From the NCBI GenBank assembly GCA_026392035.1, contig JAPLCX010000007.1, positions 1-36,338 of the forward strand: a DNA stretch of 36,338 nt. Reading direction: 5' to 3'. Below are positions 1-36,338 of this stretch, piece after piece. A program made the translations under genes and the position numbers. Position 1 is the stretch's first letter. Each line of letters begins with the position of its first letter. The notes below the pieces were generated by a model. It was not told the origin of the DNA, did not search any database, and saw nothing but the letters and a program-made list of their open reading frames with translations. The DNA comes from Candidatus Auribacterota bacterium (lineage in GTDB: Bacteria > Auribacterota > Tritonobacteria > UBA1439).

Positions 1-221
1 CAACTAAAATCCAGAGGGTAGGTCTCCACACAGGGGGGGGAAAACCCCTTTTCGGCCAAAGCACCCAATATAATCAATCCACAAGCCTCGGAAAAATACA
101 AAAACCCTCAAATATCAAAAATCTGCGAAAGTCGGGCTAAAAATGCAAGATGCGCCATTTCATATGTCATCTTCGATCTTTGCACGAGTGTTTTGACTTT
201 TTCGTTTTTACTTTTGCCTTT
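1..221. other. AT-rich intergenic region downstream of ptsI
   Basis: No gene is visible here. The stretch is clearly richer in A and T than the genes. Near positions 33-52 there is a G8-A4-C4 run that could form a very short stem. At 190-222 there is a pyrimidine-rich tract built from ACTTTTG-like units, the same family as the tracts before topA. I see no convincing terminator with a T-run after ptsI, so transcription may continue off the window edge. Confidence 0.5.
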
Positions 222-2015
222 CTACCGCTCCCCCTTCAGCACGACGAGCTCAGGGACGATCTTGAGCAGCAGCTTCTTGCAGCACGCCCTGATATCCTCC
301 ACATTGGTGTAGCTGAGCACCTCTTCCGCGAGTGCTCTCGCCTGGGCGAGGTGTACCGAGCGTATCACTTTTTTTATCTCCGGAATGGAGACCATGCTCA
401 CGCTGAACTCGTCCAAGCCCATGCCCATGAGGATGAGGGCGAGGGATGGTTCTCCCGCCATCTCGCCGCACATCCCCACCCAGATGTTCTCATTGTGACC
501 GGCGGCGATGATCTGTTTGATGAGCCTGAGAATCGCGGGGTGTCGGGGTTCGTAGAGGTACGCGATCTTTTCGTTCACGCGGTCTACCGCGAGCGAGTAC
601 TGGATAAGATCATTCGTGCCGATGCTGAAGAAATCCACGTGCTTGGCGAGGATATCGGCGGTGAGCGCCGCTGAGGGGATCTCGATCATCACCCCCACCT
701 CTATCTCCCTGTCGAATTCCTTCCCGTGTTTCCTCAACTCGTTCTTGGCCTCCTCGAGAATCTCTTTGGCGCGGAGCACCTCCTCGAAGCCGGAGATCAT
801 GGGGAACATTACCTTGACGTTCCCCACGCTCGAGGCCCTCAAGATCGCCCTGAGCTGTGTCTTGAAGATGTCGGTTCTCTCCAGACAGAAACGGATCCCA
901 CGCCAGCCGAGGAACGGATTCATCTCCCGAGGGACCTGCGGGTCGGAGAGGAACTTGTCGCCGCCGATATCAAGGGTGCGGATAATCGCGGAGTGGGGGC
1001 GCACGTGCTCGGCGACCGTCTTGTACGCCCGGTACTGTTCCTCCTCGGTGGGGAGATCCTTGCGGTTCATGTAGAAAAACTCCGTCCGGTAGAGGCCGAC
1101 CCCCTCCGCGCCGTGCTCGAGGGCGGGAGCGACGTCCTCTGGCAGCTCGATATTGGCGGCGAGGGCGACGCGGTATCCGTCGAGCGTTTCCGCGGGGAGG
1201 TTCTTGAGGCTGGTCAACCGCTCCTCGATGACCTGAATCCTGTTCTTTAGCTGAGTGTACTTCTGGAGCGTCTGCTTCGTAGGCGAGGTGATGACCATGC
1301 CGCCGGTCCCGTCGACGATGAGTGTCTCTCCGGATTTGATCTTCTGGGTGAGATCGCGAAGCCCGACGACCGCGGGTACTTTGAGCGAGCGGGCCATGAT
1401 GGCGGTGTGCGAGGTCATCGCGCCGATGTCGGTGACGAAGCTGATCACCTTGTCCTTGTGCATGAGCGCCGTGTCGGAGGGAGAGAGGTCGTGGGCGACG
1501 ATGATCACCTCTTCCTTGAGCCTGCTCACGTCCTCGCGCTTTTCGCCCATCAGGTTGTGGAGCACCCTGCGGGTGACGTCCCTGATATCGCTCGCGCGCT
1601 CCTTGAGGTAGTCGTCCTCGATCTGGGAAAAGATATCGGCATATTTCTTGCCGACCTGCTGGAATATATACTCGATGTTGTAGTGCTCGCGCTCTATCTT
1701 CTTGATCACGTCCTCGATCAGCGACCGGTCCTCGAGGACGAGGAGGTGCGCGTTGAAGATTTCAGCGTGCTCGGTCCCGAGTCGCTCGGATAGCTTGCTC
1801 TGGATATCGAGGATCTCTTTCCTGGTGCGGATCAGCGCGTCTTCGAATCGGGCGATCTCCGTGGGGACCTGCTCTGCGTCGATGTGCCGCTTGATGACCA
1901 CAACCTCCTCGCTGTCGAAGATAAAGGCTTTTCCGATGGCAACGCCCGGCGAGACACCGATGCCGTGGTGGCTTTCTTGCGTGAGCCTGGGACGCCTTAT
2001 TATTTTCGCGGGCAT
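222..2015 (-). CDS. ptsI: Phosphoenolpyruvate-protein phosphotransferase (PTS Enzyme I)
   Basis: This cytoplasmic enzyme takes phosphate from phosphoenolpyruvate and passes it to HPr, the first step of the sugar phosphotransferase system. The 597-residue length fits canonical Enzyme I, without the extra GAF domain of the nitrogen-type paralogue. The phosphorylated histidine is about residue 203 in TSHTAIMARS. The C-terminal TIM-barrel shows NPFLGWRGIRFCLER, VGVMIEIPSAAL, FFSIGTNDLIQYSLAVDR and the active-site cysteine motif GMCGEMAG. The ATG lies one base after the ptsH stop, with a GGAGAAGG ribosome-binding site inside the end of ptsH, so the two are surely co-translated. No sugar-specific Enzyme II is present nearby. 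The pair may therefore serve a regulatory role with HprK, or feed Enzyme II proteins encoded elsewhere. Confidence 0.97.
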   Translation of the reverse strand: MPAKIIRRPRLTQESHHGIGVSPGVAIGKAFIFDSEEVVVIKRHIDAEQVPTEIARFEDALIRTRKEILDIQSKLSERLGTEHAEIFNAHLLVLEDRSLIEDVIKKIEREHYNIEYIFQQVGKKYADIFSQIEDDYLKERASDIRDVTRRVLHNLMGEKREDVSRLKEEVIIVAHDLSPSDTALMHKDKVISFVTDIGAMTSHTAIMARSLKVPAVVGLRDLTQKIKSGETLIVDGTGGMVITSPTKQTLQKYTQLKNRIQVIEERLTSLKNLPAETLDGYRVALAANIELPEDVAPALEHGAEGVGLYRTEFFYMNRKDLPTEEEQYRAYKTVAEHVRPHSAIIRTLDIGGDKFLSDPQVPREMNPFLGWRGIRFCLERTDIFKTQLRAILRASSVGNVKVMFPMISGFEEVLRAKEILEEAKNELRKHGKEFDREIEVGVMIEIPSAALTADILAKHVDFFSIGTNDLIQYSLAVDRVNEKIAYLYEPRHPAILRLIKQIIAAGHNENIWVGMCGEMAGEPSLALILMGMGLDEFSVSMVSIPEIKKVIRSVHLAQARALAEEVLSYTNVEDIRACCKKLLLKIVPELVVLKGER

Positions 2016-2016
2016 T

Positions 2017-2295
2017 TTAACCTTCTCCGAATTTTCCCTTCACCAGCGCCTCGAGGGCCCTCACCGCCTCTGCGGCGTCTGCTCCCCCGGCGGTGACGGT
2101 GATCTTCAATCCCTTGCCGGCCGCGAGCATCATGATCCCCATGATGCTCTTTCCATTGACCTTCTCGTTGCCCCTCTCGACGGTGATGTCAGATGAGAAC
2201 TTGTTGGCCAGCTGCACGAACATGGCCGCGGGCCTGGCGTGGAGGCCAAGCCTGTTCGTGATCGTGAGATCCTTTTTCACTACTGTATCGGCCAT
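2017..2295 (-). CDS. ptsH: Phosphocarrier protein HPr
   Basis: This 92-residue HPr accepts phosphate from Enzyme I on a histidine and can also be phosphorylated on a serine by HPr kinase. The histidine site is seen as NRLGLHARPA (His19). The regulatory serine site is VNGKSIMGIMML (Ser50, equivalent to Ser46 of other HPr proteins). Both are intact, so this is HPr proper and not a Crh-like protein lacking the histidine. It starts at an ATG ten bases after the yvcK stop, with AAGGG just upstream, and is followed at once by ptsI. Having HprK two genes upstream makes serine phosphorylation and carbon-status signalling likely. What receives that signal cannot be seen here. Confidence 0.96.
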   Translation of the reverse strand: MADTVVKKDLTITNRLGLHARPAAMFVQLANKFSSDITVERGNEKVNGKSIMGIMMLAAGKGLKITVTAGGADAAEAVRALEALVKGKFGEG

Positions 2296-2304
2296 TGGGC
2301 CCTT

Positions 2305-3537
2305 CTACCTCTCGGGGGCGATTTGGATCAGCTTGATAATGATATCTGCGAGCCGCTCAGGATCGTGTCTGACGTAATCACGTGCGCTGATGACATCTTC
2401 GACAATTACCCGGTACGGCTGATGGCGCATCTCTTTGAGGTCGACCGCGACGGGCTCAGCGTTCTCGCCCTGATACTTTTTGAGCAGCGAGGATGGCACT
2501 CTGCCGTTATTGCACACCACGTAATCGACGATGTCGGTGTCGGCGTGCCTGAGCAGCGCCTCAACGTGCTGCGACGCGGTGTACCCCTTTGTTTCTCCCG
2601 CTTGCGTCATCACATTGCAGACGTATATCTTCACTGCGGGGGAGGCGGCGAGTGCTGCGGACATCCCCTCGACGAGGAGGTTGGGGATAATGCTCGTATA
2701 GAGACTGCCGGGGCCCAGGACAATCGCGTCGCTCTCGCTGATCGCCTGGAGCGCCGTTTCCGTCGGACGGCTCCCGCTCGGCTCAAGGGCGACCTCCACC
2801 ACCCCGCGCGCGCTCTTCGCAATCATTTCTTCCCCGCGGGTGACCGTGCCATCCGTGTGCCTGGCGACCAGGGACACGTTGCGCAACGTGCACGGCACCA
2901 CCCGTCCGCTGATGGCGAGGACCTTGCTCGAAGCCTCCACCGCCTTTTCAAAGTCGCCGGTGACCTTCGTCATGGCCATGATAAAGAGGTTGCCAAAGCT
3001 GTGGCCGCCGAGCTCGCTGCAGTCATCAAACCGGTACTGGAAGAGCCGGCTCATGAGCGGCTCCGCGTCCGCGAGTGATACGAGGCAGTTGCGGATATCC
3101 CCCGGGGGGGGAAGGTTGAAGTCCCGCCGCAGCCGACCGGAGCTGCCGCCGTCATCCGCCACGGTGACAATCGCGGTCAGGTTGCTCGAGTACCTCTTGA
3201 GCCCCTGGAGGAGGACGGAGAGACCGGTTCCCCCCCCGATGGCCGTGATTCTCGGCCCCTTGCGCAACTGCGTCTTCTTGAACAGGATATCCACGAACTT
3301 GGTCTCTCCCCCCGGCAGGAATACATTCAGCAGGGAGCGGGAGAGTTTTGCGAGTGTGTAGAATTCGAGTCCCACACCGGCAACGAGCAGCGCCGCTCCG
3401 AGCGAACGGAACGCGATCGATTTTCCCGACACCAGAAGCACGTGAAAGCCGAGGCCGAAAACGAGCAGTCCCCCGCCGCACGCGAACCACCAGCGCTTGA
3501 CACCCATCCCCGGATAAAACCATTTGAGTAATCGCAT
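2305..3537 (-). CDS. yvcK: YvcK/GlmR (CofD-like) UDP-sugar-binding regulator with N-terminal membrane anchor
   Basis: This belongs to the YvcK/GlmR family, whose characterised members bind UDP-GlcNAc and stimulate GlmS, adjusting amino-sugar supply for envelope synthesis. The conserved core starts near residue 96 with TAIGGGTGLSVLLQGLK, followed by TVADDGGSSGRLR, PPGDIRNCL, GHSFGNLF, LGPGSLYTSI and the C-terminal NVMTQAGETKGYTA. Ahead of it lie about 95 residues with two hydrophobic helices, roughly 15-37 and 42-62, giving 410 residues against about 320 for the Bacillus protein. I take the ATG at 3537, which begins MRLLKWFYPGMGVKRW. It has no strong ribosome-binding site, and an in-frame TTG at 3588 is the alternative. 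The gene sits between hprK and ptsH, recalling the yvcK-crh linkage of Bacillus. Here it probably matches UDP-GlcNAc supply to lipid A and peptidoglycan demand. Confidence 0.9.
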   Translation of the reverse strand: MRLLKWFYPGMGVKRWWFACGGGLLVFGLGFHVLLVSGKSIAFRSLGAALLVAGVGLEFYTLAKLSRSLLNVFLPGGETKFVDILFKKTQLRKGPRITAIGGGTGLSVLLQGLKRYSSNLTAIVTVADDGGSSGRLRRDFNLPPPGDIRNCLVSLADAEPLMSRLFQYRFDDCSELGGHSFGNLFIMAMTKVTGDFEKAVEASSKVLAISGRVVPCTLRNVSLVARHTDGTVTRGEEMIAKSARGVVEVALEPSGSRPTETALQAISESDAIVLGPGSLYTSIIPNLLVEGMSAALAASPAVKIYVCNVMTQAGETKGYTASQHVEALLRHADTDIVDYVVCNNGRVPSSLLKKYQGENAEPVAVDLKEMRHQPYRVIVEDVISARDYVRHDPERLADIIIKLIQIAPER

Positions 3538-3598
3538 TGGTGATACGATTGAGGATTCAATTTGAACCTCGTAAGACTCAACCCTCAACCATCGACTT

Positions 3599-4531
3599 TT
3601 ATTCCTTCTTCATCACTTCGATGAGGTCCCGGTCGAGAGCCTTGGCGGCGTGCCTGCCCATCTTCTTCAGGCGCTGATTGAGTGCGGCGGCCTCGAGGAG
3701 GAGGACAATGTCCCTCCCCGGCCTCACGGGAATGATGAGGTGGGGGAGGCTCTGCCCGAGGATCTCGATATTTTTGTCTTCCAGCCCCAGCCGCTCGTAC
3801 TCCTTGCTGCTGTCCCATTCCTCAAGGGTGACCGCCAGTTCCACCTCCTGTGAATCCTTTATGCACGTGGCGCCGTAGAGATCCTGAACGTTGACAATGC
3901 CGAGGCCGCGAATCTCCACGTGGTGCTTGACGATATCCGCGCCGGTTCCTATGAGGTACTTTCCCCCCCGTAATTGTATCTTGACCACGTCGTCGGCGAT
4001 GAGGCGGTGACCGCGCTTGATGAGCCCGAGGGCGCACTCACTCTTCCCCACGCCGCTCTTCCCGCAGATGAGGATGCCCACGCCGAACACCTCGAGCAGA
4101 TCGGCACTCATGGAGGTTGAAGGTGAAAACTCATCCTCCAGGAAAATGGTCGCCTTGTTGATCAGCGACATGGTGACCATGGGGCTCCGGAAGAGAGGGA
4201 CCCGCTCCCGCTCCGCCTCCTCAGGCAGCTCGGCGGGGGGCCGGTAGTTCCTCGCAATGATCACGCAGGGGACCCGTCGCTTGAGCAACTCGCGTATCCT
4301 CTTGCGGCGCAGCGTCACATCCATGCTGTGGAGATAGTTGATTTCAACCATTCCCAGCACCTGCGGCCTCCGGGATGCGAAGTAGTCAAAGTAGCCGGCG
4401 AGGGCGAGGCCGGGGCGGTTGAGCTCGGGCACCATGATGCGGCGCTTGAGCCCTTTCCCTCCTGCGACGAGCCTGAGTTTGAGCTTGTCCTTCGTGAGCT
4501 GATAAAACTCCTCAACCCTTATGCCTCGCAT
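3599..4531 (-). CDS. hprK: HPr kinase/phosphorylase
   Basis: This 310-residue bifunctional enzyme phosphorylates HPr on its regulatory serine and removes that phosphate again, according to energy status. An N-terminal HPrK_N-type domain covers about residues 1-130. The kinase domain has the P-loop GKSGVGKS at 157-164, the LIADDVVKI acidic pair, the family signature EIRGLGIVNVQDLYG and the C-terminal PVRPGRDIVLLLEAAALN. The start is set by an excellent AAGGAGGG ribosome-binding site a few bases before the ATG. It lies between hpf and yvcK. In the enterobacterial version of this locus ptsN occupies this place, so here HprK takes the regulatory position. Target HPr is encoded two genes on and retains the matching serine. 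Confidence 0.96.
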   Translation of the reverse strand: MRGIRVEEFYQLTKDKLKLRLVAGGKGLKRRIMVPELNRPGLALAGYFDYFASRRPQVLGMVEINYLHSMDVTLRRKRIRELLKRRVPCVIIARNYRPPAELPEEAERERVPLFRSPMVTMSLINKATIFLEDEFSPSTSMSADLLEVFGVGILICGKSGVGKSECALGLIKRGHRLIADDVVKIQLRGGKYLIGTGADIVKHHVEIRGLGIVNVQDLYGATCIKDSQEVELAVTLEEWDSSKEYERLGLEDKNIEILGQSLPHLIIPVRPGRDIVLLLEAAALNQRLKKMGRHAAKALDRDLIEVMKKE

Positions 4532-4639
4532 GAACCCTCCTTATCCGCGGGCGGGAGCTGCTCGGGGCGCCTGGAGCGACCTCTCTCGCCACCACCCCGG
4601 GTTGCTCAGCGATGCGGGAAATGCGTCCTCACGCTCGGT

Positions 4640-5416
4640 CTACTTCCCCGGCTCTATGAGCGCGTAGCTGCCGTTGACCTGTTGGTAGACGACGCTCGCG
4701 TTTTCCGCCGCGGTGTTCATGAAGAAGCGATACTTTTCTCCCGCAGCCACCATTGATGCGAGCGCCTCTTCCGGCGTTGCCCAGGCAACGTCGCAGGGCT
4801 CCTTCCTGAGGGGGCGCGGTTTCGCATCGGGCGTGAACGAGGCCTCGCTGAAGACCCGCAACTGGAATGTGGCCTGCTGATCCGGACCCTTGATCTTTTT
4901 GGGTATGAGATGGCCGATCTCGTGTTCGCCTATCCTGTAGAGCAGGTTTATCTCTTCAGTCTCCGCGTTGAGGAAGATGAAGAAGAGGTGGCGCTCAACC
5001 TTCATCTGTAAGAAGGCTTCCCCCGGGTACATCGGCTTCATGGGAAAACGCTGCGCGATGTAGGGCTCCTCCCATTCGGCGGTCTCCTCTCGTGGGGGCG
5101 CTCCATGGGCGCGCACCGGGGCCGGTTGGTGTTTCCGGAGGTGGCGTTCCTTGTAACGGAGGAGTTGTCGATCGAGCTTGGCCAGGGCACGGTCAATTGA
5201 GGCGTACATGTCAGGGGTCTCTTCCTGGCAGAAGAGATCGAGGTTCTTTCCCCTTGCGGAGAGCTCCACGCGGTGCCGGTACTTCTGCACGTCCATGATC
5301 ACATGTATCTCATTGATATGGGGACGATCGTGCATGATACGGCCCAGCTTCTCTCGCGCGTAGTTCTTCATTGCTTCCGTGACATCCACGTGGCGCCCCG
5401 TGACGATCAATTGCAT
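4640..5416 (-). CDS. hpf: Ribosome hibernation promoting factor, long form with a doubled C-terminal domain
   Basis: Long HPF proteins bind the small ribosomal subunit through an N-terminal domain and pair ribosomes into inactive 100S particles through a C-terminal dimerisation domain. Residues 1-95 (MQLIVTGRHVDVTEAMKNYA onward) are the ribosome-binding domain. A linker runs to about 120. Residues about 121-173 (AQRFPMKPMYPGEAFLQMKV, ending IGHLIP) are a typical C-terminal domain. Residues about 206-257 (ATPEEALASMVAAGEKYRFF, ending YALIEP) read as a second, more diverged copy. At 258 residues the protein is about 70 longer than usual. The start at 5416 is chosen for its GGAGGG ribosome-binding site five bases upstream; an ATG at 5470 is open but lacks one. 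The gene follows lptB, where rpoN would normally intervene. Confidence 0.93.
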   Translation of the reverse strand: MQLIVTGRHVDVTEAMKNYAREKLGRIMHDRPHINEIHVIMDVQKYRHRVELSARGKNLDLFCQEETPDMYASIDRALAKLDRQLLRYKERHLRKHQPAPVRAHGAPPREETAEWEEPYIAQRFPMKPMYPGEAFLQMKVERHLFFIFLNAETEEINLLYRIGEHEIGHLIPKKIKGPDQQATFQLRVFSEASFTPDAKPRPLRKEPCDVAWATPEEALASMVAAGEKYRFFMNTAAENASVVYQQVNGSYALIEPGK

Positions 5417-5540
5417 CTGATCCCTCCGTAAATCGTACGAGTGTGAATTGAGATGCGGTGTGGATTGCATGATCCGAATAACCGCATGATGAACTATCGC
5501 ATTCTTTACACTTTCGACTTTTGGCTTTCAGCCGTGGTTG

Positions 5541-6281
5541 TCACATCTCGAAGCGTTCGCCCAGGTAGAATCGACGCGCCTCGGGGTCACTGATCAGGAA
5601 CTCGGATGTCCCGTGGGTGAGGACCTTGCCCTCGTAGATCAGGTACGAGCGGTCTGTTATGGTCAATGTCTCCCTCACGCTGTGGTCGGTGAGGAGGATG
5701 CCGAGTCCCTTCGACTTGAGATTCGCGATGATCTGCTGGACGTCAAATACCGCGATCGGATCCACGCCAGAGAACGGTTCATCCAGGAGCATGAACGATG
5801 GGGACGTCACAAGCGCGCGGCTGATTTCGAGCCTCCTCCGCTCGCCGCCCGAGAGGGTATATGCCTTCTGCTTAGCAAGGTGGGCGATCCCCAGCTCGTT
5901 GAGCAGCTCATCAAGTCTGGTTTTCCGCTGGGCGCGAGAGAGCGGCAGCGTCTCAAGGATCGCCAGTATATTCTGCTCCACGGTAAGCTTCCTGAAGATT
6001 GACGATTCCTGAGAGAGATAGCTCATGCCCATGCGGGCCCTCTGGCAGGTGGGCAGGCCGGTGATATCCTTCTCCTGAAAAAAGACCGTTCCCGAATTGG
6101 GCCTGACGAGGCCGACGATCATATAGAACGTGGTCGTCTTCCCCGCGCCATTGGGCCCCAGCAGGCCGACAATTTCTCCGCGGTTGACCGTGATATCGAC
6201 GCCGTTGACCACCGCCCGGCCGCCGTAGATCTTCACGAGACTGTCTGTCCGCGTGAGTGCCTTTCCGTTATTCTCGTGCAT
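5541..6281 (-). CDS. lptB: LPS export ABC transporter ATP-binding protein LptB
   Basis: LptB is the cytoplasmic ATPase that, with LptF and LptG, extracts LPS from the inner membrane and drives it along the LptC-LptA bridge. All ABC motifs are present: Walker A GLLGPNGAGKTT, signature LSGGERRRLEISRAL, Walker B FMLLDEPFSGVDP and the switch histidine in LLTDHSVRET. Length is 246 residues with the ATG at 6281, picked for the GGAAGGA site six bases upstream and because the protein then begins like other LptB. A GTG at 6329, overlapping the lptA stop as GTGA, could add 16 residues. lptF and lptG are not in the window. Confidence 0.96.
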   Translation of the reverse strand: MHENNGKALTRTDSLVKIYGGRAVVNGVDITVNRGEIVGLLGPNGAGKTTTFYMIVGLVRPNSGTVFFQEKDITGLPTCQRARMGMSYLSQESSIFRKLTVEQNILAILETLPLSRAQRKTRLDELLNELGIAHLAKQKAYTLSGGERRRLEISRALVTSPSFMLLDEPFSGVDPIAVFDVQQIIANLKSKGLGILLTDHSVRETLTITDRSYLIYEGKVLTHGTSEFLISDPEARRFYLGERFEM

Positions 6282-6325
6282 TGTTGTTCCTTCCATAATG
6301 GTTGTCCCCGCATACTCGATGCCGT

Positions 6326-6862
6326 TCACCGCACTTCGCCAAGTTCTCGTGCATTCTTATCGGAGTAGAATATGAGGCGGGCCGTGGGTTCAAAGATGGT
6401 CTTCTCATTGTCCTTGAAAATAGTGATTTTATCCGCCGTGTATGTGTTCCGCCCCTGCGTGATGGACGGCGACCCCGTCAGTATTATTCTCCCATCAGAC
6501 GCGGTATAGACCGCCTTGCGGCTCTGGGAGCGCTTGTCGTGGGCGTCAATGACCACCTTCTTGCCCGTGGAGATGACTTCTTTGATCTCCCGCGTGTTGT
6601 GGTCAAAATGGACGACCATGGTATCGGCCCACATATTGCCGCTGCTGTCCTTGACGTGGACATGATCTCTGAATTCAGCCGTATTCTTTTTGTGGTCGAC
6701 ATCTGCGCGGTCAGAGGTTACCACGGTGGGCTGCGGTTTATCCGCTGGCCTGACCGGTGCCCGCACAGTCGGGCGGCCATCAGCGCTGCCCTGGGCAGCC
6801 GTCGCTCCTGTCTCTCCAGGTGAGCACACGAGCAGCAGCACCGCGGCAATAATCGCGCTCAT
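6326..6862 (-). CDS. lptA: Periplasmic LPS-bridge protein LptA (OstA-like)
   Basis: LptA forms the periplasmic beta-jellyroll filament that carries LPS from the inner to the outer membrane. From the ATG at 6862 the 178-residue product begins with a signal peptide (MSAIIAAVLLLVCSPG). An OstA/LptA domain follows from about residue 45, with the alternating pattern VTSDRADVDHKKNTAEFRDH, VHVKDSSGNMWADTMVVHF and GSPSITQGRNTYTADKITIF typical of these repeats. The ATG overlaps the lptC stop as ATGA and GGAAGGGG lies just upstream, so lptC and lptA are translationally coupled. An upstream in-frame start at 6946 would bury the signal peptide and is unlikely. Position between lptC and lptB supports the call. 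Confidence 0.88.
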   Translation of the reverse strand: MSAIIAAVLLLVCSPGETGATAAQGSADGRPTVRAPVRPADKPQPTVVTSDRADVDHKKNTAEFRDHVHVKDSSGNMWADTMVVHFDHNTREIKEVISTGKKVVIDAHDKRSQSRKAVYTASDGRIILTGSPSITQGRNTYTADKITIFKDNEKTIFEPTARLIFYSDKNARELGEVR

Positions 6863-7311
6863 CTCATGAGCCCCTTCCCGCCGGGCTGGGTATAGATCAC
6901 TTTGACGTCCTTCTTCAGCGACGCCTTCCCCGACGCCTGGTCCCATTCCAGTCCCGTCCCCGTGGTGATTGAGTTCTCGGTGACGATGGTGACGAACTCA
7001 TCCGTTGTTACCAGCTTCCTCTCTTTGTTGAGAAGGGCCTTGGCGCTGGTGGCCACGACGTTCGTCCCATCCTCCTGGTAGTAGATCGCGCGGGCGTTTT
7101 TGATTTCAATGTTCGTCGGGGTCAGGAATGTCGCCACGCTCCCCTCAATCTTCCACTCAATCCTGCCGTTTTTGTTCGTCGAGCTGAAGACGAAGCCCCC
7201 CTGCAGTTCTGATCCCGGGCTCCCGGAGTGAGGGGGGGCGTTTTCGGCAGGCACCGATGTCCGGAACGCGAAGAGGATTCCTGATATGAGCAGCCTAATC
7301 CCTATACGCAT
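6859..7311 (-). CDS. lptC: LPS export protein LptC-like
   Basis: This 150-residue protein has an N-terminal hydrophobic segment (MRIGIRLLISGILFAF) and then an OstA-like beta-rich domain, with FSSTNKNGRIEWKIEGSVAT, IEIKNARAIYYQEDG and TTDEFVTIVTENSITTGTGL. LptC receives LPS from LptBFG and hands it to LptA. The protein is shorter than the roughly 190 residues common for LptC, and its N-terminus could be a cleaved signal rather than an anchor. A second LptA/OstA-type bridge protein is thus a possible alternative. Its position between kdsC and lptA matches lptC in enterobacteria. The start overlaps the kdsC end by 17 bases. Confidence 0.75.
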   Translation of the reverse strand: MRIGIRLLISGILFAFRTSVPAENAPPHSGSPGSELQGGFVFSSTNKNGRIEWKIEGSVATFLTPTNIEIKNARAIYYQEDGTNVVATSAKALLNKERKLVTTDEFVTIVTENSITTGTGLEWDQASGKASLKKDVKVIYTQPGGKGLMR

Positions 7312-7825
7312 TCACTGCATCCTTCCACCTGCCCTGAGCCTTGAGGACAAGCTCAATGACCTCCCTCAGCGCCCCCTCGCCGCCACCCCTCTTCGTGACG
7401 AGAGAGGCCACCCGCCGAACCTCCTCAGCGGCGCGCGGTACGGCGACGGCGAGCCCTGCCTTCTCGAGGAGGGGGAGATCAGGGAGGTCGTCTCCGATAG
7501 CGCATATCTGGTGCGGGCGGAGTTTAAACTCCCGCTGCAGTATACCAAATATCCTGCCCTTGGCGGAAAGGCCCTGCCAGAGGCGGTTGACGCCCATTTC
7601 ACGGCTCCTCCTGAGCAGCGCCTGCGAGGCGCGGGCCGAGACGAGCAGAACCTTGAGGCCGGACCGCCGCGCCAGCGCGACCGCGAGCCCGTCATGAACA
7701 TGAAACCGCTTAAACTCGGATCTATGAGATCCGTACACAATGCCGCCGTCGGTCAGGACGCCGTCCACGTCGGCGACGATTGCCCTGATCAGGCGCGCCC
7801 TTCTAATAATGTCAGCCTTTTTCAT
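7295..7825 (-). CDS. kdsC: 3-deoxy-D-manno-octulosonate 8-phosphate phosphatase
   Basis: KdsC is a HAD-superfamily phosphatase that turns Kdo-8-phosphate into Kdo, the third step of the Kdo branch. Motif I is IVADVDGVLTDGGIVYGS, with the paired aspartates. The substrate region FHVHDGLAVALARRSGLKV follows, then the LLVSARAS threonine/serine motif, AIGDDLPDLPLLEKAGLAVA (motif IV) and the KdsC-specific tail RGGGEGALREVIELVL. Starting at the ATG at 7825 gives 176 residues, the usual size for this capless enzyme. A TTG at 7885 overlapping the kdsD stop would add 20 residues. The gene lies between kdsD and lptC as in E. coli. Confidence 0.94.
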   Translation of the reverse strand: MKKADIIRRARLIRAIVADVDGVLTDGGIVYGSHRSEFKRFHVHDGLAVALARRSGLKVLLVSARASQALLRRSREMGVNRLWQGLSAKGRIFGILQREFKLRPHQICAIGDDLPDLPLLEKAGLAVAVPRAAEEVRRVASLVTKRGGGEGALREVIELVLKAQGRWKDAVNAYRD

Positions 7826-7881
7826 ATCGCGAAGAGAATTTTGTTGCGCCCCGTGCGGCTGCAGTGGATCAGCAGCCCCTC

Positions 7882-8859
7882 TCAACCGATCCCGATCAGA
7901 TCCACGACATCGAGCATGCCGACCGGCATGCCCCTCGGGTTCACCACGGGCAGCTCATCGATCTTGCGCTTTTTCGGGTTCTCGCCCCTCATGACGCGGA
8001 GTGCCTCGACGGCGAGTCTGTCGGGGCTTATGGTGATCGGGCTGTGGATCATGAATTCCCTGATCAGGCGCATTGATACGTCCGTCTGTGTCTCGATCGC
8101 GCGGCGGAGATCTCCATCGGTGAAGATGCCCACCAGCTTCCCCGCGCGGTCAACGACTGCGGCGGCTCCTGCGCGGGCATTGGTGATCGCGAGGAGCACC
8201 TCCTTTATCCGCATATCCTCCCTGACGATCGGATTGGCCTTGCCGGTACGCATTACGTCCTTCACCTTGAGGAGCGCGCGGCCCAACTCCCCCCCCGGAT
8301 GGTAGAGTGCGAACTCCTCCGGTTTGAGTTTCTTCTTCTGGATCAGGGCGACGGCGAGGGCGTCTCCCATCGCGAGCATCGCGGTGGTGCTCGCCGTGGG
8401 CGCCAGCCCGAGGGGGCAGGCCTCGCGCTCAACAGCGACGTTGAGGATGATATCGCTGTGCGCGGCGAGTGTGGACCGCGGATTGCCCGTCATACAGATC
8501 ATAAATGCCCCGATCTTTTTCACCACGGGTATGAGCCTGAGCATCTCTTCGGTTTCGCCGCTGGATGAGAGGGACAACACCACGTCGCTCCTGGTGACCA
8601 TTCCCAGATCTCCATGAACCGCCTCGGCCGGGTGGAGGGAGAGTGAGGGGACGCCGATGCTCGCGAGCGTTGCCTGTATCTTGCGGCCAATGATACCCGG
8701 CTTGCCCATCCCGCACACGATCACCCGGCCCGCGCATTCGTAGATCGCCTCAACGGCCCGGTCAAAGTCCCTGTTCAGCTTCTTGCCGAGGGCGCGTATC
8801 GCCGCCGCCTCGATTTTGAAAACATCCTTCGCAATCCTACGGTGTGACGATGTGCTCAT
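7882..8859 (-). CDS. kdsD: Arabinose-5-phosphate isomerase (KdsD/KpsF type)
   Basis: This enzyme interconverts ribulose-5-phosphate and arabinose-5-phosphate, the first committed step to Kdo. The N-terminal SIS sugar-isomerase domain shows VIVCGMGKPGIIGRKIQATL, SLSSSGETEEML and LAPTASTTAMLAMGDALAVA. Two CBS domains follow from about residue 205 (VKDVMRTG and FMIHSPITISPDRLAVEALR) and end MPVGMLDVVDLIGIG. At 325 residues it is normal size. The second of two close ATGs (8859) is preferred because AGGA sits five bases before it; 8865 is the other. The upstream gap holds an inverted-repeat element and possibly this gene's own promoter. Confidence 0.95.
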   Translation of the reverse strand: MSTSSHRRIAKDVFKIEAAAIRALGKKLNRDFDRAVEAIYECAGRVIVCGMGKPGIIGRKIQATLASIGVPSLSLHPAEAVHGDLGMVTRSDVVLSLSSSGETEEMLRLIPVVKKIGAFMICMTGNPRSTLAAHSDIILNVAVEREACPLGLAPTASTTAMLAMGDALAVALIQKKKLKPEEFALYHPGGELGRALLKVKDVMRTGKANPIVREDMRIKEVLLAITNARAGAAAVVDRAGKLVGIFTDGDLRRAIETQTDVSMRLIREFMIHSPITISPDRLAVEALRVMRGENPKKRKIDELPVVNPRGMPVGMLDVVDLIGIG

Positions 8860-8880
8860 AGTCATCCTGCTTCACGGTTT

Positions 8881-9010
8881 CACCACGGAGGGCACGGAGA
8901 AGAGGAAAGACATTGAGCAACCACTAGAAAATAATTACTACAGCATAGTGGCTGGCCCTTCAATGTCTTCGGTGGTTCAAAATCTCCGTGTGCTCCGTGC
9001 CTCCGTGGTA
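8881..9010. repeat. Inverted-repeat element 1 (ACCACGGAGG arms), between kdsA and kdsD
   Basis: The left arm starts ACCACGGAGGGCACGGAGA near 8882. The right arm is its inverse, ending CTCCGTGCCTCCGTGGTA near 9010. A second pair of inverted segments (AAGACATTGA near 8927 and TCAATGTCTT near 8961) lies inside. The element fills nearly the whole gap and resembles a non-coding MITE-like or REP-like hairpin. Its arms match those of the element at 13305-13480. Confidence 0.75.
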
Positions 9011-9015
9011 GATGG

Positions 9016-9849
9016 TTATGAATCGGCGCGTTTCACGACCCGGTCGATTTCAACACACTCCCTGAGCAGCGCCGCAAGCTCTCCCAGCGCGATCTGGTTG
9101 GGGCCGTCGCAGCGCGCGCTGTCCGGCCGGGGGTGGACCTCGAGGAAGAGACCGTCGCAGCCGGCGGCAACCGCGGCCCTGGACAGAGCGGGCACGAACT
9201 CCCTCTGGCCGCCGGTGCTCGTACCGAGGCCACCGGGGAGCTGGACGCTGTGGGTCGCGTCGAAGACCACCGGGTATCCGTAGCTGCGCATGATGGGGAG
9301 CGCGCGCATATCGCTCACGAGATTATTGTAGCCGAAGCAGCTCCCCCTTTCAGTGAGCAGGAGGCCCGTTCCGCCGAACGCCTCGAACTTTCCTATGATG
9401 TTGGCGACATCCCATGGAGCGATGAATTGACCCTTTTTCACGTTCACCACGCGGCCGGAGCGGCACACCGCCTCGAGCAGATCCGTCTGTCTGCAGAGGA
9501 ACGCGGGGACCTGGAGGACATCGGCAACCGCCGCGGCCGGCATGACCTGATCCACCGCGTGCACATCGATCAGCAGGGGGAGGCGTAGATCAGCATTGAC
9601 CCTGCGCAGTATCTCGATTCCCCGCTCCAGCCCGGGGCCTCGATAGGCATCGCGCGAGCTCCGGTTGGCCTTGTCGTATGAGTTCTTGAATATGAGGGGA
9701 ATCCCGGCTGATTCGCAGATCTCCTTCAAGCCCTGTCCCACTTCCCGCAGGAGCGCTTCGCTCTCGATCACGCAGGGTCCTGCGATCAGCGCGAGTGGAA
9801 GGTCCCCGCCGATTTTTACCCCTTTGATGGCGATTACACGTGGTTTCAT
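9016..9849 (-). CDS. kdsA: 3-deoxy-8-phosphooctulonate synthase (Kdo-8-phosphate synthase)
   Basis: KdsA condenses phosphoenolpyruvate with arabinose-5-phosphate to give Kdo-8-phosphate. Recognisable motifs are LIAGPCVIES, FKNSYDKANRSS, GPGLERGIEIL, LIDVHAVDQV, NVKKGQFIAPWD, VVFDATHSVQLPGG and LEVHPRPDSARCDGPN. Cys26 in AGPC stands where the E. coli enzyme has asparagine. Together with the later His, Glu and Asp this marks the metal-dependent class of KdsA (family knowledge applied to residues I can see). Length is 277. The ATG overlaps the kdsB stop as ATGA, with GGAG five bases before it, so kdsB and kdsA are coupled. Confidence 0.97.
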   Translation of the reverse strand: MKPRVIAIKGVKIGGDLPLALIAGPCVIESEALLREVGQGLKEICESAGIPLIFKNSYDKANRSSRDAYRGPGLERGIEILRRVNADLRLPLLIDVHAVDQVMPAAAVADVLQVPAFLCRQTDLLEAVCRSGRVVNVKKGQFIAPWDVANIIGKFEAFGGTGLLLTERGSCFGYNNLVSDMRALPIMRSYGYPVVFDATHSVQLPGGLGTSTGGQREFVPALSRAAVAAGCDGLFLEVHPRPDSARCDGPNQIALGELAALLRECVEIDRVVKRADS

Positions 9850-10580
9850 TTCATCTCCAGCAATTTTCTCACCCGCTCCAGGTCTTCCGGGGTGTCGACG
9901 CCGATCGAATCATACGGTGTCTCCAGGACGCGGATGCTCACCCCGTGCTCAAGTATCCGGAGCTGCTCGAGCTTTTCCCGGAGCTCGAGCTCGGTCTGGG
10001 GCCAGCGCGTGAAGCGAAGGAGGAACTCTTTGCGGTACGCATAGAGCCCGATGTGCTTCAGGGAACATCCATTCCCGCGTGCGTCATCGCGCGTGTAGGG
10101 GATGCGCGCCCGGGAGAAGTAGAGGGCGTTGCCCTGGAGATCTCTCACCACCTTGACGATGTTTGGGTCATCGGCATCATGCGCTCCGGTCAGAGGCGTG
10201 GCCACCGTCGCCACGTTGAGCAGCGGTTCTCCGACGAGAGCGCTCACCACGGCGTCGATCGTCTCCCCCCGGATCATGGGCTCATCCCCCTGGATGTTCA
10301 CGACGATATCGCAGTCGATGCCGGCCGCGGCCTCAGCGATCCGGTCGCTCCCCGAACGATGCTCGGGAGACGTCAGGACTGCTTTCCCCCCGAACCGGGT
10401 CACCGCGTCAACTATCCGTTGATCATCGGTCGCCACGACGACGCGATCGATACACCGAGCCTTCATCGCTGATTCACAAACGAGCTGAACCAGCGGCTTC
10501 CCGCCGATTGCCTCGAGGGCCTTTCCCGGGAGCCGGGAAGAGCCGTAACGCGCGGGGATTATACCGACCGCAGAAAGCAT
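9846..10580 (-). CDS. kdsB: 3-deoxy-manno-octulosonate cytidylyltransferase (CMP-Kdo synthetase)
   Basis: KdsB activates Kdo with CTP to CMP-Kdo, the donor used by WaaA. The nucleotidyltransferase fold shows IIPARYGSSRLPGKAL at the N-terminus, VVVATDDQRIVDAV, VVNIQGDEPMI and SLKHIGLYAYRKEFL, with LRILEHGVSIRVLETPYDSI and VDTPEDLERV at the C-terminus. I place the start at the ATG at 10580, because GGGGA lies five bases upstream and the family begins close to the IPAR motif. The ATG at 10592 is the alternative. The gene follows gmhB after a gap of about 70 bases that contains an inverted repeat. Confidence 0.95.
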   Translation of the reverse strand: MLSAVGIIPARYGSSRLPGKALEAIGGKPLVQLVCESAMKARCIDRVVVATDDQRIVDAVTRFGGKAVLTSPEHRSGSDRIAEAAAGIDCDIVVNIQGDEPMIRGETIDAVVSALVGEPLLNVATVATPLTGAHDADDPNIVKVVRDLQGNALYFSRARIPYTRDDARGNGCSLKHIGLYAYRKEFLLRFTRWPQTELELREKLEQLRILEHGVSIRVLETPYDSIGVDTPEDLERVRKLLEMK

Positions 10581-10600
10581 GCGTTTCCCCATTCAAGTTT

Positions 10601-10670
10601 AACCGCGGATCATGCGGATGAATAATTGTAACAATGAAATAACCCGCCACATCAGCGTAATCCGCGGTTG
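10601..10670. repeat. Inverted-repeat element 3 (AACCGCGGAT arms), at the gmhB 3' end
   Basis: AACCGCGGATCATGCGGATG at 10601-10620 is mirrored by CATCAGCGTAATCCGCGGTT at about 10650-10669, giving a long imperfect stem around an AT-rich loop. The right arm carries the last codons and stop of gmhB. It belongs to the same general family (A-CC-CGGA-type arms) as four other gap elements in this window. No T-run follows it on the minus strand, so it is not a standard intrinsic terminator. Confidence 0.65.
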
Positions 10671-11230
10671 TTATTTTTCTTTTTCTTCGGCCTGCCCAGA
10701 ATCCATGAGACCGCCCCGGAAAGGTCCCTGGCGACGTGGTCGGGCTGCGGTGATACCGGGAGCTCCCTCAGGGTTTCCTCCCCCGCACCGGTAAGGACGA
10801 GGATGGTGCGGCAGCCCGCGTTTTTACCCGTCTCTATGTCGGAGACGCGGTCCCCGATAAAGAATGATTCCCGTAGCTCAATGCCATAACTGCGCGAGGC
10901 CTCGAGCACCATCTTGGGCGAAGGCTTGCGACAGGAACACTGCTCAGCGGGGTGATGGGGGCAGTAGTATATGCCATCCAGCACGATTCCCTCCCCGCGC
11001 AGCGCGGCCGCCATCTTGTCATGGATTTTCTTGAGGTCTTCGTCCCTGAAAAAGCCTCTCGCGATCCCCGATTGATTGCTGACGACAAATATGAGGTATC
11101 CCGCTTCGCGCAGGCGCTTGAGCGCGTTGATCACGCCGGGGAGAAAGTGAAACTTCTCAGGATCCCCGAGATACCCCGGATCAACATTGATCGTCCCATC
11201 CCTGTCCAGGAAAATCGCCTTCCGCTTCAA
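10652..11230 (-). CDS. gmhB: D-glycero-beta-D-manno-heptose 1,7-bisphosphate 7-phosphatase
   Basis: GmhB removes the 7-phosphate of heptose bisphosphate in the ADP-heptose pathway. The HAD motif FLDRDGTINVD lies at the N-terminus, followed by VVSNQSGIARGFF, the zinc loop CPHHPAEQCSCRKPSP, KMVLEASRSYGI and FIGDRVSDIETGKNAGCRTI. The reading frame runs upstream into hldA. The likely start is the TTG at 11230, whose last two bases form the hldA TGA stop. That gives 192 residues, normal for the family. The C-terminus ends in a run of lysines and asparagines (KKKKNNNRGLR). The last residues are encoded by the arm of an inverted repeat, so they are probably a late addition of no function. Confidence 0.92.
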   Translation of the reverse strand: MKRKAIFLDRDGTINVDPGYLGDPEKFHFLPGVINALKRLREAGYLIFVVSNQSGIARGFFRDEDLKKIHDKMAAALRGEGIVLDGIYYCPHHPAEQCSCRKPSPKMVLEASRSYGIELRESFFIGDRVSDIETGKNAGCRTILVLTGAGEETLRELPVSPQPDHVARDLSGAVSWILGRPKKKKNNNRGLR

Positions 11231-12219
11231 GAATGCATTGCCTCGAGAATTTCGCTCCCGCTGGCGGTCGCCGTTCCCACTTTTCCCACGACCACGCCGG
11301 CGGCATAGTTTGCCACTACGGCTGCTTCCTTCATGGCGGCTCCGGCGGCCAGCGCCGCGGTGAAGGCGCTGATCACCGTATCGCCGGCGCCTGAGACGTC
11401 GTATACCTCGCGCGCTGTTGTGGGAATTGAAGCGGGCCTCCGGCCCTTCTGGAACAGACACATCCCGTATTCACCGAGCGTGATGAGAACCCCCTTGCAT
11501 GCCAGGCGAGTGAGGAGGGAGTGTCCTATCTGATCGAGTTCGGCGCGGTCACCGGATTCAACTCCCGAGAGCCAGAGAGCCTCAGCGCGATTGGGGGTGA
11601 TGACGGTGATCCCGCGGTAGTCGAGCCGGTGCCCCATCTTGGGGTCTACCGAGACCAATGTGCCGTGCTTTTTGGCAAGCGGTACCAGTTCGCTCACGAG
11701 CCGCTGCGTCACCAGCCCCTTCCCGTAGTCTTCGATGATGATCGCGTCAACCGTGCGCACGATGGATTTAACGTAGGCGACGAGCTGTGAAGTCTCACGG
11801 TCTCCGACCTCGACTCTATTCTCCTTGTCAACGCGGACCATCTGTTGGCTGTGGGCGATGATTCTCGTTTTCAGCGTGGTGGTCCGTTCGGGATTGACCA
11901 TGATCCCCCCGAGGTCGATCCTCTCGTGGGTGAGCTTATCCCGCAGAATGCGTCCGATGAGGTCGTCTCCGACGATTCCGCATACGTACGTCTTGGCTCC
12001 CAGCGCGCAGAGGTTATTCACCACGTTTGCGGAGCCCCCGGGCATGTCTGACTCAGAGGTCACCTCAACAATCGGCACCGGTGCTTCAGGAGAAATCCGT
12101 GAAACGGAACCCCAGATGAACCGGTCGAGCATGAGATCCCCCACCACGAGGATGCTGAGCTGATCAAACTGTTTAAAGAGGCGATCGAGTTTTTGCCGGG
12201 GTATCGTGTGTGCGCTCAT
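11227..12219 (-). CDS. hldA: D-glycero-beta-D-manno-heptose-7-phosphate kinase (RfaE domain I only)
   Basis: This PfkB/ribokinase-family enzyme phosphorylates heptose-7-phosphate at position 1. Motifs seen are LVVGDLMLDRFIWGSVSRIS, PGGSANVVNNLCALGA, VDPKMGHRLDYRGITVITPN and the C-terminal DVSGAGDTVISAF, which carries the catalytic aspartate. Length is 330. The adenylyltransferase domain of bifunctional HldE is missing, so the ADP-transfer step must be done by a separate HldC/RfaE2 encoded outside the window, along with GmhA and HldD. The start overlaps the preceding stop as ATGA and the end overlaps gmhB. Confidence 0.93.
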   Translation of the reverse strand: MSAHTIPRQKLDRLFKQFDQLSILVVGDLMLDRFIWGSVSRISPEAPVPIVEVTSESDMPGGSANVVNNLCALGAKTYVCGIVGDDLIGRILRDKLTHERIDLGGIMVNPERTTTLKTRIIAHSQQMVRVDKENRVEVGDRETSQLVAYVKSIVRTVDAIIIEDYGKGLVTQRLVSELVPLAKKHGTLVSVDPKMGHRLDYRGITVITPNRAEALWLSGVESGDRAELDQIGHSLLTRLACKGVLITLGEYGMCLFQKGRRPASIPTTAREVYDVSGAGDTVISAFTAALAAGAAMKEAAVVANYAAGVVVGKVGTATASGSEILEAMHS

Positions 12220-13163
12220 AGTCTCTCGATAATTGCACGGCTGAGGAGCGGTATCATGATCTCATGGTGGCCGATTATGTAGTATCCCCTGCCGCCGGCG
12301 GCGACGGGGCGCCGCACTACGTTCTGCATGGCGCGATATTGAACCATCATGTCGAACGTCGCGGTAGTGAAATTCGCGACCCGTATGCCGGAGTTTCGGA
12401 CGACGGTCAGCGCCTTGAGAAAAACCTCAGGGAGGATGACGGCCGAGCCGATGTTGAGCATCACGCCGCCGCCTCCGAGATTGGCGACCACATCGGTAAA
12501 CAACCTGAAATCGTTCATGGTCGTCTGACCGAGGATTCTGCCATCCGCCTGCGGGTGTTGATGAATGGTATCCGTCCCGATCGCAATGTGCACGGTTGCC
12601 GGCAGGCGCAGGCGCACGGCCTGGGCGAGAAGGCTCGCATCCCGATGGGGCAGCCTCTTTTTAAGGATGTAGAGCCCGATTGCCCATCCGGCGCCAAGCC
12701 CGCTGGCATCCCCTGCCGCCAGGGCATCGTTCATCATGGCCCCGGTCTCTTCCGCCATGCCAAACGTGCCCTTATTGAGCCCTTCCTGGACGTCCTCGGA
12801 CGTTTTTCCGGCCAGGGCAATCTCGAAATCGTGAATGCTCGTGGCCCCGTTCATGGCCAGCGCCGTGATGATGCCGCGACGCATGAGGTCAATGATAACC
12901 CTGTTAAGGCCGCACTTCACCACATGCCCACCGACGGCTGCGATCACCGGTTTTGATCGCCGGTGAGCCCGCACAATTGCGTCCACGAATTCTCGCAACT
13001 CGCTGGCTGCCAGTATGTTGGGAAGCGAGTCAAGGAAGGCTTGAAATGTTTCGCCCTTGCGGCATGCCCTGCCGAACATCGCGAGGGAAACCTTGCTCTT
13101 CCTGCGGGCTATGGGGATAGTTTTTACACGGCGCGCCAGGGGAATCCACCTCTTTTTTGCCAT
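12216..13163 (-). CDS. Deoxyhypusine-synthase-like protein lacking the catalytic lysine
   Basis: The 315-residue protein follows the deoxyhypusine/homospermidine synthase fold in order. Segments are NRVIIDLMRRGIITALAMNG with ATSIHDFEIALAG (about 87-119), DASLLAQAVRLRLPATVHIAI with GTD (175-198), GGGGVMLNIGSAVILPEV (230-247), NFTTATFDMMVQYRAM (264-279) and YYIIGHHEIMIPLLSRA (294-310). The lysine that forms the imine in true deoxyhypusine synthase lies in a GGGVxKHH-type motif. Here that place reads GSAVILPEV, so lysine seems replaced. Bacteria lack the eIF5A substrate, so deoxyhypusine synthesis is unlikely. It is first in an operon with hldA and gmhB behind a good promoter, which hints at a sugar or envelope role, unknown. 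The match is by eye. Confidence 0.65.
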   Translation of the reverse strand: MAKKRWIPLARRVKTIPIARRKSKVSLAMFGRACRKGETFQAFLDSLPNILAASELREFVDAIVRAHRRSKPVIAAVGGHVVKCGLNRVIIDLMRRGIITALAMNGATSIHDFEIALAGKTSEDVQEGLNKGTFGMAEETGAMMNDALAAGDASGLGAGWAIGLYILKKRLPHRDASLLAQAVRLRLPATVHIAIGTDTIHQHPQADGRILGQTTMNDFRLFTDVVANLGGGGVMLNIGSAVILPEVFLKALTVVRNSGIRVANFTTATFDMMVQYRAMQNVVRRPVAAGGRGYYIIGHHEIMIPLLSRAIIERL

Positions 13164-13225
13164 ATAGCTGTATCCCTTCCCTTCACCCAGGAACAGACAG
13201 GGAGCCCTAATGGACTAGATGCCAC

Positions 13226-13254
13226 ATCCTAGCAGTAATCGGGCGTAAAGTCAA
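13226..13254 (-). promoter_or_regulatory. Sigma70-type promoter of the heptose/Kdo operon
   Basis: On the minus strand TTGACT (13249-13254) is separated by exactly 17 bases from TAGGAT (13226-13231). This gives five of six and four of six matches to the usual -35 and -10 boxes. Transcription would start near 13218, about 55 bases before the ATG of the deoxyhypusine-synthase-like gene. It is the best promoter-like sequence in the window. Confidence 0.6.
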
Positions 13255-13304
13255 TGCCGGGCGGCGCGGAGTCTCCCTAGTTGTGCTGCTGCACCTTCAA
13301 TGTC

Positions 13305-13480
13305 TTACCACAGAGGACACGGAGAAAAGGAAGAGCACACAGAGAAAATAAGGCAATGGTTTTACAAAGAGCAAAAGAGGGAAATAGGAATAAGAAGAAC
13401 ACACACTCTTATTCTCTTTTACTCTTTGTGAGAACACCGAGCTTTTTAGTCTCCGTGACCTCCGTGCCTCCGTGGTGAAA
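13305..13480. repeat. Inverted-repeat element 2, nested long hairpin, at the acpS-like 3' end
   Basis: Outer arms TTACCACAGAGGACACGGAG (from 13305) and its inverse GTGCCTCCGTGGTGAAA (ending 13480) enclose inner arms ACAAAGAGCAAAAGAG (near 13364) and CTCTTTTACTCTTTGT (near 13414). The result is a near-continuous imperfect hairpin of about 176 bases, MITE-like and without coding capacity. A CTTCAATGTCTT module just outside its left arm also occurs in element 1. The right arm encodes the last residues of the acpS-like gene. Confidence 0.75.
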
Positions 13481-13874
13481 CTGTTAGTGATGTTTTCTCT
13501 CGCACGACAATAGCGGACGCAACGGCGAGATCGCGGATGTGGGAAAGGGAGAGGCGAAGGGAACAGGGTGCCGGCCGGTTCGCGCAGCGTTCCCGCACCT
13601 GGTTCAGGTTGATAGACGGTTTCCCCCACTCATCCCGTCTCACTTCGAGCGCCAGCCACGGGAGCGGATCGAGGCCCGCCTGCCGGAGCGCGCTGCGGAC
13701 GGCGACCTTGGCGGCGATGCGGCAGGCGAGGCGCTGGTGGCGAGCCCCCCCGGCCCCGCAGTAGCTCAATTCCGCCGGCGTGAAGAGCCGCTTCAGGAAA
13801 CGGCTACCGAAGCGTTCCTCAGCGGTTCTGACCCTCTCGATCTCGATCATGCATATGCCGGGATAATATGTCAT
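13446..13874 (-). CDS. AcpS-like protein with both metal ligands substituted
   Basis: The 142-residue product aligns by eye with holo-ACP synthase: MTYYPGICMIEIERVRTAEE, FLKRLFTPAELSYC, RLACRIAAKVAVRSAL, LEVRRDEWGKPSINL and LRLSLSHIRDLAVASAIV. In active AcpS the N-terminal motif is GxDIVEI, and its Asp8 and the Glu of the KExxxK motif bind magnesium. Here residue 8 is Cys (TGC codon), residue 57 is Val (GTC), and the second Lys of KExxxK is Ser. Phosphopantetheine transfer by the usual mechanism therefore looks impossible. The last 14 or so residues (ending RRHGGHGD) come from the neighbouring repeat. It begins seven bases after an LpxL-type gene. It may be a degenerating acpS, or an AcpS-fold protein with a binding role. 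Confidence 0.75.
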   Translation of the reverse strand: MTYYPGICMIEIERVRTAEERFGSRFLKRLFTPAELSYCGAGGARHQRLACRIAAKVAVRSALRQAGLDPLPWLALEVRRDEWGKPSINLNQVRERCANRPAPCSLRLSLSHIRDLAVASAIVVREKTSLTVSPRRHGGHGD

Positions 13875-13881
13875 TGTTCCG

Positions 13882-14814
13882 TCAGGTGCCGGCACCCGCT
13901 CTCCCCGCCACGTCCTCCGGGCGCGTCCGCCAGCGCCGGTGCATCCATACCCACTGTTCCGGGCGCGCCCTGATATAGCGCTCGATGCAGCGGGACCACT
14001 GTTGCGTATTATAGACCAGATCGCTCTTTCTGTCTCCCGTCGCGCGGAGGACGATCGGTTCCTCGACGAGTATCCTGTGCCTACGCCCCTCCCTGACAAT
14101 CCGGGCGGGGACGAGTGGCGCGCCGCTCGTCATGGCGATGAGGACGGGAGCGGTTGGCGTGTAGGCCGGGATACCGAAGAATTCCACGAACACGCCATCG
14201 AGCTTCCGCACGTCCTGGTCTGCGAGGATCCCTATGATTTCGTTGTTCCTGAGCGTCCTCAAGACCGCCTTGGGTGACTCATCTCTGTAGAAGACGCGGA
14301 ACCCCTTGGATCGCCTGAGCCCGAGGAGCAACCGCTCGTACTTCTCGTAGTAGGCGCGGCGCGCGACGACGCCGCCGCTGTAGCCGGACATGATGATATA
14401 GCTGGGGAAGAGTTCCCAGTTCCCGATGTGGCCGGTGATGATGAGGACTCCCTTCCCCTTCCGCAGCTCCCGGTCGATAATTTCCTTGCCCTCCATAGTG
14501 ACGAGCTGGCGGAACTGCGCATCGTCGAGTCGCGGGTACAGGGCCAGCTCGGACAGGTTTCTTCCCAGGTTGACGAACACCGCCCTCGCGATACGGGCCC
14601 GCTCCGCGGCGCTCTTTTCCTGCCGATATGCGAGCGCAAGATTGGCGAGCGTCCTGCGGCGCTCTCTCCCGAGGAGATAGTACGCGCACCACCCGCCGAA
14701 TGTCCCGATTGCGAAGATCACGCGTGCGGGGATGACACGCGCGACGGCGAGCAGGGCAACCGCGCAGTAGTACAGGAACTCCTTTCGAAACTTGTGTTTC
14801 ACCTTCTCGGCCAT
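13882..14814 (-). CDS. LpxL/HtrB-family lipid A acyltransferase (copy 1)
   Basis: Members of this family transfer acyl chains from acyl-ACP to lipid A precursors at the inner membrane. The product has an N-terminal hydrophobic anchor (about 15-45), the HX4E catalytic motif as TGHIGNWELFPS, NNEIIGILADQDVRKLDGVF, FFGIPAYTPTAPVLIAMTSG and the typical C-terminal RARPEQWVWMHRRWRTRP. From the ATG at 14814 it has 310 residues. A GTG at 14847 lies inside a strong hairpin and is less likely. Whether it is a primary (LpxL) or secondary (LpxM) acyltransferase cannot be told. A second family member starts the same island at 25771. Confidence 0.9.
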   Translation of the reverse strand: MAEKVKHKFRKEFLYYCAVALLAVARVIPARVIFAIGTFGGWCAYYLLGRERRRTLANLALAYRQEKSAAERARIARAVFVNLGRNLSELALYPRLDDAQFRQLVTMEGKEIIDRELRKGKGVLIITGHIGNWELFPSYIIMSGYSGGVVARRAYYEKYERLLLGLRRSKGFRVFYRDESPKAVLRTLRNNEIIGILADQDVRKLDGVFVEFFGIPAYTPTAPVLIAMTSGAPLVPARIVREGRRHRILVEEPIVLRATGDRKSDLVYNTQQWSRCIERYIRARPEQWVWMHRRWRTRPEDVAGRAGAGT

Positions 14815-14835
14815 GGCGGTATGAGCTATCGAGCG

Positions 14836-14863
14836 ACCAGGCGTCACTGCGGTGATGCCTGGT
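14836..14863. promoter_or_regulatory. 12-bp hairpin between the heptosyltransferase and lpxL copy 1
   Basis: ACCAGGCGTCAC (14836-14847) and GTGATGCCTGGT (14852-14863) form a 12-bp stem with one mismatch (a G-U pair on one RNA strand) and a four-base loop. It sits in the short gap after the heptosyltransferase stop. It is not followed by a T-run in the direction of transcription, so it could stabilise RNA or shield the upstream GTG start rather than terminate. Confidence 0.55.
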
Positions 14864-14869
14864 GACCCA

Positions 14870-15910
14870 TCACGGGCTGCCCCCTGCTGTTGCGATGGTT
14901 TCTTCTACTGCTTCACAGACTGTTTCCGCGCGGATGGCGCTCATGCAGTGCGGGCCCCTGTCGCAGTCCCTCTGGTAGCAGGGACGGCAGTCCACGGGCG
15001 CGCAGATCACCCGGTGATGCGCGCCATAGGGGCCCGTGCGACGGTGGTTGGTGGGGCCGAACAGTGCTACGACGGGGATGCCGAGTGCAGCCGCGAGGTG
15101 CATCGGGCCGCTATCGGTGGTCACCAGCACGTCAAGCCTCTTGAGGAGCGCTGCCATCTTAAGGGGATCCGCGATCCTGTCAACCGCGAGCGCCCGCCCT
15201 TTCATCAACCGCGCGACTGCGTCACCCCCTCCCGAGGTCCCGCCGATGATCACGACCTCAGTCCCCGCGGATGACAGGAGATCCCCTACGCGGGCGCAGC
15301 GCTCATACGGCCATCGCTTTGTCTTCCATCTGGCTGAGGGAGAAAGTCCCACGATAGGTGCGCGGCGCCGCGGACGTCTCGCCTGCAGGACCTGTGCGGC
15401 CCAGGCTTCCTCCTCCTCGCCGGTGCCGAGGGGAAAGGTCACTTCGCGTCTTCGGCCGGCGAGGGCCTCGGCGACGAGCAGGTACCGGTCCACCGAGTGC
15501 ATCTCCTCATCAGGAACACCAACCCTGGATGTGTAGAAAAGCTGGGCGCACTCACGGGCGTTTGCGAAACCCGCACGGGTCGGCGCGCCGGTCATGGCAG
15601 TGAGCACACCACTCCTGAAAAGGCCCTGCAGGTCCAGGACCGTGTCGAAGCGCGCGCCGTACAGCTGGCGGCACAGGCGGGCAAAGGATGTGATGGCCTC
15701 GGGGAGATTCCTCTGGGCCCTCCACAAATGGCGCTGGAAGAGAAACAGGCGATCAATGCAGGGATTGTGCTCCAGGAGCCGCCGGTACTGGGTGTTGACC
15801 AGCCAGGAGATCCGCGCGCCCGGCCACGCACTCCTCAGGTGGGCTGCCACCGGGAGGGCCTGGACGATATCACCGAATGAGCTCGGTTTTATGATGAGGA
15901 TGTTTTTCAT
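14870..15910 (-). CDS. GT9 heptosyltransferase-family LPS core transferase (copy 1)
   Basis: Heptosyltransferases of family GT9 add ADP-activated heptose to the LPS inner core on the cytoplasmic face. The N-terminal IIKPSSFGDIVQALPVAAHL, the middle DTVLDLQGLFRSGVLTAMTG and GLSPSARWKTKRWP, and the donor-site TTDSGPMHLAAALGIPVV followed by ALFGPT are characteristic. The cysteine-rich end (VDCRPCYQRDC and CMSAI) is common in the family. Length is 346. The ATG follows the stop of the two-domain kinase directly, with AGAGG upstream. It looks closer to WaaC (heptosyltransferase I) than the copy at 23835, but this assignment is inference. Confidence 0.9.
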   Translation of the reverse strand: MKNILIIKPSSFGDIVQALPVAAHLRSAWPGARISWLVNTQYRRLLEHNPCIDRLFLFQRHLWRAQRNLPEAITSFARLCRQLYGARFDTVLDLQGLFRSGVLTAMTGAPTRAGFANARECAQLFYTSRVGVPDEEMHSVDRYLLVAEALAGRRREVTFPLGTGEEEEAWAAQVLQARRPRRRAPIVGLSPSARWKTKRWPYERCARVGDLLSSAGTEVVIIGGTSGGGDAVARLMKGRALAVDRIADPLKMAALLKRLDVLVTTDSGPMHLAAALGIPVVALFGPTNHRRTGPYGAHHRVICAPVDCRPCYQRDCDRGPHCMSAIRAETVCEAVEETIATAGGSP

Positions 15911-17629
15911 CTAGTCCTCTGTGCCCTCGGCGTGCAGCGTTGAGCTGCGGGAGAATCTCCGCTTCCTCTTCACGAGATTTCTTCTCGTCTGTCGCGCGAT
16001 CGCTTTCCACATCGGCCTCAGCTCCCGGCGCCGGCGTGTCCCCAGATAGGTTTTGAGAAAGCTCAGTCGATCCCGGATGCTGACGTATGACAGATTGAGG
16101 AGCGACATATTGACCTGTACCATATTGCGCAGGACATTCCTCCGGGAGAGCCTGAGCTTGGTGCGCACGAAGTCCAGATCCGTGAGGTACAACGTGGGCC
16201 TCCCCACGCGGTTTTTTCCCACGAGGATATTCGTCGCCTTCATATCGCCGTGGTAGACGCCCAGGAGGTGGATTCTCCTGAAGAAGAGGGCCAGGGCTCG
16301 GATGAGCTCTTTCCGAGCCTGGCTCGCGGCGTGGCAGGAATGTGCCAGTTTCGCGAGCGCTGCCACCAGGTTCTCCACGGATAGGATCTTATCGGTGATG
16401 AGGTAGGCGTCCCCGAGCAGGTGCATGGCGCGCCTTTCCTCCATGGCGGCGATCGCATTCACCGCGTTCACGTTCCGTATCCGGAGGGCGTAGGCGCCCT
16501 TCCACGAACGGATGGCCTGCGAGCGGCGCCAGAGATACTTGAACGCCTGCCATCCGCGCTTCCTCTTGTAGTGTTTGATGAAGAGCCTCCTCTGCGCCGC
16601 CTGGACGGTAACCTCCTTTTCCCACATAGACTTGCTCCGCGACTCCTTGACAAGGGACGCCCCCGCCCGCGCCATATCACGGGCGAGGAGGAGTTCGGCT
16701 ATTTCGCCCTTCCACTCCTCCCGCCGGGCGAATCCTTTGAGGTGCGCGAATCTGAGACGCATGAAGTACTTATTGCTATTCCGGCAGCGCTTTTCCCTGT
16801 GTCGCCAGAGCTTCCACCGCATTGCCCTGGTCCGGGTGTCTATGAGCGTGAGGAGGGCCCTCTTCTCATTTTTCCAGGGCTCATCCTCGCCGAAGTAAGA
16901 GTTGAAGAAGAGAAGCCGTTCGCCGATGCTGAGGGAGATGCTCGCGAACATATTGAACTGGGCGAGGCTCTTGATCCGATGCTTGAGCGCGAGCGATGGC
17001 CTCGCGCTCGCGCGGTGGAGGTCGAGGAGGTAAATACACTTCTCCCCCGAGGGGAGCGTCTCCACAAGAAAATTCCCCGGATGGAGGTCCTGGTGGTAGA
17101 TGCCGTAGTCGTGCATCCGCCTGAGGAGCGTGGCGAGGAGGGCGATCAGCTCCCTCCGCGTCCGCGCATCGGCCCGGAGCGTCCCATCGTCGGAGAAGAG
17201 CGCCTCTTCAAGGGTGACGCAATTGAAGAGGCGCACGGTCAAGAGGTAGCTCTCCATGAGTATGCCGGACCTGCGGCGCTCGCCATAGGCGACTGGTACC
17301 ACCGTTGGCAATCCTCGCTCTGCGGCGGCGGTGGTAATCCGCCATTCCCTGCGAGCCTTCGACCCGCACACATTGGCCTTGATCCAGTCCCCCAGCCTTC
17401 CGCGGCGGTAGATCTTGATGATGAGGGGGAGTTCCTTCTTTCCTGCCGGGATCGAGGCAGAGAAAATGATCCGCATGGGTGATCTCTTTATGAGCTCCCC
17501 CGTGCGTTCCCGGAGGAGTTGCCTCGGATCCGGCGTGCGCGGGGCGAGGAAGATCGGCGCGTACGCGGCAGACACCTGCCAGCATATTCCGTTGCTGTCC
17601 CTTACCGTAACGACGTTACTGTGCGTCAT
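15911..17629 (-). CDS. Two-domain WaaP/Kdo-kinase-like protein (tandem sugar kinase)
   Basis: This 572-residue protein carries two complete lipopolysaccharide-kinase-like domains. In domain 1 the ATP lysine is in LPLIIKIYRR (about 72), the catalytic loop is YHQDLHPGNFLV (Asp181) and the metal motif is YLLDLHR (Asp203). In domain 2 they are RRLFIKHYKRKRG (Lys352), YHGDMKATNILV (Asp462) and YLTDLDFVR (Asp484). Both look catalytically competent. Known relatives are single-domain inner-membrane-associated enzymes (WaaP, KdkA, WaaY) that phosphorylate core heptose or Kdo. A fused pair could add two phosphates to one core. The start is the ATG at 17629, four bases after the ligase stop. The open frame further upstream is only repeat sequence. 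Confidence 0.85.
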   Translation of the reverse strand: MTHSNVVTVRDSNGICWQVSAAYAPIFLAPRTPDPRQLLRERTGELIKRSPMRIIFSASIPAGKKELPLIIKIYRRGRLGDWIKANVCGSKARREWRITTAAAERGLPTVVPVAYGERRRSGILMESYLLTVRLFNCVTLEEALFSDDGTLRADARTRRELIALLATLLRRMHDYGIYHQDLHPGNFLVETLPSGEKCIYLLDLHRASARPSLALKHRIKSLAQFNMFASISLSIGERLLFFNSYFGEDEPWKNEKRALLTLIDTRTRAMRWKLWRHREKRCRNSNKYFMRLRFAHLKGFARREEWKGEIAELLLARDMARAGASLVKESRSKSMWEKEVTVQAAQRRLFIKHYKRKRGWQAFKYLWRRSQAIRSWKGAYALRIRNVNAVNAIAAMEERRAMHLLGDAYLITDKILSVENLVAALAKLAHSCHAASQARKELIRALALFFRRIHLLGVYHGDMKATNILVGKNRVGRPTLYLTDLDFVRTKLRLSRRNVLRNMVQVNMSLLNLSYVSIRDRLSFLKTYLGTRRRRELRPMWKAIARQTRRNLVKRKRRFSRSSTLHAEGTED

Positions 17630-17633
17630 AGCG

Positions 17634-18980
17634 TCAATTGAGATTCTGTTGGGGTTTTGGATTTGGGATTTGGGATTCGGCAGCACCGGTTCCCATCGCA
17701 TAGAGCATGGCGAGAAACAGGATGACAGTGAAGTTGATGTGCATGAATGAACCCCCGGTGAACCTCCCCGTCCAGCTGCAGTCTACAAGTGAAAAGACGA
17801 GAAACGCAGCGAGGGCGGCCGCGAGCCCCTGTACCAGCGCGTGCCGGACAGGATCGCGGTCGTCCCTCATGCGAGCGCGAATGGCGCGGCACAGGGCGAG
17901 CACGCCCCATGCGCATGCGCACAGTCCTCCCACTCCGGACTCCGCCCCCACCTGCAAAAAGAGATTGTGCGCGTGGTCCCGGTAGGTCAATTTCTCCCGT
18001 GGGGCGCGCGCCACATTTCTTGTATCCGCAGCATCCTCAAACCGGAAGCAGGCTGTTCGAAACTCACCCGGCCCTACGCCGAGGAGGGGGCGCGCGCGGA
18101 TCATGCGCAGCGCATCTTTCCAGACCACCAGCCGCTTTTCCACGTTGCGGTCGCGCATCTGCCCTATGGAGAGGAAGCGGTTGAGCGCCCTCCGGTGCGG
18201 GAGGAACTGGAGCGCGAGGATGGCGGCAACCAGCAGCGCAACCAGCCTCCAGGAACGAAACAGGGAGAACAGGAGGGCCGCGCCGACCATTGCGATCCAG
18301 GCGCCGCGCGAGTAGCTGTACACCACGCAGAGAAAAATCACAAAGAGGCCGGGAACGAATGCCGCGGCGCGCCATCCGCGGCGATGCCCCCTCGCATCGC
18401 ACGCCGCCTTCGGTCGCGCGATCAAGGCGGTGCTCAGGGATAGCGCCAGCACCATAAAAAGGCCAAGGGCATTCTTGCCGTCCCAGAATGGATACCCCCG
18501 GTCAATCATCTTCCACATCCCCTGCCGGTAGTGGTAGGCGATATTGACCGAGGCGACCACCACCGCAACGGAGAAGAGCGCGAGGATCACCCTGCGGCTG
18601 TCCACCGCCGTCCGCAGGAGATAGAGGCTTGCGTAGAAGAAGGTTGCATAGAGGATGATTTCAAGAATCGCGTCCACTCTCTCCGCGGGAGTTCCAAAAG
18701 GCGAGAGGAGCGCAGAGACACAGTTCGCAGCGAGGAACAGCAGGATCGGGTACCCGAGCGTACCGCTGGTAAGGTAGCGGCGCGGATGAAGGAGGAATGC
18801 CAGGAGCCAGAGGGAGCAGAGGAGGAACACGATATTCTGGGCGCTGGTGAGGCTCACCTGACCGAACGGCGTGGCGAACTTCAACCATGAGGGCCTCAGG
18901 AATATGAGCGCCAGCGCGGGATAGAACACGCACAGTGATAACCGGTCTATGGCCAGAAGGAGTCGGTCTTTCATCGTCAT
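17634..18980 (-). CDS. O-antigen ligase/polymerase family membrane protein (Wzy_C domain)
   Basis: The roughly 448-residue product has about ten or more hydrophobic segments. A large polar loop contains the Wzy_C region VWKDALRMIRARPLLGVGPG followed by EFRTACF and the key LTYRDHAHNLFLQVGAESGV, with the conserved histidine pair. Proteins of this family either attach O-chains to lipid A-core (WaaL) or polymerise O-units (Wzy). The location within a core gene island favours WaaL but does not prove it. I use the ATG at 18980; a GTG at 19001 or ATG at 18974 are alternatives. The last residues (SQIPNPKPQQNLN) are encoded by a heptamer repeat tract, so the true domain ends before them. Confidence 0.85.
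   Translation of the reverse strand: MTMKDRLLLAIDRLSLCVFYPALALIFLRPSWLKFATPFGQVSLTSAQNIVFLLCSLWLLAFLLHPRRYLTSGTLGYPILLFLAANCVSALLSPFGTPAERVDAILEIILYATFFYASLYLLRTAVDSRRVILALFSVAVVVASVNIAYHYRQGMWKMIDRGYPFWDGKNALGLFMVLALSLSTALIARPKAACDARGHRRGWRAAAFVPGLFVIFLCVVYSYSRGAWIAMVGAALLFSLFRSWRLVALLVAAILALQFLPHRRALNRFLSIGQMRDRNVEKRLVVWKDALRMIRARPLLGVGPGEFRTACFRFEDAADTRNVARAPREKLTYRDHAHNLFLQVGAESGVGGLCACAWGVLALCRAIRARMRDDRDPVRHALVQGLAAALAAFLVFSLVDCSWTGRFTGGSFMHINFTVILFLAMLYAMGTGAAESQIPNPKPQQNLN
17651..17680. repeat. GGATTTG heptamer tract in the ligase gene 3' end
   Basis: Three adjacent GGATTTG-type units with a degenerate GGGGTTTT start lie within the final codons of the O-antigen ligase gene. The same unit recurs at 23770-23800 and 30587-30621. 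Confidence 0.8.
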
Positions 18981-18987
18981 GGGATCA

Positions 18988-19968
18988 TCATTCCCAGACA
19001 CTCACCAGGAACTTGATGAGGTCACGCTTGATAAATGAGCAATACGCCCGGAGCCGCGCTTCCTTCTCCGCCATCTTGTTGCCGCGGTGCGGCCTCAGCC
19101 TGTAGAGGGATATCCTGAGCGCCGCGCGGCCCGCGTCAAAACAGATCCCGAAGGCGAAGAGGGGTCTGAATACAAGTTCAAACAAGGAGCTCCTGAACAT
19201 TCCCTCGTGTGTGCGAAAGTAGCGCAGCATGCTCTGGAGCCCCGGCAGAATGATCTGCTCCCTGTTCTGTCGCCGGCTGCGGCCCCCGTAGTGCGTGATG
19301 TGCGCCCCGGGGAAGAGGTAGATCCGGTAGCCCGCGTCCCTGATCCGCCGGCAGAGGTCGACCTCTTCGAAGAACATGAAGTAGCGTTCGTCGAGGAGCC
19401 CGACCTCCGCGAGCACGCTCTGCCGGAGGAAGAGCGCCGCGCCCGAGGGTTGATCGACCTCCATCGCGGCATCGAAACGCACGCCGCGCATTTTCACAAA
19501 ATCGCACCTCCTCCTGAACAGTCCCATGCGACCGAGGATGGTCTTGGCGCCGAGTGCGAACGCGAACGTCGGGAACCGCCTCACCGCGTGCTGCACGCTC
19601 CCATCCTCGTTGAGCAGCAAGCAGCCGCACGCCGCCGCCTCGGGATGGTGGTCCATAAAGCCGGCCACCCCTTCGAGCGCCAGGGGGTGCACCCTCGTGT
19701 CGGGGTTGAGGAGGAGCGAGTACCGCCCGCTTGAGATTCTCAGCGCCTGGTTATTGGCTGCGGCGAACCCCCTGTTCTCGCCGTTTGGGATCAGGTGGAC
19801 CCAGGGGAACTTTTCCCTGACGAGATCCGCAGAGCCGTCCCGGGAGGCGTTATCCACCACAAACGTCTCGAATGAGAGCGATCCGGCGCCCGCCGCGAGC
19901 GAGGAGAGGCACTCGCCAAGGTAATCTTTTGAGTTCCAGCTCACTATGACAATGGAGATATCGATCAT
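18988..19968 (-). CDS. GT2-family glycosyltransferase (rhamnosyltransferase-like)
   Basis: The 326-residue cytoplasmic GT-A enzyme begins ISIVIVSWNSKDYLGECLSS. It shows FVVDNASRDGSADLV, NRGFAAANNQALRISSG, the metal-binding LLLNPDTRVHPLAL, and the acceptor region FMFFEEVDLCRRIRDAGYRI (EEVDL motif). The end is hydrophobic and basic, suggesting contact with the membrane. The overall pattern resembles WbbL-like rhamnosyltransferases, but the sugar is not decidable. The ATG overlaps the stop of the preceding GT4 gene as ATGA, and its stop is eight bases before the ligase start, placing it in the outer-core or O-unit part of the island. Confidence 0.88.
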   Translation of the reverse strand: MIDISIVIVSWNSKDYLGECLSSLAAGAGSLSFETFVVDNASRDGSADLVREKFPWVHLIPNGENRGFAAANNQALRISSGRYSLLLNPDTRVHPLALEGVAGFMDHHPEAAACGCLLLNEDGSVQHAVRRFPTFAFALGAKTILGRMGLFRRRCDFVKMRGVRFDAAMEVDQPSGAALFLRQSVLAEVGLLDERYFMFFEEVDLCRRIRDAGYRIYLFPGAHITHYGGRSRRQNREQIILPGLQSMLRYFRTHEGMFRSSLFELVFRPLFAFGICFDAGRAALRISLYRLRPHRGNKMAEKEARLRAYCSFIKRDLIKFLVSVWE

Positions 19969-20978
19969 TGCACGTCAGTGTGTCCGCTGAGGCTGCGGAG
20001 AATCTGGAGGAGGCGAGGCGCGTGCGTCGCCATGGAATAGCGCGACACGACGAGCGCCCTCGCCTTCTCCGCGATACGCTGCCTGAGCGCGGCATCGCTC
20101 AGCAGGCATTCGATCTTCCGGCACCACTCTTCATCAGATGCCGCGAGGAAACCGGTCTCGCCATCGGCGATGATCGTGGTCACCGCACCCACGGATGAGC
20201 AGACCGCCGGCACCCCGCACGCCATGTAGAGAAGGGCCTTGAGGGCGCATTTCCCGTAGGCCCACTCGTTGTCGGGGAGCGGCATGAGACCTATGTCGAA
20301 TGTCCGGAGATCGCGGAGCTCCGTCGCGCTGTCCCAGGCGAAAAACTCAGCGCGCAGCGCGCGGCACGCGTCGATCGCGATCCCCTCCCGCGTATCGCTC
20401 AGGATACGCAGGGTGAAGGGGTAGCGCTGCGCGAGGCGGTCGAGCGCCGGCAGGACGGTGGAGAGGTAGCGGTTCGTGCTGGCGCTGCCGCTCCAGCCGA
20501 TCACCAGCGGCTCATGCCGTTCGCGCGGGCCAGGGGTATAGAGCTCCGTATCGACAACCGTACGGAAACAGATGGCGCGGGCGGTGTAGTTGGCCGCCCA
20601 GCCGCAGAGGAAATCATTTCCCGCGAGCACCACGTCGCTCATCCGCACCATCGCGCGGAAACGCCTCCTCCTTGCCACGGAGACGCGGGGGCGCGAACCG
20701 CGGTCCTTGAACATGATCGCGTCATCCACATCGTAGATGAGGCCGCGGGCGTTGGCGCGGAGGATGAGGCGGTCGCACCAGCGGAGCATTTTCTTCTGGA
20801 GGAACACGATGTCATAGCGCCTCAGTCCGAGGAACAGGCGCCAGCGCCGCAAGAGCTCCGCGGGGAGGGTGAAGCGCTCGCAGCCGATCCCGTGTGCCCT
20901 GAGGTAAGGCAGAAACTGTTGCACGCGAAAACGGAAGCTCGGTCTTTCAAACCGCGTGGTAAGAAATGCAATTTTCAT
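19965..20978 (-). CDS. GT4-family glycosyltransferase
   Basis: The 337-residue protein starts MKIAFLTTRFERPSFRFRVQ and has a GT-B layout. The N-terminal half holds RYDIVFLQKKMLRWCDRLIL and GLIYDVDDAIMF. The C-terminal half holds LVIGWSGSASTNRYL, LRTFDIGLMPLPDNEWAYGK with CALKALLYMACGVPAVCSS (the donor-site region) and ADGETGFLAASDEEW. The sugar specificity is not visible. It overlaps the next gene (GT2) by four bases. A gap of about 150 bases separates it from the methyltransferase upstream; that gap may contain a short 45-codon open frame ending ATGA on this start. Confidence 0.85.
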   Translation of the reverse strand: MKIAFLTTRFERPSFRFRVQQFLPYLRAHGIGCERFTLPAELLRRWRLFLGLRRYDIVFLQKKMLRWCDRLILRANARGLIYDVDDAIMFKDRGSRPRVSVARRRRFRAMVRMSDVVLAGNDFLCGWAANYTARAICFRTVVDTELYTPGPRERHEPLVIGWSGSASTNRYLSTVLPALDRLAQRYPFTLRILSDTREGIAIDACRALRAEFFAWDSATELRDLRTFDIGLMPLPDNEWAYGKCALKALLYMACGVPAVCSSVGAVTTIIADGETGFLAASDEEWCRKIECLLSDAALRQRIAEKARALVVSRYSMATHAPRLLQILRSLSGHTDVQ

Positions 20979-21112
20979 TTATTCGGCATTCCCTGAGTGA
21001 CGCAGCGTTCGCGCACAGTTTCACCACCTGCCCGCCGGCCGGCGTGCGCCCCTTCAAACACCGAGTTGCTGCAACGCTCATTGAGTGCCCTCCTGACAGC
21101 GTAAAGGGCCAT
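20975..21112 (-). other. Possible 45-codon small ORF ahead of the GT4 gene
   Basis: An ATG at 21112 opens a frame (MALYAVRRALNERCSNSVFE onward) that ends in a TGA overlapping the GT4 start as ATGA. There is no clear ribosome-binding site and I recognise no family. In GC-rich DNA a frame this long arises easily by chance. It could equally be the eroded remnant of a gene lost when the adjacent AT-richer methyltransferase arrived. Confidence 0.2.
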
Positions 21113-21128
21113 GTGAGAAGTCCGGTGG

Positions 21129-21776
21129 CTAGCGTTCCTTCAGCGCGACGAGCAGGATTGATTTTGCGAAATCGACGGAGAAATACTTATGGAGGGGAGC
21201 GGCAATCCAGATCCTGAACAATCGGCGGAAAAATGCATCATTGTATATTCTGAATATGCGCGTCACCTTGAAGCCGAGAGAGATGAGAATGCCGCCGATC
21301 TCATCGTAGCGATAGGTGACCTTGTGGGAGTATTCCCAGTACCGGTTGGGGTGGAACGCGTTGGGAGTGGTCAGAATCAGCTTTCCCCCCGGGAGCAGCA
21401 TCTTGTGGATTTCGCTCAGGAGATGTATGCCGTCTTCAAAGGTGAGGTGCTCGATGACCTCGAAGATGAAGACGACGTTGAACCTTTCCTTGATTTCGTC
21501 AAGAGAGTAATAATCCTGCGTTGTCTCACGGTCTATGTCCATGCTTTTATAGGATATCGAGCGGCCGCACAGATCGACGAGAGCGTGCCTCAGCTCTCGC
21601 GTGGAAGAGCCTATGTCCAGGATCTTGTCGCCATCCTTCACCTCTTCCAGAATCACCTCCAGGTGCTTCTTGCGCACCTGCAGGTCCCAGAAATCCGGGA
21701 AGTTTCTCTGAATCTCCCGCCTGGTTTTATAGAGCGTGCTCCAGCTCGTCTTGAGTGTTTCCAGCGTGTTCTTCAT
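21129..21776 (-). CDS. Class I SAM-dependent methyltransferase
   Basis: This 215-residue protein has the SAM-binding motif I DGDKILDIGSSTRELRHAL, an acidic end of beta-2 (YKSMDIDRE), FNVVFIFEVIEHLTFEDGIH and LLPGGKLILTTPNAFHPNRYW, the last two typical of the Methyltransf_11/23 group. The C-terminal third is hydrophobic and aromatic. In an LPS island it may methylate a sugar residue or cap an O-chain, but the substrate is unknown. The gene is much AT-richer than its neighbours (56 of 120 bases are G or C at 21421-21540, against 43 of 60 at 20401-20460), which suggests recent acquisition. It starts 12 bases after the WaaP-like gene. Confidence 0.85.
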   Translation of the reverse strand: MKNTLETLKTSWSTLYKTRREIQRNFPDFWDLQVRKKHLEVILEEVKDGDKILDIGSSTRELRHALVDLCGRSISYKSMDIDRETTQDYYSLDEIKERFNVVFIFEVIEHLTFEDGIHLLSEIHKMLLPGGKLILTTPNAFHPNRYWEYSHKVTYRYDEIGGILISLGFKVTRIFRIYNDAFFRRLFRIWIAAPLHKYFSVDFAKSILLVALKER

Positions 21777-21788
21777 AGTGGGGATACC

Positions 21789-22637
21789 TCACGCGCGCTC
21801 CTGGGGAGGGAATGAACGAGCTCCTCCCCGCTCTTTCTTGAGATCGTGTCTCCTGATCATTTCCGTTTTGCGAGCGATCCTCCTCAGGAACGCTTTTCCT
21901 CCCGCATCCAGCTTCATGGTATCGAGGTAGCGGTGGAGGAAACGCATCCGGTCAGCGCGGCTCACCGCGGATGACGGTGAAGAATAGTTCAGCGCCGCGA
22001 GGTCTTTCACGACCCATCGATTCGCGCCGCGGGCTTTCTGCTGAACCCTCTGAAGGTCAATCAGGGCTGGCCGGAAGCCCCCCCCTGAGGATTGAAGGAA
22101 GACGTGGCTCAGATAGAGGTCCCTGTGATTCAGTCCGGCCCGGTGCATCCTGCGCACACCGTCAGCCAGCGCCGCTATTATACCTCTCTTTTCCCTGAAT
22201 TTCCCGCACAAAAATCTCACGTAGTCCTCGAGACGCCTGCCCCCGATTTCAACGGTCACAATGAAGGAGGGGCCTCGCCAGGGGAACCATCTCCTCTCTC
22301 CGAATGCCGGAGCGGTCATTGTCTCAACCCCCGCGGCGCGCAATTTTACAATCGCCTCCCGCTCGTGCGCCGCTGCGGAGGAGGGCCACCTCCCGCTCAG
22401 CAGTTCATTCAGTGCCTCGCGGAGGGAGCCGCGGGTGTGCCGCTTCAGGTAGAGCCTCTCCGGATGCTCGCCGCCGAGGGTAACGCGCTCGATTGTCCGG
22501 ATTCCCTTATCCCGCACAAGCTCACCGCCGGCAAAATCCATGAATGCGGTGAACGAGTCGAGGCCGAGGGCCTTGAGCCTGTCACGATAGCGGTCATCAA
22601 CAACGAGTTTTCCCCGCCGGTCAAAGAGGATGGCCAT
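21789..22637 (-). CDS. WaaP-like LPS core sugar kinase
   Basis: The 282-residue product has the WaaP/Kdo-kinase layout: ERLYLKRHTRGS (Lys65 for ATP), AAHEREAIVKLRAAGVETMT, the catalytic loop MHRAGLNHRDLYLSHVFLQ (Asp173) and the metal motif PALIDLQRVQ (Asp194). HRDLYxxH is particularly WaaP-like. WaaP adds phosphate to the first core heptose, strengthening outer-membrane cross-bridging. The frame extends far upstream inside the WaaG-like gene. The real start is the ATG at 22637, with GGAGG six bases before it and 17 bases of overlap with the preceding gene. The WaaG-WaaP pairing is the same as in enteric core clusters. With the two-domain kinase this makes three kinase domains in one island. 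Confidence 0.9.
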   Translation of the reverse strand: MAILFDRRGKLVVDDRYRDRLKALGLDSFTAFMDFAGGELVRDKGIRTIERVTLGGEHPERLYLKRHTRGSLREALNELLSGRWPSSAAAHEREAIVKLRAAGVETMTAPAFGERRWFPWRGPSFIVTVEIGGRRLEDYVRFLCGKFREKRGIIAALADGVRRMHRAGLNHRDLYLSHVFLQSSGGGFRPALIDLQRVQQKARGANRWVVKDLAALNYSSPSSAVSRADRMRFLHRYLDTMKLDAGGKAFLRRIARKTEMIRRHDLKKERGGARSFPPQERA

Positions 22638-23769
22638 GCCGTTCCTCCTGAATTGCTCGGTACACCGCGAGCGTTCCCTCCGCATTGCGCTCAATCGTGA
22701 AACCGAGCGATTTTTCCCTCGCGGCGGCGGCGATGGGGGCCCGGGTTCCCTCGTCAGAGAGCGTGGCAATGCGATGGGCGAGCGCGCGCGCGTCACCAGG
22801 GTCGGCGAGGATGAATCCATCAGTGCCTTCATGTATGATCTCTGCGGCTCCGTTGTCGCGAGTGGTGATGACGGGGAGGCCGCAGGCCATCGCCTCCAGG
22901 CACACGTTTGCGAACGGGTCATATCGAGTGGGGAGGGCCAGGAAATCGGAGGCGCCGTAATAGGGCCTCACGTCAGCGACTCGTCCCAGGAACCTGATTC
23001 GCGCGGCGAGGCCCTGGCGGTGGGCCAGGGCGATGTGCCGGGCTGTCCGCCCGCCGCCCGCGACCAGCAGTGATGGTCTTCCATCGCGGACGAGCGCGAG
23101 GGCGCGGATGACGGTATCCAGTCCCTTGCGCTTAAGGTTATTTGAAACAAAAATCGCCACCGGCCTGTCGAGCGGAAGGCCGAGGCGGTTCAGGACGCCG
23201 ACGCGGTGTTCATCTCTGAGCCGGGGATGAAAGTAGCCGTGGTCGACGCCGTTGTAGACGACGGTCACGCGTTCCGCGGGATACCGGTAGAGGTCAAGGA
23301 GCTGTCGGCGGCAGAGCTCTGAGTTTGCGATGATGTGCCGGCAGTGCGCCGGATCGAAGATGGCGCGTTCCAAACGAAGCACGAGCCAGTTGAAGGGCCG
23401 CAGGTATGAAACCCGGCGCCCCAGGGCTCGATCCGCCTTGAGTCGCATCCATACCTTGTGCACGCCGCTCCCCATGCGGTAGACGTCGAGGGGATAGAAA
23501 CGCGTCATGCCGCTCACGACGTCGAACCGTTCTCGCGCGAGCATCTCTCTGGCCTTCCGAAGAAAGGAGAGCGTTTTGAGCGACGGGCCCCACCCGGATA
23601 CGGCGACCCTGTGGAATGCGATCCGGGGGCTGAGCCCCGCCTCGCAGCGCGTTGCGAAAACGTGTATCTCGTGGCCGCGCGTGAGAAGTGCGCCGACGAG
23701 GCGCGAGAGATACCGCTCCTGGCCGCCCCGCGAGGGCGAGTAATCCCAGATGAGAAAGGCTATTCTCAT
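22621..23769 (-). CDS. WaaG-like GT4 glycosyltransferase of the LPS core
   Basis: The 382-residue GT-B enzyme begins MRIAFLIWDYSPSRGGQERY. The N-terminal domain includes RFDVVSGMTRFYPLDVYRMG, much like the GLDVYFA region of E. coli WaaG. The donor domain includes VVYNGVDHGYFHP, VAIFVSNNLKRKGLDTVIRA and the EX7E-type DPFANVCLEAMACGLPVITT. WaaG adds the first outer-core hexose to heptose II; the sugar here is not certain. The ATG at 23769 directly follows a tract of GGGATTT heptamers, whose GGGA units are the only ribosome-binding-like sequences. It is followed by the WaaP-like gene. Confidence 0.88.
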   Translation of the reverse strand: MRIAFLIWDYSPSRGGQERYLSRLVGALLTRGHEIHVFATRCEAGLSPRIAFHRVAVSGWGPSLKTLSFLRKAREMLARERFDVVSGMTRFYPLDVYRMGSGVHKVWMRLKADRALGRRVSYLRPFNWLVLRLERAIFDPAHCRHIIANSELCRRQLLDLYRYPAERVTVVYNGVDHGYFHPRLRDEHRVGVLNRLGLPLDRPVAIFVSNNLKRKGLDTVIRALALVRDGRPSLLVAGGGRTARHIALAHRQGLAARIRFLGRVADVRPYYGASDFLALPTRYDPFANVCLEAMACGLPVITTRDNGAAEIIHEGTDGFILADPGDARALAHRIATLSDEGTRAPIAAAAREKSLGFTIERNAEGTLAVYRAIQEERHGHPL

Positions 23770-23800
23770 AAATCCCAAATCCCAAATCCCAAATCCCAAA
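23770..23800. repeat. GGGATTT heptamer tract forming the leader of the WaaG-like gene
   Basis: On the minus strand four perfect GGGATTT units (23770-23797 as AAATCCC on the plus strand) abut the ATG at 23769. Units lie three and ten bases before the start codon, so the repeat itself must act as, or replace, the ribosome-binding site. Confidence 0.85.
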
Positions 23801-23834
23801 TTAGAAGAATATACACCGCCCATCCCTCTCTCGA

Positions 23835-24866
23835 TTATTTAACCTTTTGGATTTTGGATTTGTTCAGTAGTTGCTCAATTGCCCGATACGCTACTTCCAC
23901 GGATATTTCGTTCATGCACCGGTGATCGGTCGGGCATTTCCGCTTGAAGCAGGGGCTGCATTCAACCGCATTCCGGACGATCAGATGAGTTCCGAGGGGC
24001 CCTGTTGCCCCGGGATCGGTCGGCCCGATGATGGCGACCACCGCTGTCCCCACGGCGCAGGCGAGGTGCATCGGCCCGGTATCATTGCTCACCAGCAACG
24101 CGCAGCGCTCCATGAGGGCGGCCAGCTGCATGACAGTCGTTTCCCCCGCCATGTTGATCACGCCGCCTCCGTAACCGCGGCAGAGCGAATCAGCGAGCGC
24201 GCGCTCCCGCTCGCCCCCCACGATAATGACGGGCGCGCGCAACCGCGTGCGCACCAGCCGGATGAGGCCGGCGAACTTCTCCCGGGGCCAGCATTTTGCC
24301 GGCCCGTACGTTGAACCGGGATTGACGCCCAGGAGAAGATCTCCTTCTGCAATCCCTTTTTTCTGGAGCGCGTCACGCGCCCACCCGCGCAGCCGCTCGG
24401 GAATGCTGATTGAGGGGCGCGGCGCTGCGTGAACGGGTCCCAATGCCTTGACAAGGTCCAGGTAGCGGTGGACCTGGTGTCCGCCGCCAACAGGTGGCCG
24501 TACTCTCCAGTTGAGTAGTAGTCCCCTCCCGCAGGTCGCGTAGCCGAGGCGCCGCCGCACGCCCGACAGGAAAAACCACAAGGCCGATTCTAAGGAGTTC
24601 GGGAAGAGTACCCCGAGGTCATACCGGCCTGAGCGCACGAGCCGGATCGCGTTCAGTTTGTCCCGCAGGTCGGCCGGCTGCGGCACGGGAATGACGTGAT
24701 CGATAGAGCGCTCATTTTCCCAGACGCCGGCCAGCTTCGCCGGCGCGACCATGCCGATCAAAGCCGAGGGGAAGAGCTGCCTCACCGCCCTGACGGCCGG
24801 GATGGTGATCACAGAGTCGCCGAGCCAGTTCGTTCCCCTGATGACGATTTTTTTAAAGTCGCTCAT
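23835..24866 (-). CDS. waaF: GT9 ADP-heptose:LPS heptosyltransferase (WaaF-like, copy 2)
   Basis: The 343-residue enzyme has IVIRGTNWLGDSVITIPAVR, YDLGVLFPNSLESALWFFLS, GVNPGSTYGPAKCWPREKFA and the donor site LLVSNDTGPMHLACAVGTAV with VAIIGPTDP. The NWLGD start and the NPGSxYGPAKxWP block are typical of heptosyltransferase II (WaaF), so this assignment is firmer than for copy 1. Its ATG overlaps the stop of the upstream acyltransferase as ATGA. The C-terminus (LLNKSKIQKVK) is low-complexity and partly encoded by repeat-like sequence. A gap of 65 bases with the heptamer tract separates it from the WaaG-like gene. Confidence 0.92.
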   Translation of the reverse strand: MSDFKKIVIRGTNWLGDSVITIPAVRAVRQLFPSALIGMVAPAKLAGVWENERSIDHVIPVPQPADLRDKLNAIRLVRSGRYDLGVLFPNSLESALWFFLSGVRRRLGYATCGRGLLLNWRVRPPVGGGHQVHRYLDLVKALGPVHAAPRPSISIPERLRGWARDALQKKGIAEGDLLLGVNPGSTYGPAKCWPREKFAGLIRLVRTRLRAPVIIVGGERERALADSLCRGYGGGVINMAGETTVMQLAALMERCALLVSNDTGPMHLACAVGTAVVAIIGPTDPGATGPLGTHLIVRNAVECSPCFKRKCPTDHRCMNEISVEVAYRAIEQLLNKSKIQKVK

Positions 24867-25771
24867 GGCTCGTCCGGCCCCTTTTTCCTTCTCCAGCGCC
24901 TGTGCATCCAGAGCCACTGGTCGGGACGCCGCCGTACCCACTCCTCAATGACGCGGTTAAAGCGGGCGCAGTTCTCTTCTATATCGGCGTCCCTGTTACC
25001 GGTCGAGACAATATCCACGGGATCGCACACGTAGATGTGGTGATAGCCGTACCACTCCCGCACGTCAAAGACCGGCAGGACGACCGCGCCCGTTTTCATT
25101 GCCAGGAGCGCCGCGGCGGGCGTCGTTGACACCGGATGCCCGAAAAAAGGGACAAAGGGGGCGTGGCGTCCCGCGTACTGGTCTACCAGAAGTGCCACGC
25201 ACCAGTTGTTCTTGAGCCTTTCTATGATCTCCCTCGCGATCCACTTCTTCTTGAGCATGACCGCACCATTGAAGCATCGCAGCCTCTCAATCTCACGGTA
25301 AATGAGCGGGTTCTTTAACGGCCTCCCCACCGACGCGAGCTTGTTGCCGAGCGACACGCACGTGTGGGCCATAATCTCCCAGTTCCCGAAGTGGCTGATG
25401 AGAAATATCACCCCCCGCTTCTTTTGCAGCGCGTTCGAGATCCCCTCGGCATTGCGTATTTCTGCGTGGCGGCTGAAGTCTTTCATCATGCGAGGGATGA
25501 AAATCAATTCTACGACAGTGCGGAAGAGGCTCCTGAATGCCCCGCGGGCGATCCGCCGCTTTTCAGCTTGTGTCTTGCTGTCGCCAAACGCGAGGTCGAG
25601 GTTCTTGAGGGCGAGCCTCCTGTGGCGCGTGTCAACCATATAGGTAATCTTGGAGGCAGCATCGCTGGCCCGCCGCACGAATCCCTCGGGCAGCAATCTG
25701 ATACAACCGCACACCCCCTTGAGGAGGAAATAGGAGGGGTAGTGGCGCCATAGGATCCGCTCTTCTTCCAT
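24863..25771 (-). CDS. LpxL/HtrB-family lipid A acyltransferase (copy 2)
   Basis: This 302-residue protein begins MEEERILWRHYPSYFLLKGV with a hydrophobic anchor. It carries the HX4E motif in IFLISHFGNWEIMAHT, then VALLVDQYAGRHAPFVPFFG, TTPAAALLAMKTGAVVLPVF and the closing RRPDQWLWMHRRWRRKKG. It would acylate a lipid A precursor after Kdo addition. The open frame reaches to 25876 but the ATG at 25771, with AGGA eight bases upstream, gives normal length. A terminator-like hairpin lies 31 bases before the start. It opens the LPS island, mirrored at the far end by copy 1. The two share motif blocks but are clearly diverged. Confidence 0.92.
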   Translation of the reverse strand: MEEERILWRHYPSYFLLKGVCGCIRLLPEGFVRRASDAASKITYMVDTRHRRLALKNLDLAFGDSKTQAEKRRIARGAFRSLFRTVVELIFIPRMMKDFSRHAEIRNAEGISNALQKKRGVIFLISHFGNWEIMAHTCVSLGNKLASVGRPLKNPLIYREIERLRCFNGAVMLKKKWIAREIIERLKNNWCVALLVDQYAGRHAPFVPFFGHPVSTTPAAALLAMKTGAVVLPVFDVREWYGYHHIYVCDPVDIVSTGNRDADIEENCARFNRVIEEWVRRRPDQWLWMHRRWRRKKGPDEP

Positions 25772-25789
25772 AACTCGTTCCTGTTGAGC

Positions 25790-25823
25790 TGGATAAAAAT
25801 ATAGCAGACCACGCTGGTCTGCT
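25790..25823 (-). terminator. Intrinsic-terminator hairpin before the lpxL-like gene
   Basis: AGCAGACCA (25803-25811) and TGGTCTGCT (25815-25823) form a perfect 9-bp stem with a three-base loop. On the minus strand it is followed by ATATTTTTATCC. This is a standard intrinsic terminator for RNA coming from the CPBP gene. If the TTGACA promoter at 25848-25876 is real, the hairpin would instead lie in the leader of the acyltransferase operon. Confidence 0.7.
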
Positions 25824-25847
25824 CTTAGTGACCCTCGGTCTGACGTT

Positions 25848-25876
25848 AGTCTCTCAATTCCGCTCTCGACTGTCAA
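25848..25876 (-). promoter_or_regulatory. Candidate promoter upstream of the LPS core island
   Basis: A perfect TTGACA (25871-25876 on the minus strand) stands 17 bases from GAGACT (25848-25853), a poor -10 with three of six matches. It is the only promoter-like sequence I find in the gap before the acyltransferase gene. Transcription would begin about 25841 and run at once through the terminator hairpin. Confidence 0.35.
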
Positions 25877-25904
25877 GGGACATGGCCGGATGCCCTGCAG
25901 AAGA

Positions 25905-26831
25905 TTAGTCTCGAACGGATTGAGGAAGGGGGGGCGTGGTGCCGCGCGGTATGAAGCATCTCACGACCAGCAGCATCAGGAGGAGCATGATCCAACCGAA
26001 GACCCCGGTGACCACACGCCCATCGCCGAAGAACCACGGCGCGAAATGGTTCATCCGGTCAAAGAAGAGGCTTTCAGCCTTGATGCCGAATACCCACCCG
26101 GCGTGGAGCCCGATGGACAGATAGAGTGAGCCTGTCCGCAGGTAGGCGTACGTCAGCACGATGCTGACGAGGAACAGCCCGATGAAACCGGGGATCACCT
26201 CTGAGGGAGAGAGGAGCGGCTGGAAAAAATAGGCGAGCGCCTTGAAGCCGAGGAGGGGATGGGATCCGTGCGAGGCGGGCATATCCGAGGCGTTAAAGAA
26301 ATGGACAATCGCGAAGAAGAGGCTCATGGACACGACCGCCGTTGACCGGCGCAGGTTCTTGAACAGGCTCTGGAGGATGAATCCCCTGAAGAAAGGCTCT
26401 TCGATGAATCCCACCACAGCTCCGGCGAGGAAGGCAATGACGAGCTGGCGGGCGAGGTCCCATGCCCCTGAAAATGAGGTCTCGGGGCGGCGTGAGCCGA
26501 AAAGCACCATAATAAAAAGCATAAGGGCGAGTGAACAGGTCCCGAGAATCCATCCGCGACCGAGGAGCGATCGCCACCCCGGCTCGCGTCTCATCCCGAT
26601 TGAGGCAAGCGATACGATCTCCAGCTTCGCGCGAGCTATGTAAAAGAGGAGAATGGTCACCACGAGCACCACCCGCCGCATCACCCGGTCAAAGGGGAAG
26701 TCAAGTGCGCGGTGCATGCCGGGCGATAATCCCCGCAGGAACTGGAGCACGAAGTCGGCCACAGGTGAAATGAGACAACTCAGCAACAGTGAGATGAGAA
26801 TAATAAGTCCAAGGCGCTGGTATGATTTCAT
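25905..26831 (-). CDS. CPBP-family intramembrane metalloprotease (CAAX-like, Abi)
   Basis: The 308-residue polytopic protein has about eight hydrophobic segments and the three CPBP motifs: VVGFIEEPFFRGFILQSLF (the EExxxR motif), MSLFFAIVHFF (first histidine) and LYLSIGLHAGWVFGIKAE (second histidine). Family members cleave within membranes or serve as immunity or regulatory proteins; the substrate here is unknown. I start at the ATG at 26831; a TTG at 26846 is open as well. It is separated from lpxA by an inverted-repeat element and from the next gene by a terminator, so it seems to be transcribed independently of the core island. Confidence 0.88.
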   Translation of the reverse strand: MKSYQRLGLIILISLLLSCLISPVADFVLQFLRGLSPGMHRALDFPFDRVMRRVVLVVTILLFYIARAKLEIVSLASIGMRREPGWRSLLGRGWILGTCSLALMLFIMVLFGSRRPETSFSGAWDLARQLVIAFLAGAVVGFIEEPFFRGFILQSLFKNLRRSTAVVSMSLFFAIVHFFNASDMPASHGSHPLLGFKALAYFFQPLLSPSEVIPGFIGLFLVSIVLTYAYLRTGSLYLSIGLHAGWVFGIKAESLFFDRMNHFAPWFFGDGRVVTGVFGWIMLLLMLLVVRCFIPRGTTPPLPQSVRD

Positions 26832-26941
26832 GATTTCACAATGCAATCGGTTGAGGAGCCCACACTCGCCCTACAGAAATGTGGTCTCGAGAGGGATCGA
26901 GGGCATGAACTGATTTCAACCGGATACGTGACTCAGTATGT

Positions 26942-27035
26942 GACCACGGATACACACGGATAATAGTGTTTGCGGTGGATAGGATACAGTATGTCGTGTT
27001 TTTAAACTGTGTTCATCCGTGTTCATCTGTGGTTT
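26942..27035. repeat. Inverted-repeat element 4 (ACCACGGAT arms), between lpxA and the CPBP gene
   Basis: ACCACGGATACACACGGATA from about 26943 is mirrored by CATCCGTGTTCATCTGTGGT ending near 27033, an imperfect stem of about 20 bp. A short direct repeat (CAGTATGT, near 26934 and 26987) lies around the left arm. No gene is present in this gap of about 230 bases. Confidence 0.7.
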
Positions 27036-27062
27036 ATATATCATCTTCAACGGTGGCTGTAG

Positions 27063-27869
27063 TTAAAAATCTGTCCCGCGTGTTTCAGCCCACTCCGCAT
27101 AGCGGCAGACCCCTCGTTTGGATACACTCACGAAATCGATGAACTGTCGTATCTCTGGGGTCATCGCGCCCTTTTCGATCTCTTCAAGGGCTCGAGAGGT
27201 ATTGAAGCCGGAGGTGTAGAATATCTTGAAGGCATCCTTGAGCTTGAGTCTCGCCTCCTGTGAGACCCCGGCCCTGCGGAGGCCGACGAGATTCAAGTTA
27301 GTTGCCGCGGCCGGGCGGCCGCCCGCGATTACAAATGGCGGTATATCCCGGTTGACCGCCGAGAGTCCGCTGATCATTGCGAGGCGCCCGATGCGGGTGA
27401 ATTGATGAATGACCACCGCTCCGGAGATGACAACATTGTCTTCGATCGTGGTATGACCCGCGATGAGTGCGCAGTTCGTGATGATATTGTTGTTCCCGAT
27501 GGCGCACTCGTGACCCGCGTGGGAGAGCACCATGAAATAGTTCCCGTTCCCGATGGCCGTCTCGCCGTTTTCCGCCGTTGCGCGGTGTATGGTGACGTGC
27601 TCCCTGAAGGTGTTTCCCGAGCCGATCCTGAGGTGGCTCCGGGCGCCTTTGAAGTGAAGATCCTGCGGCAGGTCTCCGAGCACCACGCCGTAGTGGATCG
27701 TGTTGTGCTCTCCGACGGTGGTGTATTGTCTGACGCAGGCGTTGCCGTGGATCTTGGTGCCCCGGCCGATCGTCACGTCGTCCTCGATGACCACATAGGG
27801 CCCCACCACCACGTCATCCGCGAGTTCAGCCTTGGAGCTGACGATGGCGGTAGGGTGTATTTTTCTCAT
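27063..27869 (-). CDS. lpxA: Acyl-ACP:UDP-N-acetylglucosamine O-acyltransferase
   Basis: LpxA catalyses the first lipid A step, moving a hydroxyacyl chain onto UDP-GlcNAc. The 268-residue protein shows the left-handed beta-helix hexapeptide repeats (IHPTAIVSSKAELADDVVVG onward), the YGVVLGDLPQDLHFKG block, HVTIHRAT, the catalytic region VLSHAGHECAIGNNN, and the alpha-helical C-terminal domain (LVGLRRAGVSQEARLKLKDA). The ATG overlaps the lpxK stop as ATGA. Usual partners fabZ, lpxD and lpxB are not adjacent, so the linkage to lpxK is unusual. Confidence 0.96.
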   Translation of the reverse strand: MRKIHPTAIVSSKAELADDVVVGPYVVIEDDVTIGRGTKIHGNACVRQYTTVGEHNTIHYGVVLGDLPQDLHFKGARSHLRIGSGNTFREHVTIHRATAENGETAIGNGNYFMVLSHAGHECAIGNNNIITNCALIAGHTTIEDNVVISGAVVIHQFTRIGRLAMISGLSAVNRDIPPFVIAGGRPAAATNLNLVGLRRAGVSQEARLKLKDAFKIFYTSGFNTSRALEEIEKGAMTPEIRQFIDFVSVSKRGVCRYAEWAETRGTDF

Positions 27870-28999
27870 TTGTGAGATTCCTTATGCCCTTGCACGCCCT
27901 TTGGATTCAACAGTTGGAGCACCGATTCTATCAATTTATCTTCCCCTCCGCCAATCCTCATTTCAATATCCAGATGATAGAACGGGACGGGGGAGTTCAT
28001 TTTCGCGGGGAGGCGGACGGCGTCTTTCGCGGTGGTGACGATCGCCTCGGCGCCGCAGCGGGAAGCTTCCGCAATGATCTCTTCGATCTCTCTCCGGTCA
28101 AAGAAGTGGTGATCGGGAAATGCGCGCCTGGAGGCGAGAATCATTCCGAGGCCTGAGAGGGTTTTTTCGAAATCGTCGGGCCTGGCAATGGCCGAAAATG
28201 CGGCGATCCGTTTGCCCCTCAGGGAACCGGGAACATGCGTGACCCCTGACTCGATATCCACCAGTCGTCCAGCCTCGTACCTCGCGCTGAAGATCGCGGC
28301 GCGCGGGTTCGCCAGCGTGAGCTTGTCCAGGAGTTCTCGCGCCGGTGCGGATTCACAACGCGTGATGATCAGGAGGTGGGCACGCGAGATATTTCTTGCC
28401 GGTTCCCTCAGATAACCTGCGGGCAGGAGCCTCCCGTTGGCAAAGGGCCGGTCGCAATCGAGCAGGAGGATATCCACATCCCGCCGCAGCTTCCGGTGCT
28501 GAAAGCCGTCATCGAGGATAACGCAATCCACCGCGAACTCTCTCTCCGCCATAGTGCCGGCCCGCAGGCGGTTGGGGTCGGCAATGACGATTGCGGCACC
28601 GAGGCTCCTCGCGAGCATGACCATCTCGTCGCCGGCCTCCATGGCGGTGTGCAGTGTTCGTCTGCCATCAGACACGAGGAGCGGAAAGCGGTGCGGCCTG
28701 CGGACCGCGCCGTATCCCCTGCTGAGGACCGCCACCCGCACGCCGCGTTTCTGGAGCTCGGTCGCGAGGAGCCGGACGAATGGCGTTTTTCCCGTGCCGC
28801 CCGCGACGATATTGCCCACGCTGATTACCGGGTGGGGCAGCCTTCGGCTGCGCAGGATGCCGAGGTCATATGCCTTGTTTCTCGCGCACACGGCGAGCCG
28901 GTAGAACAGGGAGAAGAGTATCAGGACAGGCCTGAGACAGATGGCAGTGATCCCCCCCCCCTGATCCTCCACGACTTCGCTCCAGAAGCGCGAGTTCAC
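27866..28999 (-). CDS. lpxK: Tetraacyldisaccharide 4'-kinase
   Basis: LpxK phosphorylates the lipid A disaccharide at the 4' position to form lipid IVA at the inner membrane. The N-terminus has a membrane-binding helix (RPVLILFSLFYRLAVCA). Then come HPVISVGNIVAGGTGKTPFV (P-loop), VAVLSRGYGA, GDEMVMLARSL, AVDCVILDDGFQHRKLRRD, DPFANGRLLPAGYLREP-type spacing and the C-terminal FPDHHFFDRREIEEI followed by TTAKDAVRL. From the GTG at 28999, preceded by GAGAGAGG five bases upstream, it has 377 residues. A further GTG at 29041 has no such site. lpxA follows with a four-base overlap. Confidence 0.95.
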   Translation of the reverse strand: MNSRFWSEVVEDQGGGITAICLRPVLILFSLFYRLAVCARNKAYDLGILRSRRLPHPVISVGNIVAGGTGKTPFVRLLATELQKRGVRVAVLSRGYGAVRRPHRFPLLVSDGRRTLHTAMEAGDEMVMLARSLGAAIVIADPNRLRAGTMAEREFAVDCVILDDGFQHRKLRRDVDILLLDCDRPFANGRLLPAGYLREPARNISRAHLLIITRCESAPARELLDKLTLANPRAAIFSARYEAGRLVDIESGVTHVPGSLRGKRIAAFSAIARPDDFEKTLSGLGMILASRRAFPDHHFFDRREIEEIIAEASRCGAEAIVTTAKDAVRLPAKMNSPVPFYHLDIEMRIGGGEDKLIESVLQLLNPKGVQGHKESHK

Positions 29000-29080
29000 G
29001 TCATCCTCTCTCTTGATAAAAATCCAACAGGATCTATTCACCAGCCGCTGGTATTGTGTCCACCCGCCTTCAACGTTTTC

Positions 29081-29218
29081 TATCCACGGATTGCACTGAC
29101 TGTAACCACTGCAAATAGTTGAACGTATAAGGTTGAAAGTGTCATTGCATCCTTTTGCTTACAGCTTAATACGTTATCCTGTTTTTGCATCCGTGAAAAT
29201 CAGTGAAATCCGTGGATA
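29081..29218. repeat. Inverted-repeat element 5 (TATCCACGGATT arms), between waaA and lpxK
   Basis: TATCCACGGATTGCACTGA (29081-29099) and TCAGTGAAATCCGTGGATA (29200-29218) are inverted copies with a single mismatch over 19 bases. They flank about 100 bases of AT-rich DNA without a gene. The clean terminal arms make it look like a small non-autonomous element. Confidence 0.75.
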
Positions 29219-29240
29219 CAGCCTTTTTATTAACGTCCGC

Positions 29241-30542
29241 TCAATCAGCGGATTTCACGAGAAGTTTCTTAATAATTTCCAGGTTCCGACGTGTCGCCCC
29301 GCGGCTGAGGGACATGCTCTCTGCGGCGCGCCGCCCCATTGACTCGCGGGCGTCCCTGTCCCTGAGGAGGAACGTGAGCGCCTCCTGCAGCGCGCGCGCA
29401 TTGCCGACCTGTATGGCTCCCTTATTTTTAAGGAGCAGCTCCGCGGCCTCGCGGAAGTTGTGCATGGAGGGGCCGAAGAGCACCGCCTTCCCCATGCTCG
29501 CCGGTTCGATGATATTCTGCCCCCCGCCTGCCACGAGGCTCTTTCCCACAAAGACGACCGTCGCGGCGCGGTATATGTCCACGAGCTCGCCTATCGTATC
29601 CACAATGAGCACCGCGCGGGGAGGGAGCGCTTCCCCGCGGGACATGCATGATCTGAGGACGCACCGCTCCCCCCGTGCCTCCGCGAGGGCCTTCACTTCA
29701 GCGGCCCTCTCCGGATGCCGCGGGACGATGATCAGCGCTGGTTCGCCCCCCGCGCTCCTGACAGCCCGGTACGCGTCGAGCACGATCTCCTCTTCCCCCC
29801 TGTGCGTGCTGCCGGCGACAATCACATCCTGGCGCGGGCTTAAGCCGAGCGAGGAGATGATGGTGAGGCGGGCCTGTTCGTCGCCGGGGGTTATTCCACA
29901 GTCGAATTTCATGTTTCCGGTTATGGCGATCTTCTCCGAGGGGGCGCCTATGGCCTGGATTCTCCGCGCGTCGAGATCCGTCTGCATGCTGAAGATGGCC
30001 ACCCTGCTCAAGAAGCGTTTCAGGAAGGAGCGGGCGCAGCGGTAGCCGGGGAAGGACCGATCTGAGATCCGGCCGTTGATGATGGCAATCGGAATGCGCT
30101 TCTCGGCGGCGGCGCAGATGAAGTTCGGCCAGATTTCAGTCTCAACAAGAACGATCAGTTCGGGGGATATGAGCCGCAGCGCGCGCCTCACCGCGAAGCT
30201 CATGTCCAGAGGGAAGTAGATCACCACCCCCGCGTCTCCGATTTTCTCCCCGGCCACCCTCTGGCCGGTGAGGGTCACGGTTGAGAGCAGGATCTGCAAC
30301 TCGGGCAGCTCTGCGTGAACGCGCTTCACGAGCGGCATCACCGCGAGCACTTCGCCGACAGAAACTGCGTGGAACCATACGCGCCTCCCGCCCCCGAGCC
30401 GCCGCCTCACTGAATGGGGGTAGAAGCCGAGGCGCTGTTTCAGGCCGACGCGATATTTCTCACGACGCGCCACCTGCACCGCGTAGTACGGCAGGGTGAG
30501 GATAAAATAGAGTGTGATGAGTATATTGTACAGGAACATCAT
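29241..30542 (-). CDS. waaA: 3-deoxy-D-manno-octulosonic acid (Kdo) transferase
   Basis: WaaA transfers Kdo from CMP-Kdo to lipid IVA, starting the inner core. The 433-residue protein has an N-terminal membrane helix (MMFLYNILITLYFILTLPYY), RLGFYPHSVRRRLGGGRRVW, FHAVSVGEVLAVMPLVKRV (containing the catalytic glutamate), LVETEIWPNFICAAAEKRIP, VAGSTHRGEEEIVLDAYRAV, FVGKSLVAGGGQNIIEPASM and GPSMHNFREAAELLL. All are standard. How many Kdo units it adds cannot be told. GGAGG is 12 bases before the ATG, slightly far. It lies between xerC and the repeat element before lpxK. Confidence 0.96.
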   Translation of the reverse strand: MMFLYNILITLYFILTLPYYAVQVARREKYRVGLKQRLGFYPHSVRRRLGGGRRVWFHAVSVGEVLAVMPLVKRVHAELPELQILLSTVTLTGQRVAGEKIGDAGVVIYFPLDMSFAVRRALRLISPELIVLVETEIWPNFICAAAEKRIPIAIINGRISDRSFPGYRCARSFLKRFLSRVAIFSMQTDLDARRIQAIGAPSEKIAITGNMKFDCGITPGDEQARLTIISSLGLSPRQDVIVAGSTHRGEEEIVLDAYRAVRSAGGEPALIIVPRHPERAAEVKALAEARGERCVLRSCMSRGEALPPRAVLIVDTIGELVDIYRAATVVFVGKSLVAGGGQNIIEPASMGKAVLFGPSMHNFREAAELLLKNKGAIQVGNARALQEALTFLLRDRDARESMGRRAAESMSLSRGATRRNLEIIKKLLVKSAD

Positions 30543-30586
30543 GTCAGTGCTGATCCTCCGCGCACATGTTATCGCCCAGCATCTTT

Positions 30587-30621
30587 AATTTGGGATTTGG
30601 GGTTTGGGATTTGGGATTTTT
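30587..30621. repeat. GGGATTT heptamer tract between xerC and waaA
   Basis: Four GGGATTT-type units, one of them a GGGGTTT variant, lie in the 85-base gap between the xerC stop and the waaA start. This is the same repeat as at 17651 and 23770, in the same orientation on the plus strand as at 17651 and opposite to that at 23770. Confidence 0.8.
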
Positions 30622-30627
30622 ATCCTC

Positions 30628-31533
30628 TCACGCCCGCGGGTGAGCCTTCTCATAGACGTGCTTCATCCGCTCCGCGGTCACGTGTGTGTACACCTGCGTT
30701 GTTGAAAGGCTCGCGTGCCCGAGGAGCTCCTGCACCGACCGGAGGTCCGCGCCCGCGTCCAGCAGGTGCGTGGCGAAGCTGTGCCTCAGGGTGTGGGGCG
30801 ACACCCTCTCGGAAAGGGCGAGCTTCCTGACGTATTTCTGGATGAGGACGCGGACTGACCTGGCGGTGAGCCTGCCCCCGTTCTTGTTGATGAATGCGAT
30901 TCCACCGGTGGTGCCGCCCGATCTCAGCGGGTTGATGCCGCGTTCGCGAAAGTATTTGCTCAGCGCCTGGACCGCGTGTCTCCCCAGCGGCGCGAGCCTC
31001 TCCTTTTTCCCTTTCCCCCTGACCCGGACCACTTCGCCGAGCAGGTCTATGGCCGCGCAGTCGAGCGAGGTGAGCTCGCTCACCCGCATCCCCGTGCTGT
31101 AGAGTATCTCGAGAATTGCGCGGTCTCGCAGCGAGATGAGATCCTGCCCGTCCGCGGCCTCCATCAACCGGCGGGTGGTCTCCACGTCAAGAAACATGGG
31201 CAGCGTTTTCTGCCGCTTGGGAGTGAGGATGCCCACGAACGGATTTGCCGGGATGAGCCCCTCCCGGCACAGGAACCGGTAGAAGGAGCGCAGTGCCGCG
31301 AGGGCCCTCGCGATGCTCGACTTGGACAGTGCGACGCGATTGAGCTCGGTGAGGTACTGTCGGATGAGCGAGCGATCCACTCCTCGCCAGAGCGCGCCGG
31401 GGGCGCCCCGTTCCTTCGAGGCAAGAAATCTGCCAAACCGCGCAATGTCCCGGCGGTAGTTATCAAGCGTGTGGGGAGACGCGTTTTTCTCCACGCGGAG
31501 ATAATTAAAGTAGTGATCGGAAAAAGTATCCAT
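30628..31533 (-). CDS. xerC: Tyrosine recombinase XerC/XerD
   Basis: This recombinase resolves chromosome dimers at dif during cell division. The 301-residue protein has the N-terminal SAM-like core-binding domain (FNYLRVEKNASPHTLDNYRR) and the catalytic domain with Arg in LYSTGMRVSELTSLD, Lys in VRGKGKKERLAPLG, the HxxR motif in SPHTLRHSFATHLLDAGADL, ELLGHASLSTTQVYTHV with the nucleophilic tyrosine, and no insertions. Its location beside topA and dprA (as in topA-xerC clusters of other phyla) supports a housekeeping XerC rather than a phage integrase. The start is the ATG at 31533; the frame upstream is topA overlap. XerC and XerD cannot be separated with certainty. Confidence 0.93.
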   Translation of the reverse strand: MDTFSDHYFNYLRVEKNASPHTLDNYRRDIARFGRFLASKERGAPGALWRGVDRSLIRQYLTELNRVALSKSSIARALAALRSFYRFLCREGLIPANPFVGILTPKRQKTLPMFLDVETTRRLMEAADGQDLISLRDRAILEILYSTGMRVSELTSLDCAAIDLLGEVVRVRGKGKKERLAPLGRHAVQALSKYFRERGINPLRSGGTTGGIAFINKNGGRLTARSVRVLIQKYVRKLALSERVSPHTLRHSFATHLLDAGADLRSVQELLGHASLSTTQVYTHVTAERMKHVYEKAHPRA

Positions 31534-31559
31534 CGTGTGCGAGCGATCGGGTAATGAGG

Positions 31560-33743
31560 TTATCGGGTGGTCTCGCCTCCCGGCTCCCCGTCCCCCACCG
31601 GCTGCGGGTTTTTCGCGCTGATTTCCTCGATGCTCTTTGCGCTGAAACGGCATTTCGGGTAATTGCTGCAGCCGTAGAACGGCGCCCCCCCCCGCCCCCT
31701 CCGCTTAACGATGTAGCCCCCGCAGTCGGGCTGGGGGCAGTTGACGCCGGTGGATTTCGGTTTGATGTACCTGCATGCGGGGTATCCGGTGCATGCGATA
31801 AACTTGCCGTAGCGTCCGTGCCGTTCCATGAGCGCGCTGCCGCACTGCGGACATTTTTCATCGAGTGTGACCGCTTTCTCAATCGTGAAACTGCCATCCT
31901 CATGCATGATGATCGGTTTGATGTTCCGGCAGCGCGGATAGGCCGAGCAGGCGAGGAACTGCCCCTTGAGCGTGTAGCGTATGACCATCGGATGCCCGCA
32001 CTTTTCGCACGTGGCGGAGGTCGGTTCGGCGGCTTTCTTCAGGCTCTTCATCGTGCTCATGGCCTTTGTCAGCGAGTTCATGAACGGCTCATAGAATTCC
32101 CTGAGCACCTGGACCCGTTCCATTTTCCCTTCTTCGATTGCGTCGAGTTTGTTTTCCATCAGGGCGGTGAATTCGACGTTGATCAGTTCGGGGAAGCCGT
32201 CGACGAGGAGGCCGTTGACGATCTCACCGAGCTGCGTGGGTTGAAAGCGCCCCTGCTCCTTGTTCACGTAGTCCCTCTTGCGGATGGTGGAGATGATCGG
32301 CGAATAGGTGCTCGGCCTGCCGATTCCCTTCTCCTCCAGCTCCTTCACGAGGGTGGCCTCGGTGTAGCGGGGCGGGGGAGCGGTGAAGTGCTGCGCGGGC
32401 TGGATGGAGATGAACGTGAGCTGCTCGCCGTTTCTCAGCGGCGGGAGCGCGGTTTCATCCGCTTCCCCCACCTTCTCCCCGGCCACCTTCAGGTACCCCT
32501 CGAACACCACCCTCGTATCGGCCGCCCTGAAGAGGTAGGGCCCCGCGGCGATCTCAACACTCACCGTTTTCAGCACCGCGGGAGTCATCTGGCTCGCCAC
32601 GAACCTTTCCCATATCAGCCGGTAGAGGGCGAACTGCTCCTTGGTCAGGAGGGACTTCAGGGCATGGGGCTCGCGGCTGACGGAGGTGGGACGTACCGCC
32701 TCATGGGCTTCCTGCGCCCCTTTCCGCGAGCGATAGATGTTCGGCCTGGGGGGGGCGAATGCGTCTCCGTACTTTTCCCTGATAAACTTCAGCGCCTCGC
32801 CCTGCGCAACGGTGGAGATCCTGAACGAGTCGGTCCTCATGTAGGTAATGAGCCCCACGGTCTCCTTCGTGCCTATCTCAAGCCCCTCGTAGAGTTCCTG
32901 GGCGACCTTCATCGTTTTCGCGATTGGCCAGCGGAGACGGTTGACCCCCGCCTGCTGGAGGGTGCTGGTGATGTACGGCGGGTAGGGTTTCTGGCGGCGC
33001 TCCTTCTCCTCGACGGACTGGACGCGGTACTGCTGCGCGGGAGCATCTCTGGCTATTTCCTCGGCCCGCGCCTGATTCGGTATCTGAGCCTTTTCGCCGT
33101 TGATCCTGGCGAGCTTCGCCTTGAGGCGTTCGAGGGGAGGCTCTTTCTTCTCGAGATCGACCTCGATGGACCAGTACTCCTCCGCCTTGAAGTTCCTGAT
33201 TTCGACTTCGCGTTCGCAGATGAGTTTGACCGCCACCGACTGGACCCTCCCCGCGCTCAACCCTCTCGCGACTTTCTCCCAGAGGAGCGGGCTCAGCTTG
33301 TAGCCGACGATCCTATCCAGGATACGGCGGGCCTGCTGCGATTCCACCTTGCGGAAATCAACCTGCGCGGGTACGGCGAACGCATCCCTCACTGCCTGAT
33401 CGGTGATCTCGTTGAATGCGACCCGGAAGAACGGTTTGCCTGTGGCGTTGAGCACCTCCTGGAGGTGCCAGGCGATCGCCTCACCCTCACGGTCGGGGTC
33501 AGGGGCAAGGTATATCTTCTGTGCCTTTTCGGCGGCTCGTTTCAATTGGGTGACGATCTTTCTGCTCTTGACGGGGATGATATAGCGGGGAGAGAAATCG
33601 GCTTCGGTATCCACCCCCATCTTGCTTTTGGGGAGATCGCGGACGTGCCCCATGGAGGCCATGACGGTGTACGATTTTCCGAGAATCCTGTTGATCGTCT
33701 TGGCCTTCGCGGGCGATTCAACGATGACGAGAGATTTGGCCAT
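31560..33743 (-). CDS. topA: DNA topoisomerase I
   Basis: This type IA topoisomerase relaxes negative supercoils. The 727-residue protein has the Toprim domain (KSLVIVESPAKAKTINRILG, LAPDPDREGEAIAWHL), the central domains with ARRILDRIVGYKLSPLLWEK and GLSAGRVQSVAVKLICERE, and the catalytic tyrosine Tyr301 in GLITYMRTDSFRIS. Three four-cysteine zinc ribbons (from about residue 578) start CEKCGHP, CPQCGSAL and CPQPDCGGY. Size and order are those of standard bacterial TopA. Its upstream gap has a perfect TATAAT and an inverted pair of CAAAAGT tracts. xerC follows after 26 bases. Confidence 0.97.
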   Translation of the reverse strand: MAKSLVIVESPAKAKTINRILGKSYTVMASMGHVRDLPKSKMGVDTEADFSPRYIIPVKSRKIVTQLKRAAEKAQKIYLAPDPDREGEAIAWHLQEVLNATGKPFFRVAFNEITDQAVRDAFAVPAQVDFRKVESQQARRILDRIVGYKLSPLLWEKVARGLSAGRVQSVAVKLICEREVEIRNFKAEEYWSIEVDLEKKEPPLERLKAKLARINGEKAQIPNQARAEEIARDAPAQQYRVQSVEEKERRQKPYPPYITSTLQQAGVNRLRWPIAKTMKVAQELYEGLEIGTKETVGLITYMRTDSFRISTVAQGEALKFIREKYGDAFAPPRPNIYRSRKGAQEAHEAVRPTSVSREPHALKSLLTKEQFALYRLIWERFVASQMTPAVLKTVSVEIAAGPYLFRAADTRVVFEGYLKVAGEKVGEADETALPPLRNGEQLTFISIQPAQHFTAPPPRYTEATLVKELEEKGIGRPSTYSPIISTIRKRDYVNKEQGRFQPTQLGEIVNGLLVDGFPELINVEFTALMENKLDAIEEGKMERVQVLREFYEPFMNSLTKAMSTMKSLKKAAEPTSATCEKCGHPMVIRYTLKGQFLACSAYPRCRNIKPIIMHEDGSFTIEKAVTLDEKCPQCGSALMERHGRYGKFIACTGYPACRYIKPKSTGVNCPQPDCGGYIVKRRGRGGAPFYGCSNYPKCRFSAKSIEEISAKNPQPVGDGEPGGETTR

Positions 33744-33753
33744 GGGAGTAAGA

Positions 33754-33876
33754 AGTCAAAAGTAAAAACGCAAAAGGCAAAACCACAATTCAAAAGTTAA
33801 AACTGTCATTGCTCCTCAGTGCGCTTTTGAATTTTACCTTTCGGTTTTGACTTTTTACTTTTGACTTTTGCCTTTC
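33754..33876. repeat. Inverted CAAAAGT-type tracts upstream of topA
   Basis: AGTCAAAAGTAAAAA near 33754 and its inverse TTTTTACTTTTGACT near 33851 enclose a second inverted pair (AATTCAAAAG near 33790 and CTTTTGAATT near 33824). Related single tracts occur at 190-222 and weakly at 5508-5530. The whole segment can fold into a long AT-rich hairpin in the topA leader. Confidence 0.7.
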
Positions 33877-33890
33877 TTCAAGTGTCGAGG

Positions 33891-33896
33891 ATTATA
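33891..33896 (-). promoter_or_regulatory. Candidate -10 box of the topA promoter
   Basis: The minus strand reads TATAAT at 33891-33896, about 150 bases before the topA ATG. The region 17 bases further upstream (TTTATT) matches the -35 consensus weakly, and the spacer is strikingly GC-rich. TopA promoters often respond to supercoiling, which a GC-rich spacer could support, but this is inference. Confidence 0.4.
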
Positions 33897-33939
33897 CACG
33901 GCGCGCCGCGGCAAATAAAAGAATAATATGCGAGGTAAT

Positions 33940-35046
33940 TTATACAGATTTTCGGAACAGCTTGCCTGGCAACTGCTTAATGAGATGCTTGAGCTCCAGT
34001 AAAAGGAGCGCGGCTGAGACAGCCGACGCCGGCATGTTGCACGCCGCGATGATCTCGTCGATAGCGTGCTCCTGGGAGGAGACATGGCTGAACACAGCTT
34101 CCTCCTCCGGGGTCAGCCGCGGCCGGGGGAGCGCCTCGCCGTCGGTGCGTTCTCCACGCGATGTGGCATCCGGGAAAAGATAGGGGAACTCCTCGCAGAT
34201 ATCCTCGACCGACTCCACCAGCTTTGCGCCGTCCTTGATCAACTGGTGCGTGCCCCGGGAGGCATAGGAATCTATCCTGCCGGGGACCGCGAACACAACC
34301 CTCCCCTGCTCGAGCGCCTGGGCCACCGTGATGAGGGAACCGCTCTTGCGGGCGGCTTCGACGACGACCACGCCGAGGGAGAGGCCGCTGATGAGCCTGT
34401 TGCGGAGCGGAAAATTCGTCTTCTGGGGTCCCATGCTCAGCGGGAACTCTGAGATCACCGCTCCCGAGGCGGCGATCTCCTCGGCGAGCATCGTGTTCTC
34501 CGCCGGGTAGATGCGGCTGAGGCCGCTCCCGAGGACGGCGATCGTCCTCCCGCCCGCTTTCAGCGCGCCCCTGTGGGCGGCGGTGTCGATGCCGCGCGCC
34601 ATGCCGCTCACGACGGTGAGGCCGACGCCGGCGATCTGCGCCGCGAGCCGCTCGGAGGTCATCGTGCCGTAGTGGGAGCATCTCCGCGCGCCCACCACCG
34701 CGATGGCGTAGCGGTCATCTCTCTTCAATTCACCTTTGACGTAGAGGAGCGGGGGGGGATCGTAAATCTGCTTCAGAGGCTCCGGATAGGCGGGGTCGCT
34801 CAGCGTGATGACCGTGAAGCGGCCCTTTTCGATTGCGGCGATCTCTCCGGAAACATCCACCCCGCGCAGCGCCTGGCTCACACGCGCCGCTTTCTCCTGG
34901 CCGATACCCTCGATCCGGCGGAGTTGCTCGCGGTCTGCGCGGAGCGCGTTTTCGGCTGAGCCGAAGAAGTCAATGAGCCTCTTGATCGTGATCGGCCCCA
35001 ACCCCTCGACCATGTTGAGCGCGATCAGGCTTTCCAGTTCTGTCAC
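33940..35046 (-). CDS. dprA: DNA-processing protein DprA
   Basis: DprA binds incoming single-stranded DNA and loads RecA during natural transformation. The 368-residue protein has an N-terminal SAM/helix-hairpin-helix region (LGPITIKRLIDFFGSAENAL and RRIEGIGQEKAARV), the Rossmann-like core with VVGARRCSHYGTMTSERLAA, VVSGMARGIDTAAHRGAL, VLGSGLSRIYPAENTMLAEE, ISEFPLSMGPQKTNFPLRNR and AARKSGSLITVAQALEQGR, and a C-terminal winged helix (LTPEEEAVFSHVSSQEHAID). It starts at a GTG with AGGCGG upstream, 12 bases after aroB. Presence of dprA alone does not show competence. Confidence 0.95.
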   Translation of the reverse strand: MTELESLIALNMVEGLGPITIKRLIDFFGSAENALRADREQLRRIEGIGQEKAARVSQALRGVDVSGEIAAIEKGRFTVITLSDPAYPEPLKQIYDPPPLLYVKGELKRDDRYAIAVVGARRCSHYGTMTSERLAAQIAGVGLTVVSGMARGIDTAAHRGALKAGGRTIAVLGSGLSRIYPAENTMLAEEIAASGAVISEFPLSMGPQKTNFPLRNRLISGLSLGVVVVEAARKSGSLITVAQALEQGRVVFAVPGRIDSYASRGTHQLIKDGAKLVESVEDICEEFPYLFPDATSRGERTDGEALPRPRLTPEEEAVFSHVSSQEHAIDEIIAACNMPASAVSAALLLLELKHLIKQLPGKLFRKSV

Positions 35047-35058
35047 AGCCGCCTGCCT

Positions 35059-36147
35059 TTAATCGGCACTATGTTGTTCAATTGCCGCACGCACGGCATC
35101 CTCGCCGACCTCATCGGTGACAAAGACTTCGCCAATGCGCCGCGGCAGGACGAAATTGACCTGTCCATCCCTCATTTTTTTGTCCTGCCGCATTGCGGCG
35201 AGGATGTCCGCTGCTGAAACCCCCTCCATGCGCACCGGGAGCCCAAAAGACTCTATGAGCCTGACGATTCTGTGATAGTCCTCGCGGCTGAGGAATGCGC
35301 AGCGTGCCGCGATGGCGGCGGCATGCGCCATGCCGATCGCGACCGCCTCTCCATGGATATAGGATCTGTAGCCGGTGACCGTTTCCAGGGCGTGCCCGAT
35401 GGTGTGCCCGAAGTTGAGGGTCATCCGCACACCGCCCTCCCTCTCATCCCGGGCAACGATCTCCGACTTGATCTCGCATGACCTTCCGATGATCTTTTCA
35501 AGGCAGGGGGCGTCGAGCGAGAGAGCCCTTGTGAAGTTTTTTTCAAGGAAATCAAAATGTGCGGCATCCCTGATGACCGCGTGCTTGATCACCTCGGCGA
35601 AGCCGGAGCTGAGATGGCGCCTCGCGAGCGTGGTGAGCACCGATGGGTCAATGAGGACGCCGCGGGGTTGATAGAAGGAGCCGATGAGATTCTTCCCCTG
35701 GGGGAGATTGACCCCCACCTTGCCGCCGACACTCGCGTCCACCTGCGCGAGGAGAGAGGTGGGGATCTGGATACAATGGATGCCGCGCACGAACGTCGCC
35801 GCGGCGAAACCGGTGATGTCGCCGACGACGCCTCCGCCGAGAGAGATGGCGAACGAACCACGCTCGAGTCCGAGCTTCAACATTTCGGAATAGATCTTTC
35901 TCGTCTCGTCGAGGTTTTTGTACTCTTCCCCGGCGGGCATGGTGTAGAGGGCTGCGTTGAAACCCGCGTCCTTCAGTGAAGAGATGACCCTGGGGCCGTA
36001 GAGCTTGCCGACGGTGGTATCGCTCACGACGATGCCCGTGCCCCTCAGTCCCAGCTCCCTGAGCCGTGGGCCGGCGTTGCCGAGCAGGCCCTCGCCGATC
36101 AATATGTCGTAGCTCCGCTCGCGGAGCTCAACCCGCACTGTGCGCAT
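35059..36147 (-). CDS. aroB: 3-dehydroquinate synthase
   Basis: AroB converts DAHP to 3-dehydroquinate, the second step of the shikimate pathway, using NAD and a metal ion. Motifs seen are PAGEEYKNLDETRKIYSEML, SLGGGVVGDITGFAAATFVR with GIHCIQIPTSLLAQVDASVG, GKVGVNLPQGKNLIGSFYQP, SGFAEVIKHAVI, the metal-binding TLNFGHTIGHALETVTGY and HGEAVAIGMAHAA. The 362-residue length is usual. The start is the ATG at 36147, with GGAG nine bases upstream; a GTG at 36162 is open too. dprA follows after 12 bases, so the two are probably co-transcribed. Confidence 0.96.
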   Translation of the reverse strand: MRTVRVELRERSYDILIGEGLLGNAGPRLRELGLRGTGIVVSDTTVGKLYGPRVISSLKDAGFNAALYTMPAGEEYKNLDETRKIYSEMLKLGLERGSFAISLGGGVVGDITGFAAATFVRGIHCIQIPTSLLAQVDASVGGKVGVNLPQGKNLIGSFYQPRGVLIDPSVLTTLARRHLSSGFAEVIKHAVIRDAAHFDFLEKNFTRALSLDAPCLEKIIGRSCEIKSEIVARDEREGGVRMTLNFGHTIGHALETVTGYRSYIHGEAVAIGMAHAAAIAARCAFLSREDYHRIVRLIESFGLPVRMEGVSAADILAAMRQDKKMRDGQVNFVLPRRIGEVFVTDEVGEDAVRAAIEQHSAD

Positions 36148-36338
36148 GTGTTCCGCTCCCACTTCTCTTCTCTGGATATGCTACCCTACGTCACAGCAGC
36201 CTGACAAGAATAAAACTATAGAAACGGTAATGGGTCACCCATCAAAGGCGCGGAGTCAATAGACATGATCTGGTCCCTCCCTCGCGCATGCGCGGGTTCA
36301 ACTGCTTGCTCCGTTCACGCCAGCACTCGTGACTTGCC
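36148..36338 (-). promoter_or_regulatory. Upstream region of aroB with candidate promoters and a palindrome
   Basis: No gene is visible. On the minus strand TTGTCA (36202-36207) and TAGCAT (36178-36183) are 18 bases apart and would start RNA about 24 bases before the aroB ATG. A second possible -10, TATAGT, lies just upstream, and a 13-base palindrome (ATGGGTCACCCAT, 36230-36242) sits where an operator could act. All are weak assignments. Confidence 0.35.

Follow-up and report, generated by a model that had tools for sequence, protein, structure and literature searches.

A two-domain member of the LPS-kinase family in Auribacterota, with one conventional and one atypical kinase site

The locus and its genes

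The window, that is the whole stretch of 36,338 nucleotides analysed here (contig JAPLCX010000007.1, assembly GCA_026392035.1), is an LPS locus from a member of the Auribacterota, a phylum within the PVC group. It holds LptA/B/C-like, LpxK and LpxA-like genes, acyltransferases, two GT9 genes and other glycosyltransferases, together with the features listed in Table 1. One of its genes encodes two kinase domains in one chain, which we call the N-half and the C-half. We preferred the start of this gene at 17629 to an upstream ATG at 17701 because homologue alignments begin at residue 4-5, and because the upstream gene ends at 17634.

Table 1. Coordinates of the tandem kinase gene, its two domains and other genes of the window
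Feature	Coordinates	Strand	Remarks
Tandem kinase gene, predicted to act on the LPS core	15911..17629	-	572 aa; ATG at 17629, TAG stop 15911-15913
N-half kinase domain, residues about 1-285	16775..17629	-	K72, E95, H-x-D181-x-H183-x-x-N186, D203-L-H; complete active site
C-half kinase domain, residues about 301-572	15914..16729	-	K352, S375, W376, H-x-D462-x-K464-x-x-N467, D484-x-D486
GT9 (heptosyltransferase-family) gene	14870..15910	-	ATG follows kinase TAG directly
O-antigen-ligase-like gene (Wzy_C)	17634..19001	-	directly upstream of tandem kinase gene
WaaP-like kinase, putative heptose kinase	21789..22637	-	single-domain, 282 aa; the locus's third kinase domain; scores 156.8 bits with the RfaP model (cutoff 170)
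GmhB	10652-11461	-	ADP-heptose supply; above curated cutoff
HldE domain I	11227-12219	-	ADP-heptose supply; above curated cutoff
KdsD	7882-8865	-	Kdo supply
KdsA	9016-9849	-	Kdo supply
KdsB	9846-10592	-	Kdo supply
WaaA (Kdo transferase)	29241..30542	-	E 9.9e-107; under curated equivalog cutoffs
CPBP/Rce1-like membrane protease gene	25905-26846	-	
GSU2086-family gene	12216-13163	-	weakly like deoxyhypusine synthase
Methyltransferase-like gene	21129-21776	-	adjoins WaaP-like kinase gene

An earlier note on this DNA had suggested that phosphate on the core replaces the negative charge otherwise given by sugar acids. The gene content does not support this. KdsD, KdsA, KdsB and WaaA, all encoded in the window, provide for the synthesis and transfer of Kdo, which is a sugar acid too, and two NDP-sugar dehydrogenases of the genome score above cutoff, so that acidic sugars are available.

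The relatives of the window's own family (f1) keep the gene order ligase, tandem kinase, GT9, acyltransferase. Two f1 relatives (L047 and L048) have the CPBP/Rce1-like protease gene at the corresponding position, and the GSU2086-family gene, which here stands between heptose and lipid A genes, is also close to the kinase locus in L046. The methyltransferase-like gene is kept in f1 relatives too, and core O-methylation is a possible role for it.

Two kinase folds and two kinds of active site

Profile searches with each half alone placed both in PF06293, the Kdo/WaaP kinase family, for which the curated cutoff is 21.3 bits: the N-half scored 68.2 bits (E 8.7e-19) and the C-half 59.4 bits (E 4.3e-16). 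A search of the genome found three PF06293 domains, namely the two halves and the single-domain kinase encoded upstream, which, as had been proposed, is WaaP-like and groups with E. coli WaaP in the WaaP clade of a tree of 56 domains. With three such domains encoded, the core could carry several phosphates.

AlphaFold2 predicted two complete kinase folds for the whole chain (mean pLDDT 87.1, in a model built from 12 tandem homologues), and the C-half modelled alone gave a pLDDT of 87.5. WaaP of P. aeruginosa (6dfl) was the top Foldseek match of both models (TM by target 0.70 for the whole chain and 0.69 for the C-half alone) and the best PDB match for the sequence profile of each half; the predicted fold is thus the ELK fold of WaaP. 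The second Foldseek match of the whole chain was a JAK dimer. Profiles and model together bear out the proposal that two LPS-kinase-family domains are fused in this protein.

The key residues of WaaP are Lys51, Glu78 of the alpha-C helix, which pairs with that ATP-binding Lys, an HRD motif and a DFG-like DLH motif (PMC6147952). All have counterparts in the N-half (K72, E95, D181 and D203), whereas the C-half keeps K352, D462 and D484 but has Ser375 in place of the alpha-C Glu. The assignment of S375 to the position of E95 is anchored by an adjacent conserved Trp (W96 and W376) and by profile-profile alignment, and agrees with the equivalent helices of the model, 91-104 in the N-half and 371-384 in the C-half; the latter helix offers no other acidic residue able to substitute. 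The six catalytic residues named in the earlier note are exactly where it had put them, and N186 and N467 complete the loops. Its description of two full sets of kinase residues is correct for the three residues listed in each half, but not for the usual four, since the C-half has Ser375 instead of the fourth. Neither half of the window protein has lost its catalytic Lys or HxD Asp, the losses by which we recognise a pseudokinase.

We aligned the window protein with eleven other tandem proteins, which share about 20-62% identity with it. All four of K72/D181/N186/D203 and all four of K352/D462/N467/D484 are invariant across the 12, and invariance across such divergence argues that these residues are not there by chance. 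The loop signatures of the two halves nevertheless differ: every N-half has DxHxxN, and the majority of intact C-halves have DxKxxN. This consistent difference indicates that the halves are not redundant copies.

Both halves share family and fold with WaaP/RfaP, and the N-half also shares its Lys, alpha-C Glu, HxD and D-L-H. WaaP differs from the tandem in being single-domain, as stated in the earlier note (265 aa in E. coli), and in having a His in the catalytic loop (PMC6147952) where both tandem halves have Asn. WaaP also needs acyl-ACP (PMC6147952). The curated models assigned neither half to WaaP or KdkA, since scores fell far under the curated cutoffs: 87.1 bits (N-half) and 37.1 bits (C-half) against 170 for the WaaP/RfaP equivalog NF011703, and 34.9 and 35.1 bits against 142 for the KdkA equivalog NF002475. 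The latter model, which describes one domain of 241 positions, is matched below its cutoff by every member of both half sets. E. coli WaaY, the heptose(II) kinase, belongs to the same superfamily and is a core kinase of the waa locus, but it too is a single domain (232 aa), and on our tree it sits on a very long branch (length 4.9) that gives no reliable placement. Family, fold and the single-domain E. coli enzymes are already known, and the tandem is a variant on them; the characterised LPS kinases compared here have a single domain.

Distribution, ancestry and decay of the C-half

Counting PF06293 matches within the same open frame, we found ORFs with two such domains in 26 of the 44 genomes of the phylum. 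The N-C tandem of the window type occurs in 22 of the 44, spread over eight families (f1, f2, f4 and f13-f17). The full-length architecture, for which the earlier note had advised a search, is hence not unique to this genome; our literature search found no paper on tandem LPS kinases or on an LPS pseudokinase. In G020 (L004), a further f1 relative, the N- and C-halves are split between two frames. Occurrence beyond the phylum was surveyed by one contig scan across genomes with a single query sequence. A standalone C-type kinase is present in Victivallis (L005), close to a KdsD-like gene. No relative was found among the viral contigs searched, and a plasmid search with P0001 or WaaP returned only records of E. 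coli and none of Pseudomonas.

In the tree of 56 domains, which contains no KdkA sequence, the C-halves form one group (support 98/97), the WaaP-like domains form another (100/100) that leaves out both tandem halves, and the N-halves lie between the two without clear unity. Judged from these sequences, the N- and C-halves represent two subfamilies that separated long ago, and WaaP is distinct from either. A recent internal duplication was discarded as the origin of the tandem, the halves being only 27% identical by profile alignment and belonging to these old, separate groups.

The two halves have fared differently within the phylum. The active site of the N-half is complete in 22 rows of our inventory from eight families (one row is truncated before the Lys), while the alpha-C Glu is absent from the C-half in all 23 rows. 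The remaining four residues of the C-half (K/D/N/D) are intact in 13 tandem rows from six families (f1, f2, f4, f13, f14 and f17) and in the standalone Victivallis protein; in the window's family and the five others, equivalents of K352, D462, K464 (or Gln), N467 and D484 are kept at 18-55% identity. Within f1, the C-half evolves faster than the N-half (52-55% versus 62-69% identity).

The nine C-halves of f15 and f16 show a further step. Their catalytic Lys is replaced by Val, Ser, Thr, Met or Glu and their HxD Asp by Asn, Ser, Gly or Ala, with f16 residues assigned from a low-identity alignment, and those of f15 have lost the DFG Asp as well. In these chains the N-half has remained intact. 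One change on the tree suffices to explain the loss, support for the branch uniting f15 and f16 being moderate (85/61). From the residues that they have lost, the C-half has decayed to an inactive form in these two sister families, and its catalysis must be dispensable there.

The tandem kinase also travels with a glycosyltransferase. Flanks were read at 17 N-C loci, and at 13 of them, with loci of f13, f14, f15 and f16 included, a GT9 gene adjoins the tandem kinase gene; f2 (L049) and L079 showed no such adjacency. In G040, a single ORF of 868 aa (L014:355-2958, minus strand) carries a GT9 domain (147 bits) behind two PF06293 domains. This kinase-kinase-GT9 fusion argues for a functional tie between tandem kinase and GT9, and suggests that sugar addition and phosphorylation are possibly coupled.

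Proposed function and alternatives

Through divalent cations, the phosphates of the LPS core keep the outer membrane together. We propose that the tandem protein is a two-domain LPS inner-core kinase, a normal sugar kinase in its N-half and an atypical kinase in its C-half, and we give this reading a probability of about 0.55. The N-half, with its conventional ELK fold, Lys72-Glu95 pair, HxD181xHxxN186 loop and D203, would most likely phosphorylate a core sugar, and its target would probably be the residue added by the heptosyltransferase-family enzyme of the next gene; LPS core as substrate and heptose as sugar are our predictions from this context. In the lineage of the window, the C-half probably binds ATP and phosphorylates a neighbouring core position, or else assists the N-half. 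The WaaP-like enzyme encoded upstream would then be the HepI kinase. Our confidence in catalysis is high for the N-half and evenly balanced for the C-half.

The strongest competing explanation is that only the N-half transfers phosphate, helped by a catalytically weak or dead C-half that would bind ATP or LPS so as to position or activate it. This we regard as a real possibility, if a weaker one than the reading above. It would account for the general lack of the alpha-C Glu, for the faster evolution of the C-half in f1, and for its retention in nine f15/f16 rows despite the loss of catalytic Lys and HxD Asp; in f13/f16 ORFs of about 910-950 aa, an unrelated pairing, the first domain also lacks the catalytic Asp. 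However, conservation of K/D/N/D equivalents in six families at such low identity goes beyond the needs of a scaffold and favours C-half activity in this genome, and the same C-type subfamily stands alone in Victivallis. Nor is loss of the alpha-C Glu disabling by itself, as the HSK2 kinase family has Phe in that position (PMC1821047). The absence of this Glu, along with decay elsewhere, favours a C-half role independent of it. Since sister families have turned the C-half into a pseudokinase with the N-half still intact, the domain could be retained for its fold alone, as a partner. The pseudokinase lineages therefore add weight to the earlier note's alternative, in which one domain holds the other at the substrate, while its description of both halves as apparently active is plausible as regards the C-half.

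Two other explanations fare worse. The C-half could instead act on a partner in LPS assembly, as a protein kinase or some other ATP-dependent transferase: its HxDxKxxN loop is of the kind usual in Ser/Thr protein kinases, and PDB protein kinases are among the matches of its profile. Yet it scores far better with PF06293 than with Pkinase (59.4 versus 19.4 bits), WaaP is its best match in both sequence and structure, and the genes of the locus concern LPS synthesis only, which makes this improbable. As for a sequencing or assembly error that fused two adjacent kinase genes, the frame-split halves of G020 do show that separate versions occur, but the in-register ORF was found independently in 22 genomes of eight families and its linker region can be aligned within f1. 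The same ORF in independent genomes leads us to dismiss an artefact, whose probability is negligible.

Extending the preferred reading, that of an inner-core kinase with an atypical second site, to the whole phylum is more speculative. The tandem would then be an LPS core kinase with two sites, where different, anciently separated subfamilies serve two core positions, the second site working without an alpha-C Glu, the protein being physically tied to a heptosyltransferase and reduced in some lineages to a kinase-pseudokinase pair. We consider this generalisation doubtful as a whole.

This tandem, which pairs an intact site with one that varies from atypical to dead, offers a natural series for asking whether the second domain acts as an enzyme or as an allosteric partner. 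This question is familiar from eukaryotic kinase-pseudokinase pairs, and was not raised for LPS kinases in the literature searched. JAK and plant tandem kinases likewise have two kinase folds per chain, one of which can lose catalysis, but they are protein kinases; the likeness is architectural only and the pairing is not of common ancestry. PA5006 of P. aeruginosa is reported as a putative LPS kinase with a length of 493 aa or more, of which a fragment, residues 300-493, has been cloned (PMC8707732). Its gene shares an operon of LPS core kinases with wapQ, wapP and waaP, and at that length the protein is too long for one such domain; its reported length and operon make it a possible tandem precedent.

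Members of the family also occur in other combinations. G005 (L073/L057) has two adjacent tandem genes, one of the N-C type (526 aa) and one of a WaaP-WaaP type (558 aa), giving four kinase domains in a row. The proteins of about 910-950 aa in f13/f16 (L023, L024, L037, L039, L044 and L060) consist of an N-terminal part that contains hydrophobic stretches, a PF06293 domain and an intact WaaP-like domain; it is in L023 and L024 that the first PF06293 domain lacks its catalytic Asp. Fusions to other glycosyltransferases include GT2 with a C-type kinase domain (L058:7783-9558, minus strand, 592 aa) and GT4/GT1 with a kinase domain (L031:1477-3411, minus strand, 645 aa).
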